DNA of 64,000 bases from Thalassotalea sp. (GTDB lineage: Bacteria > Pseudomonadota > Gammaproteobacteria > Enterobacterales > Alteromonadaceae): positions 1-64,000 of the forward strand of contig JAKVCY010000114.1 in assembly GCA_022448425.1 (NCBI GenBank). Direction: 5' to 3'. Made by a program: the position numbers and the translations under genes. Below the pieces are notes generated by a model. The model ran no database searches, was not told the origin of the DNA, and worked only from the letters and a program-made list of their open reading frames with translations. Shown here piece by piece: positions 1 to 64,000 of the stretch (the stretch's first letter is position 1; every line of letters starts with the position of its first letter).

Positions 1-144
1 GCCTTGTTCAGTAACTAACTTAACGGCCTCTTCTCTAAACTCGTCGGTATACTTTCTTGGTTTTCTTCTTTGGGTCATTTTCACACCTTTGTTATTGGAT
101 TAATTATCCTTCACAAAAGTGTGCGGTTCCATTTAATCAGACCA
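1..144 (-). mobile_element. IS3-family (IS51-like) insertion sequence end, truncated by window edge; orfA N-terminus at 78..1
   Basis: Reverse strand from 78 reads MTQRRKPRKYTDEFREEAVKLVTEQG, a typical IS3-family OrfA N-terminus. The putative terminal repeat TGGTCTGATTAAATGGAACCG ends at about 144. Confidence 0.8.
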
Positions 145-485
145 GTTTCGGCAAACAGTACTTCATGCACGTGTTCCCAAGTCTCACAAATAATTACATT
201 CACGTTGAAAGAGTATCTTCGAGGTAAGTCATTAGATTATCAACACAATGACATTACATAATTTTTACATTCAAAGGTTAAATAGTCAGATTACTTAGGT
301 TAGAATATCAACGAATCAAAATATTGATTGATCCTTTAATAAGTGTCAGCAATTTATACACATGCGTGTTTAGATAATCTCGATAAAATCCAAGCACATG
401 ATAAGTAGAGAGTTTTCTTGGTGGCACGGTGTTTGCTAAGCCATAAAAATTAGGAAGTACAAGATACAATTTTTCGGAGTTATTG

Positions 486-1370
486 ATGTTTAACGTTACC
501 AAGAATTTGACGCTTGCTGCTTTATTGCTTTGCTCTTCTCAAGCAATGGCCAGTATCACTTCATTTGGAACTATCACTGTTGGAAATGATACCTACGACA
601 GAAATGGAAGCCCGAATGAACCTACAACTAACTTTAATCAATTCACTGTTAGCGGCGCAAACGGACTCACTATTAATGTTTCAGGTTGGTCAGATACCCT
701 CAATGCAAACAATGCAGATGACCTAATCGAAAGAGTTACCGATTTCGATCGTAATGGAAATGGTTGGTCAATTGAGAATAGAGACGAGAATCCTAGTGAA
801 TACTGTGGATATCACCACTCAGCAGATAACATGAATTGTTTTAACCAAGCTTACACTGATTACGACTTTTTCTTGTTAGACTTTGGCAGCACAGAGGTTC
901 ACCTCACAGAAGTGTACTCAAGTTGGTTAGCTGGGAGCACTAATATTAACAGTCAAGATTCACAGCAAGTTTCTATTGCGGCACTGAATTCCAACCACAG
1001 CACAGACTTAACTAATAGTACGTTTGCTAGCTTACTTGGCAGTGCTCAAGGCTCGGCTAGCTACTCGTTCGGCAGCTCTGCTGGGCAAGCAGGTAGCAAT
1101 ATTGCAGGTTACTACGCAGATGTAGCAGGCATTAATAATGGCCAAGACGAGACAGCATTCTCTAGTAAATGGATAGTGAGTGCATACAATGAACTGTTTG
1201 GTGCTGCTTCGCATGGTACAGCAAACAACGATGGGTTTAAGCTAGCGGCTATAAACTTCACAACAGCGCCACAAAAACCACCAACAGGTGAAATTCCTGA
1301 ACCATCTACTTTCGCGCTAATGGCACTCGCATTAATCGGTTTGTCTAGGCAACGTTCACTGAAAAAGTAA
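486..1370 (+). CDS. PEP-CTERM sorting domain-containing secreted protein
   Basis: Signal peptide, then C-terminal EIPEPSTFALMALALIGLSRQRSLKK (PEP motif, TM helix, basic tail). ATG at 486 preceded by GGAG; the ORF-track start at 483 is TTG. Confidence 0.85.
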   Translation: MFNVTKNLTLAALLLCSSQAMASITSFGTITVGNDTYDRNGSPNEPTTNFNQFTVSGANGLTINVSGWSDTLNANNADDLIERVTDFDRNGNGWSIENRDENPSEYCGYHHSADNMNCFNQAYTDYDFFLLDFGSTEVHLTEVYSSWLAGSTNINSQDSQQVSIAALNSNHSTDLTNSTFASLLGSAQGSASYSFGSSAGQAGSNIAGYYADVAGINNGQDETAFSSKWIVSAYNELFGAASHGTANNDGFKLAAINFTTAPQKPPTGEIPEPSTFALMALALIGLSRQRSLKK

Positions 1371-1386
1371 TGGCACGATTTATTTA

Positions 1387-1412
1387 AAAAGATGGCTTTT
1401 GCCATCTTTTTT
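1387..1412 (+). terminator. intrinsic terminator
   Basis: AAAAGATGGC-TTTT-GCCATCTTTT followed by T-run. Confidence 0.8.
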
Positions 1413-1474
1413 TGTTTATACCCTGTTATTATTGTTCTAGTTAAAATTTATTAGTTTTACGCAAGGTTTACTAT

Positions 1475-4246
1475 ATGTACAAAGTTCCTTTACTTCTATT
1501 ATTGCTCGTAACTAACTATACTTTCTCTTCTGAATACCTCGAAAAAGCCCTAACTGCTTATCAAAAGCAAAATATCGAAGCTGCATATATTCATCTAAAA
1601 AATGCCTTGCAGGAGAATGATGAAAACCTACCAGCCAAAGTGCTTATGGGGCGAGTACTTCTTGATAAAGGTTTGTTTATAGATGGCATTCAAGAGTTTA
1701 ACGACGCACTAGCTTTAGGTGCAGATCCAAACCAGTTCATTTTTGAGCAAGTAAGAGCGATGCTTTTAGTTGGACGATATCAATCAATCATAGATTTACT
1801 AGAAAACCTTAAGCTGCAAAGAGATGTAGAAGTTAAAACCCTATTAATTAAAAGCAACGCATATATAGCTTTAGAAAAGGAAAGTGAAGCCCTACAGCCG
1901 CTTTTACGTGCGCAATCTATGGCGCCAAATGATATCAGCGTGCTTAGTTCATTAGTAAATTACCATATAAATCAAAGACAGCTTTCTCGTGCAAACGAGG
2001 GTTTAAACCAACTACGCAAATTAGCCCCTGAGAATAGCAAGATTTGGAATTTGATAGCTGAGTACTACAGCTCTCAGGGCGAACATGTGAAATCACTGGA
2101 GGCACTACAAAAAGCGCATACTCTCGATAGTGAAGACCCAGTTATAATGAGAGCTTTAGCGCATAAATTTACCGATTTGCGCATGCATGCAGAGGCTTTG
2201 TCGCTAGTAAATACTATTATCGAAAAAACTCCAAATGACCCCTATGCGCGGCTACTCAAAAGCCAATTGCTAACACAGAGCAATCAATTAGATGAAGCGC
2301 AACAGATTTTACAAGACATCAGTAGTAAGTTGTCATTACTTAGTGATGCACAGAAAAATAGCAACTCTTCTTTAGCTTATGTGTCTGGTACTGCTGCGTT
2401 TATGCAAGGTAACCTAGAAAAAGCCCAAAAAGAACTTACGTTTTACGTTAACGATAGGCCTGACGACCTAGCAGGTCTAAATATGCTGAGCACTATATTT
2501 ACCCAACAAGGTAAGCTTAACAGAGTAGAGGAGCTTCTTGAACGCAATGAGAAAATAGTACTTCGAGACCTAAACCTATCGCTTAAGTTATTTAGAGTTT
2601 ATTTAGCGAGTAACAAAGTCTTCAAAGCAAAAAATATACTGGAAGAGCTGGCAGATACCTACCCAAACAATCTACAGATCATCATCGCAAGATCTGACTA
2701 CTTAGCAAAGAGTAAAAGGTTTGAGGGAGCTATTGAACTTTTAAACAGCTATAAACCAGAGAAGGTAACTGCCAGCTATGTTCTCGCCAAAGGCCTTATT
2801 TATATGGAAATGGGTGAGCTAGAAAATGCAAGTAAGATAGCAGATAGGTTACTTGAGCTTGGGCCTGACAATAATAGCTTTAAGAATTTTAAAGGTGTAA
2901 TAGCCCTTCGCCAGAAGCAATTGCAAAAAGCGACATCTATATTCGAAGACATTTTATCAACTTCACCAAATAGCTATACAAGTGCTTTTAACTTGGCCAA
3001 CGCTCTGGCACAGCAGAACAAGCGCAATGAAGCTCTAGAGATAGTGAATAAGTTAGTAAGCCAAAACCATACACAAGGCGAGCTGTTGCTTTTAAAGTCC
3101 AAACTAGAGAGAGATACTAATGATAAAGAGAGTGCGATTAAAACGATAGAGTTATTATTGAAAGACGATGGCTATAATGTTGCAGCGCTAGAACTTTTGA
3201 TGGACCTTCAATACCAATCTGGAGACTACGACGCTTCACTTGCGACAATTGATAAACTAAATGATATCGTTTTTTTAGAGCCTAAACACCTTGTCTATCA
3301 GGCTAACATTTATATTAGGCAAGGAAAGTTAGAACAAACAGAAAGACCTCTCGGCATTTTACTTGGATTGGCTGAACAACCTAGCCATTTTTATGAAGTA
3401 AGCCGCCTTTATGCCGACGCAAATGATAAGACAAGCGCTTATAACACTATCGAGAAAGCACTTTTGTTGGAACCCAGAAATCAACTCTATTTACTTACTC
3501 AAGCAAAACTCGCCATTGACATCCATAGCTCTACCACAACTAAATCATTAATAGACAAGTTGGATGCAATGTTTCCAAATGACCCCAACGTCGCTCTCTT
3601 AAAAGGTGACTACTGGTTAAAACAGTCTGAATTCAAGCAGGCGATGAATTTCTATAACATTGCGCTAAGCCTTGATAGCCGATTTGAGCAAGCTATCGCT
3701 AAACTGTACTTTCTGGCCAACCAAGGTGTGGGTGGGGAATCTTTTGAACAAAACTTAGAGAAGTTGCTCGCAAAAAATCAAACGTCGCCGCTTGCTAGAA
3801 ACTTTCTAGCAGATTTTTATTTAAATAGTGGTCAACTAGACAAAGCCAAACCTCACTACGAGGAATTGTTGAGTTTAGAGACTGCAAATCACATTAATAT
3901 ATTGAATAACTTAGCAAACATTTACCTAACGAGTGATCTCGAAAAAGCCAAAGAACTAATCGAGCAAGCCATCTCAATTGCTCCTATTTCGCCAGAATAC
4001 ATTGATACGTTAGGTTGGATATTGTCGAAACAAGGTGACTACAAACAGGCGCTAGAAAAGCTAAGAAATGCTTACGCCTTAAATTCTAATAACCCAAGTA
4101 TTCTTTACCATTTAGCCTATACACTCCACAAACTTGGCCGAAATGAAGAAGCAGTTGCTGAACTAGACAAAGCACTATCGATAAGTGGAAATTTTATTGA
4201 AAGGCAAGAGGCCGAAAGCCTAAGAGACATTATATCTAACACCTAA
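1475..4246 (+). CDS. PrsT-like PEP-CTERM system TPR-repeat protein
   Basis: 923 aa, signal peptide, TPR repeats throughout; size and position next to a PEP-CTERM protein fit the PrsT family. Confidence 0.7.
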   Translation: MYKVPLLLLLLVTNYTFSSEYLEKALTAYQKQNIEAAYIHLKNALQENDENLPAKVLMGRVLLDKGLFIDGIQEFNDALALGADPNQFIFEQVRAMLLVGRYQSIIDLLENLKLQRDVEVKTLLIKSNAYIALEKESEALQPLLRAQSMAPNDISVLSSLVNYHINQRQLSRANEGLNQLRKLAPENSKIWNLIAEYYSSQGEHVKSLEALQKAHTLDSEDPVIMRALAHKFTDLRMHAEALSLVNTIIEKTPNDPYARLLKSQLLTQSNQLDEAQQILQDISSKLSLLSDAQKNSNSSLAYVSGTAAFMQGNLEKAQKELTFYVNDRPDDLAGLNMLSTIFTQQGKLNRVEELLERNEKIVLRDLNLSLKLFRVYLASNKVFKAKNILEELADTYPNNLQIIIARSDYLAKSKRFEGAIELLNSYKPEKVTASYVLAKGLIYMEMGELENASKIADRLLELGPDNNSFKNFKGVIALRQKQLQKATSIFEDILSTSPNSYTSAFNLANALAQQNKRNEALEIVNKLVSQNHTQGELLLLKSKLERDTNDKESAIKTIELLLKDDGYNVAALELLMDLQYQSGDYDASLATIDKLNDIVFLEPKHLVYQANIYIRQGKLEQTERPLGILLGLAEQPSHFYEVSRLYADANDKTSAYNTIEKALLLEPRNQLYLLTQAKLAIDIHSSTTTKSLIDKLDAMFPNDPNVALLKGDYWLKQSEFKQAMNFYNIALSLDSRFEQAIAKLYFLANQGVGGESFEQNLEKLLAKNQTSPLARNFLADFYLNSGQLDKAKPHYEELLSLETANHINILNNLANIYLTSDLEKAKELIEQAISIAPISPEYIDTLGWILSKQGDYKQALEKLRNAYALNSNNPSILYHLAYTLHKLGRNEEAVAELDKALSISGNFIERQEAESLRDIISNT

Positions 4247-4271
4247 AAAAGGGGCTTTCGCCCCTTTTTTT
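4245..4271 (+). terminator. intrinsic terminator (bidirectional)
   Basis: AAAAAAGGGGCTTTCGCCCCTTTTTTT. Confidence 0.85.
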
Positions 4272-4294
4272 AATATCACTAAACCGTATTAATA

Positions 4295-5797
4295 CTATTT
4301 CAGACTAATCGTTGTGTGTACTTCGGAACCAGCTTGATGATCTGGTTCAAACCATCTGGCGGTTACAGACTTAGTTTGTGTCCAAAAACTGATAACTTGT
4401 TTACCGTTTGGTCCTAAATCACCTAACTTTGACGCTCTCGAGCCGGTAAAGCTGAAATAAGCCACAGGAACAGGAATTGGCACGTTAATACCAATTTGAC
4501 CAACATCAATATCGTTTTCAAATTTTCTAGCGTTGTAACCACTCGACGTAAATATTGACGTGCCATTGCCATTGGGGTTTGCATTAATAATTTCGATGGC
4601 TTCATCTAAAGTTTCTGCCTCAAGTACACAAAGCACTGGACCGAAAATCTCTTGAGTATAGATATCCATGTCAGCATTTACACCACTAAACATAGTAGGG
4701 CCAACAAAGTTGCCTTGTTCATAGCCAACAACGACACAGTTTCTGCCGTCAACAAGCAAGTTAGCACCTTGCGCTACGCCTGTGTCAATTAAGCCTTCAA
4801 TACGAGCTTTCGCTTGTGGAGATACAACCGGCCCTAAGTCAGCATCTCGCTGGCTACCAGGACCCACTTTCATTAATTTTGCGCGCTCTGCAATTTCAGG
4901 CAGCCAGCTGCGTGCCTCACCAACTAAGACAGTGACAGGGTTTGCCATACAGCGCTGCCCCGCTGCGCCAAACGCTGAACCTAGTAAGTCGTTAATAGCA
5001 CGATCTTTATTGGCATCAGGCATGATGACCATATGGTTTTTGGCGCCCATCATAGCTTGCGCGCGCTTGCCGTACTTACTCGCATGGTTGTATACATGAG
5101 TACCTACATGCGTTGAACCGATAAAAGATACTGCTTTTACGTCAGGGTGCTCACACAATGCATTAACAGCATCAGCACCGCCATGCACTACATTTAACAC
5201 GCCAGCTGGAACACCTGCCTCTAGAGCAAGCTCAACAAAGCGAATCGTTGATGACGGATCTTGCTCTGATGGCTTAAGGACAAATGTATTACCGCAAGCG
5301 ATTGCAGGCGGGAACATGAATGCAGGTAACATCACTGGGAAGTTAAATGCGGTAATACCAACACCAACGCCAAGTGGCTTATTCAGAGTATATACATCTA
5401 CGCCTGTTGCCGCGTTATTTGCCATTTCACCAAGCTGAAGGCGCGTTATCGAACAAGCGTTCTCTACAGCCTCTAATGCACGACCTACTTCACCTTCTGC
5501 ATCTGGCAATGTTTTGCCGTGCTCAAGCGTAATTAGCTCAGCAATCTCAGCGGTATGCTGACGCACTAGCTCTTGGAATTTAAGCATTATACGCATACGC
5601 TGAGTTAGTGATACTTTAGACCACGATTTAAACGCTGCCTGCGCCGATGCAACTGCAGCCTCTACTTCTTCAGGCGTCGCCAAAGGCACTTGAGCAACGA
5701 CTTCTTGCGTTGCAGGGTTTAATACATCTAGCCATTCGGTAGTTGTTGATTGAACCTGTTTTCCGTCAATAATTAGGGGGATTTTTTTAATGCTCAT
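4295..5797 (-). CDS. mmsA: CoA-acylating methylmalonate-semialdehyde dehydrogenase
   Basis: ALDH-fold protein; MMSDH-like [36 protein letters not shown] and AAGQRCMA. Confidence 0.9.
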
Positions 5798-5928
5798 AAC
5801 GAACTAAGCTCTCTGATTTGCATATTCTTGCAGCTAACTTAGAACCCAACACCATCAATAACAACCCACATAAATGCAAAGTAGCTTGTATATTTGCAAC
5901 GAAATAAAGCAAGCGTATAATTACAGGA

Positions 5929-6819
5929 ATGAATTGGAATGATATTAGAATCTTTTTGGAAGTTGCGAGAACCGAAACCTTAACCGTTGCGGCAAAGCGA
6001 TTAACCATGGATCCTTCCACCGTGTCTCGTAGGCTTCACCACCTTGAAGAAAGTCTTTCTGCGCAATTATTTGAACGTTCTGCCAATGGTCATACACTTA
6101 CCCAAGATGGTGAAAGGCTGCTAATTTCAGCTCGGAGAATGGAACAAGACGCTAAAACTGCTTATGAGCAAATAGCACATCACAATTTGGGGAGCAGTGG
6201 AAAAGTACGGATAGGTGTAACGGAAGCGTTTGGCAACTTCTTTATCGCTCCTCATTTAAATGAGCTTAAACACGCATATCCAGACATTACGATTGACCTG
6301 TTGCCTTTTGCTCGTGACGTAAAAATAAGTAGGAACGAAGCAGACATCGCGATTGCCATTGAAAGACCTAAAAGCACATCAATGATTGTGACTAAACTTA
6401 CGGATTATAAGCTTCAACTTTATGTGTCGAAATCTCTTTTACCCCGATTAACGCTAGAGAGCATAGATGATTTACCCAATCAACCTTGGGTAACCTATGT
6501 AGAAGATCTTATCTTTTCAGAGCAGCTGAGCTATTTAAATGAAATATCAAAAGACATCGAGCCGCAGTTTCGTAGCACCAGTGTAGTCGGACAATACACA
6601 GCAATTAAATCGGGATTAGGCTTAGGCATACTTCCTTGCTTCATGGGGGAAAATGACGAGAATTTAGTTAAGCTCTTTCCTGAAGAGATAAGTATTCAAC
6701 GAAGTTTCTGGCTGATTACACACCCAGAGTTGAAGCGATTAAAGCGGGTTGCTAATGTGTGGGAGTATTTAAAATCGCTAGTAAAAAAACACCAGGCCCT
6801 TTTGATGCCGGAAGGCTGA
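5929..6819 (+). CDS. LysR-family transcriptional regulator
   Basis: N-terminal wHTH (FLEVARTETLTVAAKRLTMDPSTVSRRLHHLEESL); divergent from mmsA. Confidence 0.9.
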   Translation: MNWNDIRIFLEVARTETLTVAAKRLTMDPSTVSRRLHHLEESLSAQLFERSANGHTLTQDGERLLISARRMEQDAKTAYEQIAHHNLGSSGKVRIGVTEAFGNFFIAPHLNELKHAYPDITIDLLPFARDVKISRNEADIAIAIERPKSTSMIVTKLTDYKLQLYVSKSLLPRLTLESIDDLPNQPWVTYVEDLIFSEQLSYLNEISKDIEPQFRSTSVVGQYTAIKSGLGLGILPCFMGENDENLVKLFPEEISIQRSFWLITHPELKRLKRVANVWEYLKSLVKKHQALLMPEG

Positions 6820-6845
6820 GATTTAAGTAGCGATAATCGTTATGA

Positions 6846-7358
6846 TTATCGCGTAAGTTCAAAAGCAGTAATCAACTCTTCTTCTGGCCCTTTCACTGGT
6901 TCGATAGACTTAAACCCCAGCTTAAGCAATAGATTTTGTGACCCCGTGTTGGCCTCGTTGGTAATGCCCATGATGTTCTTAAAACTATTGTAATGGGACA
7001 ACACACCCTGTGCAGCTTCAAATGTATAACCTTTACGATAGTGTTCAGGCAGTAAGGCATAGCCCAAATCTGGATATGGAAGAAATTCTCGTTTTAATAG
7101 CCCGCACACACCTACTTTCTGACCAGCCTTTTCCTCTAAATGACCTTCAGGTTTTAGCGTTATCAGCAGCATACTGAAGCCTAGCTCTTGGTGAGTTTTC
7201 ATCAATTGCTCAACATGCGCTCGTGCTTGTTCTTCAGTTTTTACATTTTTATCGCCAATATTTTCAATGAAATCTGGCTGGTTTAATAAATTAAGCATAA
7301 AAGGCCAATCTTCTATCGTTAGAGGCCTCAGTATTAGTCGTTCCGTTTTAATCATCAT
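6846..7358 (-). CDS. GNAT family N-acetyltransferase
   Basis: RLILRPLTIEDWPFMLNLLNQP... GYALLPEHYRKGYTFEAAQGVL; RimJ/RimL-like. Confidence 0.85.
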   Translation of the reverse strand: MMIKTERLILRPLTIEDWPFMLNLLNQPDFIENIGDKNVKTEEQARAHVEQLMKTHQELGFSMLLITLKPEGHLEEKAGQKVGVCGLLKREFLPYPDLGYALLPEHYRKGYTFEAAQGVLSHYNSFKNIMGITNEANTGSQNLLLKLGFKSIEPVKGPEEELITAFELTR

Positions 7359-8161
7359 TTATATTCCTTTTGGCAAAATAGTCTATACTCCGCGAGCGCA
7401 TCATCCCTACCCCGGTTAAGCTGACAAACGCTTTTTTGATATTGGTAGTTAAACACGTCAAACCATAAAGCTAAATGCTCTGCACTTGCGTGGTCACCTT
7501 TTACAGCCAAGGCCTTTGCCGCAACCTGAGCTGTTGCAAATTGGTTCTCTATTTGTGCTTCTCGAATGTAGTGGGTTTTACTTTCTTCGTTGAAACTTAA
7601 CATGGGCAGTTCAGCTAAATAAGGGCTTTTTCGAAACATTTTCTTGGCTTCTCGCCAACTGCCATCAAGTAGGATAAATAGCGGAATTTTGTTTGATAAA
7701 TGCGTCTCTGGTAACACCTCTTCATAAACAACTTGCCTCGGACCAGCATACTGGCTTGGAAACACAACCATAGGCATATAGTTAGCGTCATTAATCAAGG
7801 CTAACATATTCTCATCCGGCTCCGTTCGCGACCAAATGAATGCATGTGTATCAGACACTACATCAGCAATAAGCCTTGCGGTGTTACTAGGCTTCAATAC
7901 CTCAGCATCATGCATAATAATCAAGAATGCTGCAGTCGATTTGCTCATATGGCGGAGCTGACAGATACAATTTTTCACTGCCATTTGACAGTATTCACAT
8001 CGAACGACTTGTTTTCCACGCGCGTTAAACGGTTTGGTACTTTGCTGCTTTCTAGACTTGTACAACGCCTGGATACTGTGAAAGTTGACTTTTTGTCCTG
8101 TCATTAAAGATTTTGTGCTCGTGTTTAAATATGGTAAAACGTAATCCTTAGCCCGAGACAT
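7355..8161 (-). CDS. tapT: DTW domain protein (tRNA-uridine aminocarboxypropyltransferase-like)
   Basis: CEYCQMAVKNCIC, LLDGSWREAKKMFRKSPYL; DTW/TapT family features. Confidence 0.75.
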   Translation of the reverse strand: MSRAKDYVLPYLNTSTKSLMTGQKVNFHSIQALYKSRKQQSTKPFNARGKQVVRCEYCQMAVKNCICQLRHMSKSTAAFLIIMHDAEVLKPSNTARLIADVVSDTHAFIWSRTEPDENMLALINDANYMPMVVFPSQYAGPRQVVYEEVLPETHLSNKIPLFILLDGSWREAKKMFRKSPYLAELPMLSFNEESKTHYIREAQIENQFATAQVAAKALAVKGDHASAEHLALWFDVFNYQYQKSVCQLNRGRDDALAEYRLFCQKEYK

Positions 8162-8209
8162 GGCGAAACCGTTCGGTATAGCGTTAGTTTTTGAAGAAAT
8201 GAATTAGCT

Positions 8210-8506
8210 ATGAAGTTTACGCATTACAACCTTGGATTTCTAGATAAAGATCAGATAGTAGAAATTGGTTTAAAAGGCAATGCTACCAATGTTTTTTTGA
8301 TGCAGTCGACTCAATTCGCTCATTACAAAAAAACAGGGGAAAGGCATGGTGTTGGTGGGTTGTTTCGACATACGCCAGTAAGGCTAAAAGTGCCCCATTC
8401 GGGCTACTGGCTTTTGACATTAGACTTTGGCGGTTTCGCTGGCAAGGTCGACAGCCATGTCGAGGTATACCCTGCCAACTATTTCAATCATATAGCGACT
8501 AAATGA
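8210..8506 (+). CDS. DUF1883-like protein
   Basis: 98 aa MKFTHYNLGFLDKDQIVEIGLKGNATNVFLM..., resembles DUF1883. Confidence 0.65.
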   Translation: MKFTHYNLGFLDKDQIVEIGLKGNATNVFLMQSTQFAHYKKTGERHGVGGLFRHTPVRLKVPHSGYWLLTLDFGGFAGKVDSHVEVYPANYFNHIATK

Positions 8507-8537
8507 ATCCTTTAACTAGTCATTTTGCACACCGTAA

Positions 8538-9332
8538 TTAAGCTTTATCGTGATTGCTTAATTTAACATTTAGTACGTCAATGTCTGACAGCGCATCAAC
8601 TTCATCTTGCAACGCCTTCTCTAAAGCGTCGATTTCCATCATCGCACTGCAAAGTTCATCTGCACTATCTTCAATTGCACGTGCACGAGTTTCCATTTGA
8701 TACTCAATTTGTTCACCAAACGTTTCCATACGGGCTTCAAAAGCTTCCATGTCACCGCCTGACATCAATAACTGCTGACCTACAGCAATAAGCAAACTTC
8801 CCATTGAATTTTCAACAGCACGTTCAATTGAATCCTCAAAACGCTGCTCAAAGTCTTCACCGAGTAAATCCTCGCCTGTCATGCCATTTTCAGAGAACTC
8901 GATGCCATTTTCGACAGAAAGCTTCATATCGATAGCTTCACCGATGTTGGCTATTTCGTTGCTAAGCTCAGCACCAATGTCATTACCCTCTCCTAGCAAT
9001 TCGTTGAACGCTAAGGTTACACCATCATTAGCAAGCTCTAGTGCATCTAATGCGATAGTTTTAACTTGAGGAACAACATCACGAATACTACTGGCATACT
9101 CTTCAACCAACTGTTCTTGGCGACTATTTAAGCTGATGGTTTCGCCATCTACGATTAACGTGTCACGGCCAACAATTTGATATAAGTCTTGTCCTTTATG
9201 AGTAAAGCTAATTTCTGCAGCGTTGATTTTCACGCCAGCATCCAAGTCAACATCACAAGCATCAGTATTGATATCGTGAGCTAACAAAGGTGTGCTTGCG
9301 AACATTAGAGAAGCTAGTAGTAACTTTTTCAT
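8538..9332 (-). CDS. DUF2884 (YggN-like) periplasmic protein
   Basis: Signal peptide MKKLLLASLMFASTPLLA; acidic helical protein resembling YggN. Start at 9332 preferred over 9359. Confidence 0.7.
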   Translation of the reverse strand: MKKLLLASLMFASTPLLAHDINTDACDVDLDAGVKINAAEISFTHKGQDLYQIVGRDTLIVDGETISLNSRQEQLVEEYASSIRDVVPQVKTIALDALELANDGVTLAFNELLGEGNDIGAELSNEIANIGEAIDMKLSVENGIEFSENGMTGEDLLGEDFEQRFEDSIERAVENSMGSLLIAVGQQLLMSGGDMEAFEARMETFGEQIEYQMETRARAIEDSADELCSAMMEIDALEKALQDEVDALSDIDVLNVKLSNHDKA

Positions 9333-9591
9333 TATTAATTCCTTATCAGTATTGAACACTTTAGCTATTACAAATTAGATACCAACTGTTTTTTCTTATA
9401 TTTATCAGCAACTTATAAAAAACACAAGGTATACCAAAACCTCATATGACTATTTGTTAGCGAAAAATGCTACTTATTAGCATATTTCTACACAAATAAT
9501 TAATGAAATGATGTTCAAATACTCAGCAAGTGGTGTTGCAGTATTCTGAAACATGCTAGGGTTTAGCTTTTTGCTGGCTCAACTGTATTTG

Positions 9592-9621
9592 TCGGTACGC
9601 AATTCAGTGAATTCGTACCGA
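9592..9621. promoter_or_regulatory. long hairpin/palindrome upstream of dgkA
   Basis: TCGGTACG-c-AATTC-AGT-GAATT-CGTACCGA: 13 bp arms with one bulge. Confidence 0.5.
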
Positions 9622-9678
9622 GAGCAACAGATAACTAATAGATAGCTAATAAGCAACTAAAGAGACATTGTTTGCGTT

Positions 9679-10077
9679 ATGACATCACAAATGGACTATT
9701 CAGAAAAACCGAATGGCAAAGGGCTTAAGCGAATTATCAAAGCGGCCTACTGCTCATACAAAGGCTTCAAAGCCGCTTATCAGCATGAGGCTGCTTTCAG
9801 GCAAGAGTTACTGATGTGTGCAATACTGACGCCAATCTCGTTCTTTCTCGCCAACTCTATCACCCAATTAATGGTGCTACTGATGACATTAGCATTTGTA
9901 TTGTTCGCCGAGATCATTAATTCAGCAATAGAAGCGCTTGCAGATAAAATTACACTTGAACATGACGAGCTGATCGGCCGTGCCAAAGATTTGGGTTCAG
10001 CAGGTGTATTCATCGCCTTTTGTTTGATGGTGTTCTGCTGGGGCTACGCCATCTTTGAACGTTTCTTTACTAGTTAA
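9679..10077 (+). CDS. dgkA: diacylglycerol kinase
   Basis: Small membrane protein with AEIINSAIEALADK motif. Confidence 0.95.
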   Translation: MTSQMDYSEKPNGKGLKRIIKAAYCSYKGFKAAYQHEAAFRQELLMCAILTPISFFLANSITQLMVLLMTLAFVLFAEIINSAIEALADKITLEHDELIGRAKDLGSAGVFIAFCLMVFCWGYAIFERFFTS

Positions 10078-10104
10078 TAGCAATAAGTAACGGATGTCGA
10101 AATG

Positions 10105-11466
10105 CTAAGTAAGATTACGCTGCCACTTCTTACTTAGTACCCTACCGCCGAAGAAAAATAGCTTCGCAATCTCTTCTGCATAAGCAGCAAATGCAACCCA
10201 AATAAGTGGTAATTGCCAAATTACTGCAGCTGCGTAGGTCAATGGAATCGAGATGACCCACATTCCAGTTATGTCTGAAACCATACAATACCGGTTATCT
10301 CCACCAGCTCGCAGTACTCCCAGAGCCATTGTCATATTGCAAACCTTAATCCATGAACCAAGCGCAATCAGCAAGAACACCTGATTTGACAGCATCAAGG
10401 TTTGCTCTGGCATATTGTCATAAGGGCTTAAAATAAACGGTTTAAGAAGCAGACTAAAGCCACCTAGCGCTAACGCTACAAATGGGCAGATAAGAATAAA
10501 GTTTTTAGCGACTCGCCAAGCTTGGTCGAAGTTTCCAGCGCCTAACTGTCGACCGACCACTATCGAACATGCAGAGCTCAATCCAAAGAACAATGAGATG
10601 AAAATTCCTTCAATTGGCGCTAACAGACTCATTACCGCAAGTGCATCAGTGCCAAGCTGGCCATAGATGATTTGATACACAAGCGTACCGAAAGACCAGA
10701 TACCGAAACTAATCATCATCGGCCATATCAAATTAAATAACTTCCACCATGCTCTGCCATCTTTAAGTGCCAGATAATCGTCACGCCTCGGTGCCAACAT
10801 ATGTTTGCTATGCACAAGAAAAGCAATCAATAACACTAAGTGGATAAGTCGAGAAATTAAAGTAGCCCAAGCAGCCCCTTCAACACCCAATGCAGGAATG
10901 CCTAGCCCGCCATTAATAAGCCAATAGTTCAATAAAATATTAATAACGATAGCAATTACACTAAAGACCATAGGTAGCTTAGCCTGGCCTATACTGCGCA
11001 AAGCATTTTCAATACTTAGAATGATGCCGACAAAAACCAAGCTTGGCATAGTGATACGTAAGTACGCCTCACCTAACGTTATGACTTCTTGGTCATTTGA
11101 CGCCCACGAAACTATAGTTTCAGCGATAAAATAATTCCCAATCGCAATAGGGGTAAACGCAGCAACGGCAAAAACAGTGGCCATTAATGTAGTATGACGT
11201 ATTTTTTGACTGTTACCCGCACCGAAGTACTGTGCGCTTAATACGCCAACTCCCCATGACAAGCCCGTTGCGATAACCAAAACAACAAACTGAACACGAT
11301 TTCCTAAACCGACAGATGCAACAGCAGCATCACCAAGATGCCCCACCATAACAACATCAATCATGCTCAGTAGCGTCACTAAAATCTGCTGAAGCGATAT
11401 TGGCCAAGCAAGTTTAAGTGACTGAGATAAGGAGTGCGACAGAGGTGAAGTATTCGTGGCTGACAT
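10105..11466 (-). CDS. MATE family efflux transporter
   Basis: 12-TM protein; LAWPISLQQILVTLLSMIDVVMVGHLGDAAVASVGLGNR. Confidence 0.9.
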   Translation of the reverse strand: MSATNTSPLSHSLSQSLKLAWPISLQQILVTLLSMIDVVMVGHLGDAAVASVGLGNRVQFVVLVIATGLSWGVGVLSAQYFGAGNSQKIRHTTLMATVFAVAAFTPIAIGNYFIAETIVSWASNDQEVITLGEAYLRITMPSLVFVGIILSIENALRSIGQAKLPMVFSVIAIVINILLNYWLINGGLGIPALGVEGAAWATLISRLIHLVLLIAFLVHSKHMLAPRRDDYLALKDGRAWWKLFNLIWPMMISFGIWSFGTLVYQIIYGQLGTDALAVMSLLAPIEGIFISLFFGLSSACSIVVGRQLGAGNFDQAWRVAKNFILICPFVALALGGFSLLLKPFILSPYDNMPEQTLMLSNQVFLLIALGSWIKVCNMTMALGVLRAGGDNRYCMVSDITGMWVISIPLTYAAAVIWQLPLIWVAFAAYAEEIAKLFFFGGRVLSKKWQRNLT

Positions 11467-11701
11467 TGGGTGTTTTAGAGTCCTTTAGTGCCCAGCTACT
11501 AAAATATTGGTGGTGTAGGCGTTTAATCAGAAAGGGAAATTTTAGTCTGTCATATTATATGACTTAATCTGCAGAAACGGATAGTGAATACGTATTTAGT
11601 GCCAAATAAAACATGTTCAATTGTTGTGATTAGAAAAAAGTACAAATGAACATTTGTGAAAAGCCCGTCATCTTTTTATAGTGTCCGCCAAAGGAGCACC
11701 T

Positions 11702-12337
11702 ATGAAACTAAAGAAAATCAAAAATATACTTGTGCTGAGCGCTTGCTTGGCAACAGTGCCACTTACAGCTGTTGCATCAAAGACAAACAGTGTTCATCAA
11801 CCAGCCCCACTGGTATCTATTGCCACGCATGATGCGTTTTTTAATGCGATAAAACAGCATTGTGGGAAAGCTTTTGCTGGCAAAATTGCTGTCGATAATG
11901 CCCCTAGCGCAGCATTCAAAGACAAAGCGCTCATTATGCACGTAAGAAAATGTAGTGAGAGCGAGCTACAAGTACCTTTTCATATTGGCGATAACGCATC
12001 TAGAACTTGGATTATTACCAAAACAGGCTCAGGTTTATCACTAAAACACGATCATCGTCACCACGATGGAAGTCACGATGCACAGACAATGTATGGTGGG
12101 CATACGGTCGATGCAGGCTGGGACACCGTTCAGTCTTTCCCGGCAGATCAATACTCAAAAGAGCTTTTTGTGAGCCAAGGTATCCCTCAATCTGTCGGTA
12201 ACACTTGGCAAATGTTCATTTATTCAGAAAAATTTAGCTATCGCTTAGTTAGGCAAGGTAGAGAGTTCCGTGTCGATTTCGATCTTACCAAAGCTATCAC
12301 GCCCCCAAAAGCACCTTGGGGTTACGAAAACGACTAA
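11702..12337 (+). CDS. secreted hypothetical protein, His-rich segment
   Basis: Signal peptide; KHDHRHHDGSHDAQTMYGG. ATG at 11702 preceded by AAGGAG; ORF-track start is an upstream GTG. Confidence 0.7.
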   Translation: MKLKKIKNILVLSACLATVPLTAVASKTNSVHQPAPLVSIATHDAFFNAIKQHCGKAFAGKIAVDNAPSAAFKDKALIMHVRKCSESELQVPFHIGDNASRTWIITKTGSGLSLKHDHRHHDGSHDAQTMYGGHTVDAGWDTVQSFPADQYSKELFVSQGIPQSVGNTWQMFIYSEKFSYRLVRQGREFRVDFDLTKAITPPKAPWGYEND

Positions 12338-12566
12338 AGAACCAATCCCTAACCGATAATCGTAGCGCCAAAAATAAGCTTTAAACTGTCTTGGATTTTG
12401 GCGCTCTTAGAAACCCACTTTCTTATAAACTTGCGCCTAAGCTGCCAAGTAAGGCTGTTCTCTCTCAACAACTCTTGCCACCAAACCCAATTTACGCTCA
12501 AGTTTTAAACGTAATGTTCGATATATAAACAAGGTACATTTTTAATACAGAGTTCACATTGCAGTA

Positions 12567-12833
12567 ATGGAAGTATTTTCACTAAAGCCATCAGGCACGA
12601 AAGTCACAAGCTCTTCGACGACAGAGGGTGATCGCAGCCCCCTTCATATCCTTTATCGAAGCAAGCACAAAGATAAAGGTGAAGAGGCCTCTGGTAAACT
12701 GCCATCTGGCTGGGATGGGCAAGAAAGGCGCAGCGGAGAAGACCGCCGACGTAAAAACATGCTAACACTTGCTCGCCTTGATGGGAGAAATAAAACCGAT
12801 CGTCGCGCTTCTAGGCTGTCTATTCAAATCTAA
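12567..12833 (+). CDS. hypothetical small basic protein
   Basis: 88 aa, GQERRSGEDRRRKN...RLDGRNKTDRRASR. Confidence 0.5.
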   Translation: MEVFSLKPSGTKVTSSSTTEGDRSPLHILYRSKHKDKGEEASGKLPSGWDGQERRSGEDRRRKNMLTLARLDGRNKTDRRASRLSIQI

Positions 12834-13016
12834 CCTTTAATTCTTCGATTGAAACAACTTTATACAGAGACTTTCGCGGAGTGACTTGAATTGACTTGAG
12901 TTGAATTACATAGTCATGATTTGATGTTTCGATTACCAAAATTTAATTTTCCAGTAGTCATTAAATCGTCACAAACTTTCTATAGAACTATAGTTTTTTG
13001 CATTACAAACAAAATC

Positions 13017-14117
13017 ATGAAAGCTAACTCATTCATTTTAAAGTTAATTTTATCGCTATCAGCACTAACATACGCCATATTATCGCCAACCGCAGCCGTA
13101 GCTACGAGTTCCAATAAACCAAATATAAATGAGTCTACAACCCCATCTAACGATGGTAAGTTCACTGTTATTGCGCATAGGGGAGCCAGTGGCCACTTAC
13201 CCGAACATACTATTCCGGCGAAAGCGTTAGCCTACGGACTAGGCGCTCATTATCTTGAACAAGACTTGGTTATGACAAAAGATAATCAGCTAATTGTTCA
13301 TCATGACCTAACACTTGATGCTACTACCAATGTTGCCGCGATTTTTCCAACTAAGGCGCGAGCAGACGGACATTTCTACGTAATCGATTTCACACTAGAC
13401 GAGTTACGACAACTATCAGTACACGAGCGTAAGAAAGATACGGGAGAAATGAAGTACCCAGCAAGATTCAATAATTCGGTTACGCCATTTCACTTACATA
13501 CGTTTGAAGAAGAGTTAGCTTTAATCAAGTCACTAAATAAAACTACCTGCCGCAACGTCGGTATCTACCCAGAAATAAAATCTCCCTGGTTTCACCATCA
13601 ACACGACAAGGACATTTCACTTGCAGTGCTCAAGGCATTGAAGACGTCAGGTTATTTGAATAAGGAAGACAACGTTTATGTGCAAAGCTTCGATCCCAAT
13701 GAATTACAGCGTATCAAACAGACACTTTTACCTTCACTTGGCATGAACATCAAATTAGTGCAATTAATCGCCTACAACGATTGGCATGAGACGAAAGAAA
13801 AAGTAAACGAGCAGTGGCATAACTATGATTACAATTGGATGTTTGAAGTCGGCGGTGCCAGCAAAATATCCAGTTATGCAGATGGCATAGGCCCGTGGTT
13901 TCCAATGTTAATTGATGATAAGTTATCGCCCTCCACACTGCTAAGTAACGCCAAGAAAGCAGGTTTAACAATTCACCCTTACACCTTTAGGTTAGAAGAC
14001 ACCCCTCAACAATTTGAGAGTTTTGAACAGTGGCTTCATTACTATACTGGCACGTTGGGTATTGACGGTATTTTTACCGACCAACCTGATCGAGCGCTGG
14101 CACTTGCCAACGAATAA
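13017..14117 (+). CDS. glpQ: glycerophosphodiester phosphodiesterase
   Basis: VIAHRGASGHLPEHTIPAKALAYGLGAHYLEQDLVMTKDNQLIVHHDLTLD; signal peptide from Met at 13017. Confidence 0.9.
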   Translation: MKANSFILKLILSLSALTYAILSPTAAVATSSNKPNINESTTPSNDGKFTVIAHRGASGHLPEHTIPAKALAYGLGAHYLEQDLVMTKDNQLIVHHDLTLDATTNVAAIFPTKARADGHFYVIDFTLDELRQLSVHERKKDTGEMKYPARFNNSVTPFHLHTFEEELALIKSLNKTTCRNVGIYPEIKSPWFHHQHDKDISLAVLKALKTSGYLNKEDNVYVQSFDPNELQRIKQTLLPSLGMNIKLVQLIAYNDWHETKEKVNEQWHNYDYNWMFEVGGASKISSYADGIGPWFPMLIDDKLSPSTLLSNAKKAGLTIHPYTFRLEDTPQQFESFEQWLHYYTGTLGIDGIFTDQPDRALALANE

Positions 14118-14222
14118 ACGCCTCCACTTATAACAGCGACTAGAACAACTTGATTTAGAACCTTTTCAGCTGTTTTTAAAGAGTTGAATAGATTCAATAA
14201 TTTAATATGCTTTGTTATATTA

Positions 14223-14256
14223 ATAGCTTAGTTTATTACCATATAAACTAAGCTAT
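14223..14256. repeat. perfect 14-bp inverted repeat, 6-nt loop
   Basis: ATAGCTTAGTTTAT-TACCAT-ATAAACTAAGCTAT. Confidence 0.8.
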
Positions 14257-14278
14257 ATCATTTTAACACTTTCAACAG

Positions 14279-14292
14279 ACCGACCGGTCGGT
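14279..14292. promoter_or_regulatory. putative TetR operator
   Basis: Perfect palindrome ACCGACCGGTCGGT 36 bp upstream of the TetR gene. Confidence 0.7.
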
Positions 14293-14327
14293 TAAAATGT
14301 ATTCCAACGTAACAATAGTATCGACAA

Positions 14328-14912
14328 ATGAGAGACGCAGAACAGACAAGACAATTGATATTATCGGTAGCAAGCGAGGAAATTCGTAAAAGCGGTTTCG
14401 TTGCAACAAGCTTATCGACAATATTAAGTCAGTGTAATATTTCAAAAGGTGCGCTATATCACCACTTCGCGAACAAGCTGGAGTTGGGTTATGCAGTATT
14501 TGAAGAAATGTTCACACCAATGTTTTTGTCTATGTGGGAACCCGCTGTTACCCAAGATGATCCTATAGAGGGGTTAATTGCGTTATTTAGTTCATTCGCC
14601 GATGACGTGAGTTGTGAAGATATTATTTGTGGTTGTCCTCTTAACAACCTTTGCCAAGAGATGGCAAATGTTGATGAAGGATTCAGATTGAGAATTCTTG
14701 CGATGCAACAAAAGGTAAATACGCTTATAGCAGAGAACCTTAGGCGCGTAAGTGATCAATTGCGAAATGATATAGACTTTTCTCAGGTCTCATACTTTAT
14801 TGTTTCGGTATTCCACGGTTCAAGTAATTTGAGTAAGAGTACGCAGAACAAAGCACTCTTTGAAACCGTGATGGCAGAGCTTTGTCGCTATATAAATAGT
14901 TTAAAGCGATAA
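14328..14912 (+). CDS. TetR/AcrR family transcriptional regulator
   Basis: TRQLILSVASEEIRKSGFVATSLSTILSQCNISKGALYHHFANKLELGYAVFEE. Confidence 0.92.
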   Translation: MRDAEQTRQLILSVASEEIRKSGFVATSLSTILSQCNISKGALYHHFANKLELGYAVFEEMFTPMFLSMWEPAVTQDDPIEGLIALFSSFADDVSCEDIICGCPLNNLCQEMANVDEGFRLRILAMQQKVNTLIAENLRRVSDQLRNDIDFSQVSYFIVSVFHGSSNLSKSTQNKALFETVMAELCRYINSLKR

Positions 14913-15030
14913 ACCTAGCTCTAATTCAATCCGTAATCAGTTTTAATTTAACGTATTAATCAAGCGTTAATTGGCATCCACCTTCGAGGAAGCAGTTAAG
15001 GACATAATTAATACGGTTAGCGCACACTAG

Positions 15031-15054
15031 CAAACATACCGGACGGTCGGTTTG
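15031..15054. promoter_or_regulatory. putative second operator of the same TetR regulator
   Basis: CAAACATACCGGACGGTCGGTTTG, imperfect palindrome close to the one at 14279. Confidence 0.65.
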
Positions 15055-15082
15055 CATTTAAAGAAACAAGTGAGAAAAGAAC

Positions 15083-15691
15083 ATGTTTAAGTTTATCGCC
15101 ATTGCCTTTAGCCTTGTACTTTCCAGTATGAGCTTTGCTGTCACAGCAGAAAATCAGCCTAATCCGTACGAAGTTATCGAGCAAACTGGCCAAGGACTGT
15201 TCACTCGCATTGCTGGTAGCCAGAAAGAGTTACAAAAATTTCCTGATCTTATGCGTACGATTGTTGATGAAGAGTTAATGCCACATGTCGACTATAAATA
15301 CGCTTCGTTCAAAATTCTTGGTAAACACCTAAAGAAAACGACAGCTGAAGAGCGCCAGAACTTTGTTAGCTCTATGCGCCAATACCTAGTGCGAACTTAT
15401 GCTAACGCTTTAGGCAGCTACAAAGGTCAGGCTGTTGTTTACGAAAAAGCAAGCTCGACTGGCGACAAGCGCTTAGTTTCAGTGACAGCTAAGATCCAAG
15501 ATGCTAACGCACCGGAAATCGAAATCCACTTTCAAATGCGCCAAAACAAAAAGACTGGGCAGTGGAAAGCATACGACATGATTGTTGAAGGCATTTCTTT
15601 ACTTCAAAGTAAAAAAGCCGAACTATCGAGCAAGATTCAACAACAAGGCGTAAATCAAGTCGCATTGGAGTTGGCATCGATTGCAAAATAG
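15083..15691 (+). CDS. MlaC/Ttg2D-like phospholipid-binding ABC-associated protein
   Basis: Signal peptide; PNPYEVIEQTGQGLF...HVDYKYASFKILGKHLKKTTAEERQNFVSSMRQYLVRTYANAL. Confidence 0.8.
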   Translation: MFKFIAIAFSLVLSSMSFAVTAENQPNPYEVIEQTGQGLFTRIAGSQKELQKFPDLMRTIVDEELMPHVDYKYASFKILGKHLKKTTAEERQNFVSSMRQYLVRTYANALGSYKGQAVVYEKASSTGDKRLVSVTAKIQDANAPEIEIHFQMRQNKKTGQWKAYDMIVEGISLLQSKKAELSSKIQQQGVNQVALELASIAK

Positions 15692-15774
15692 CACCTGTTT
15701 CCGTTCCACCTCTTTACTCATCCCAAGCCAACACCCCGATAGGTTAGCTTGAAAGAGAAAGTACGGTGGTCTAT

Positions 15775-15812
15775 AAAGACCAGGCGAGTTTCACTCTCTG
15801 GTCTTTTCTTTT
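15775..15812 (+). terminator. intrinsic terminator
   Basis: AAAGACCAG ... CTGGTCTTTTCTTTTTTT. Confidence 0.75.
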
Positions 15813-15865
15813 TTTTACTCCCCAGTTTATACTGATACTTTAGTAACTTAACGCAGGGATACCTT

Positions 15866-16108
15866 ATGTCAGGTACTACGATGGTGGTGTTAATAGTATT
15901 TATTTCTGTTGGCTTCGGTGTAATGTACGACATGTACCAGAAATACCTAAAGTTCAAAGAAAGGACACTTCACCTTAATCAAAAAAACAATGATGAGAAT
16001 GCTGCACTTCAGGCGCAGGTAAAAGAACTTACTGAACGCGTACAAGTGTTAGAAAAGATTGTTACCGACGAGGGGTACAACGTTCAAAAAGAAATCAATA
16101 ATTTATAA
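15866..16108 (+). CDS. small single-TM coiled-coil protein (PspB-like layout)
   Basis: TM then QAQVKELTERVQVLEKIVTDEG. Confidence 0.6.
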   Translation: MSGTTMVVLIVFISVGFGVMYDMYQKYLKFKERTLHLNQKNNDENAALQAQVKELTERVQVLEKIVTDEGYNVQKEINNL

Positions 16109-16314
16109 TGAAGTTAATTATGCGCAGTGAGTTTGATAACATACGACTTAATGACGACCACGGTCTTGAAGCTGACAGTAATGGTGATAAACAAATTGTC
16201 AAAATTTACTGTGGCGATACGCTCATCGCCAAACGCGTAAAGCATAAAAAGTCTATTCGGTATTTTGGTGTCAGTGATTATCAAAAATACCTTTCTGAAG
16301 AATCCTCATATTAA
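16108..16314 (+). CDS. hypothetical protein, coupled to upstream gene
   Basis: TAATG overlap with the preceding CDS. Confidence 0.5.
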   Translation: MKLIMRSEFDNIRLNDDHGLEADSNGDKQIVKIYCGDTLIAKRVKHKKSIRYFGVSDYQKYLSEESSY

Positions 16315-16352
16315 AATTAGGGCAGTTAACCTTAACTGCCTTAATATAACCC

Positions 16353-17783
16353 TTAACGATGTTGGTGAGATTTTCTCGCCGTTTTTGTAGGTCCCTTTCT
16401 TACCGATTTGTTTACCGAAGATGAGCGATGGTTATTTGCTGTACTTGCCTGTTTCGATGAACTAACTGACTTGTAAGACTTAGACGTTGTAGTCGACTTA
16501 ACCTTAGTTTTAGTTACAGTTTTAGCTCCTGTTTTAATTTTAGTATGGTGGCTACTCCCTTTTTTATAGTGCTTTACCCCCTTGTCATTGGGTTTAGCAG
16601 CAGAGGGACTACGAAAGCTATCACGCTTATTCGAATTCTTATGTAAAGTACCACCGCTCGTTCTTACCGCTCTGTTTTTAGTTGTACTAACTTTAGCAAT
16701 GTGCGTTTTTTTATAATTTAGCTTGGGTCTGTCTGTTAGCTTTTTAACCACACGCTTGTGTTCAGTTACACGTAGTGTTTTGATATCTCGTTTCTTGTTA
16801 TGTGCATACTTATATGCTGGATACTTTACTTTGTGATGAGTATTGCCAACATATTCAGATCTCACTATCGCACTTCTGTAAGCTACGTTGCGCCTATGAA
16901 TTGGCTTGTGGCGCCAGCGCTTACTGTAATCGCTATACAAAATGTGATGGCGTTTTCTATAGTAGTGACGATTGTAATGTCTATGGTGATTAACTACTAC
17001 GTATCGATTGTGCCAATGTACTGCGTTAAAGAAGAATCCCCAGCCAATATGCACACCTGCATGCCATGAGATTGGATGGTAGTAATTATGACTTACATGC
17101 CAATAGACTGGCGGGTAACGATGCCACCGCCAGTAACCATAGACTTCTCGCGTATCGTAGTAAGGTACGTAAACCACCTCAGGGTTGTTAGGCACGATAA
17201 TTATCTTTTCTTTATCGTATTCGATGTTTGCGTTGGCTAACTCGTCTAGACTACCCGCATCATGGGCTTGTTGACGCAACGTTTGAACCGCATCAAGAAC
17301 ATCTTCCTCTTGGGCGAGAAATGCATCACCTAGCTCGCGCATCCAAGCAAGATCATCATTCATTTGCTTTAGTACTCGCTCAAAAGGCACAAGCGCTTTT
17401 ACGCTCTCGTCCCAGCTTTTCTTCTCTAACGCCGATTTAAATTTTCGCTCCGAAAGAGACGACTTTTGTTCCTGAAAGCGATAGGCTTCAACTACTTCAA
17501 GTGGATAGCTCGCAGCAATAAGGATATGTGTTAGCAGAGTGTCCGGGTATAGTGCAATCGGCGCCAACATTTGAGCAAGCTGCGCTTGGCTATAATGTTC
17601 AGCGACTGTGTATTCACTATCAGCATCTGAGTCGTAGTAATCTGCTTGGACATTGAATGCTAAAGCCATGGAAAGTACTAGGGATGCAGCTATGCCTTTC
17701 TTTGCAAGTCTAATCCCCTTCATGCCATTTGTTACAGTCGTATTATGTTTCAAGGTCTTTGGTGTAATTGTTTGACTATTCAT
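16353..17783 (-). CDS. DUF3300 domain-containing protein
   Basis: AQLAQMLAPIALYPDTLLTHILIAASYPLEVVEAYRF; then Trp/His/Tyr-rich region and Lys/Ser/Thr-rich tail. Confidence 0.85.
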   Translation of the reverse strand: MNSQTITPKTLKHNTTVTNGMKGIRLAKKGIAASLVLSMALAFNVQADYYDSDADSEYTVAEHYSQAQLAQMLAPIALYPDTLLTHILIAASYPLEVVEAYRFQEQKSSLSERKFKSALEKKSWDESVKALVPFERVLKQMNDDLAWMRELGDAFLAQEEDVLDAVQTLRQQAHDAGSLDELANANIEYDKEKIIIVPNNPEVVYVPYYDTREVYGYWRWHRYPPVYWHVSHNYYHPISWHAGVHIGWGFFFNAVHWHNRYVVVNHHRHYNRHYYRKRHHILYSDYSKRWRHKPIHRRNVAYRSAIVRSEYVGNTHHKVKYPAYKYAHNKKRDIKTLRVTEHKRVVKKLTDRPKLNYKKTHIAKVSTTKNRAVRTSGGTLHKNSNKRDSFRSPSAAKPNDKGVKHYKKGSSHHTKIKTGAKTVTKTKVKSTTTSKSYKSVSSSKQASTANNHRSSSVNKSVRKGPTKTARKSHQHR

Positions 17784-18024
17784 CTCATAGCTTCCTTTTC
17801 GACTAATCTGGGTTCAGTCTATAAAAAGCAAGATGAATTCAACCTGAATGCTAAAAGCTGATAAAAAAATCGTTAAGAATGCTCTTCTAGCTGAGAGCCA
17901 GAACACTGAGTTAGAGCGCGAGAGTCAAAAGACAAAATTAAAACACAAGAGTTAGTGCATAGGAGATAGAGCACAGGTAATAGTTCACTGGGATTAGAAT
18001 TGAGAAATTGAGGCGTAAGAAGGT

Positions 18025-19380
18025 TTATCTCAAAGGAAAGCTCAGGGTAAATGAGGATCCACCAAGTGTCTCATCAGTACCTATATCTATACTGCCCTGA
18101 TAGCTAGATACGATATCTCGAACAATTGCTAAACCAATGCCATGGCCTTGTTCATAAGTATCTGCTCTTGTTCCACGCTGCATGATCTGTTCGCGAAGAT
18201 CTTCATCTATTCCACAACCATCATCTGAAATAATTATTTTCAATGAATCTTCATCATGGCTTGCTGCCACAGAAACTTTTGAAGCCGCAGCTTTAAACGC
18301 GTTATCAATTAAGTTGCCAAGTATTTCCAATAAGTCAGCTTCATCGCCTCTAAAACTGGCTTTTTCAATGATGCTAACTGACAACTCAACGTCTTTCTCT
18401 CGATAGATTTTGCCAAAAGCATTGGTGAGCTTTTCAACACATGGCGCTACGTCGATGCTCAACCGCCATGACGATTGCCCAGCACTTTGTGCTCGCTTCA
18501 ATTGGTGCTCAACAATACCATTAATTTTTGTCACTTCTGAGGCGATATCGGCAGTAATACTAGGGCTCGAGTTGATAGTAGCCAGTGGCGTTTTCAAACT
18601 ATGTGCTAAATCAGATAACGCATTGCGATAACGAACGCGTTGTTGTTGCTCCGTTTGAAGTAATTGATTCAACTGGACAACAGCAGGGGTTAATTCATCG
18701 GGGTAAACGTCACTGACGCTCTCCTTTTCACCCTGCTCTATCGCTTTAAGTTCATTAGTTAAGTGTTTTAATGGCTTTAACGTCCAACTTAACCAGCCTA
18801 TGATCATGGTAATAAAGGCAGCCGCAATAATAACTAGCCACGTTGACAGTTGTCTTTGAAATTCTCCAAGCGATGTAAGGTATTGTGTTTGGCTGCTAAT
18901 GACATGAAGGGTTACCGGAAAATCTCGCTCTTGTGATGAAAAGCTCACAGAAAAACTAGAAACAAAATAAAGGCTGTCGACCGTGTTGTTGTCACCATTT
19001 GAAACCGATATCGGATAAAACGAACGCTGCCCCATTGCGGGTATGTTGAAATCGGTATTCGACAGAACCAAGTTCAAAGCTGACGGCGAGCGCCAAATTT
19101 CAGCTTCATCAGCAAGTTGTGAATTAACAACAGCATACAGTCCGGTATCAATCACATTAAAACGACTTTCCATTAACTGCTGGGGCAATAGCAAATCACC
19201 ATCAATGAATTCAGTGTCTGCCAAAATGCTGTAACTATGTGCGCTCATTTCGCTTTCAATGGCTGCTACCAAGTGCTTTTTAAACACATTGTTTAAAGTA
19301 AGCCCGATTGCAGGCAACAATACAATGAGCAGTAAGCACGCGCTTACTGCGAGTCGGAGTCTTAATGAGTTACGTTTCAT
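18025..19380 (-). CDS. sensor histidine kinase (PhoQ-like)
   Basis: HAMP-like segment, LAHSLKTPLATI H-box, GNLIDNAFKAA, DDGCGI, GIGLAIV. Confidence 0.88.
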   Translation of the reverse strand: MKRNSLRLRLAVSACLLLIVLLPAIGLTLNNVFKKHLVAAIESEMSAHSYSILADTEFIDGDLLLPQQLMESRFNVIDTGLYAVVNSQLADEAEIWRSPSALNLVLSNTDFNIPAMGQRSFYPISVSNGDNNTVDSLYFVSSFSVSFSSQERDFPVTLHVISSQTQYLTSLGEFQRQLSTWLVIIAAAFITMIIGWLSWTLKPLKHLTNELKAIEQGEKESVSDVYPDELTPAVVQLNQLLQTEQQQRVRYRNALSDLAHSLKTPLATINSSPSITADIASEVTKINGIVEHQLKRAQSAGQSSWRLSIDVAPCVEKLTNAFGKIYREKDVELSVSIIEKASFRGDEADLLEILGNLIDNAFKAAASKVSVAASHDEDSLKIIISDDGCGIDEDLREQIMQRGTRADTYEQGHGIGLAIVRDIVSSYQGSIDIGTDETLGGSSFTLSFPLR

Positions 19381-20044
19381 TTTTTAGGCGATAACCTTGC
19401 CCACGTAATGTTTCTATGAATTGAAATTCGCCATCGGGATCGAGCTTTTTACGCAAGCGTCTAACAAATACTTCGATAACATTTGAATCCAAGTCAAAAT
19501 CCTGATCATAAAGATGCTCTGTTAACTCAGTTTTAGATATCACTTTGCCCAAGTGCAACATTAAATAAGTAATAAGACGATACTCATAACTACTCAACGT
19601 GACTTCAACATCGTTGACCATGACTTGGTGGCTTGCGGTATTAATAGATAATGAACCACTACTCATCACAGGGCTTGCTTGCCCTGCTGAGCGACGAATC
19701 AAAGCATTAAGGCGCGCTTTTAACTCTTCGTGCTGAAATGGTTTCGTCAGATAATCATCGGCGCCAGCGTCAAGGCCCTGTACTTTATCTTGCCAACGAT
19801 CTCGTGCAGTTAATACTAAAACAGGATACTTAACGCCATCAGATCGAACTTTACTGATAAGGCTTATACCATCCATTTTCGGTAAGCCGATATCAATAAT
19901 AGCCGCATCGTAGGTATGCTCACTTGCTAAATACAGTCCTTCTTCACCATCAAACGCTGAATCAACACTGAATTGCTGAGCAAGTAAGTAAGTTTTTAAG
20001 TTGTCATGCAGCTGCGCATCATCTTCAACAAGTAGTATTCGCAT
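19370..20044 (-). CDS. OmpR/PhoP-family response regulator
   Basis: Receiver MRILLVEDDAQL plus winged helix; overlaps kinase start. Confidence 0.92.
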   Translation of the reverse strand: MRILLVEDDAQLHDNLKTYLLAQQFSVDSAFDGEEGLYLASEHTYDAAIIDIGLPKMDGISLISKVRSDGVKYPVLVLTARDRWQDKVQGLDAGADDYLTKPFQHEELKARLNALIRRSAGQASPVMSSGSLSINTASHQVMVNDVEVTLSSYEYRLITYLMLHLGKVISKTELTEHLYDQDFDLDSNVIEVFVRRLRKKLDPDGEFQFIETLRGQGYRLKNET

Positions 20045-20050
20045 CGGTTA

Positions 20051-20326
20051 TCACCCTTTAATTTTTCCGCTATTACCGTCAACATAAACAGAGATAATTT
20101 TCCCGTCAGGCTGAATCAGTTTCACTCGATAACCATTGCCACTTGCCGATACTTTTAACACTTTACCGCCATATTTACGTTTTACTTTATTAGCTGCCTG
20201 TTTGGCTGAAATTTTTTTCCCCTGGCTGGCTTTCGAGTTGGCGTAGGCATACGAACTAGCATTACTGCTATACTGCATTCCAGCCATCAACAAAACAAGC
20301 ACTAAGAAAACAACATACTTATTCAT
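20051..20326 (-). CDS. PepSY-like periplasmic protein
   Basis: KISAKQAANKVKRKYGGKVLKVSASGNGYRVKLIQPDGKIISVYVDGNSGKIKG. Confidence 0.75.
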   Translation of the reverse strand: MNKYVVFLVLVLLMAGMQYSSNASSYAYANSKASQGKKISAKQAANKVKRKYGGKVLKVSASGNGYRVKLIQPDGKIISVYVDGNSGKIKG

Positions 20327-20527
20327 AACAACCTAATAAATTTAACGTTGAGCATTTAAGCTAGTGTAAAAGAATGCCGCGACAGATGAAATGGTCGAGC
20401 ACGATAAAGGCTAAAGAAATTTACCTGAACATTAGCTTAATTCAAAGTTCAGTATGAGTTCAGGAAAGGTATTGCCTAATGTCATTAACAAAAGCTTAGG
20501 ACAAGTTAAATGACAAGGGGCGTACCT

Positions 20528-21415
20528 ATGAAAGCAACAACATCAAAACAAAAAGAACTATCGATAGCGACTTGGTTAAAAGTTATTTTATGTGCATGGT
20601 GCTTTATCTTTATCATTGGTTTTGCAAAAGCAGCAATTGCTGAAGAGCTAACGAGTACAGAAGCTATTAACACTCAAACTAATAAAACTCATTTCACAAT
20701 CGGTGGATTAGTCAAACAACAGCAGGTTCTCTCGAACAGTGAAAAGCATGCCTTACTTCTTAAGTCTGAAAAGCAATTACTGACGAGTACGATAACGAGA
20801 GAGCAACATCAAGCAGCTAAGTTAAAGGACAGTAACCAAGATGATACAAAGGCGAAAAGCAGTAACAAAATCACACTTACACCAAGAAGTCTGTACCACG
20901 ATTTTAGTGTCTACGACGGTTATAGCGTGTTGTTTGATGATCTCGACTATGACGGCTTCTATCAAACATTTTCAGTAATCTTTGATGCCGACGTTCACAC
21001 TTATGCGGGTGCCGATCAAGCGGCCATTTATGCAGAAATTTACCTTAGCAGAAACGGTGGTCCATGGGAGTACTTACACACAACAGATAGCTTTACTATC
21101 TATGGCGAATCAACCGAAGACGAATATGAAGTAATGACCAATCTTGCTACTGGTTACCCGAGTGACTATTACGATGTGCTAATTGATGTGTACGAAGTGG
21201 GCTATAGTGACATTGTCGCAACATACAGCAGTGATGATACAAACAATCTCTACGCGTTGTCATTAGAAAGCAGTAACTATGATGTCGTTGAATACTATGA
21301 AGAACATCATGCTCACGGCGGTAGTTCAAGTATTCTGCTACTAAGCCTTATTGTTCTGGCGCTAGCATTAAGACATTCAAGCAAAATACTGCTAGATCGC
21401 AATGTAAAAATATAA
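20528..21415 (+). CDS. GlyGly-CTERM-type (choice-of-anchor H-like) secreted protein
   Basis: Signal peptide; C-terminus HGGSSSILLLSLIVLALALRHSSKILLDR. Confidence 0.6.
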   Translation: MKATTSKQKELSIATWLKVILCAWCFIFIIGFAKAAIAEELTSTEAINTQTNKTHFTIGGLVKQQQVLSNSEKHALLLKSEKQLLTSTITREQHQAAKLKDSNQDDTKAKSSNKITLTPRSLYHDFSVYDGYSVLFDDLDYDGFYQTFSVIFDADVHTYAGADQAAIYAEIYLSRNGGPWEYLHTTDSFTIYGESTEDEYEVMTNLATGYPSDYYDVLIDVYEVGYSDIVATYSSDDTNNLYALSLESSNYDVVEYYEEHHAHGGSSSILLLSLIVLALALRHSSKILLDRNVKI

Positions 21416-21566
21416 TGTGAAGCGCTAAGTTTAGGATGTAAGTTGCAAGGACGCACATCAAAATAAAAAGGGAATGTTCGGCAATAGACGATTGAAGAGA
21501 GATACTCAGCTGTTGTATATTTTCAAGTGAGCTTAAAGATAACAGACATTATTTAGGGACGTTGAC

Positions 21567-22049
21567 ATGTCGGCAACAGCAATTGCTTTAACTGCCTACC
21601 TTGCGGCGCTAGGAGAAACCATTCAAGCACCGCAGTCTTCATTAGAAGCGAATGAAAATAATGAGGTTGCCATACTGTTTCAACAAACCGAGATCTCCTT
21701 CAATTACAGTCAATGGCAATTGCAAAACGACTCTGTATGCGAGCGTTATTCTTCTGATAACCTCGACTATACAGCTTGCACCCAAAAGGCAAAGTTGCTA
21801 TTCAATCAATTGTGTACAGCGTTAACTAACAGGCGTAATAACCTGCCGAACCAGCAAAGGTACAAGGCGATGTACTGTAATGCCGCCGTGAACTATCAAC
21901 CTGTTATAACGACAATATCCTATGGCGATAGCAATCAAATCTCAGAGCAAGAACGACAGTGTAATCAGCTTATCTTGAAAGCTTTAGTCAATCCAACAGC
22001 AGATCTTATCAAAGAAAAGAACGAAGTCTGCAAAGGTATCAATAAATAG
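21567..22049 (+). CDS. hypothetical protein, Cys-containing
   Basis: 160-aa ORF, no recognised domain. Confidence 0.5.
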   Translation: MSATAIALTAYLAALGETIQAPQSSLEANENNEVAILFQQTEISFNYSQWQLQNDSVCERYSSDNLDYTACTQKAKLLFNQLCTALTNRRNNLPNQQRYKAMYCNAAVNYQPVITTISYGDSNQISEQERQCNQLILKALVNPTADLIKEKNEVCKGINK

Positions 22050-22113
22050 CTGAAACACGAAGCTCCTGCAGAATTCGTTTTAATGTGAGCAGTATATCAA
22101 CGAAGACGACAAT

Positions 22114-22139
22114 AACACCGCTAGTCTCCTAGCGGTGTT
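22114..22139. terminator. strong hairpin between convergent genes
   Basis: AACACCGCTAG-TCTC-CTAGCGGTGTT; no strong U-tract. Confidence 0.55.
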
Positions 22140-22167
22140 GCCAAAGATAATATCAGAAGTAAACTAG

Positions 22168-22464
22168 TTAGTTGTGCGTGTGAACTACGCTATTTTCCGT
22201 ACCAAAAACATTTGGCAAGTACTGGTCAGCCTGATAATCATTTTCCCATTCTTTACCATCTAGCAAATACCGGAAATGAAACGTTTCACCAACAGGTAAA
22301 CGCATTTTCGCTTTAAACGCATTTGTTTTCTTGTTTAGCTTCATCTCAACTGGCTGCCAATCGTTGAATTCGCCTAACAATTGAACGGAACTCACATCAT
22401 CACGGCTAAATTCAAAAGTGACTTCTGCTTCCGGTTTCGTTTTGAAGTATTTTTTGGTCAACAT
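22168..22464 (-). CDS. isoamylase early-set / CBM48-like protein
   Basis: VQLLGEFNDWQPVEMKLNKKTNAFKAKMRLPVGETFHFRYLLDGKEWENDYQAD. Confidence 0.8.
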   Translation of the reverse strand: MLTKKYFKTKPEAEVTFEFSRDDVSSVQLLGEFNDWQPVEMKLNKKTNAFKAKMRLPVGETFHFRYLLDGKEWENDYQADQYLPNVFGTENSVVHTHN

Positions 22465-22887
22465 AACCTATCCCCTCTGGTTAATTTGCTCTCAATATTT
22501 ATGCATAATGCTAAGAAAGCTGTTTGACGCTTTTATGAAATATTGAGTATTTTTTGAACTATTTAAGTGCAAAAAAACGAGTTGTTGCACTTTTACCGAA
22601 CAATCCTGTGGCTTTTTATAACAACATCGGCGTTACACGATTGATTAAGCAGGATTTATACCTTAAGTGATTAAAATTCGTTCTATCCAGAATAACACCT
22701 ATATTGATGGCTATATTTAAGTAGCACGCATCAATATTGGCGGTATCACACATAGGCCTGCCTAATCAGTATAGGGCAAAATTTAACTTTTGAAGGTAAC
22801 TTAAAAAGGTGGGTTAAAAAGGCAACTGGAAATGGCTACTTAGGGCAAAGGAAACTTAATAGCCAAGCCTTACCAGATGTTCAGTAA

Positions 22888-23700
22888 CTAGTTATTTTCA
22901 TCTAATGCTTGTTTCCAGAAAGTTTTCCATTGCTCATAGGCTTTGGACTCTTGAGCAAAATGTTGACGGTATAGTGTCTGAATAACCCCTTGCTCATATA
23001 AATCAACTAGTGCTGCATCCAGGGCTTGATAGAGCTTGTTATGAGTTTTACTCGACTTGTTATACATCACGCTAAATTGTCGAGAAGACAACGCAGGTCT
23101 CAATGGTTTTAAGCACCTTTCGCGAAGTTCACTATCGAATTTGGCGCAATAAATATTAACAAACGTCGAAGAATAAATGAGGTAGTCAACACGATTGGCC
23201 TGTAATAACTTGAACTGCACGTTTCTATCTAATATCGCATAAACTTCACTAAAGCCGAGTGAATTTGCCAAATTATGCTGTATCGAATCTTTAGATACGC
23301 CAACACTTGCAGTTGACATGTCTATTTCGTCTAGCTTGTTTAGAGGGCTAGCCATAGGCGCATAAACATAGATTTGTTCATACGAGAGTGGGAGTAAAAA
23401 TTTTGCCCAAACTAAGCGCTCTTCATTGGGTATTGCGCCATAAACACCGTCTAAGTGACCACTTTTCAGCTCGTAGAGACCTCTCGCCCACGCATCGGGT
23501 TTAGGGACGATCCTTATATTCGCGCGCTCAGCCGCCATATTCAGAATTGCCCAACCCGTTCGATATGGCCCAGACATGTCGAGATACAACTGGTGATCGT
23601 CAAAAACGCCAATTTGAAGTTCATTACCGTTTGCTGTTTTAGGTAAAGCTGCGCACAGCGATGCATTCAAAATAGCAATCAACAGTAATAAACGCGTCAT
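22888..23700 (-). CDS. substrate-binding periplasmic protein (SBP_bac_3-like)
   Basis: Signal peptide; YRTGWAILNMAAERANI... periplasmic solute-binding layout; no permease adjacent. Confidence 0.7.
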   Translation of the reverse strand: MTRLLLLIAILNASLCAALPKTANGNELQIGVFDDHQLYLDMSGPYRTGWAILNMAAERANIRIVPKPDAWARGLYELKSGHLDGVYGAIPNEERLVWAKFLLPLSYEQIYVYAPMASPLNKLDEIDMSTASVGVSKDSIQHNLANSLGFSEVYAILDRNVQFKLLQANRVDYLIYSSTFVNIYCAKFDSELRERCLKPLRPALSSRQFSVMYNKSSKTHNKLYQALDAALVDLYEQGVIQTLYRQHFAQESKAYEQWKTFWKQALDENN

Positions 23701-23727
23701 TTCAGCCTCTCGCAACTCTGCATGAAC

Positions 23728-24033
23728 TTATTTAAGTTTAGACTGAATTAAGGTTTTTTCTCTTTTTGCTTCATTTTTTTGAACTGCTCTATTTTCCCGA
23801 GTTACTAGTAAAAACGTTAAATACATTTTAGTTGGCAAACTAAAAATTAAACCAAAAGCAAAGCAAATAGCACTAATAACCATGCCCGCTACGCCCATTT
23901 TCTCTGGTAGATGAAGGTAACTCAGAAAATAGTGTCCTAACAAAAAGAGACATAATCCAATAACGATACATATTTTTAGCACTCTTATAAGTCTATCTTC
24001 TGCCATAGCCCACCTCTTGCCATTAGCCAGCAT
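23728..24033 (-). CDS. hypothetical two-TM protein
   Basis: 101 aa with two hydrophobic helices. Confidence 0.5.
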   Translation of the reverse strand: MLANGKRWAMAEDRLIRVLKICIVIGLCLFLLGHYFLSYLHLPEKMGVAGMVISAICFAFGLIFSLPTKMYLTFLLVTRENRAVQKNEAKREKTLIQSKLK

Positions 24034-24161
24034 TGAATAGCCAATAAAATTGACTACTTTTAAAACACTACCATCTATTTCATGTGTGAATATTGATCTT
24101 TAACAACACTGCACACATATCTAACAACAAGCTAACCCACTGACAGTAGGACGAATTCCTC

Positions 24162-25313
24162 ATGTTTAATTTTACTTACGCTAACAACACAGTTATCCAT
24201 TTTGGCACTGAGCAAATCGCTAAACTAAAAAGTGCTATTACTAAAGGCCAAAAAGTACTACTTGCCTACGGTGGTGGCAGCATTAAAAATAACGGGGTGT
24301 ATCAACAAGTCCTAGATGCACTAAGCAAACATGAGGTTGTTGAATTTTCGGGTATAGAGCCAAATCCAAGTTATGAAACCACCATGAAAGCCGTCGAGTT
24401 AGTTAAAAAGGAGAGTGTTGACTTTATTCTCGCCGTAGGTGGCGGCTCAGTAATCGACGGTTGTAAGTTTATAGCTGCTGCAGCGAAATTCGATGGAGAA
24501 CCCTGGGATATATTGGCGAAGAACGCACCAGTGAAAGATGCCGTCCCATTGGGTGTTGTACTCACTTTGCCAGCGACAGGCTCTGAATCCAATAGCTTTG
24601 CGGTTGTATCAAAGCTCGCAACCAAAGATAAATTTGCATTCGGTTCACCCAAGGTTCAACCGCTGTTTGCCGTTCTCGATCCGAGCGTTATGGCGTCGCT
24701 ACCAGAACGCCAGCTCACCAATGGCATCGTCGACGCTTATGTTCATATCATGGAGCAATACCTTACCTACGATGTTAATGCAAAAGTGCAAGATAGATTT
24801 GCTGAAGGCCTGTTACTCACACTCATAGAGGAAGGCCCTAAGGTGTTCGACAATGCAGATAACGAAATACGCGCCAATATCATGTGGAGTGCGACAATGG
24901 CATTGAATGGCCTTATAGGTGTTGGTGTACCGCAAGATTGGTCGACGCATGGTATTGGACATGAAATTACCGCGCTGTATGGTTTAGATCATGCACAAAC
25001 ACTAGCGATTATATTGCCACGTATGATGTGGGAAATGCGCGCCGAAAAACAAGACAAGCTGCTTCAGTATGCAGAACGCGTATGGCAGATTACCGATGGT
25101 GATAATGAACAGTGTATTAAGCTTGCCATAGAAAAGACAGAAGCGTTTTTCCGCAGTGTAAAAATGGGCACACGCTTCTCAGACTATCAGTTGGGATATG
25201 AGGTAGTGGAACCACTTGTAGCTCAGCTAGAGCGTCACCAGCAAGTAGCAATGGGGGAAACGAAAGCCGTTACTTTGCCTCGCAGCCGTTCAATTATCAC
25301 TGAAAGCCTATAA
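24162..25313 (+). CDS. iron-containing alcohol dehydrogenase (YqhD-like)
   Basis: FNFTYANNTVIHFG; ILAVGGGSVIDGCKFIAAAA; THGIGHEITALYGLDHAQTLAI. Confidence 0.9.
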   Translation: MFNFTYANNTVIHFGTEQIAKLKSAITKGQKVLLAYGGGSIKNNGVYQQVLDALSKHEVVEFSGIEPNPSYETTMKAVELVKKESVDFILAVGGGSVIDGCKFIAAAAKFDGEPWDILAKNAPVKDAVPLGVVLTLPATGSESNSFAVVSKLATKDKFAFGSPKVQPLFAVLDPSVMASLPERQLTNGIVDAYVHIMEQYLTYDVNAKVQDRFAEGLLLTLIEEGPKVFDNADNEIRANIMWSATMALNGLIGVGVPQDWSTHGIGHEITALYGLDHAQTLAIILPRMMWEMRAEKQDKLLQYAERVWQITDGDNEQCIKLAIEKTEAFFRSVKMGTRFSDYQLGYEVVEPLVAQLERHQQVAMGETKAVTLPRSRSIITESL

Positions 25314-25342
25314 ATAAGAAGGCATGTTGCCGAATACCATTA

Positions 25343-25382
25343 AAAAAGGGCTTTTTGCATTTAAATACCAAGAGCCCTTTTT
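25343..25382. terminator. bidirectional intrinsic terminator
   Basis: AAAAAGGGCT ... AGCCCTTTTT. Confidence 0.75.
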
Positions 25383-25431
25383 GTTCATATTGCTATTATT
25401 CGTTTAAGCCCCTTGAAATCAAACAATGTGG

Positions 25432-26040
25432 TTAAAGCAAGTTAACGACTAACGATACCGCGATTGACCACATGATAACGGCAACAAAAAGATTGATCCC
25501 CTGCTGAACTTTACCTTTGCTCAACCAAGGTGACATTTTTGCGGCTGCCAGCGCTAAGCTATAAAACCAGGTTAGCGATGCCATTAATATTCCCAGCCAA
25601 AACCACCACTTTTCACTACCTTGATACTGTCCGCTAATACTGCCAATTATGACCACGGTATCTAAATAAACATGTGGGTTTAGTAAGGTAACCGCGAGTG
25701 TTGTAAATAACACAGCCTTCCGAGTACTTGGCGCACTAGATTCAGCGATGCTTCCTATCGAGGACTTGAGAAACTCATTAAAGAAAATGGCACCATAAAC
25801 AGTTAGGAATAAAATGCCTGCAATCGTTAAAGCATAATAAGCAATGTCATTACTCGCAACTAAAGCTCCTCCACCAAAGACGCCCAATGTCATCAAAGTA
25901 AAATCACAAATGACGCAAATTGTCGCTACCATTAGGTGATAGTTCTTTTTGATCGACTGCGTCAATATATAAGAGTTTTGTGCACCGATAGGTATTATCA
26001 TGCCGGCTCCGATTAAAAAGCCCTTCGCCATTGTCAGCAT
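25432..26040 (-). CDS. argO: LysE/ArgO family amino-acid exporter
   Basis: GFLIGAGMIIPIGAQNSYILTQSIKKNY; divergent from an ArgP-type regulator. Confidence 0.85.
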   Translation of the reverse strand: MLTMAKGFLIGAGMIIPIGAQNSYILTQSIKKNYHLMVATICVICDFTLMTLGVFGGGALVASNDIAYYALTIAGILFLTVYGAIFFNEFLKSSIGSIAESSAPSTRKAVLFTTLAVTLLNPHVYLDTVVIIGSISGQYQGSEKWWFWLGILMASLTWFYSLALAAAKMSPWLSKGKVQQGINLFVAVIMWSIAVSLVVNLL

Positions 26041-26061
26041 TTACCTCTCCTAATTACAAAT

Positions 26062-26087
26062 AATACCAATTACATTAAGTTGGTATT
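26062..26087. promoter_or_regulatory. inverted repeat in argO/argP intergenic region
   Basis: AATACCAA-TTACATTAAG-TTGGTATT. Confidence 0.45.
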
Positions 26088-26293
26088 TAACCTAGCCATT
26101 CTCGAATGCTCAACAATTTATCCACTTGTCATTTAGAAGTAAAATTAATAAATTTAATATTTAATTAGCTAGACTAATGATAGGTATTAGGTATTAATGC
26201 GAAATGAAGAAGTACTAATGTGTGTGAAAGAATGTTAGTGAGTAATTTTCCCGTAATGAAGAATAAGTTATTGAACTACCCTAAAAGCGGAAC

Positions 26294-27199
26294 ATGTATA
26301 TGCAAAATGTAGATTACAAGCTACTGTCAGCATTGAATGCCGTAATAACTGAACAGAGCTTTGAAAAGGCAGCAGACAAGTTAGCAATAACGCAATCTGC
26401 CGTGTCACAGCGGATTAAGCAATTAGAGTCGAGCTACGCTCAGCCTTTACTTATTCGTTCACAGCCAATTGAACTAACACCTCTTGGGGAAAAGTTGCTC
26501 AAGCATTTTAAACAAGTGGAATTACTTGAGTTTCAATTGCGCGAGGAGATCAGTCCGACTGAGCGAGCTTCAAGTTTGACAGTACCTATTGCGGTTAATG
26601 CAGATACTTTGGCTAGCTGGTTTATTCCCGCGATATCGCCGTTGTTAAAAACAACTGATATCACGTTAGATCTGCACCTCGCCAATGAAAAGAAAACGCA
26701 AATGCTGTTGAATAAGGGGGCTGTATTTGCAGCTATCTGCAGCAAAGCTAGAGCTATTTCTGGATGTAAGTCGACCTATCTGGGCAATTTACCCTATGTG
26801 CTCGTATCATCTCCAGACTTCGAACGGCGCTACTTCCCAAATGGATTAAACGCAGAAACGCTAGTAAATGCACCGGCTGTCGACTTTGATCCCAATGACA
26901 ATATGCACGCCAACTTCATTGAAGAGCATTTTAATGTGCAAGCGGGTCAGTATCCATGTCATCGTGTACGATCATCGGAAGCTTTTGTATTTTTAGCGCT
27001 AGAAGGTGCAGCTTATACATTGCTGCCGATTACCCAAGCGAAGCCACACTTAGCAGCTGGGACTTTAGTGAACTTACTACCTAAAGACCCCGTTGTGCAA
27101 AAGCTTTACTGGCATAGTTGGCACTTAGAACAAGGCATACATCGTGAGGTATCAACACGAATCATAAATTACGCATCAGAGCTATTGTCTGAGTACTAA
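26294..27199 (+). CDS. argP: LysR-family regulator ArgP
   Basis: VDYKLLSALNAVITEQSFEKAADKLAITQSAVSQRIKQLE; divergent from argO. Confidence 0.85.
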   Translation: MYMQNVDYKLLSALNAVITEQSFEKAADKLAITQSAVSQRIKQLESSYAQPLLIRSQPIELTPLGEKLLKHFKQVELLEFQLREEISPTERASSLTVPIAVNADTLASWFIPAISPLLKTTDITLDLHLANEKKTQMLLNKGAVFAAICSKARAISGCKSTYLGNLPYVLVSSPDFERRYFPNGLNAETLVNAPAVDFDPNDNMHANFIEEHFNVQAGQYPCHRVRSSEAFVFLALEGAAYTLLPITQAKPHLAAGTLVNLLPKDPVVQKLYWHSWHLEQGIHREVSTRIINYASELLSEY

Positions 27200-27269
27200 G
27201 ACACGTTGACCTTACAGAGTTAGATTTTATCGAACTAATCCAGAGACGAAGCTCCCCGCTGGCGAGCAA

Positions 27270-27479
27270 CTATTGGCTCAATAAATAGTCCGTATGAGTT
27301 TTGACGGCCTCTATTCCGACGACATTGACAGAGCTGGCATTAGCTGTGACGTCAAGCTTGTGATATTTCAGTGCGAAAGACATTGCCTGGAGAGGACAAG
27401 ATGGTTGGCCATTGATATGAATTGATTTAGTACAATGATGCTTAATTTGGCGTATTGCATTAGGAGTCGAATATTCCAT
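27270..27479 (-). CDS. hypothetical small protein
   Basis: 69 aa; purine-rich RBS-like GGGAAAGGAA upstream. Confidence 0.35.
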   Translation of the reverse strand: MEYSTPNAIRQIKHHCTKSIHINGQPSCPLQAMSFALKYHKLDVTANASSVNVVGIEAVKTHTDYLLSQ

Positions 27480-27697
27480 TTCCTTTCCCTTAAACTTATA
27501 AAAACAACGTATTTAATTGTAGTACCGATAATTGAAGTAACAGTATTGTCGATAGCTTCTACATCGGTTTGTGTGTTGCTAGCTGGAACTCCTCAAGCTC
27601 ACCATCAAGGAACAAGCTTGAGTCAGACAAGCCCACACAGGCGTATGCAGGCCTAAGTATAGTAGAGTTTTCAAAAAACAACCTACAACTGCTCATA

Positions 27698-27737
27698 AAA
27701 AAACCAGCGCCAAATCGTTAAATTCAGTTCGCTGGTT
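27698..27737 (-). terminator. intrinsic terminator
   Basis: AAAACCAGCG ... CGCTGGTTTT. Confidence 0.7.
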
Positions 27738-27787
27738 TTAATGCCAAACATCAACTTATTGAAAATTAGCCTTAGGCCATAGGAAGT

Positions 27788-28429
27788 TTAATTAAACATT
27801 CTCTTTAAACCGTCAGCAAACGCAACAAAGCGCTCTTTAAGTGATTGTTTAATCGAAATATCTACACCACTGAAAATCGCAAAACCTTCAATCACCAATG
27901 TAGGAGCATCGATGGTTGCCGATGTTTGACTGTCATTATCAACGCCGCCAAATATACAAAACACTTTGGAAACAATATTGACATTTTCAGGAACAAAAAT
28001 GTCATTGCCACTAAATAGGCTAAACACTTTTACCGTCGTAACTTTTTTCGTGAAGGTAGCATTAGTGAAGTCAATTTCGGTGCCAGAGAATGCACTCAAC
28101 ACTTTTAATTCGCCAGCAACTTTCCAAGCTCCTGAGCGTTTATTGCCACCAAACACGCTTACAACGCTATCTGTGCCCTGCTCACTGCTCGGCTCGAAAT
28201 TAAATGCCATGTTGTGCTTTTTAGATTCGACATAAGATTCATCTACATTTAATTTCAAATCTTCCGCTTGCTTAGCAATTTCTTCATTGTCTTGGCTCTC
28301 CATTGCAATATCTAAGCGACGCTCGAACGCTTCATATGATAGCTCACCATGACTGTAATTCATGATGAGTTGATCAATAACTTCATCGCGTACAGCTTGC
28401 GTAGGTCTGTCTTTCATTGCTACTGACAT
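27788..28429 (-). CDS. DUF1707/LiaF-like protein
   Basis: RDEVIDQLIMNYSHGELSYEAFERRLDIAMESQD then repeated FSGxxI / FGG strands. Confidence 0.75.
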   Translation of the reverse strand: MSVAMKDRPTQAVRDEVIDQLIMNYSHGELSYEAFERRLDIAMESQDNEEIAKQAEDLKLNVDESYVESKKHNMAFNFEPSSEQGTDSVVSVFGGNKRSGAWKVAGELKVLSAFSGTEIDFTNATFTKKVTTVKVFSLFSGNDIFVPENVNIVSKVFCIFGGVDNDSQTSATIDAPTLVIEGFAIFSGVDISIKQSLKERFVAFADGLKRMFN

Positions 28430-28622
28430 GTATATTTCCTTCTTGGCCTATTCGCCTTGTCAACACGACAACGCGTTCCCATTAACATTCCAGTAACGCA
28501 GCAATATTCAGACCTAAAATATAAACCCTTACAATTCATTAACTTAAAATATTTACCATGTTCAACGGTTGTTAGAAAGACAACACATTAGCGAAATCTA
28601 CTAAGTATTGGCTAAATCGCTT

Positions 28623-29312
28623 TTAACTTTTTGCCTTCAGCTTTAACGACATCAACTCTATTAGTCCCGCTTTAAATCGTGGAAATACATTTTCTAAAGG
28701 CTCGCCTTCTTGCTCTTCAATGCAAATAACGCCAATACCCAGATCGTTCGCACCATATTCGCCCAAGCTGCCAGGCGTAGGGTACCCGATATCTGGTTGT
28801 GCTTTATATCCAGATGCCTGGGCGAGAATTTCTGCTGCATGTTTAGCACTATCGCCAGAATAAACAATAGAAGGTTCCCAACTATGAAAGTGGATAATTA
28901 ACGTTGGTGGGATTTGCTCTATCAATTTCGCCAGCGCTTTTACTTCAGGTTCAGAGCCTGGTGAGGAGCCAGGAAAATATCGAGGAGCTTTGCATTCGTC
29001 ACTCCAACACATAGATGGGAAATTTCTATTTAAATCAACACCATTGCCGTTGGTTCGCTCATTGATATTGTAACCATCAGGGTTAATACAGGTAATAAGT
29101 ACCCAAGGTGCATTATATTGCTGGTTGTGCTCTATAAGCCACATTAGCCACTTTTCGGCCAGTTCTACACCTTCAGGTTCATCACCGTGGACACCACCAA
29201 TGAAAAGCAAAGGTCTTTCGGCAACAAGTTCAACAATTGGTTTACTGGCAAAAAGCGCAATGTTTTTCCCTTTTGCCGATGTGGCCCAGTTTGACTGTTG
29301 CCAATAACTCAT
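28623..29312 (-). CDS. M14-family peptidase (MpaA-like)
   Basis: GGVHGDEPEGVELAE, INPDGYNINERTNGNGVDLNRNFPS, HFHSWEP. Confidence 0.85.
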   Translation of the reverse strand: MSYWQQSNWATSAKGKNIALFASKPIVELVAERPLLFIGGVHGDEPEGVELAEKWLMWLIEHNQQYNAPWVLITCINPDGYNINERTNGNGVDLNRNFPSMCWSDECKAPRYFPGSSPGSEPEVKALAKLIEQIPPTLIIHFHSWEPSIVYSGDSAKHAAEILAQASGYKAQPDIGYPTPGSLGEYGANDLGIGVICIEEQEGEPLENVFPRFKAGLIELMSLKLKAKS

Positions 29313-29402
29313 GTGCTATCCATCCCCTTGAATTGTTTTACTTTAAATTTTTTAACTCTACCTTGGTTTACTCTTTATTAGCTTGAATTGGTCGGATTTA
29401 AT

Positions 29403-30542
29403 CTAGCCGTTGCGCCCTGCCACTTGTTCTATTAACTTTCGATAGTCAGGCTTTAGCATCTGCCATTGAAAGCTTGCTAGAGTTGGCGCCTTAGTTAGTC
29501 TGCCAACTTTCTTTTCCAAGTAATATTGTTCAATCAATGCGAGCACATTTTTCGCTGTTTCATTGTCCGATTCAGCCACTAAATAACAGAAACGTTTGTC
29601 GAAAATTTCCGGATAAGCTAGTTGATTCGGCACTAACGGGATACAACCTCTTTGCACCGCTTCCATCACTGAAATACCTTGAAAATCATGTTTAGCAGTA
29701 GACAGCACAATATCTGCGCTATTTAACAAACTTTGGTATTTTCCCTTGTCTTCAATATAGCCCCATGTCGACAAAGACACATCACTATTTGTTTTGTTTT
29801 TCTCTAACAACTCCCTTATTTCATCAAATATTTCAGGAGTATAACGAAAGCGCTGGCCCACAATATGAAGCTTTACAGGTAGGTTTCTAGCCAATAAGTG
29901 ACTAATTATTGCTTTTAGCAAATTCGGTCCCTTGTCGAATTCCCAGCGATGATTCCAGACAATAGAAAGAGGCTGCGCTGTATCGGGCTTATAGCTGCTC
30001 GCCTTGTTTGACAAAGATGCAATGTCTGGCAAAGGAACGTAGAGGCGTGAAGACTTGTCTTCGATGCTCTCTACTATTCCCCTTGGTACATTGTCCGGTA
30101 ACTTCTTGAGCAGGCTTCTAGCGCCGCTTAAAAAAGTTTGCCTATTAAACTCCGTATTAAAAACAACTTTGTTTGCCGCAAGCGCAGTATAAATTGACAA
30201 CATTTGAGGTTCAACAGGATTGAATTCTCGGCCTGACTGCGGATACGCAAATTGATTTTCATGGAAGTAGACTAAGCAAGGAATACTTGCCAATTCAGGT
30301 ACTAGACCTTTTAGCGCTGATAAATCAGTCATCGAGGTGCATATGATTAAATCGTAAGGTTGAATGAGTTTTTCTCGCTCAGACAAAGCCCACGATAAGC
30401 TATTGCCTCGCACTCGCCATGCAAAAAATCTGGCAGGCAAGGTCAGCACTGTCCATTGATGATCTGGCAGTGCACTAACTAAACCTTCTCGCCAATGTTG
30501 ATGGCTTACCGCGTCATATGCAGATAATAATAAGATCTTCAA
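29403..30542 (-). CDS. DUF3524 / queuosine tRNA mannosyltransferase-like glycosyltransferase
   Basis: MKILLLSAYDAVSHQHWREGLVSALPDHQWTVLTLPARFFAWRVRGNSLSWA; GT-B C-terminal half. Confidence 0.75.
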   Translation of the reverse strand: MKILLLSAYDAVSHQHWREGLVSALPDHQWTVLTLPARFFAWRVRGNSLSWALSEREKLIQPYDLIICTSMTDLSALKGLVPELASIPCLVYFHENQFAYPQSGREFNPVEPQMLSIYTALAANKVVFNTEFNRQTFLSGARSLLKKLPDNVPRGIVESIEDKSSRLYVPLPDIASLSNKASSYKPDTAQPLSIVWNHRWEFDKGPNLLKAIISHLLARNLPVKLHIVGQRFRYTPEIFDEIRELLEKNKTNSDVSLSTWGYIEDKGKYQSLLNSADIVLSTAKHDFQGISVMEAVQRGCIPLVPNQLAYPEIFDKRFCYLVAESDNETAKNVLALIEQYYLEKKVGRLTKAPTLASFQWQMLKPDYRKLIEQVAGRNG

Positions 30543-30554
30543 AATAAGTTGATT

Positions 30555-30815
30555 TTATTGGCGCAGAGGATGATTTTCCGGCAGTTGATGTTGAATCCAC
30601 TTTACCAATCGCTTTTTAATATTTAACAAATTTTCTTCAGTCTCTGGTAGCGGGATAACTAGCTTATCATTGACCAGTAACCGATAAATGCACTCTATTT
30701 TTACATCATGCGAATCGGTGGCGCTAAACGTTTGATACCCTCGGTTAGTCGCGTAAGCCTGTCCGACAGTGAGTGCCTTCTTCAACAACTCTTTCTCATG
30801 CTTTATTTTTTTCAT
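30555..30815 (-). CDS. DUF5062 family protein
   Basis: MKKIKHEKELLKKALTVGQAYATNRGYQTFSATDSHDVKIECIYRLL. Confidence 0.65.
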   Translation of the reverse strand: MKKIKHEKELLKKALTVGQAYATNRGYQTFSATDSHDVKIECIYRLLVNDKLVIPLPETEENLLNIKKRLVKWIQHQLPENHPLRQ

Positions 30816-30871
30816 TTACTTATCCTTGACTGATATCTGAACCGCTGCTTGGCATATTACTTAGGCGAAAC

Positions 30872-31093
30872 CTACTCACCTTCGAGTGTTAACCAGTCTC
30901 TAGGTTGCTGTTGCAGACATTTAACGCAGCCCAACTTAAATCCTAACATTTGCTTGCGACCAACTTCGGTCACAACCCACGGGCGACTTACCCACGGAGG
31001 GTTATGCCGAACATGCTGGTTATGACCACACTCTAGCTTGGCTACCCAATGCCCATCTTCATCTAAATGATAACCGACAATAGCTAGTTTCAT
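30872..31093 (-). CDS. DUF3565 family protein
   Basis: GYHLDEDGHWVAKLECGHNQHVRHNPPWVSRPWV. Confidence 0.8.
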   Translation of the reverse strand: MKLAIVGYHLDEDGHWVAKLECGHNQHVRHNPPWVSRPWVVTEVGRKQMLGFKLGCVKCLQQQPRDWLTLEGE

Positions 31094-31199
31094 AGGAAAT
31101 TTTTCACTACCTAATACATCGAGATATTGTTACCTTTGAACAATATTTTCGCAATTAAAGCTTCTAGAAAAGCAGCTAAAAGTAGGAATACCAAGCAAG

Positions 31200-31607
31200 A
31201 TGAGTTCGGACATAAATCATTCAGCACAAGGTGCGAAACCAAACACAGCTATCAATACTGATACAGGCTCAAAATTAGCCTCTGAAGCAAACTCAGAACG
31301 AGAGATAGAATGCCTAGAAAAGATGAAGCTTAACGAAATTGCGGCAATTCACTACCAATGGGTTGATGATATGGGGTGGCATAACAAAACACCGCTAGAG
31401 GCCCTAGCACTCGTGGCATCGGAAGTTGGCGAAGCCGTCAATGAATGTAGAGGCGAGCAACCAACCGAACACTTTGGTGAAGAGCTAGCTGACATTGTGC
31501 TGCGCGTTATCGATTTGGCTCATTGGCAAGGAGTCGATATTAACGCGGAGATCATCGCCAAAATCGCGAAGAACAAAGCTCGTGGCAACAGAGGCAGGTT
31601 AAAGTAA
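31200..31607 (+). CDS. MazG-like nucleotide pyrophosphohydrolase
   Basis: LVASEVGEAVNECRG ... EHFGEELADIVLRVIDLA. Confidence 0.8.
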   Translation: MSSDINHSAQGAKPNTAINTDTGSKLASEANSEREIECLEKMKLNEIAAIHYQWVDDMGWHNKTPLEALALVASEVGEAVNECRGEQPTEHFGEELADIVLRVIDLAHWQGVDINAEIIAKIAKNKARGNRGRLK

Positions 31608-31706
31608 ACTTAAACTACCAGCTACTCATCAGACCACATATTGCCATCTACTATGAATTTATTGGATAATCCCTAGTAACTGATTCTAGGCTACATTGAA
31701 TTTTTT

Positions 31707-32492
31707 ATGAAGCTACTCTCAAGCAAAACGTTAACGGACAACACCACGCTTTATGAATTAGCGGGCTACATTCAGTCAATTTACTTAGTTAAACAAGGCA
31801 ATCAGTTGATGTTGCTCGACGGGTGTTGTCGAGCAGACGTAGATTTGGTGACAGGCTTTATCACTGAAGAACTCGACTTGCCTACCTCAGCTTTGACACT
31901 CATTGTCGTTACTCATATGCACCCAGACCATGCAGGCGCTGCGCATAAATTACGTAAGATTACTGGTGCAAAGATAGCAAGTGCAAACGTTGACGGTCAT
32001 TGGTACAGTGGCCTAGATGGCAAACTAATGCACTTGACCGATATTGCGCTCGCAAACTGGGTTGGTCAGCGAAAAGGCAAAGCAAAAACAAATCTCTGGT
32101 ATAACCCTAAATTGTCTCCAGATTTCAAGCTTAATGACCAAGAGGCACTGCCAATATTTGGCGACTGGCAGGTATTATTTACCCAAGGTCATACCGATAG
32201 AGACATTTCTCTCTACCACCAACCAACTCATAAAGTATATGTCGCCGACCTGATGGTAACAGTCAAAGGGCGCTACATTCCGCCTTTCCCTTTGTTTTAT
32301 CCAAACCGATATAGAACATCGCTTGAGAGAATACGCACACTCTCACCAAGCTCGATAATTCTTGCTCACGGCGGCGAGGTACACCCGAGTGAAGGTGACT
32401 ATGAGCACGTGCTTGAGTTAGCACCTAAAGTGCCACTCACTCATTGGCGCTCAGTTAAGATAAAGCTTAAAAAGGTCTTATTCGGCAGGTAA
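31707..32492 (+). CDS. MBL-fold metallo-hydrolase
   Basis: VVTHMHPDHAGAA; FTQGHTDRDISLY. Confidence 0.9.
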   Translation: MKLLSSKTLTDNTTLYELAGYIQSIYLVKQGNQLMLLDGCCRADVDLVTGFITEELDLPTSALTLIVVTHMHPDHAGAAHKLRKITGAKIASANVDGHWYSGLDGKLMHLTDIALANWVGQRKGKAKTNLWYNPKLSPDFKLNDQEALPIFGDWQVLFTQGHTDRDISLYHQPTHKVYVADLMVTVKGRYIPPFPLFYPNRYRTSLERIRTLSPSSIILAHGGEVHPSEGDYEHVLELAPKVPLTHWRSVKIKLKKVLFGR

Positions 32493-32612
32493 TTGTTCTC
32501 CGCATACACGAAAACAATAACAGAGGTAGTAATTTCGAGTAGTAGTGCATTAAGCCTTCTGTTATTGCAGTATAAGTAAAAGGCACTATTTAGATTTGTA
32601 CCGAGGTAAGAA

Positions 32613-33929
32613 ATGACAGACAGAGCCAGATTCATTGCTGATTGTCTCCAACGCGTTGACCAAGTTGATGTGACCGCAGGCAGTGTAAAGCACCAAAAAA
32701 TGGCAACCAGTCCTTTTGTTTTCTATCGTGGCAGTGCACCACTAATGTACGCCGACATCAAAGCGGGCAATTTTGAATTACCTCTCCCCTTGTTTGAGCT
32801 GCCGTTAACGGCTGTTATGGGGGATTGCCATACATCGAATTTCGGTTTCCTCACTGAAGAAGGCTCTCACGGTGACAACGTCATCTTTAGTCCCAATGAC
32901 TTTGATGATGCTTGTGTTGGTCATGCTAGCTGGGATCTAGCGCGTTTTATTACCAGTTTATTTTTAGTGGTTCATCACTGCCAACTAGTGAAAGGTGGCG
33001 TAATAGCTCACGAGAAAGATTACAGTGAAAAGCCTATCGTTGACTTGTCGCAAGCACAACAAGCCGCCAAAGAATTTATTGATAGTTATACGCAAACCTG
33101 TCAACAAGGCATCGACGATGGTGAATCGAGACGACAAGCACTGGAAAACTTTCCTGAACATCACATTCTGTATAAAGCACTAAGCAAAGCCAAGCGACGC
33201 TCAGCCAGTGGCGATGATTTTCTTCACAAAAGTGCCCTCGCCAAAGCTATTGACTTAACTCATACCGAATTTAAATTTATCGAGCGAAGTGACAAATACC
33301 AAAAGCTTGATGACGTGCTATATCAAGAGCTACAGACAGTATTTAGTCCCTATGTCGACGATACGATTCACGATATTGTTTTGCGCTTAAACGCCGGAAC
33401 AGGCTCCGTCAATATGGATAGATATTACCTGCTTGTTGGCCCAAAACACGATTCACTCAACCAGCTATCGTTATGCCATATTGTGGAAGTTAAACAACAA
33501 CGCCATGCTGCACCACTTGATAGCTTTGGTGAGCTATCTCCAATCAATCGACTCAACCCTGCTCACCTTACCGTCAATTGCCAACGCCGAATGCAACGCA
33601 GTCCAGACTTAGTCCTAGACGAGGTTATGTGGCGAGGACATCATTGGCTGGTTCGATCTAGACACCATGCAAAGGTAGGGATTGACCCTGAACAAATTGG
33701 ACTGGGCAAAAAAGCTGCCCAAAAAGGTGGCTTAAGTGACTATGCAGCAGCCTGCGGAAAAGCACTAGCATTAGCCCACTGCCGTGGTGATAAGCGTTCA
33801 ACCTTATTCGAACAAAGCGTTGTGAGATTGCTACCTAAAACTACAGCCGCACTAGTAGAAAGCTGTTATTACTACGCGGAGCAAGTAGTCGAAGATACGA
33901 AAATACTCAAAACACTATTGCCTAGTTAA
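32613..33929 (+). CDS. DUF2252 domain-containing protein
   Basis: FVFYRGSAPLMYAD; GDCHTSNFGFL; FDDACVGHASWDLARF. Confidence 0.85.
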   Translation: MTDRARFIADCLQRVDQVDVTAGSVKHQKMATSPFVFYRGSAPLMYADIKAGNFELPLPLFELPLTAVMGDCHTSNFGFLTEEGSHGDNVIFSPNDFDDACVGHASWDLARFITSLFLVVHHCQLVKGGVIAHEKDYSEKPIVDLSQAQQAAKEFIDSYTQTCQQGIDDGESRRQALENFPEHHILYKALSKAKRRSASGDDFLHKSALAKAIDLTHTEFKFIERSDKYQKLDDVLYQELQTVFSPYVDDTIHDIVLRLNAGTGSVNMDRYYLLVGPKHDSLNQLSLCHIVEVKQQRHAAPLDSFGELSPINRLNPAHLTVNCQRRMQRSPDLVLDEVMWRGHHWLVRSRHHAKVGIDPEQIGLGKKAAQKGGLSDYAAACGKALALAHCRGDKRSTLFEQSVVRLLPKTTAALVESCYYYAEQVVEDTKILKTLLPS

Positions 33930-34061
33930 AAGTAAAGCTTCGAACTTTAAAGCCAATAAAAACAGAACCTTAGAATTTGGCAGCGCACAAAAATCACAGT
34001 CAAATATCGGTGAATATCTGGCTAAATATCACTAACTATGGCTAAGTTCTGCGACAACACG

Positions 34062-34979
34062 CTACAAAAAATTATCCGCGATCACAAAGTCTAAGCCACT
34101 CGTAATAGCTGCGACTTGTGCCAAGATACAATTTTCATCGTCGGACTTTGGACTATCTGGATAGACTTCTGTCGTCGTTGTGTATTTGGCATTGCTCAAA
34201 CCCGCGCAGAGTCCTAACGGCTTATACGCATAATTAATCACGCCATGCTGCTCCAACGGTGCACCAATAATGTTGCCACTCTCATCTGGTGGTGCGATAT
34301 GGGTAACTTTCGCCACAGCTTCAATCATGGCTTGTTGAAAATCTGGCTGCGGGTTCTCGCTGTCACCGACGAGATAAAATCCGTCAGGAATATTCCAATT
34401 AGTATTTACGACACCATCTCGGGCTGCGAGCGCAGGTCTAAATTCAGAATTATCGGTATCTGTGGTTTCATGTAGGTCGATATGGACAAGCAATTCTGTT
34501 GATAAACTTTCAATTAACTTCATCAAGCTTAGAGATTCTTCAGCAAGGCTGCCTGCATAAAAAGAACGATTAGGATCAACTGCGTTTGGATTCCAACGAT
34601 TAATTGTTTCATATCCCCAAGGACTCACACACGGCACAACAATCACGTTGAACTTATCACTATAAAACTCCATCTTAGTCTCTGCAAAACGAATAGCGCC
34701 CTGCACGCCACTGGTTTCATAGCCATGTATACCACCCGTTACCAATGCCGTAGGTTTATCGCTATGCCAATGTTTAGTTTTAATCACCATTAGCGGATAG
34801 CGTTCAGTGTCATATGACAAACTCGCGTATCGCTCTACATCTAACTTTTCCCTAAGTTTTTCAACTTTAGCTAACACCTCATCACGATAGCTACGCTTTA
34901 CTACTTGCTTTGCTAACCACTCAGCCTTTTCAGCTTTACCCCACTTTTGACCGGGCGTACCAATTGGATATGTCGACAT
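34062..34979 (-). CDS. M14-family metallocarboxypeptidase
   Basis: TGGIHGYETSGVQGAI, NPNAVDPNRSF, HIDLHETTDTD. Confidence 0.85.
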   Translation of the reverse strand: MSTYPIGTPGQKWGKAEKAEWLAKQVVKRSYRDEVLAKVEKLREKLDVERYASLSYDTERYPLMVIKTKHWHSDKPTALVTGGIHGYETSGVQGAIRFAETKMEFYSDKFNVIVVPCVSPWGYETINRWNPNAVDPNRSFYAGSLAEESLSLMKLIESLSTELLVHIDLHETTDTDNSEFRPALAARDGVVNTNWNIPDGFYLVGDSENPQPDFQQAMIEAVAKVTHIAPPDESGNIIGAPLEQHGVINYAYKPLGLCAGLSNAKYTTTTEVYPDSPKSDDENCILAQVAAITSGLDFVIADNFL

Positions 34980-35193
34980 TTACTTTCACTTCTAGGTTTA
35001 TTTTCTAGTGTTGCATTTATCGCACAGCAACAAAGAAAGGTATATTGGATTCAATAATCTTCAGAAACGGCAATGTTAAGTTAAGATTCCGTACAATCAA
35101 GTTTATTTGTTACCGCGTGTTCAAAAGGTGTTCAACTATGCTATTGATTTTCGTATGCTAAGTTAGGTAACTAAAACAAATAGATAATAAAAA

Positions 35194-36063
35194 ATGCTCA
35201 AAATATTTCACGGAAGAAGTGCTCAAGTACATAAAATACCATGTCAGGCTTTAGCCCAAAGAACACCTTTTCAGCTCAGCTTGATGTTTGGTGCACTGTT
35301 TAGTCTCACTGCGTGTAGTGGAGGCGGCGATAAATCATCAGAAGCTCCAATTGATGATTTAAACGAAGCACCGCCCAAATATACTGGTTTACCGATACCA
35401 CAAAACCAAGATGTTGCAGATTATAAAATACTCTATTTTGGTAATAGTCATGTTGCTGGTCAACCGGAACTCATTAAGACGTTAATAGAAAACGCGCTCC
35501 CTAACAAAACCGTAGTGGCAGAAACTGCACCAGGACTGCACTTTTTAGCAGAGCGGTTAGACGATCCTCGCTCTATGGATATGCTGCTAGAAAACGAATG
35601 GACTCACTTAGTTTTACAAGGACAAAAATATTCTCAAAGCGGTGGAAACATATACCCTACTGATGCTGCTGAAAGCTGGATTACAGTCGCTAAACAAAGC
35701 AACATTACGCCGATATTGTTTCCCGAGCATCCGCAGTTGGGGAATGCACAAGAAGGCCAATACGTTTATGACATTCACACCACAATCGCCAGCAACCAAC
35801 GCAGTTGTGTGAGCCCCATAGGCCCAGCTTGGGATAAGGCCCTAGCAATAGACTCTTCATTAGACTATTACTATTCCGACGGTAATCACGCCGCACCTAT
35901 TGGAAATTTGCTTAGCGCCTATGTTTTTTACGAGGTGATAACAGGAGAACCTGCCGACTTGATTCCTGACATAAATGAGCTTGAGATAGATAAAGAGACT
36001 CAAAGCTTTTTGAGACAAATAGCATCTGAGACATTACTAGAACTTGCTGCTTGCGAGTTTTAG
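35194..36063 (+). CDS. lipoprotein, SGNH-hydrolase-like
   Basis: Lipobox-like LFSLTACSGGG; ILYFGNSHVAGQPELIK; SDGNHAAPIGN. Confidence 0.6.
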   Translation: MLKIFHGRSAQVHKIPCQALAQRTPFQLSLMFGALFSLTACSGGGDKSSEAPIDDLNEAPPKYTGLPIPQNQDVADYKILYFGNSHVAGQPELIKTLIENALPNKTVVAETAPGLHFLAERLDDPRSMDMLLENEWTHLVLQGQKYSQSGGNIYPTDAAESWITVAKQSNITPILFPEHPQLGNAQEGQYVYDIHTTIASNQRSCVSPIGPAWDKALAIDSSLDYYYSDGNHAAPIGNLLSAYVFYEVITGEPADLIPDINELEIDKETQSFLRQIASETLLELAACEF

Positions 36064-36149
36064 CAGGTAGAAACTTCAATCAATCTATTTTATCTATCAA
36101 GATAATCTATTTAATTAATTTTATATATTAAATGGTTTTGCAGATACTA

Positions 36150-36206
36150 GCTCCTGTAAACACATTACCTATTTCACAAGAGAAATAAAAAATAAAGCAC
36201 AGGAGC
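36150..36206 (+). promoter_or_regulatory. possible SD-sequestering 5' leader helix
   Basis: GCTCCTGT (36150-36157) is exactly complementary to ACAGGAGC (36199-36206), which contains the SD of the 36213 ORF. Confidence 0.4.
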
Positions 36207-36212
36207 AATACA

Positions 36213-36350
36213 ATGAAACAGTTAATAGAACAATTCGGTAGCATCATATCTAAAAATGAATACGCTGAAGAAAGCTCAGCTCAAGTTGAATGTAACTACA
36301 GCAACAACTACTACGGCGACCAAGTTTGCCAGCAAAAAAGCACCGACTAA
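36213..36350 (+). CDS. small 45-aa Cys-containing peptide (not in ORF track)
   Basis: MKQLIEQFGSIISKNEYAEESSAQVECNYSNNYYGDQVCQQKSTD; SD AGGAG 7 nt upstream; terminator over the stop codon. Confidence 0.7.
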   Translation: MKQLIEQFGSIISKNEYAEESSAQVECNYSNNYYGDQVCQQKSTD

Positions 36351-36362
36351 GCGGTGCTTTTT
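36335..36362. terminator. bidirectional intrinsic terminator overlapping small ORF stop
   Basis: AAAAAGCACCG-ACTAAG-CGGTGCTTTTT. Confidence 0.85.
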
Positions 36363-36390
36363 ACTATCAAGTTTATTAACGCAGGAGAAG

Positions 36391-36963
36391 TTATTTATCT
36401 GCTCGGCTCATAAAGCTCTTTTCTTCAGTGTTAATCTTAATGCGCTCACCAGTAGAAATGTATTCTGGTACCTGAACCACTAAGCCTGTTGTCAATGTCG
36501 CTGGTTTAGTGCGAGATGTTGCTGAAGCGCCTTTAATTGAAGGGTCAGTTTCAACAATTTCGAGTTCGATACTTGAAGGTAAATCCATGCCAACAGGACT
36601 GCCATCTACTAAAATAATTTGAATACCTTGTGTATTCTCGTCGATAAATAGCACTTCATCCGCGATGCTTTCTTTATTTAAGTTGTATGGTGTGTAATCT
36701 TCGTTATCCATGAAAACGTATTCTTCACCGTCAATGTACGAGAACATTGAAGGACGACGAACAAGATCTGCCATATTCAGCATATCGACGTCTTTGAACG
36801 TCTCATCAACTTTTTGACCAGTCACAACATTGTACATGCGCATGCGGTACAAACTACCACCTGCTCGACCTTGAGGCACTGAACGCTCAATATCCTTTAC
36901 CATGTATACGCCGCCATTGTATTCAATCGCCGCATTTTTCTTAATTTCACTAGCCTTTGGCAT
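36391..36963 (-). CDS. efpL: elongation factor P-like protein (EfpL/YeiP)
   Basis: [43 protein letters not shown] ... [30 protein letters not shown]. Confidence 0.85.
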
Positions 36964-37230
36964 AATTGTTATTCCTCTGAATTTTTCTGGCCTGAAAGTA
37001 TCACAAGTTCACCGCTTTGCCAAAATGAAAAAGGTCATTCTCTGCTTAAATAGCTTCACACACTCAAAAGCGTTAAGTTTATCGCGTTTACCACATCAGG
37101 GACGTCAAAAAAGTTTCATCCAAGTATAATATTTAACGCCATATAATGAGCTAACTGTTGACTTTATTAGGTTATTTTTGCAACAGTCAGTTAACTGCAT
37201 AGGCAAGAATCGACAAGAGTACTCTTTACT

Positions 37231-38319
37231 GTGGTCAATAAAAAAGTCAAAGCACAACACAAAACATTCAAGAAGCCATTAAAGAAACGGATTAATGGCC
37301 ACGGCCACCTGCTCCCTACGCCAAAGCAAATACCAAGCTTCATGAAAGAAAAGAAGTTTTTCTGGGTCGACGAAGATAAACAATATATGCGCCAAGGGAA
37401 TTGGAGCAGACCTATCACAGATAAGAGTTTCTTCCTCGATGAAAAAATGGAGTGGATGGCGAAAAATAACATCGACCACGAAGTGGTGCTTTGTCTTTCT
37501 CAACTCTACTGCAACGGCGTAAGTGAAAAAGATACGCTAGACATTATTCGCTTTCAAAATGACTTTAACGCCAGCGTTCAGCATTTGCACCCTAAAAGCT
37601 TTACTACAGGATTTGTTGTTCAGCCTGCACACTTAGAGCAGGCGCTGAATGAGATAGAGCGTTGTGCTTCTATGGGCATGAAATTGCTTTGTTTAAGCAC
37701 TCATTACCAAACGTCTAGTGGTGAATGGTTGTCTGTATGCGATGCGTCGGTTGAACCTATATGGCAGCTTGCCAATGAACTTAATTTAGCTATTGAAATT
37801 CATCCATACGACGCTGGTAAGATGGTTAAACTCACCAACCAGTTTTGGCGTCACCATCTAGTTTGGATGATGGCGCAAACTGCCGATACACACCTAATGT
37901 TTACTTACAACGGCTTTGCACAAAAGTTTCCTAATGTCCGCACTTGCTTTGCACACGGTGGCATGCTCAGTCAGGCAAACTTCGGCAGAACAATTCAAGG
38001 TGTAGAAGGCCGTCCAGATTTATTTCCTAACGCCCGTCACCCGCGCGAAACAGTGAAACAACCTAACGTGTTCTACGACACGCTTGTTCACGATGTCCAC
38101 ACCCTTGGGCTGATGATAAAACGTAATGGCTATGAGCAAATTGTCTGGGGTGTCGATGACCCCTACCCACTGGGAGAAATGTCAACAGTTGAAGGCTGTT
38201 ACCCTGGTATCTTACTAGAAGAAGCGATCGCCTCATACGTAATCAACAAAAAACAACGTAAAGCAATAATGCACAGCAATGTCATTAAATGGCTAGGCTA
38301 CGATCCCTTTACAAAATAG
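37231..38319 (+). CDS. amidohydrolase family protein (ACMSD-like)
   Basis: INGHGHLLP; EIHPYDAG; CFAHGGM; WGVDDPYPLGEM. GTG start. Confidence 0.8.
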   Translation: MVNKKVKAQHKTFKKPLKKRINGHGHLLPTPKQIPSFMKEKKFFWVDEDKQYMRQGNWSRPITDKSFFLDEKMEWMAKNNIDHEVVLCLSQLYCNGVSEKDTLDIIRFQNDFNASVQHLHPKSFTTGFVVQPAHLEQALNEIERCASMGMKLLCLSTHYQTSSGEWLSVCDASVEPIWQLANELNLAIEIHPYDAGKMVKLTNQFWRHHLVWMMAQTADTHLMFTYNGFAQKFPNVRTCFAHGGMLSQANFGRTIQGVEGRPDLFPNARHPRETVKQPNVFYDTLVHDVHTLGLMIKRNGYEQIVWGVDDPYPLGEMSTVEGCYPGILLEEAIASYVINKKQRKAIMHSNVIKWLGYDPFTK

Positions 38320-38401
38320 CATATCGACCATCCTTTGTGACAAAGCTAGCATAACCTTCATTTTGTATACGCCAACCTAGCGTTTGTATTTAACAGATAC
38401 G

Positions 38402-38590
38402 CTATTGAGCTTCTAGAATACCTTTCAAGTGATCTTGATTTTTTAATAATTTAACATAAGCAAATACCTCGGGCTTACGCTTGGCAATGTCCACTTGTCA
38501 CTCGACTTCATAGCTATCTTCTGTAAATAAGGTAGCTATCAAAGGGCAACCAATAAGAAGTAAAACTACAAAAATTATTTTCTTAACCAT
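38402..38590 (-). pseudogene. SRPBCC (polyketide cyclase)-like gene remnant
   Basis: Reverse strand MVKKIIFVVLLLIGCPLIATLFTEDSYEVE*QVDIAKRKPEVFAYVKLLKNQDHLKGILEAQ*; internal TGA at 38500-38498. Confidence 0.6.
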
Positions 38591-38702
38591 ATCATCACCC
38601 AACCAAACTCACATTTATAAGACGTGTTAGTGTATTCCCTAGTGTGGTTAACTCATTAATTATTTTAAACTTTCTAAAGAACTGTTATTACCCAGGCAAC
38701 TC

Positions 38703-39626
38703 TTATTTGGGAAGTATTCCTCCGTTTATCAACTGTTCAAATACGTCATGACACTTCATTTTTATAAAATCACGCAACAACCTAACTGCGGGCGTAATCG
38801 ATTGTCTGCTAGGACATACAAGCCACAATTCCGTTTTCCTGGCTTGATAGTCGTTCATCACAGGAACAACTCGCTTATCGACTAAATCATTCGACATGTC
38901 CAAACTGGATTTAACTGCCAGCCCTTTACCTGACACACACCAACGCCTAACAAGGTCACCATCATTGCTCGCTCGATTGCCATGCATCTTGATTTTGAAT
39001 GACTCTCCGTCTTTAGAAAATGTCCAAACGTCGTGTATCACATCGTATAAGTGATAAAAAAGCCCGTTATGGCGCACTAGTTCTTGTGGATGTTTAGGTG
39101 CGCCAAACTCGCTTAAGTATTCTTCAGTTGCGCAGAGTAGCCCCGGCACATCACATATTTTAAAGCCATATAAATTGCTATCGGTTGGCGAGCCATAGCG
39201 AAGTGCGATGTCTACTGCGTCTCGATAAAAATCGATGTTACTATCGCTTAAGTTGATTTTCAGCTTAACACTAGGATGCATAGTTAAGAATTCATCAAGC
39301 CATGGGACAACAATATTCCGGCCTAGATCTGAAGACAGTGCCAAACGCAATTCTCCGTCGATAACCGCAAGTTCCTCTTTCACGTGTTGGTGCGCTTGTG
39401 CCAGCATAGCGACCGCTTCTTGGCAACTGGGAATATATCGCTCTCCGGCAGCCGATAACCTTAACTGCCGAGTCGTACGAATGAAGAGTTCAGCGCCTAA
39501 TTGTTTCTCTACACGTTTAATCGCAGCGCTCGCAGTTGCTACACGCATGTCTAAACTTTCGGCTGCGGCGGTTATGCTTCGAAACTCGGCCACCTTCAAA
39601 ATAACCTCTAAATCTTCTACCTGCAT
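38703..39626 (-). CDS. LysR-family transcriptional regulator
   Basis: MQVEDLEVILKVAEFRSITAAAESLDMRVATASAAIKRVEKQLG. Confidence 0.92.
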   Translation of the reverse strand: MQVEDLEVILKVAEFRSITAAAESLDMRVATASAAIKRVEKQLGAELFIRTTRQLRLSAAGERYIPSCQEAVAMLAQAHQHVKEELAVIDGELRLALSSDLGRNIVVPWLDEFLTMHPSVKLKINLSDSNIDFYRDAVDIALRYGSPTDSNLYGFKICDVPGLLCATEEYLSEFGAPKHPQELVRHNGLFYHLYDVIHDVWTFSKDGESFKIKMHGNRASNDGDLVRRWCVSGKGLAVKSSLDMSNDLVDKRVVPVMNDYQARKTELWLVCPSRQSITPAVRLLRDFIKMKCHDVFEQLINGGILPK

Positions 39627-39818
39627 CGTGCTTCTACCTACAACTCATTTTCAATTTATTTTTGATAAAGATTCAAACATTATGCTGTTTTCGTTTAACC
39701 ATTCAAGCTCTAAACTCTCTATCAATTATTTGGATTGACGTTAACGAATTCGGAAGATTACTGCTATACCTGAATACACCAAAACGTCATTCCTTAACTC
39801 ACTGTTGCGGAGAAAGCT

Positions 39819-40841
39819 ATGAAAGCCATTGGTTACCTTGAATCTTTATCTATTGAACACCCTGAGGCGTTGTTGGACATAAACATTGAGCAACCCGTTG
39901 CTACTGGCCATGATCTACTTGTAAAAATAAAAGCTATCGCGGTAAACCCTGTCGACTATAAAATCCGACAGAATGTTGCACCTGAAAATGGCGACTATAA
40001 AGTCATTGGCTGGGATGCAGTAGGCGAAGTTGTAGCAACAGGTGAAGACGTTACGCTATTCCAACCGGGCGATACTGTTTTTTATGCCGGAGATCTAACA
40101 CGTTCAGGCTCCAACGCAGAGTTTCAAGTAGTTGACGAACGCATTGTTGGACGCAAGCCCAAAAGCTTAACAGACGGGGAAGCCGCTGCTTTACCATTAA
40201 CAGCGATTACTGCTTACGAGCTGCTTTTTGAGCGTCTTCAAATTCAAAAGCAAACAACAGACATCGATAAAACCGATGATATTATTTTAGTCACTGGTGC
40301 CGCTGGTGGCGTCGGTTCTATTTTATTACAGCTAATAAAGGCTTTAACGGGTGCAACTGTCATCGCAACAGCATCGAGAGAAAGCTCAGCAGACTGGGTG
40401 AGAAGCCTAGGGGCAGATTATGTAGTCGACCACTCAAAACCAATGACTGAACAAATTAATGCGTTAAACATTGGTCAAGTCACTCACATTGCAAGTTTAA
40501 CCCATACCGACAGTTACTTAGATACCTATGTAGAAGTGCTAAAACCAGGTGGCAAGCTTGCGTTAATTGATGACCCGCAAACATTAGATGTGAGCAAGCT
40601 AAAGCCAAAATCTATTTCTCTGCACTGGGAATTTATGTTCACACGCTCAATGTTTCAAACAGACGATATGGTGGCACAGCATAAACTACTTAACCATGTG
40701 GCAGACCTCGTCGACCAAGGACTAGTTAAAACAACCGTAGGCAAACACCTAGGCAAAATCAGCGCTAGTAACTTAGTCAAGGCACACGCCGAACTAGAAT
40801 CAGGTAGGTCGATTGGAAAAATTGTATTGGAAGGTTTTTAG
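39819..40841 (+). CDS. zinc-binding alcohol dehydrogenase family / quinone oxidoreductase-like protein
   Basis: MKAIGYLESLSIEHPEALLDINIEQP...VTGAAGGVGSILLQLIKALTGATVIATASR. Confidence 0.9.
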   Translation: MKAIGYLESLSIEHPEALLDINIEQPVATGHDLLVKIKAIAVNPVDYKIRQNVAPENGDYKVIGWDAVGEVVATGEDVTLFQPGDTVFYAGDLTRSGSNAEFQVVDERIVGRKPKSLTDGEAAALPLTAITAYELLFERLQIQKQTTDIDKTDDIILVTGAAGGVGSILLQLIKALTGATVIATASRESSADWVRSLGADYVVDHSKPMTEQINALNIGQVTHIASLTHTDSYLDTYVEVLKPGGKLALIDDPQTLDVSKLKPKSISLHWEFMFTRSMFQTDDMVAQHKLLNHVADLVDQGLVKTTVGKHLGKISASNLVKAHAELESGRSIGKIVLEGF

Positions 40842-40914
40842 TAAACATTACATTGAGAGTAGACAGTTGAAAAACCAACCTAAACCCAAATAAACAACGG
40901 ACAAGGAATTAAGC

Positions 40915-41220
40915 ATGAATGACAAGCGAACGACACCGCTAAACATAGTAGCGAATATTATCGCCAAAGAAGACAAACTAGAACTAGTAAAAAATGCGCT
41001 AGTTAAGCTAATTGAGCCAACGCGAGCAGAGCAAGGTTGCATCAACTATGATTTGCATCAAGACAATGAAAACCCTGCACATTTTATGTTTTTTGAAAAT
41101 TGGTCATCGCGAGAACTGTGGCAGCAACACATGAATAACCAGCATTTAGCAGATTACCTTGAAGAAACTGAAGGCGCTGTCGACAGCTTTACCGTTAATG
41201 AAATGACTTACGTAAACTAG
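40915..41220 (+). CDS. putative quinol monooxygenase (ABM domain, YgiN-like)
   Basis: IEPTRAEQGCINYDLHQDNENPAHFMFFENWSSRELWQQHMNNQHL. Confidence 0.88.
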   Translation: MNDKRTTPLNIVANIIAKEDKLELVKNALVKLIEPTRAEQGCINYDLHQDNENPAHFMFFENWSSRELWQQHMNNQHLADYLEETEGAVDSFTVNEMTYVN

Positions 41221-41302
41221 GTCTTTTCAGCTAAACACAAGGGTTAAATTAAGGCAATAGAATCAGCCGCCTTTTGAAGAGAACTAAAGACGAGAGAAAA
41301 CG

Positions 41303-41578
41303 ATGAATATTAAAGAAGTGTTGGAACAACGCCATTCTACGAAAGAATTCGATACCGATAAAAAGCTAAGCCCAGAGTAAGTCGAGCAAGTAAAAGCAAT
41401 GCTGCAACTAAGCCCTAACAGCACCAATCTGCAGCCATGGCACTTTATTATTGCTGACAGTGAAGCAGGTAAACAGCGCATTGCATCGAGCACCGAAGGC
41501 TTATATCAATTCAACACCAGCAAAATTTTAGATGCTTCACATGTAGTCGTGTTTTGTTCGCGCTTAAGTGCAGAATAA
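41303..41578 (+). pseudogene. nitroreductase (NfsB-like), in-frame stop and 3' truncation
   Basis: MNIKEVLEQRHSTKEFDTDKKLSPE*VEQVKAMLQLSPNSTNLQPWHFIIADSEAGKQRIASSTEGLYQFNTSKILDASHVVVFCSRLSAE*; TAA at 41378-41380. Confidence 0.85.
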
Positions 41579-41649
41579 ATGCGTCAAAGGGTAACTCTCA
41601 GGCATTTTTATGTATTTTCAGAATAAATACTGAAAATTGCGCTACGCTT

Positions 41650-43737
41650 ATGGGTATGAATCAATTGTTAAGCCCTAATCCAGAAATGAATCACATTTGG
41701 CACAGCATTTTCGCCAAAGCCAAGGATCCAATAGTGATCTTTTCAAAAAATAAAATTAGCGACTGTAATCAAGCAGCGGTCGATTTTTTTGAATTAAGCA
41801 GTATTGAAGAGTTTATAGCAACAAATCCAAGCGCCTTATATCCAGAATATCAGCCTGATGGTCGAAGCTCTTTCGAGAAAGCCAAGCACATGTTTGCACT
41901 AAGCAAGAAACGTGGCTCGCATCAGTTCTTCTGGGTTCACCAAAGCGCAAATCAAACACTTAAGCGTGTTTTGGTCCGTCTAACCGATATATCTACCGAT
42001 GGCGACGAAATCTTCTTCGGTCAACTTTACAGCCTTAAAGACCCAAAAGAATTGCTGTGGGACGACGTAGACAAATTAAGTACGTCAAATCAGCAGTTAA
42101 TCAAGCAACTTAACCAACCACTTTCGCAAACAGGCAACAACCAGAGTGAATATGAATTGTTGCACCAACACAAGCGCGCTTTAGATGTAAGCGCTATTGT
42201 CTCTAAAACAGACGTAAATGGCGTCATCACATACGTTAACGATTATTTTTGTAATATCTCCGGCTACGCTCGAGAAGAACTGCTGGGCAAAACCCACAAC
42301 ATTGTCAACCACCCCGAAATGCCAAAAGAAGTGTTTGCCGAACTATGGCAAACCATCTTAGGAGGCAATGTGTGGCAGGGGGTTATTCAAAACAAAACCA
42401 AAACGGGTCAAGCCTATTTTGTTTCAAGTACCATCACGCCAATCCTTAATGACAGTAATGAAATTAGTGAATTTATTTCGATTCGTCACGACATTACTGA
42501 GTTGTATGAGAAAGAAAACATTATTTTGTCGAGCATGACAGATCACGAAACCAAACTCGGCAATAAAGTAAAGCTTCTGAACGAGATAAGAACAGGAAAA
42601 TATAGTCAATTAGCTTTGTGTCGAGTGAACGAATTCTTGAATATTCAGCGCGTATACACCAACCAGAACTATCTAACCTTATTAAATGAACTGGTCTCAT
42701 TTATTAAAAAAAACCTGCCTGACGGCATTGATTTGTTTCGAGTTAACGAAAATTTATTTGGATTATTACTGAGAAAAACGGCATACGAGCTAGACCTAAC
42801 CGTTTACAGCAAAGAGCTCAATAAAGCGGTAAATCGTCACAAGTTTAAATTCAATAAAATAAAAATATCGCTGTCGACCACGATAGGGATTAGCGACATA
42901 GATAACACTGATAAGAGTTTTAGCGATGCATCTTTGGCGCTAAGCTATGCCCGCAAGCACAACCTGCAAGTTAGCCTGTTTCAGAAGAACAATAACTTAC
43001 AAGGGGAAGTATTAAACTCACTCATTTGGGTGCAAAAGCTAACCGATGCCATCAAACAAAATGGTTTTTCCATTTTTGGTCAAGAAATCTATGACCAGCG
43101 CGGAGATTACTACTCCACCGAGATTCTGATGAGATATAAAGACGTCGAACAAAACCGTTTCGTATCTCCGGCTCTTTATTTAGATTATGCCCGACAAGCT
43201 AAACTCTACGATGCAATAAGCCAAACCATTATTATTAAAGCATTCGGTTTTTGTCTTTACCATCAACAACGTATTTCAATCAATATTGAGTATGATGATA
43301 TCGCGAACGAAGCCACAAAAAATCTAATTTTTACCATGTTGAGGCAAACGCGCTTAGGACATCTAATAACGTTTGAGTTAGTCGAATCACAACGTTTTGA
43401 CATGGAAAGTGAGCGGTTGGCAGAGTTCCTTAACGAACTAAAAACCTTTGGTTGCTCAATCGCTGTTGATGACTTTGGCACTGGTTACTCAAACTTTGAT
43501 TACTTAACAAGGCTTCCAGTGGACCTTATCAAAATCGACGGTTCACTTGTTAAAGACATTATTGAGAATGAGAAACACCAAGCGATTGTTAAGTCTATCG
43601 TCAGTTTTGCCCACGAGTTAGGTATCGAAGTTGTAGGCGAATTTGTCGCTTCAAAAGCAATTAGCGACTGCCTTACAAAACTAAATGTCGACTACTTACA
43701 AGGCTTTTACCTAGATGAGCCGCAACGCCTCCTTTAA
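41650..43737 (+). CDS. PAS-PAS-degenerate GGDEF-EAL domain protein
   Basis: Two PAS-like regions; no GGDEF motif; EAL-like region with TEILMRYKDV, DDFGTGYSNFDYLTRLPVDLIKIDG, LQGFYLDEP. The upstream TTG start overlaps the nfsB ruin; ATG 41650 preferred. Confidence 0.8.
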   Translation: MGMNQLLSPNPEMNHIWHSIFAKAKDPIVIFSKNKISDCNQAAVDFFELSSIEEFIATNPSALYPEYQPDGRSSFEKAKHMFALSKKRGSHQFFWVHQSANQTLKRVLVRLTDISTDGDEIFFGQLYSLKDPKELLWDDVDKLSTSNQQLIKQLNQPLSQTGNNQSEYELLHQHKRALDVSAIVSKTDVNGVITYVNDYFCNISGYAREELLGKTHNIVNHPEMPKEVFAELWQTILGGNVWQGVIQNKTKTGQAYFVSSTITPILNDSNEISEFISIRHDITELYEKENIILSSMTDHETKLGNKVKLLNEIRTGKYSQLALCRVNEFLNIQRVYTNQNYLTLLNELVSFIKKNLPDGIDLFRVNENLFGLLLRKTAYELDLTVYSKELNKAVNRHKFKFNKIKISLSTTIGISDIDNTDKSFSDASLALSYARKHNLQVSLFQKNNNLQGEVLNSLIWVQKLTDAIKQNGFSIFGQEIYDQRGDYYSTEILMRYKDVEQNRFVSPALYLDYARQAKLYDAISQTIIIKAFGFCLYHQQRISINIEYDDIANEATKNLIFTMLRQTRLGHLITFELVESQRFDMESERLAEFLNELKTFGCSIAVDDFGTGYSNFDYLTRLPVDLIKIDGSLVKDIIENEKHQAIVKSIVSFAHELGIEVVGEFVASKAISDCLTKLNVDYLQGFYLDEPQRLL

Positions 43738-43812
43738 AAGGGCGTATCTGCATTTCAGCACGTTCAAGTTATAACGCTAACAGCTAAACATATTCTCGAA
43801 ATACGGTCATAA

Positions 43813-43847
43813 AAAAGCCGCAGTGAAATACACTCAAAGCGGCTTTT
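43813..43847. terminator. bidirectional intrinsic terminator
   Basis: AAAAGCCGC ... GCGGCTTTT. Confidence 0.75.
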
Positions 43848-43870
43848 ACTATTGAAATAGTGGTTTTTTA

Positions 43871-46800
43871 CTAGTGTGCGGTGGCGTTTGGTTGATCCTT
43901 AAGGATTGCCACCAACAGCGCAGGTAAAAAGGTTAATGTCAACAGAGTGGACACCATGATGCCGCTCAACACAATAACGCCGACACCACGATATAACTCA
44001 GTACCTTCACCAGGAATAAGTACTAAAGGCGCAAGGCCAAAAATAGTGGTAGCCGTCGACATAAGAATTGGCTTTAAACGTTTACTGAGTGCCGCAAACA
44101 CCGCCTCTTTCACCTGCATTTCCTGTGATTGAATAAATCGTCGAGTTTGGTCAACAATTAAGATAGGGTTATTAACCACGGTCCCCAATAAAATGAGGAA
44201 ACCAAGCATAGTGATCATATCAAATGGCTGATGATATGCAGGCAGCCCTACGCCAGACAACACGCTATTGAAGCCGTTAACCAGAATAAGCCCCAATAAG
44301 CCACCTGCCATGCCCAGAGGAACCGTCGCCAATATGAATAGCGGGTAACGCCAATGCGTAAATATTGCCACCAATAGCAAGTAGCTCAATACCAACGCGA
44401 TGACAAAGTTCCCTGATAAGGAGGCCTTAGTCGCTTCAAGTTGGTCAGCGGCACCACTAATACTTACTTTAATGCCTTGAGCGATTTTACCCTCTCGCCA
44501 AAGCGTCGGCAGCAGCTTCTCTCTCACCATTTGCTCGGCCGTCTCGAGCGCTAGCTCACGTGGAGGAATAATATAGACAGTCACCGTGCGATTACCGTCA
44601 ACACGACGTACCGAATTACTATTCTTGCTTTCAATAAGATCCGCCAGTGCGTGCAAAGGTAAAATATTACCATCAGGCGTTACAATGGGTGTGCTGGCAA
44701 GCTGGTCGAGATTTTGCTCGTTGCCAGCTCCACTAAACATAAAGATATCGACTTTGTCATCATTAAGTATGAACTCATCAACGTAAGCACCATCACTCAT
44801 AGCAGCCACAGCATAACCAAAGTCGCTATTGTCGATACCAAGCTCAGCCAAACGTTGCCACCTCGGCTGAATTTCAATAAGCGGCTGTTCAAGTGTTAGT
44901 GAACCGGGATCAGAATTTATCTGAGGGTTCTCAAATACAACATTGGCTTGTTGGTAAACCGCTTCAGCGGCTTGGTACAACTCCAGTATATTACTACCCG
45001 CAATATCGACAGCAACCGCCCTCGTGCCACCATCATTACTAGAAATAATAGAACCACGTGAAGAGAATGCACGCATCCCTTCGTAACTTCTAAACTTCTC
45101 GGTAACGGCGTCCATCATTTCGTTGATATTGCTAGCATCAACGGGAGCACTCAAGAACCAAATACGTCCAACCGAAACCGACATATTGTAATACTCAAGC
45201 GGTGGCATATTTGTTTTACCAGTGTCAAAATCGGCACTATCGGCATTCACGAATTGGTCAAAGTATTTCCTTAGTTCACTGCCTATCTTCTTCATCTCAG
45301 AGAGATTATAACTTGGCGGCGCAATCATCATCGAGAATGCTTTCGGCTCTTCACCTTCTGGCAAATACTCTGCGGCTGGCATCAAGCTATAAGCAGCCCC
45401 TAAAATGACCAAAACAAATGCCGCTGAAGCAATACGTGCTTGACTAACAGTGCGTGTAAATATTTTGGCTAAGCTCAACCATTTATCAGACAAAGTAAAT
45501 TGTTTCCCTTGCTTTAAATCTGCCTTCTTGCCTAAATTTGCCAACGCCACAGGGACAACAAAAATAGCGATTAACATTGACGCGATAATCGCGCCTGAGA
45601 TTGCAATAGCGATGTCTGAATAAAGCTGACCAGCTTCTTGTTGAATGAACAAGATAGGCGCAAATACCAATACCGTTGTCGCCGTTGAAGCCAGCACTGC
45701 CGGCCAAACTTCGGTGACTCCATTTATCGCCGCTTGTATTTTGCTCACGCCTTGACGCTTCGCTTGTACAATTGACTCCAACACCACGATGGTATTATCG
45801 ACAGTCATGCCAATAGCAAAGGCAACACCAGCAAGTGAAATGACGTTAATTGTTCGACCAAAGGCCATCAGTGAAAAGAATGCTGCAATGGTACACAGCG
45901 GAATACCTAAAACCCCCACTAGCGTCGCTTTACCCGAGCGAAGGAAGAAGTACATCACTAGTGTCGCCAGCAATGCCCCAAGAGCAAGGTTGGTCCATAC
46001 ATTTTCTAGCGAGCTACGAACATATTTAACGTCGTCACTGGTAAGGATAAGCTCTAAGCCATTTTGAACTAATAGTTCTTGGTTAATATCTTCCACTAAT
46101 GGCAGCATTGCGTCTTTAATCGCTAACACATTAGAACCACTTTCACGGCGAATCGATAAGCTGATCGTTCGTTCGCCATCTTTAAATGATAAGCCGCGAG
46201 TTTCAAAGTGATCTAAGGTCACCGTAGCAACATCTTTAAGTAAAATATTCGCGTTGTCTTTTCGACTGATGATTAAATTCTCAAGCTCGCTAAGTTCTTC
46301 AAATCGTCCAATAACGCGCAGTAAATAACGACTTTTACCACTTTCGATATCACCAGCAGAGCTGTCAGAATTTCTATTTCGGATAGCACTGCGCAGTTCA
46401 GGTAGGCTAATACCGCGCTGTGCTAGACGGGCTGCGTCTACTTTAATTTGAATCTGTCGTTGAGCACCGCCACCCACACCCACTTCGGATACGCCAGAAA
46501 CGCTTTCCATACGAGGCCTGATAAAGTCGTCAGCAAAGTCTCTTAGTAAATCCGCATCAAGTTGTAGCGGATTGCCTTTAACAGGCTTGAGGACGAAGTA
46601 CATAAACGCATTGCCAGAAAAAGAACTAGAAAAAAGTCTTGGCTGGTCAACATTTTCGGGATATGCAGGTACTTGGCTAAGCGCATTGTTCACGCGAATC
46701 AATGCATCGTTTGCATCAACACCAAAAGGAAATTCGAGCTCGATATTAGCCTCACCCATTTCAGCATATGACACCATGCGCGTAAGGTTTGGCAAGCTGC

Positions 46801-47008
46801 GCAGGTAACGTTCCTGCTCTATCAATATTTCTTTTTCAACATCTTGTGGTGTTGCACCAGGCCAACCTGTCTGCACGGTAATCGTTCGCACTTCAAGGTC
46901 AGGGATCATTTGAACAGGAATGTTAAGGGCGCTAACCAGCCCTAAAATGGTGGTGATAAGCACCACCACAGCAACTAAAATCCCTCGATTTACTGCGGCA
47001 GCAATCAT
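43871..47008 (-). CDS. efflux RND transporter permease
   Basis: 1045 aa; TVQTGWPGATPQDVEKEI; GVAFAIGMTVDNTIVVLE. Confidence 0.92.
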   Translation of the reverse strand: MIAAAVNRGILVAVVVLITTILGLVSALNIPVQMIPDLEVRTITVQTGWPGATPQDVEKEILIEQERYLRSLPNLTRMVSYAEMGEANIELEFPFGVDANDALIRVNNALSQVPAYPENVDQPRLFSSSFSGNAFMYFVLKPVKGNPLQLDADLLRDFADDFIRPRMESVSGVSEVGVGGGAQRQIQIKVDAARLAQRGISLPELRSAIRNRNSDSSAGDIESGKSRYLLRVIGRFEELSELENLIISRKDNANILLKDVATVTLDHFETRGLSFKDGERTISLSIRRESGSNVLAIKDAMLPLVEDINQELLVQNGLELILTSDDVKYVRSSLENVWTNLALGALLATLVMYFFLRSGKATLVGVLGIPLCTIAAFFSLMAFGRTINVISLAGVAFAIGMTVDNTIVVLESIVQAKRQGVSKIQAAINGVTEVWPAVLASTATTVLVFAPILFIQQEAGQLYSDIAIAISGAIIASMLIAIFVVPVALANLGKKADLKQGKQFTLSDKWLSLAKIFTRTVSQARIASAAFVLVILGAAYSLMPAAEYLPEGEEPKAFSMMIAPPSYNLSEMKKIGSELRKYFDQFVNADSADFDTGKTNMPPLEYYNMSVSVGRIWFLSAPVDASNINEMMDAVTEKFRSYEGMRAFSSRGSIISSNDGGTRAVAVDIAGSNILELYQAAEAVYQQANVVFENPQINSDPGSLTLEQPLIEIQPRWQRLAELGIDNSDFGYAVAAMSDGAYVDEFILNDDKVDIFMFSGAGNEQNLDQLASTPIVTPDGNILPLHALADLIESKNSNSVRRVDGNRTVTVYIIPPRELALETAEQMVREKLLPTLWREGKIAQGIKVSISGAADQLEATKASLSGNFVIALVLSYLLLVAIFTHWRYPLFILATVPLGMAGGLLGLILVNGFNSVLSGVGLPAYHQPFDMITMLGFLILLGTVVNNPILIVDQTRRFIQSQEMQVKEAVFAALSKRLKPILMSTATTIFGLAPLVLIPGEGTELYRGVGVIVLSGIMVSTLLTLTFLPALLVAILKDQPNATAH

Positions 47009-48123
47009 TATTGATTACCACGCGATAATGACTTGTTTGAAGGTTTAGTACGGACTGATTCATTGTCTTTTAACAATGCTACACCACTAACTACAACACT
47101 TGCCTGGTTAGGCACGCCAGTCACGGCTACCCAGTCCCCCTGTTGCGTTACTGTTTGAATCAGGTGACGTTGTGTTTTACCTCCCACAACCGAGAATACA
47201 CTTTGACCGCCATCTGGATGCTGTTTTATCGCAGACTTAGGCAACCAAACGGTTTCCTGTTCACTGGCTGGCACACTAATTTCAGCCATCGCAGACATTC
47301 CCGCCATAAAGTTTTTATTATCCGGAAGATAAACGAGTCCAGTCACAGTGCGATTACTGCTATCAGCGACTGCCACAATACGGTTTAAGGTTGCATCGAT
47401 AGCCTCAGCCTGAGTGAAATCTGGAGTTACCTTTACCGCAACACCGTCGCTTGAACTGAGCGCCAATAAGTACTCTTGAGGAATTGCTACATTAAGCCTT
47501 AAATCGTCTTGTTTTACCAAGTTAAAGACTGGCGTTTGCTGTGTAACCCACTCACCCAAGTTCACATAGCGCTTAGCAATAACACCTGAAAATGGCGCAT
47601 ACAACGTATGACGGTCAAGCGTCTCCTTTTCTTTCGCTAGCAATGCCTTTTCACGACTAAGCTCTGCCTTGGCAATATCTACATCTGCTTGACGCTCTGC
47701 CATCAAGGTTTCTGCCACTAGCTGTTGTTTGGACAAGGTGATAATTTCCGCCAACAAACGATCAGCTTCTGTTAGTGCGGCTTTTGCAGCTGCGACTGAT
47801 GCTTGCTGCTGAGCGACACCGTGTTTGGCAAGTTCGGTGTCTAGCACTAATAGCTTATCGCCCGGTTTTACTAAATCTCCAACTTCCACTGATAGCTCAG
47901 CAACAACACCTGACTCGAGTTGCGCTAATTGCGCATTTTGTGTTGCCTCAACTGTACCAATTAACGTTAAGGTTGCTAGAGATGTATCTGCTTCTGCCTT
48001 TATGATTTCCACTTCAGCTGGCTGAGTATTTGCATTTGCTACTGCGCTGTAACTTGTGAATGACATTAAGACTAAACAGCCAAGCAGGTAACAAGATTTT
48101 ATGGGGGACGTAATCTTTCTCAT
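47008..48123 (-). CDS. efflux RND transporter periplasmic adaptor
   Basis: LIGTVEATQNAQLAQLESGVVAELSVEVGDLVKPGDKLLVLD; TAATG coupling to permease. Confidence 0.9.
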   Translation of the reverse strand: MRKITSPIKSCYLLGCLVLMSFTSYSAVANANTQPAEVEIIKAEADTSLATLTLIGTVEATQNAQLAQLESGVVAELSVEVGDLVKPGDKLLVLDTELAKHGVAQQQASVAAAKAALTEADRLLAEIITLSKQQLVAETLMAERQADVDIAKAELSREKALLAKEKETLDRHTLYAPFSGVIAKRYVNLGEWVTQQTPVFNLVKQDDLRLNVAIPQEYLLALSSSDGVAVKVTPDFTQAEAIDATLNRIVAVADSSNRTVTGLVYLPDNKNFMAGMSAMAEISVPASEQETVWLPKSAIKQHPDGGQSVFSVVGGKTQRHLIQTVTQQGDWVAVTGVPNQASVVVSGVALLKDNESVRTKPSNKSLSRGNQ

Positions 48124-48146
48124 GAATACCTTTTAAAACTCTAAAC

Positions 48147-48165
48147 GATAATTATTTTCATTAAA
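48147..48165. promoter_or_regulatory. weak Fur-box-like sequence upstream of RND operon
   Basis: GATAATTATTTTCATTAAA, 14/19 by hand against GATAATGATAATCATTATC. Confidence 0.3.
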
Positions 48166-48457
48166 GTATATTATCTTAATCTAGATCTCAGTCAATTTGC
48201 GACGACTAACTTACTGATTACGATAAACGAATAGTAACAATTTAAGTCAATAGTTAGTTTAGAGCTAGTTCGCTGTTTTACATTAATTTGATATTCGTTT
48301 GGTGGTTATTTGTTTGGTATTAGTTAGGTGCTAGCTTGATGGGCGAATTAGAATCGCCCTGCCAGATACATAAGAAAAGCCTAGTATGACAAGCTAATGG
48401 TAAGAAAAGTTAATAGGAAGAGAAAATATCTTGCCGACCACGCCGGCAAGTGAGTTA

Positions 48458-48973
48458 TTAGAGTAATTCTTTGACAATAAGTTTCAGCAGATACGTCTCG
48501 CGCTCAATCGACATACCTTTTTTATCACTTTCAGCAATAGTCTTTTGATTGTGCGAAATCGCTTTGTGAATATTCATCCATACCGGACGCATACCATTGT
48601 TTATCTCATGCGCTTCAAGAGATGTCTCTTTCAGTGTCGAATCAATATTACAGGTATAACAATAAGACAGCATATGTATCGCATCAGCATCGTCTTTGTA
48701 CCAAGGTCGGTATTCTTCATAAAGGCCAAATGGACTTATGTTGGTAATATTTTGTGCGCCAGTTTCCTCTGACAGTTCACGTTTTAAACCGTCAATTTTA
48801 TTCTCACCTTCATCAATACCGCCGCCAGGCAGAGAATAGTCGTGATAACGCTCAGTAAATAGCAATAGGATATTCTCACCATCGAGCACAATGGCTCGAG
48901 TCGCTTCTCGAGTGAAATAGCTCGCTTTATCTAGATTTACCGCCGGATGAATAGTTTGTCTCAAGTTACGCAT
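48458..48973 (-). CDS. NUDIX hydrolase
   Basis: LPGGGIDEGENKIDGLKRELSEETGA. Confidence 0.92.
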   Translation of the reverse strand: MRNLRQTIHPAVNLDKASYFTREATRAIVLDGENILLLFTERYHDYSLPGGGIDEGENKIDGLKRELSEETGAQNITNISPFGLYEEYRPWYKDDADAIHMLSYCYTCNIDSTLKETSLEAHEINNGMRPVWMNIHKAISHNQKTIAESDKKGMSIERETYLLKLIVKELL

Positions 48974-49193
48974 TAATAATTCACTATCAGTTGTTCATAA
49001 AAGAAAACAATCAAAGGGCGCGTAGTGTAAAGCCTATTACTGTTAATGCCTACGCAAAATCTATTTATTATTCATCGAAATTTAATATTTCTCTGCTAGT
49101 TTTAGCGCTATATTTGGATAGGTTGCGTCCGCGTTATCCTAAACAGCACGTATAGATGTTACTCGTACTCATTCGACAAACCGAAATCCACTC

Positions 49194-50036
49194 ATGCGCA
49201 AGATAAAGACCGCTAGCGGCATAACACTTCATTATCAAGATAGAGGAAAAAAGTCTCAGCCAACCATTGTATTAATCGTGGGGCTAGGCGCACATATGAC
49301 AGTTTGGCCAGATGAGCTGTACTTTGGTCTTGTAGAAAATGGATTTCGGGTTATCCGATTTGATAATCGAGATGTTGGACTGTATAGCCAGTTTGATAGC
49401 TACGGCAAACCTAACCTGCTGAAAACTTGGTTAGGTAGAAAGCTACCTCTTAGAAACTCCCTTCTCTATACACTCGAGGACATGGCGAACGATGTTATTG
49501 AACTAATGTCTGCGCTGAAAATAAAAAAAGCCCATTTGGTGGGCGCCTCCATGGGCGGTATGATCGCGCAAATTATTGCTGCGAAGTATAAAAAGAAAGT
49601 ACTGAGCTTAACATCAATTATGTCGACAAGCTCTTATCCAGAAGTTTCAAAGTCGAACTTAAAAGTTATGCTAAAACTTGCTAAGCGCCCATCCTCACAC
49701 AATAAAGAAGCAGCAATTCGATACAACGTAAAACTTAATCAATTGATTGGAAGCCCAGCATATCCGATAGACGAAGCTACCTTGCACCAACAAGCAACAG
49801 CGGCGGTAGAACGTCACTACAGCCCCGCAGCTTTCCAACGACAGCTCGCCGCAATCACAGCCGCTGGGTGCAGACGACAATTGGTGAAAAAGATTAAGGC
49901 CCCTACTTTAGTCATTCATGGTTCAAGAGACCCGATTATTCCCCTATGCGCAGGTGTTGATACCGCGAACAAGATTAAGAAAGCCAAACTAAAAGTAGTC
50001 GATGGCATGGGGCATGACTTCCCACCAATACCATGA
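49194..50036 (+). CDS. alpha/beta-fold hydrolase
   Basis: RFDNRDVGLYSQFD; LVGASMGGMIAQIIA; VIHGSRDPIIP; GMGHDFPP. Possibly 3' frameshifted. Confidence 0.85.
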   Translation: MRKIKTASGITLHYQDRGKKSQPTIVLIVGLGAHMTVWPDELYFGLVENGFRVIRFDNRDVGLYSQFDSYGKPNLLKTWLGRKLPLRNSLLYTLEDMANDVIELMSALKIKKAHLVGASMGGMIAQIIAAKYKKKVLSLTSIMSTSSYPEVSKSNLKVMLKLAKRPSSHNKEAAIRYNVKLNQLIGSPAYPIDEATLHQQATAAVERHYSPAAFQRQLAAITAAGCRRQLVKKIKAPTLVIHGSRDPIIPLCAGVDTANKIKKAKLKVVDGMGHDFPPIP

Positions 50037-50343
50037 ATAAAATGACAAAATGGCTAACAAAACATGTCGAGAAAGCAGAGCTAAAAAAAGAGCAAAGAAA
50101 GCAGAAAAAACTATCAAGCCTAACCAGCAAAATTGATTTGAAATAGACCTTATCTCACGAATAGGCCAACCTTGATCTAAATTTGAAGCAAAGATCGTCT
50201 TGAATAAGCTTTGAACAACACTTGATTTTCTGTGACTGGGTATAAGTATTTTAATTCACCAAGTTGCTATCTTATTGGTCTTGTTGCATTATTTCCCACC
50301 GTATCTAGCAGCCTTCATCAAGATCCCTTGAAAGAAAACGATC

Positions 50344-50363
50344 TGTTTAGCGATCGCTAAACA
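50344..50363. promoter_or_regulatory. perfect 20-bp palindrome
   Basis: TGTTTAGCGATCGCTAAACA. Confidence 0.7.
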
Positions 50364-50558
50364 ATCAGAAAGTCTAAATGAATTCCTCATCAGCTCAACA
50401 ATGCTGACATCGAATTTGCCATCTATGCGTCATAAAATGCAAACGCCAAAAGCCAATTAACATTTGAACAATCGGTCAAAAAAAGTACTAGACAACGTTG
50501 GCATTCCGCCTTACTACTATAAGAGTATCTTCGCACTAAAATGAAGCAAGGAAGTTAA

Positions 50559-51358
50559 ATGAAACTAATAAAATACCTTTCCATTTCCGTGATAAATGTA
50601 TGCGTTTCTAGTCATGTTTTTGCGTAAAACAATGGTGAGTTTGACAAGTTCATGGGGGAGGATTCTCGTTCTAAATATGCCATTAACTACACAGATTACG
50701 ATGCGATTTTAAAGACCTTTGTCATGCCAATGGGCAAATCGAGTCGAGCACAAGCTAAGAAAAGTAAGGCCACTGTTGGCACTCGTTTAAAAAACAATAT
50801 CAATAAACTTACAGCACTCGAAGGTAATCGCTTTTTATTTGAAGCTTTTAAAGATAAGGAATACAAACAGCTAATTAGCGATATAAGACGGAGCCTGGAG
50901 GCAATTCCAGACCAAATGCAATTAAGCGCTTTCAACAAAGAAGAGCAGCTAGCGTATTGGCTCAACCTTTACAATATCTCAATGCTTGATGAACTTAACA
51001 AGTAATATCCTGTTAAAAAGCTGAAATATTTATTCGACGACGACTCGTTTATGGCGCAGGACATTTTGACGGTATCAGGCGTCAAGTTGAGTTTAAACGA
51101 CATTCAATATCGCATCCTAGCCAAGAAGTACGACCACGACCCGTTGATTAACTATGGGCTTTACCAAGGCATTATAGGTTCACCTAATTTAAAAAACCGA
51201 GCTTACACGGGTGGTAATGTTTATGAAGAGCTAACGGATAATGCTGTAAACTTTGTGAACTCCAATCGTGGTACGTACGGTAAAAATAAAAAAGCATTTC
51301 GCGTCTCGAGTTGGTACAAAAGAAACGAAGTGTTTTTTCCAGACTTTAAAGAAGATTG
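50559..51358 (+). pseudogene. DUF547-like protein, interrupted by stops at 50625 and 51003 and truncated
   Basis: Frame continues across both TAA codons: MKLIKYLSISVINVCVSSHVFA*...EEQLAYWLNLYNISMLDELNK*YPVKKLKYLFDDDSF...LNDIQYRILAKKYDHDPLINYGLYQGIIGSPNL...SSWYKRNEVFFPDFKED. Confidence 0.8.
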
Positions 51359-51828
51359 TTCTGCGCACGTTATCGGACACAGTTGTTACTATTCCCAATG
51401 GCGCATTAAGTGGCGAATCTATCGAGAGTTTTACGCGACGACAACGCTTTCTAGTTAAAACTAGATTAAACCTCAGGTATGAAACGCCAATAGATAAACT
51501 AGAAGAACTTCTCGTTGCACTACGCAAAAACCTAACTTCTTTCGAGTTTGTCATTCCAATGCCTGCGCGGGTGAGTTTTATTGGCTATGGTGCTTTTTCT
51601 CTCGACGTTGAAGTGATGATCTATATTCGCGCGCTTAACTATGAAATATTTCTTGAGAAGCAGGAAAAGTTACTATTGTCGTTTTCACACATTGTTGAAG
51701 AGCACGGTAGTGGCTTCGCGTTTCCGTCGCAAACTATTTATACCGCTAAAGATGACTTTCCCACAGAAACTGCCCAGCAAGTGTTGTCTCAACAAGATCT
51801 ATCTCAACAAAGTCCTTCCGCTAATTAG
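51359..51828 (+). pseudogene. C-terminal fragment of an MscS-family mechanosensitive channel
   Basis: LRTLSDTVVTIPNGALSGESIESFTRRQRFLVKTRLNLRYETPIDKLEELLVALRKNL...ARVSFIGYGAFSLDVEVMIYI. Confidence 0.8.
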
Positions 51829-51867
51829 CTCGGTTCAAGTTAATGTCCGGATAAAACATTAGGATAT

Positions 51868-51897
51868 AAAAAGGAGAGCAACACCGCTCTCCTTTTT
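51868..51897. terminator. bidirectional intrinsic terminator
   Basis: AAAAAGGAGAGC-AACACC-GCTCTCCTTTTT. Confidence 0.85.
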
Positions 51898-51926
51898 ATC
51901 AATCAAGTATCGTAAATGTACTTTAA

Positions 51927-54488
51927 CTAACCTGTATTACGCATACCTGTTGCGACGCCCGCCATTGTTACCATCAAGAGTTGTTCTGACTCAGGATGCT
52001 CCGGCTTTTCACGTAAACGTTTTAACGCTTCTATTTGCAGTAAGTGGAGCGGAACTAAGTATGGTTGTCGCAAGTTGAATGAACTTAAATTCCACGGATC
52101 ATTTTCCAGCGTTTGTTCTTGGTTCAACAAGGTCAGAACCGCTTGCTCGTCTTGTTTAAGCTGCTGTCGTAATTCATCACCCAACCCTTGTAATTCAGGC
52201 TCTACAAGTGCTTTATCATAAAGCGCAGAAAGTTGAGTATCTGACTTGAGGTACACCATTTCAGTTAGCGATATACGGGCCTTGAAATAAGGCCAATGCT
52301 CTAGCATGTCAGCCATCAAGGCTTTGTGTTCACGATAAAACTGCTCGATTGCTTGCCCTAACCCTAGCCAGCTAGGCAATACTAAGCGATTTTGGCTCCA
52401 TGCGAATATCCATGGGATAGCACGCAACGATTCAATACCGCCATCAGAACGACGTTTGCTCGGTCTTGAACCTAGTGGTAACGAGCTTAACTCCTGTTCA
52501 GGTGTTGCCTGTCTAAAGTACTGAACAAAACTCTCTTGCTCACGAATATAGCCACGATAAACACGACAACTAAAATCAGCCATTTCATTCATCAGCTCAC
52601 GCCATTGCGCTTTAGGTGCAGGCGGTGGCGTAATTAAGCTCTCTAAAATCGCACTAGCGTATAAGTGTAAACTGCGAACAGCAAGATTAGGTAAACCAAA
52701 TTTATATCGAATCGTTTCGCCTTGCTCGGTTACACGCAAGCCACCATCCAAAGTTCCTGGCGGTTGTGATGCGATTGCTGCATGCGCCGGCCCGCCACCA
52801 CGACCAATAGTACCGCCACGGCCGTGGAATAATTTAAGCTCTACTTCGCGTTCGTTAAACACTTCAACCAAGGCTTCTTGCGCTTGATATTGCGCCCACG
52901 TCGCCGCTAACACGCCAGCATCTTTTGCAGAATCACTGTAACCGATCATGACATATTGCTTGCGCTGACAACGATTTAAGTACTGTTCAACACTCAATAG
53001 TGATTTCATTACGCTAGGCGCGTTATTCAAATCATCGAGGGTCTCAAAAAGCGGGGCGATTGGCATTTCCCATGTAAAACCTGTCGCCTTCATCAGTAAG
53101 TTTACCGCGAGCACATCGCTGACTTTGCTCGCCATTGAGATGATGTAAATGCCCAACACTTCTTTAGGCTGTTTAGCCACCATATGGTAGGTATCGAGCA
53201 CTTCTTGTGTGTCACTGCTCCACTGGATATTTGGCAACAATGGACGAGGGTTGGATATTTCACTCAACAAGAATTCTACACGTTTTGCCTCGTCCCATGT
53301 GTGGTAATCACCCAGACTCAACGTTGAGACAATTTCAGCAATGGCGTCATCGTGTCTTTCACTGTGCTGGCGAATATCGAGCTTCACCAAGGAAATACCA
53401 AAACACTGCACTTTACGAATGAGATCTAACACGCGTGAATCTGCGACGCGCGTTAAACCGACCGCAATCAAACTCTTTCGACATAATACCAACGGTTTTA
53501 GTAACTGCTCTGAACTAGAGATTGCACCTGCTGTTTCCCCTTTTCGCAGTAAAGCAACGGTTTGCTTTAACTTACCTACCATGTCTTTTAGGATTGCTCG
53601 ATATGGACCGATTCGCTCAACATCAGCTTCAATCAGTTCCTCAGTCGCTTTATGCATTGAAAGTTCGAGGTAAAGTTGTTCGAAGTCGCCTAGATACAGT
53701 TCAGCCGCCATTAAACGCGCTTGTAAAATAGCTTGTTCGCTGAGTACCGCTGTTACAAACGGGTTACCGTCGCGATCGCCAGCCATCCAGCTTGCCATCG
53801 TAATAGGTACTATATCGCTTGCTAGACGCTCTCCAGTTATTTTGACCGATAGCTCATCTAATTCGCGTACAAACTGTGGTACGGCGTGCCACAAACTATC
53901 GCCAATGGCGTTTAAGCCCCAGCGTGATTCATCAAGTGGTGTTGGTCGCTGCTGACGAATTTCATTGGTGTACCATGCCTGTTCGATAATTTCTTTAACG
54001 CGAGGGCTCAGGTCTTCACCACCTTTACCTAGCTCGTCAGCGACTTCATTGTATTTATGAATAAAGGTACGACGATTAATTTCGGTCGGGTGAGCTGTTA
54101 GCACAAGCTCAACGTGCAACTTAGCGATTGCTTGCTTAAATTGCTTAGCGTCAACACCTTCTAGCTTGTCAGCGAGCGAATCAAGCGGGTGTGGCAAATC
54201 AAGTTCAGCTAAACCTTGCTCGCTAGCAGTGTGTTGCTGTTCAGCCACATTCGCTAAATTGAGGAATTGACTAAAGGCGCGCGCATGCACTAATAAATCT
54301 TGCTCTGAACTTTCTGCAAAAATTGCTTGAAGCTGTTCTACTGATTGTGGCTCGCCGGCAACAACTCTCTTGCCCAATAAACGGACAGCTTCGATGTTGT
54401 CGACCCAGCTGTCACCTTTGTCGTTGGCAATTGTTTGTCCCAGCACTTCACCGAGCAATCGCACGTTATTAGATATTGTTTCTAACAT
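51927..54488 (-). CDS. ppc: phosphoenolpyruvate carboxylase
   Basis: VLTAHPTEINRRT; GYSDSAKDAGVLAATWAQYQAQE; LFHGRGGTIGRGGGPAHAAI; C-terminal MRNTG. Confidence 0.97.
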   Translation of the reverse strand: MLETISNNVRLLGEVLGQTIANDKGDSWVDNIEAVRLLGKRVVAGEPQSVEQLQAIFAESSEQDLLVHARAFSQFLNLANVAEQQHTASEQGLAELDLPHPLDSLADKLEGVDAKQFKQAIAKLHVELVLTAHPTEINRRTFIHKYNEVADELGKGGEDLSPRVKEIIEQAWYTNEIRQQRPTPLDESRWGLNAIGDSLWHAVPQFVRELDELSVKITGERLASDIVPITMASWMAGDRDGNPFVTAVLSEQAILQARLMAAELYLGDFEQLYLELSMHKATEELIEADVERIGPYRAILKDMVGKLKQTVALLRKGETAGAISSSEQLLKPLVLCRKSLIAVGLTRVADSRVLDLIRKVQCFGISLVKLDIRQHSERHDDAIAEIVSTLSLGDYHTWDEAKRVEFLLSEISNPRPLLPNIQWSSDTQEVLDTYHMVAKQPKEVLGIYIISMASKVSDVLAVNLLMKATGFTWEMPIAPLFETLDDLNNAPSVMKSLLSVEQYLNRCQRKQYVMIGYSDSAKDAGVLAATWAQYQAQEALVEVFNEREVELKLFHGRGGTIGRGGGPAHAAIASQPPGTLDGGLRVTEQGETIRYKFGLPNLAVRSLHLYASAILESLITPPPAPKAQWRELMNEMADFSCRVYRGYIREQESFVQYFRQATPEQELSSLPLGSRPSKRRSDGGIESLRAIPWIFAWSQNRLVLPSWLGLGQAIEQFYREHKALMADMLEHWPYFKARISLTEMVYLKSDTQLSALYDKALVEPELQGLGDELRQQLKQDEQAVLTLLNQEQTLENDPWNLSSFNLRQPYLVPLHLLQIEALKRLREKPEHPESEQLLMVTMAGVATGMRNTG

Positions 54489-54755
54489 ATCTCTCTCCTT
54501 TCGATGGAATCAGTCTAGGGCGAGCAAAAAATATATTCCAATATATATTTATATTTATTTATATAGATTTTTATTTATACTCAGGTTAAGTGTTAAAAAA
54601 TAACCAGCGAAATTAAGGCATAACTAGAAGGACTTAGCTAAAAGCTCTAGCTTTGAGCATTGCATTAAGAACTTTGAGTTAGAAAATTTAAGACAGCGTT
54701 CATTAGCTATGTTTGTTAAGTACATTTATTAGGAAAGCGTTTCGAGGTATTAGCT

Positions 54756-55682
54756 GTGCAATCTAGGCGACCAACATTAAGACAGTTAGAGCTTTTACAA
54801 GCTCTCGAACGACACAAGAGTATCTCATTGGTAGCTCAACAGTTACATATCTCGCAGCCGTCGGTTTCTATTCAGTTAAAACAGCTAAAGGAACTCGTAG
54901 GCCTGCCTATCTATCAACAGTACGGAAAAACGGTAACGCTGACAGATGCTGGTAAAGAGCTACTAAAATGTGCCAATGAGGTATTCACTAGCTTCCATAA
55001 CCTCAACGTAGCACTCGACGATTTAAAAAATTTGAGTGCAGGTTCGCTCAAGCTTTGTGTTGTATCCACCGCCAAATATGTGCTGCCATTATTACTCGGT
55101 GCTTTCTGCAAAAAGCACCCAAAAGTTGATGTGGACTTGAAAGTTGGTAACCGCAAGGAAGTTAAAGAACGATTGGAAGCCAATGAAGATGACTTTTATT
55201 TTTTCAGCCAATTACCCACTAACATTGAAGTTAAAAAAACTCCATTTTTAACTAACGAGCTTGTTGTTATCGCACCAGCAAATCACGAATTGAACTTACA
55301 GGAGCAAGTGAGCCTCGCTCGTTTATCTCACTATCCATTCATTATGCGTGAAGCAGGCTCAGGAACACGTCGCACAATTGAAGAGTTTTGCCAAGAGCGT
55401 GGTGTAACACTTAACGAAAAAATGACCATCGAAAGTAATGAAGCCATCAAATACGCTGTTGCTTCTGGCCTTGGGTTGTCGATACTCAGTCGGCACACGC
55501 TCGACTATGGAGATGTGCCAGGTCTAGTTAAACTCAACGTAAAGGAATTTCCCATTTGCAACCAATGGTACTTAGTGCAACGCAAAGATCGACAACAAAG
55601 CCTCATCGCAAAAGCCTTCGAGAGCTTTATGAAAGAGCAAGGACTAAGCATTTTGGAAAAATCCGTCGCCGATAAGCGGTAA
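54756..55682 (+). CDS. LysR-family transcriptional regulator (CbbR/CysB-like layout)
   Basis: PTLRQLELLQALERHKSISLVAQQLHISQPSVSIQLKQLKELVG. Confidence 0.9.
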   Translation: MQSRRPTLRQLELLQALERHKSISLVAQQLHISQPSVSIQLKQLKELVGLPIYQQYGKTVTLTDAGKELLKCANEVFTSFHNLNVALDDLKNLSAGSLKLCVVSTAKYVLPLLLGAFCKKHPKVDVDLKVGNRKEVKERLEANEDDFYFFSQLPTNIEVKKTPFLTNELVVIAPANHELNLQEQVSLARLSHYPFIMREAGSGTRRTIEEFCQERGVTLNEKMTIESNEAIKYAVASGLGLSILSRHTLDYGDVPGLVKLNVKEFPICNQWYLVQRKDRQQSLIAKAFESFMKEQGLSILEKSVADKR

Positions 55683-55785
55683 ACTAACCTTCTGATGCAG
55701 TCTTTGTTAGTGACACAACAGCAGGATGCTTACGCTTACGCTCCGTGGTGATCATATAGAGCTCTTCACTAATTTCACCATTACC
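55683..55785 (-). pseudogene. C-terminal remnant of an NhaR-like LysR regulator
   Basis: Reverse strand GNGEISEELYMITTERKRKHPAVVSLTKTASEG*; only the tail remains. Confidence 0.5.
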
Positions 55786-56186
55786 GTTAGAAAGGGCAAA
55801 GGCAGGTACGATAGAGTGGTGCCAATTGTTGAACGCACCGTTGATGCTATCAATGACTACTTAGTCAAAGTTCGCCCACTGTTGGCGACTTTGCCAGTGG
55901 TGATGCGCTCTTCTTGGGTGAAACAGGTAAACGTATTTTAAGTAGTAAGTTAACAGAACTAGTCGGGGAGTATGTACGTAGATCTGGTGTTGCAGATGCA
56001 GGTGCGTGTCATCTACTCAGACACGCGACAGGAACACATATGCTGCGTAATGGTACTGATATTCGTTATGTACAAGAGATGTTGGGGCATGATGATTTGA
56101 ATACTACCCAGCGATATTCTCATGTGGTTATCAATGATTTGAAAAAAGTGCATCAGCAAACGCATCCGTTTGCTAACAAGACATAA
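55785..56186 (+). pseudogene. tyrosine recombinase (XerC/D-like), 5'-truncated and frameshifted near 55890
   Basis: TVRKGKGRYDRVVPIVERTVDAINDYLVKVRPLLAT then (shifted frame) GDFASGDALFLGETGKRI...HLLRHATGTHMLRNGTDIRYVQEMLGHDDLNTTQRYSHV. Confidence 0.85.
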
Positions 56187-56223
56187 TTTTAAATGTATAT
56201 TAGTTTATTTTTATCTTTAAATT

Positions 56224-56238
56224 GGTACTAATAGTACC
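56224..56238. promoter_or_regulatory. putative AbiEi operator, distal copy
   Basis: GGTACT-AAT-AGTACC. Confidence 0.65.
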
Positions 56239-56296
56239 GTTATTTAGGTAAATATAAACCTTTGTGGTTGTGTTAGTTTAAAAATATTTCTAGATT

Positions 56297-56311
56297 GGTA
56301 CTATGAGTACC
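56297..56311. promoter_or_regulatory. putative AbiEi operator, start-codon copy
   Basis: GGTACT-ATG-AGTACC; central ATG is the abiEi start codon. Confidence 0.65.
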
Positions 56312-57073
56312 GAAAATCAAAGTAAAATAAACCAACTGCTGTCCATCGCACCTTCAGGTGTTGTGTTATCTTCTGCGTGGCTCGTTAATCAAGGGTACAG
56401 CCTTGATTTACAAAAACGCTATAAGAAAAGTAAGTGGTTTAAATCATTTGGCAGAGGTGCCTTGATACGTAATGAAGATACAGTTGATTATCTAGGCGGT
56501 ATCCAAGCCTTACAGAATCAACTTGGTTTATCTGTTCACCCTGCTGCAAAAACAGCTTTAATACTGCAAGGTAAATCACACTATCTAGAGTTCTCTACTC
56601 AAAAGGTACAATTGTTTTCTACTTCATCCGAAACATTACCCACTTGGTTTAAAAACTATGACTGGGGAGTGAAAGTGGAAAACAATGCATCATCATTTTT
56701 GCCGCCAGATATCGGCATAATGGAATACCAACATAAATCGTTTGAAATAAAAGTATCTAGTCCAGTTCGCGCCATAATGGAGTGCTTATATTTAGCTCCC
56801 AATGAGCAACCATTACTCGAAGTTTATGAGTTAATCGAAGGACTAAATAATATACGTCCAGTGACTGCCCAGAAGTTATTAGAAAGCTGTACTTCCGTTA
56901 AAGTAAAACGTTTATTTCTATACATGGCTGAGAAAGCAGGCCATGAGTGGTTGACGTATATCAATCAAGACAAGATAGAACTCGGTAAAGGAAAGCGGCA
57001 AATCGTCTCTGATGGCGTGTATGTCTCTAAATATCAAATAACTGTTCCAAAGGAACTGGAGAAACACATATGA
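56303..57073 (+). CDS. abiEi: type IV toxin-antitoxin AbiEi-family antitoxin
   Basis: 256 aa; SKINQLLSIAPSGVVLSSAWLVNQGYSLDLQKRYKKSKWFKSFGRGALIR...SSPVRAIMECLYLAP. Confidence 0.85.
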   Translation: MSTENQSKINQLLSIAPSGVVLSSAWLVNQGYSLDLQKRYKKSKWFKSFGRGALIRNEDTVDYLGGIQALQNQLGLSVHPAAKTALILQGKSHYLEFSTQKVQLFSTSSETLPTWFKNYDWGVKVENNASSFLPPDIGIMEYQHKSFEIKVSSPVRAIMECLYLAPNEQPLLEVYELIEGLNNIRPVTAQKLLESCTSVKVKRLFLYMAEKAGHEWLTYINQDKIELGKGKRQIVSDGVYVSKYQITVPKELEKHI

Positions 57074-57492
57074 CCGAAAAATATGCTCAGCAAGTTCGAT
57101 TGCTTCTTGATGTTATGCCAGAGGTAGCAAAAGAGAGCTGTTTTTCATTACATGGTGGTACAGCGATCAACTTGTTTGTTTTGAACATGCCAAGGTTATC
57201 TGTTGATATCGACCTTACCTATATTCACATTCAAGACAGACAAGAAAGTATCGATGCGATAAATGGCGCGTTACAACAAATTGCAGCTCGTGTTGTTGCG
57301 CTGCGTCCATCGTTACGAGTAGAACATAAAGAAAAGATTTGTAAGCTGCTGGTTGAAGAGCATGGCGTACAGATAAAAGGTGAAGTAAACATGGTTGGAC
57401 GTGGTGTTATTGATGATACTGATAACAAAATGCCGTTGTGCGAGTTGGCGCAAGAACAATTTGACGCATTCTGCGCCATAAATGTTGTGTAA
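57070..57492 (+). pseudogene. abiEii: AbiEii nucleotidyltransferase toxin, 3' truncated by IS3 sequence
   Basis: SCFSLHGGTAINLFVLNMPRLSVDIDLTY then stops after EQFDAFCAI; ATGA overlap with abiEi. Confidence 0.85.
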
Positions 57493-58012
57493 GGTGTTTA
57501 GTGTACACCGAAGTAGCTATAAGTATTGGGCTAAAAGTGATACATCCCCTTAACCGGAGCAACTTCGCTTAGAAGCTGAAGTGAAAGCAATTCATCAGCT
57601 GAGTAATGGCTCTGCTGGCGCACGTAACATTGCTGGAATAATTACAAACAATGGTTACAAGTTAAGCCGTTATCGCGCTACAAAGCTGATGACCAAGTTA
57701 AATTTAACAAGCTGCCAAGTACCACAGCACAAATATAAACGTGGTGGCAATGAGCATCTTGAGATACCTAATAAACTAGATAGGCAGTTTGATGTTGTTG
57801 AGCCAAATACTGTGTGGTGCGGTGATGTCACTTATGTTTGGACTGGAAACCGCTGGGCATATTTAGCAGTTGTTATCGACTTGTTTGCTCGCAAGGTTGT
57901 GGGTTGGGCGATGTCATTCTCGCCTGACACCAATCTAACATTAAAAGCGTTAGAAATAGTTTATGAAAGTCGTGCTAAGCCTAGCGGACTGATATTCCAT
58001 TCAGACCAAGGC
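57485..58012 (+). mobile_element. IS3-family (IS51-like) orfB remnant with in-frame TAA at 57551, truncated after HSDQG
   Basis: CKVFSVHRSSYKYWAKSDTSP*PEQLRLEAEVKAIHQLSNGSAGARNIAG...VWCGDVTYVWTGNRWAYLAVVIDLFARKVVGWAMS...LIFHSDQG. Confidence 0.88.
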
Positions 58013-58189
58013 AGAGGTTTGCAAACAAGCTTCATTTTGGGGTTGTTCTTCACAACGAACGCCAGGCGAGATTTATACGTACACTTAGCCATTGATCAAA
58101 ACCAGCGTGCTTCACGTAATTTTACTTTTAAAGCATAATTGAGCAGCAGAAAGCACTACCTTTAAAGAAATGCTGCGTTAAGAGGATGT

Positions 58190-58510
58190 ATGAAATTATT
58201 ATACAAACAACTAAGTACAATGCGTATCGAAAAGCTCATCATTAATTCATTAGAACAAGCCCTTTATCAGGCCATAGTGGTAATCGATGGTGATGAACAT
58301 GTGGTTTGGCAATCTGAAGAAAAAACACTGACGACGAGAAACCTTACAAAAATGCGCGAGCACTTTGAAAAACTAGACGTAGCCGAAATTGTCCTTCGGC
58401 ACGAAAGTGCGTACGATGAAATGGTCGGCCAGCCGACAAAAAACGGTAACAACCGTTTAGAAGTACCATTGAGAAAGAACCCTTATGCCGTGCTCAAGCA
58501 TCTGCATTAA
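58190..58510 (+). CDS. DUF6482-like small protein
   Basis: 106 aa; LEQALYQAIVVIDGDEHVVWQSEEKTLTTRNLTKMREHFE. Confidence 0.6.
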   Translation: MKLLYKQLSTMRIEKLIINSLEQALYQAIVVIDGDEHVVWQSEEKTLTTRNLTKMREHFEKLDVAEIVLRHESAYDEMVGQPTKNGNNRLEVPLRKNPYAVLKHLH

Positions 58511-58536
58511 TAAACACTTATCCATCAAGGCATAAA

Positions 58537-59373
58537 ATGATAAAAACCGCTTCGCCGCTCGTTGTATTTGACCTAGACCAAACGCTGCTCAATAAACAAT
58601 CGCAACTGAGCGAATATACATTGCAAACGCTTCGCGCGATGGATTACGCAGGCATTCATTACACTATTGCCACCGGTCGCAGTTACCTGTCGGCAGCGAC
58701 CATATTAAAAGTTCACACTTTCTCATTGCCTCAAATATATACCAATGGAGTTGTAACTTGGTGCCCGACAAAAGAGCACTTTAGTTTTGATAATAGCTTG
58801 ACCTTTCCTGAAACCACGCTCGCTTTAAATGCACTAGAGACCGACTCAGCTACTCCATTCATTAGCGCTATGGACGATAATCATCAGCGCTACCTGTTCC
58901 ACGGAGAATTTAAAAACACCACGGAACAACGGATGTTAGAACGCCTCAGTAAGCTAAAAGGTGCTGAGGTGTTGCCAATGAGCCAAATGCCATCGCAATT
59001 ACACATCACCAACATCAGCATGATAGGTCCGACGCCAGATATTGAAAATGCTACGCACAAAATAGCGAACCTACCTCATCTTATCGCCTACTACGGCCAA
59101 GCTATTGAACGTAGCGATTTTAGCTGGATTGATATCCACCATACCGATGCCAGTAAAGGAGCAGCGATCACGAAGTTAAAACAGCAGCTCGATTTAGATT
59201 CAGTGATTTGTTTTGGAGATGGTGATAACGATTTAAGCATGTTTGCCGTTGCAGACGAATGTTATGCCCCAGCAAACGCAAAACCGCAAATTAAAGATGC
59301 TGCCACTGCTGTCATTGGTCACCATGACGATGATGGTGTTGCCAGATTTCTGCGAGAAAAATTTAGGCTCTAA
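58537..59373 (+). CDS. HAD-superfamily (Cof-type) hydrolase
   Basis: VVFDLDQTLLNKQSQLSEYTLQTL; ICFGDGDNDLSMF. Confidence 0.92.
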   Translation: MIKTASPLVVFDLDQTLLNKQSQLSEYTLQTLRAMDYAGIHYTIATGRSYLSAATILKVHTFSLPQIYTNGVVTWCPTKEHFSFDNSLTFPETTLALNALETDSATPFISAMDDNHQRYLFHGEFKNTTEQRMLERLSKLKGAEVLPMSQMPSQLHITNISMIGPTPDIENATHKIANLPHLIAYYGQAIERSDFSWIDIHHTDASKGAAITKLKQQLDLDSVICFGDGDNDLSMFAVADECYAPANAKPQIKDAATAVIGHHDDDGVARFLREKFRL

Positions 59374-59508
59374 CGGTATCTTAACTAAACATATAACTAT
59401 TGGCCTTTAACATGCGGCTATTGGGCTTTCCGTCCAATGCCGTCATGGGTTCGCTTGCAAATAGGTTATTCTCAATTAAAAAGCCAAGTTGACGCTTGCT
59501 ATTCGTTT

Positions 59509-59640
59509 GCTAATACCAAACACTCAACATGCCCCAATAAAAATACTTGATGGTCGCTGAGCTCCTCAAACTGGCAAGCATCGAGCGATGCACTATGTGC
59601 AATAACAGAAAGCGCGGTTTTATCCCCAGCGATTACACCA
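59509..59640 (-). pseudogene. flavin-reductase-domain remnant
   Basis: Reverse strand GVIAGDKTALSVIAHSASLDACQFEELSDHQVFLLGHVECLV without a usable start. Confidence 0.4.
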
Positions 59641-59678
59641 CCACTTAGTTAACTTTTTCCAAGTAATACACAGCATGA

Positions 59679-60473
59679 TCATTTCGGTAATATGATGCTC
59701 ATAGATAGGACGCCACCCCAACCCTCAGGTCCTGCCTGAGGACTATCAGCCCAATACCGAACTCCACCGCCAAGGCTAACCGGCAATTTTCCAAAACGAA
59801 ACAACTTACTTACTGAAAATTTTATCGGTACCGACCATTCATCATTTACGCCGTCGAATGTTGCTTCAGCATTCAAGCTGAAAGAGACTGCATTAGCTGT
59901 TCGGTAACTGATAAACGGTTGGATTAATGACGTCTCGATCGGAATATCACCATCCAAGTCCCTGATAGTGTTGACAAGCGCTCCATAAGTCCATGATTTA
60001 CCCTGCTGCTTTAATGCTACTGCTGTGATACCTGCACCAGTCTCGCCAGCACCAGTGTAGTCATTGGTCGATGTAGGCAAAATAAATACTGGGCCTACTC
60101 CCCAAATCCACCCAGAATCACCAACCGTTTTTGGTGATACAAAAAAGCTTTGCACTGCATCGCCTAAGCCAGACTCTGAGCTGCTTCCAGGTACCACATC
60201 GTTCAGTGATATTGTTGGTAAAACGGTTCGAGAGATAACGTTCCAATTTTCACTTATCGAAAACGGTATCACAGGCTTGATAGTCACTACTGTCCTCTCG
60301 CCTTGATCATTCCCACCTAAATTGCTGTCGAAGGTAAAATCTATCGGTATCTGAATCAGATTTGAAATAGGGTTCGCTAATTTCCGAGAAATAGCTTGTT
60401 CTTCGGTTTCGGCCGCTAATGGCGTTGCCAATACTGTAATAACACTGAAAATAAATATATGAGTCGATTTCAT
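59679..60473 (-). CDS. outer-membrane transporter-like protein (MetA-pathway/SphA-like)
   Basis: Signal peptide, LANPISNLIQIPIDFTFDSNLG, beta-rich. Confidence 0.65.
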   Translation of the reverse strand: MKSTHIFIFSVITVLATPLAAETEEQAISRKLANPISNLIQIPIDFTFDSNLGGNDQGERTVVTIKPVIPFSISENWNVISRTVLPTISLNDVVPGSSSESGLGDAVQSFFVSPKTVGDSGWIWGVGPVFILPTSTNDYTGAGETGAGITAVALKQQGKSWTYGALVNTIRDLDGDIPIETSLIQPFISYRTANAVSFSLNAEATFDGVNDEWSVPIKFSVSKLFRFGKLPVSLGGGVRYWADSPQAGPEGWGGVLSMSIILPK

Positions 60474-60604
60474 GGTGTTGACCTCAGCAAACAGACTGTG
60501 CGGTAAAATTAAAAATATTTTTGGGTGTGGCTGTAATAAATTTTAAATAGCATAGAGGGGTGGCTAATACCCCAATACTTAATTTGTTAGCTTACTGGCT
60601 CCAT

Positions 60605-61786
60605 TTATTCCACTTTTTTGAGTAAGGGCACTAAACGATAACCTTCCTTCAAGATGCGGTCGGACGGGCCGTAGTGCCTTGCCGTGAAACTGAAGACGCC
60701 CGAATCGTTTTGAATCGGAATGTGATTCGGGTGTTGCGACCCACAGCCCAGACTCACGGTGTAGGTTCCGTCCGCGTTTGCTTTCGCGTAATAAGAATTT
60801 ACATTTGCATTGTCATTGAACATAAAACCGGCTTTGTTGTACACGGTGATTGACCAAAAATGTTTATTCTCAGGGTCATCGAAGGTGAGTTTGTAGCAAC
60901 CTTTTGCAGGGAAATTAGCGGATGTCTCGTAGATATTATCTTTTGCCAATGCGCCCCCCCAACCGATTGCTGCTGCCACCTGATTCTTTTCAGGGCTATA
61001 AAACCCTCTTGATTCATCAGTTGGCGACGAAAATAGTGTTGAAGACAAGGCGATAGGCCCCACTTTTTTGACCAAGCCCATGACATCCGCTTTAAGTTGA
61101 TTTTCTACCTGATAAAAAGACGATTGTTCATATTTCTGAGTATAAAAAGGTTTATCACTACCCGCAGTTATAACAATGCCTTGTTGATATTTCTTAACTT
61201 GCTCTGATGAAAACCTTGCATCAAGACGAATGAGTACAATCAGGTGATCGCCAGTATGAGTGGCCAACTCGTATGTACCTGGGCCATACGACATAGGTTG
61301 CGGACGATGGTCCTCTGTCACTGGCTGCATAGTCATATATGAACCCTCGGGCACGTCAGGCAATGTTATTGTGGCCCCCTTTGATACATTCACGACCGCC
61401 TTTGAATAGTAAGCATCTCTATTCATTCGAACAACTGGTTGGTTATCGGTAGGCGCTAATTCCGAAATATGATAAAACGTGTTCACTCCAACACCACTCT
61501 GCGCTTCTAATATTTGCCGCGCAGTTTCTGCTCGGGGGTAGAGCTCTTTCGTCACTACCGTGCCATGTTTGTCAAAAAATCGTTCAATTTTATCCGTCAA
61601 TTGAGGCTCAGCAGCGTGTGCTATTTGACAATAACTAAGCAGCCCAGTAATGATCCAAACACATACATTAGCAGGAGAACATTTTAACTTGTGCTTCATA
61701 ATTTTTTCCTTCATTCGTGGTGATACATACTGTAGCCATTCGGCCTCAAGTTCCTTCATGTTTGTAATTTCCAGGTATTTTCGCAA
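60605..61786 (-). CDS. DUF1254/DUF1214 domain-containing protein
   Basis: MNRDAYYSKAVVNVSKGATITLPDVPEGSYMTMQPV; FWSITVYNKAGFMFNDNANVNSY. Start uncertain. Confidence 0.8.
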   Translation of the reverse strand: MRKYLEITNMKELEAEWLQYVSPRMKEKIMKHKLKCSPANVCVWIITGLLSYCQIAHAAEPQLTDKIERFFDKHGTVVTKELYPRAETARQILEAQSGVGVNTFYHISELAPTDNQPVVRMNRDAYYSKAVVNVSKGATITLPDVPEGSYMTMQPVTEDHRPQPMSYGPGTYELATHTGDHLIVLIRLDARFSSEQVKKYQQGIVITAGSDKPFYTQKYEQSSFYQVENQLKADVMGLVKKVGPIALSSTLFSSPTDESRGFYSPEKNQVAAAIGWGGALAKDNIYETSANFPAKGCYKLTFDDPENKHFWSITVYNKAGFMFNDNANVNSYYAKANADGTYTVSLGCGSQHPNHIPIQNDSGVFSFTARHYGPSDRILKEGYRLVPLLKKVE

Positions 61787-61799
61787 CTGCCAGTTACAC

Positions 61800-62768
61800 T
61801 CACAGTTGTGTATAAACTAGCATCAGGCGAGCAAATTCCCCATCTACCCCATCGTCATTCCGATCTATGGTTTTACCATAGCTAAGCTTTAACCCCAGCG
61901 ATTTTGAAAATTGAACGCCCAGTGTCGCCCCCATGTTCAAAGAGCGCTGCTTATTATCGCCACTAACGCCATCGGTTTCTGTTTCGCCACCATATGCATA
62001 AATACCGTCTAAGGATGTCCAGATAGCTGGATTAAAATTATGGGTTAAGTGAGCTTCTAACTTGTAAAGCGGGTCTTGACTTATCGTATCTGCACCAAAA
62101 GGCTCATCATTATCGCCAAAAAAGGTAACACTGGGCACCAAGTCAAATGTCGTTAAATGAGGATCGAGAAAGCTGTAACCGAACCCAAACGTGATTGGTG
62201 CACCCAATTGCAAAGAATACCGGTTTGCGCCTAAGTTAGCGGATTTATTTTCATCGTATTCACCAGTAGGAAGTGTCAACCTTGCAAGTCCGCCGATAGC
62301 AAATTCAGGTTTGTAAGACGCATATGTCTCTTTAGTCAATGGAGGAAGATTGTATAACCCCATAGACAAAAGTAATTGAGTGTCCCCCAATCCATCTGAC
62401 TTAGTTTGATTCTGAAAATCAGGTGCATTGGGCAGAGTAATGGTTGACGTTAAATCTCCTGTCGGTTGCACGACTGTAAAAGAAACGTATCTGTCATTAA
62501 TTGACATCGTGCGAGTGTACTGCGCGATAACTAAATCAACATCCAATTCTAATCCTGGGTTTACAATGCCCGAGTTGAGCATAGAGTTGCCCTCTACCTT
62601 CATACCGAAAACTGTAAATACATTTGTATCTATAGGTGGGGGAAAATAGGCTCGCGGGCCGTCTCCAATCTCAGCGTAGGTCGCATTGCTGCAAAGAAGC
62701 AGTGTACAAAATACCACAATGTTGGTGCGTATCGACGACTTAATTTCAGTTACATGCATTGATACCAT
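61800..62768 (-). CDS. outer-membrane transporter-like protein (MetA-pathway-like)
   Basis: Signal peptide then beta-rich; GDGPRAYFPPPIDTNVFTVFGMKVEGNS. Confidence 0.65.
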   Translation of the reverse strand: MVSMHVTEIKSSIRTNIVVFCTLLLCSNATYAEIGDGPRAYFPPPIDTNVFTVFGMKVEGNSMLNSGIVNPGLELDVDLVIAQYTRTMSINDRYVSFTVVQPTGDLTSTITLPNAPDFQNQTKSDGLGDTQLLLSMGLYNLPPLTKETYASYKPEFAIGGLARLTLPTGEYDENKSANLGANRYSLQLGAPITFGFGYSFLDPHLTTFDLVPSVTFFGDNDEPFGADTISQDPLYKLEAHLTHNFNPAIWTSLDGIYAYGGETETDGVSGDNKQRSLNMGATLGVQFSKSLGLKLSYGKTIDRNDDGVDGEFARLMLVYTQL

Positions 62769-62866
62769 AATCGATTAACCTTCTCTTAACAGACAAAAAC
62801 ATAAAACGTTAACTTCGTGTCTCGCTCAGAACCTCGAGGGCACGCTAGTATCACTTTAATTCGAAA

Positions 62867-63544
62867 TTATTTTTTAGAGTCAAATAATTGTTGGCTCATT
62901 GCTTCAGCTGTAATTGACCATCTCTCTAACAACGGTTTCACACTGTCGACGGTTAACTGAGCTTCCGCACTATCTAGCGTTCCGGCCACTCCGCGCCTTA
63001 CAGACTGCATTAATGGCTCCCCGGTCAATGAATCAACAGTCTCGCTCTCGACCTGAAGAGCTATTTCTAAATCATTAAGGCCGCCACGCACTGCATTGGC
63101 AACAAACGCTATTGGGATGTATTGGTAAGCTCTAAGCTCCTTGTTCTGGATGGAGACCGCGGTGAGTGCGACTTTCAATCGAAGGGTATTTTCACCCGGT
63201 TCCGTGGTGAAATAATCCTTATCTTTGAGTAATTCAATCATGTACTGGTTGGCATAATTCGCGATGTCTGTGAGGGTCTCAGCAGAAGCTTGGTCAGTGA
63301 CCGGCGGCGCTGGATAAAAACTGATAGGGTCTAACATTAATTTCGTGTAACCACGGGTCGAAAGTAATGGACTTACGTATCGTTGGACGTGGTCAGAATC
63401 GTCAGAGTCAACGACTGTGAGATGTGAATAATCAGCTAAAAACCCAGAATAATTTCTTGATTCGAGTCCATCATCAACATTTGAAGGGCCTGTTGCCGAA
63501 CAAGATGAAAGAAGTATTAGCGAGGCCAAAATAGCAACTCTCAT
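62867..63544 (-). CDS. DUF3313-like lipoprotein
   Basis: LASLILLSSCSATGPSN lipobox; NYSGFLADYSHLTVV. Confidence 0.75.
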   Translation of the reverse strand: MRVAILASLILLSSCSATGPSNVDDGLESRNYSGFLADYSHLTVVDSDDSDHVQRYVSPLLSTRGYTKLMLDPISFYPAPPVTDQASAETLTDIANYANQYMIELLKDKDYFTTEPGENTLRLKVALTAVSIQNKELRAYQYIPIAFVANAVRGGLNDLEIALQVESETVDSLTGEPLMQSVRRGVAGTLDSAEAQLTVDSVKPLLERWSITAEAMSQQLFDSKK

Positions 63545-63860
63545 AATTTTTATCCTTCTCGTTACTTTTAAATCAGACTGGTTGTAAATCAGAATGCTTA
63601 TATGTTTCTATCGGTATTTAAACCAAATTTTGATCGATGCAATTTCAATTGGATAAACAACTATTTACTGTGGTGATCAAGAGAAACTATTCAAAGTATA
63701 GTCAATATTTTTAGATGTATAATTTTTTATTGATTTATTCGGAAGAACTACAATACTTAAGCCTGAGAGAGTATTCAGAGTATGCAATCAATAATTAGAT
63801 AAAAGCGTTTGTTGATTTTTAACGAAGCATACTGCTCTCAATGTTATTGAGAGGTGTAAT

Positions 63861-64000
63861 ATGAAAAAATTAGTCAATAGCCTACTTTTATGCCTTTTAT
63901 TTTTAATACTCTCTCATATATCCGTTAATGCCAGCGCGAAATACGCAAAAATTGATGATAGTTTTCAACTGTTTTATCAAGATTCAGGCAGAGGCGAGCA
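63861..64000 (+). CDS. secreted alpha/beta hydrolase, truncated by window end
   Basis: MKKLVNSLLLCLLFLILSHISVNASAKYAKIDDSFQLFYQDSGRGE... Confidence 0.55.
   Translation, partial: MKKLVNSLLLCLLFLILSHISVNASAKYAKIDDSFQLFYQDSGRGE

Follow-up and report, generated by a model that had tools for sequence, protein, structure and literature searches.

The peptide gene and its surroundings

The window, i.e., the whole stretch of 64,000 nucleotides analysed here, carries a small open reading frame on the forward strand (36213-36350), whose translation is MKQLIEQFGSIISKNEYAEESSAQVECNYSNNYYGDQVCQQKSTD. This overlooked 45-residue peptide is the product of a real gene. The sequence-only reading had proposed an unannotated small ORF with two cysteines, which is borne out by 105 distinct homologous peptides and a coding-type codon pattern. 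The strong Shine-Dalgarno (SD) sequence and the terminator over the stop codon, both described in the same reading, are present as well, and its compact, self-contained transcription unit agrees with a length of about 205 nt from a predicted start near 36155 to the terminator. The connection to OxyR, which is the main clue to function, was absent from that reading. The features of the locus are as follows.

36083..36119, + strand: putative OxyR-type tandem binding site ATCTATTTTATCTATCAAGATAATCTATTTAATTAAT, the top model site in the 64 kb and in fixed register to the promoter
36120..36125, + strand: -35 element TTTATA, abutting the box, in the register of the family TTTAnn
36143..36148, + strand: -10 element GATACT, 17 nt past the -35 element, in the fixed register of the family consensus nAtAnT
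36150..36157, + strand: SD-complementary octamer GCTCCTGT, for the most part before or at the predicted start and probably no helix arm in the transcript
36154..36157, + strand: predicted transcription start, 6-9 nt past the -10 element
36200..36205, + strand: Shine-Dalgarno sequence CAGGAG, 7 nt 5' of the ATG, with an SD present in 101 of 105 members
36213..36350, + strand: gene of the 45-aa peptide, stop included, supported by homologues and codon-position entropy
36291..36329, + strand: core CNYSNNYYGDQVC, residues 27-39, in which C, N, Y, Y, Y, G, D and C are the same in 105 of 105 distinct members
36340..36357, + strand: intrinsic terminator stem-loop GCACCG-ACTAAG-CGGTGC, followed by TTTTT, with the stop codon TAA in the loop

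The arrangement of the terminator, with the stop codon in its loop, is the same in the closest relative of the window (L031) and in L049. With runs of A and T at its sides, the hairpin can act as terminator for the next gene as well, which encodes an EF-P-type protein and runs convergently at 36391-36963. Upstream of the peptide gene, a lipoprotein-like protein (LTACSGG) without a Pfam match is encoded at 35194-36063, and it occupies the same position in L031.

Distribution of the family

The sequence-only reading had suggested a search for homologues together with their synteny. Relatives were found by similarity search in 85 of 199 genomes of the window's own family, while more than half of these genomes (114 of 199) gave no match. 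Wider searches, whose samples overlap with the family sample, covered the order (20 of 296 genomes with a match), the class (6 of 369) and the phylum (12 of 399); two order-level matches (f3, with stops) and one phylum-level match (E 0.009, with stops) are doubtful. In the class sample, the matches beyond the order all fell within one family. As well, 160 relatives were confirmed by scanning named genomes, and the 80 that were kept come from Alteromonas, Colwellia, Thalassotalea, Paraglaciecola, Catenovulum, Pseudoalteromonas, Microbulbifer, Marinobacterium and Thalassolituus, among other genera. The 105 distinct peptides taken from these searches are 31 to 109 residues long, with a median of 45.

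Single members of the family gave no match in Pfam or NCBIfam, and a PDB sequence search with the alignment profile, taken up to E 10, was negative as well. In the open-access literature, we found no paper with the string NYYGDQ and none on such a family; an earlier description elsewhere is possible. An origin from a phage or plasmid was considered and rejected, with no phage record, no confirmed viral contig and one plasmid record.

The conserved core and the coding evidence

Among the 105 distinct peptides, the core C-N-Y-x-[ND]-N-Y-Y-G-D-Q-x-C hardly varies, an invariance that is partly selected, because the named-genome scan used a DNA pattern for CNYx[ND]NYY and the peptide set kept only ORFs with a similar motif. 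The similarity and profile searches of the family, order, class and phylum samples were free of this pattern, and they added members that read CNF in place of CNY, together with a few degenerate cores (CNFSDDYYQDQRC and CNYRNDYYGDLHC among them), all of which keep both cysteines and the two adjacent tyrosines. At the eight core positions identical throughout the set, codon positions 1 and 2 are fixed and the third is free as far as two- and four-fold sites allow. A core that is fixed while third codon positions vary shows coding. Moreover, an SD match of at least 4 nt precedes 101 of the 105 members, compared with 9% of background positions, the former figure being inflated because start codons were chosen partly by their SD.

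The N-terminal part is variable in sequence and tends towards a cationic amphipathic helix, with a mean net charge of +2.2 and, for 101 members, a mean moment z of 1.48. It is down to 13-16 residues in several Microbulbifer members, which suggests that the core is the essential part. The division into a variable N-terminal half and a conserved half with two cysteines makes the leader/core or disulfide-loop layout, as it was called in the sequence-only reading, a fair description. AlphaFold2 predicted, at low confidence (pLDDT 67), a helix at residues 3-14 and short strands at 25-27 and 39-41 flanking the loop. One ORF of 109 aa (L050:5794-6123, the same as L167) contains three linker-separated cores, CNYTNNYYGDQLC, CNYSDNYYGDQLC and CNYSNNYYGDQLC.

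Genomic neighbourhood

In 46 of the 105 distinct loci, the peptide gene directly follows an OxyR-like LysR gene of the same orientation, usually in the company of ahpC/ahpF or katG, and in two further loci one ORF separates oxyR from the peptide gene. KatG is encoded in 26 of the 105 loci and AhpC in 22, and Dps follows in three; all of these counts come from genomes with shared ancestry and do not represent independent events. Besides oxyR and the peroxide genes, no other neighbouring enzyme was seen to recur across genera in the 105 loci.

Colwellia demingiae possesses two oxyR-peptide cassettes (L122 and L154), one with ahpC/ahpF and the other with katG. A plasmid of Saccharobesus litoralis carries a copy of the arrangement ahpF-ahpC-oxyR-peptide (L187, NZ_CP026605.1:158674-158790), for which RefSeq gives the names ahpF, ahpC and 'hydrogen peroxide-inducible genes activator'; the RefSeq record, whose gene table is known to be incomplete, lists nothing for the peptide. 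The oxyR of the window's genome is located on another contig, divergent from katG, and encodes a CX8C cysteine pair (GHCLKDHALAAC). The best NCBIfam model for this oxyR is OxyR, with 215.6 bits, which is under the model cut-off of 329.

An OxyR-type promoter

The recognised OxyR site reads ATAG-N7-CTAT-N7-ATAG-N7-CTAT (PMC5720770, PMC8787470). Upstream of the peptide gene, the alignment reveals one register throughout the family, which consists of a box, TTTAnn, about 17 nt and nAtAnT. A held-out box model ranked 36083-36124 first on both strands of the 64 kb, with 30.4 bits, and the next independent site reached 13.0; this model was built on 47 other promoters with the window, L031, L049 and L075 left out, and a small trace of the window in it is possible, as it was started from a window-including model and re-estimated 40 times. 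The window's box agrees with the extended E. coli consensus at 14 of 20 positions and with the strict one at only 10 of 16.

Two kinds of box can be told apart in the family. In 50 dereplicated loci without an OxyR gene of the peptide-linked cluster, the mean match to the 20-position consensus was 12.88, against 11.22 for shuffled sequences (z 13.6), and upstream regions of 120 other ORFs in those loci, which served as a control, gave z 0.7. The oxyR-linked loci, mostly Colwellia-like, possess an AT-rich box (TAGAATnnnnTTATTGATTTtATtAAATTTACT) that fits the E. coli consensus no better than shuffles do (z -0.5). The model of this AT-rich box, derived from peptide promoters, also marks the promoters of ahpC (p 8e-8) and katG (p 1e-8), well above intergenic controls, and 73% each of the ahpC and katG promoters exceed the 95th percentile of their own shuffles. 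It is only via ahpC, katG and the neighbourhood that the AT-rich box is tied to OxyR. The Colwellia-like box (e.g., in L036, L057 and L122) is clearly unlike the E. coli consensus (TAGAATnnnnTTATTGATTTTATTAAATTTACTGAA), and the difference may reflect a changed DNA preference of the OxyR in these bacteria.

The intergenic region between katG and oxyR in the window's genome obtained only a moderate score with the peptide box model (13.2), and a whole-genome search with the strict OxyR pattern stayed at chance level, with two sites against one in the reversed control. A generic promoter scan found nothing at the peptide locus, which fits an activator-dependent promoter. On the grounds of sequence comparison, OxyR-type control of the peptide gene is well supported.

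The SD-complementary octamer

The perfect upstream complement to the SD that the sequence-only reading had claimed does exist, as GCTCCTGT (36150-36157) is the exact complement of ACAGGAGC. For a single sequence, such an 8-nt anti-SD match is rare by chance (0.2% of shuffles). A translational switch, in which a helix of GCTCCTGT and ACAGGAGC would hide the SD, could draw on this match in the window and its closest relative and on the strong fold of transcripts that start at or before 36151, with six of six SD bases paired. The conserved promoter speaks against the switch, since it predicts a start at 36154-36157, inside GCTCCTGT; most of the helix would then be lost, the octamer would be mostly promoter DNA, and the SD would be open, with one of six bases paired in folds from 36154 or later. 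The arm is also missing from the family at large: a match of 8 nt occurs in only 3 of 105 members, two of these being the window and L031, and L049 has none. A start a few bases further upstream is conceivable, its position being predicted from the promoter. We rejected SD masking as the main mechanism, and the switchable SD access of the sequence-only reading is very improbable.

Proposed function and alternative explanations

In our judgement, the locus is probably a monocistronic small-protein gene of the OxyR (hydrogen peroxide) regulon. It would encode a redox peptide that binds a conserved partner or a metal through its Cys-X11-Cys loop. This proposal builds on the coding signal, the family and its core, the neighbourhood, the promoter architecture and the motif common to ahpC and katG, all obtained by computation. 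Oxidised OxyR would bind the tandem box at 36083-36119 and recruit RNA polymerase to the abutting promoter, and the resulting transcript of about 205 nt would offer ribosomes a strong and open SD. Translation would yield a peptide of the cytosol. Its N-terminal helix would be variable and usually cationic and amphipathic, and its 13-residue Cys-X11-Cys loop, rich in Asn and Tyr, would be invariant. The loop may be the working part, opening or closing (probably by a disulfide) according to the redox state, and its fixed face of Asn, Tyr, Asp and Gln might dock on one conserved cell component, such as a peroxide-response protein or a metal ion. As to its molecular job, we infer that the peptide probably takes part in the peroxide-stress response, as a component not described before. 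More tentatively, as a possibility that we consider rather less likely than not, the OxyR regulon of marine Gammaproteobacteria would have a peptide arm in this peroxide-induced family, whose redox-gated loop would regulate one conserved peroxide-response component or the output of OxyR itself.

The layout of the peptide also recalls ribosomally synthesized and modified peptides (RiPPs), in which case the N-terminal half would be a leader and an enzyme encoded elsewhere would cross-link the CNYxNNYYGDQxC core or change it in another way, possibly giving a metal-binding or signalling product. The invariant core next to a variable leader and the three cores within one 109-aa ORF speak for this, and with its variable leader, its conserved Cys core and its one multi-core precursor the family resembles the precursors of methanobactins and bufferins (MNIO, PF05114). 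These differ in their linked enzyme, which the peptide loci lack: no recurrent maturase, protease or exporter was noticed around the gene in the 105 loci, and the leader, down to 13 residues in length, is not conserved in sequence. PF05114 is absent from the window's genome (G000, 93% complete) and from at least eight other carriers, so that an MNIO-type RiPP is unlikely, and we regard a RiPP of any kind as improbable. A free metal-binding or sacrificial thiol/tyrosine peptide, giving chemical protection (e.g., by holding Fe, Cu or Mn) without a specific partner, would suit the OxyR-type control and the two Cys, Asp, Asn and three Tyr of the fixed loop. Such a scavenger should not need a nearly fixed order of 13 residues, and the core has no His and few acidic ligands; we consider this reading doubtful.

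A regulatory RNA with an incidental reading frame, comparable to OxyS, would account for the length of about 200 nt, the terminator, the OxyR-type promoter and the position next to oxyR in many loci. It is largely refuted, and highly improbable in our view, because codon positions 1 and 2 are fixed while the third is free; furthermore, no Rfam family reached its gathering score, the best being the rimP leader with 29.4 bits against 47.

Relation to known systems

OxyR regulons have been studied for decades, mainly via enzymes, metal proteins and one small RNA. The peptide gene shares with regulon members (katG, ahpC/F, dps and the E. coli OxyS RNA) a tandem box abutting the -35 element, and it often stands beside oxyR, ahpC or katG. 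It departs from them in its short product, which belongs to a family without a named relative, and OxyS is non-coding. A peptide of 31-109 residues with a near-unchanging core and an OxyR-type promoter, whose gene follows oxyR in many marine bacteria, seems to be a component that has been overlooked. Its fixed core offers clear point mutants, and its neighbourhood offers a clear test condition.

MntS is a stress-induced small protein under the control of a metal or redox regulator (PMC4361602). The peptide and MntS are both small single proteins under such a regulator, albeit a different one in each case, and the likeness drawn here is one of description. To our knowledge, MntS does not possess a fixed two-Cys core. 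The pediocin-like bacteriocins have a YGNGVxC motif, to which the YYGxxxC of the peptide core bears what we take to be a superficial likeness. Unlike these bacteriocins, the peptide has no immunity or export gene seen beside it, is encoded in Gram-negative hosts and stands under an OxyR-type promoter.
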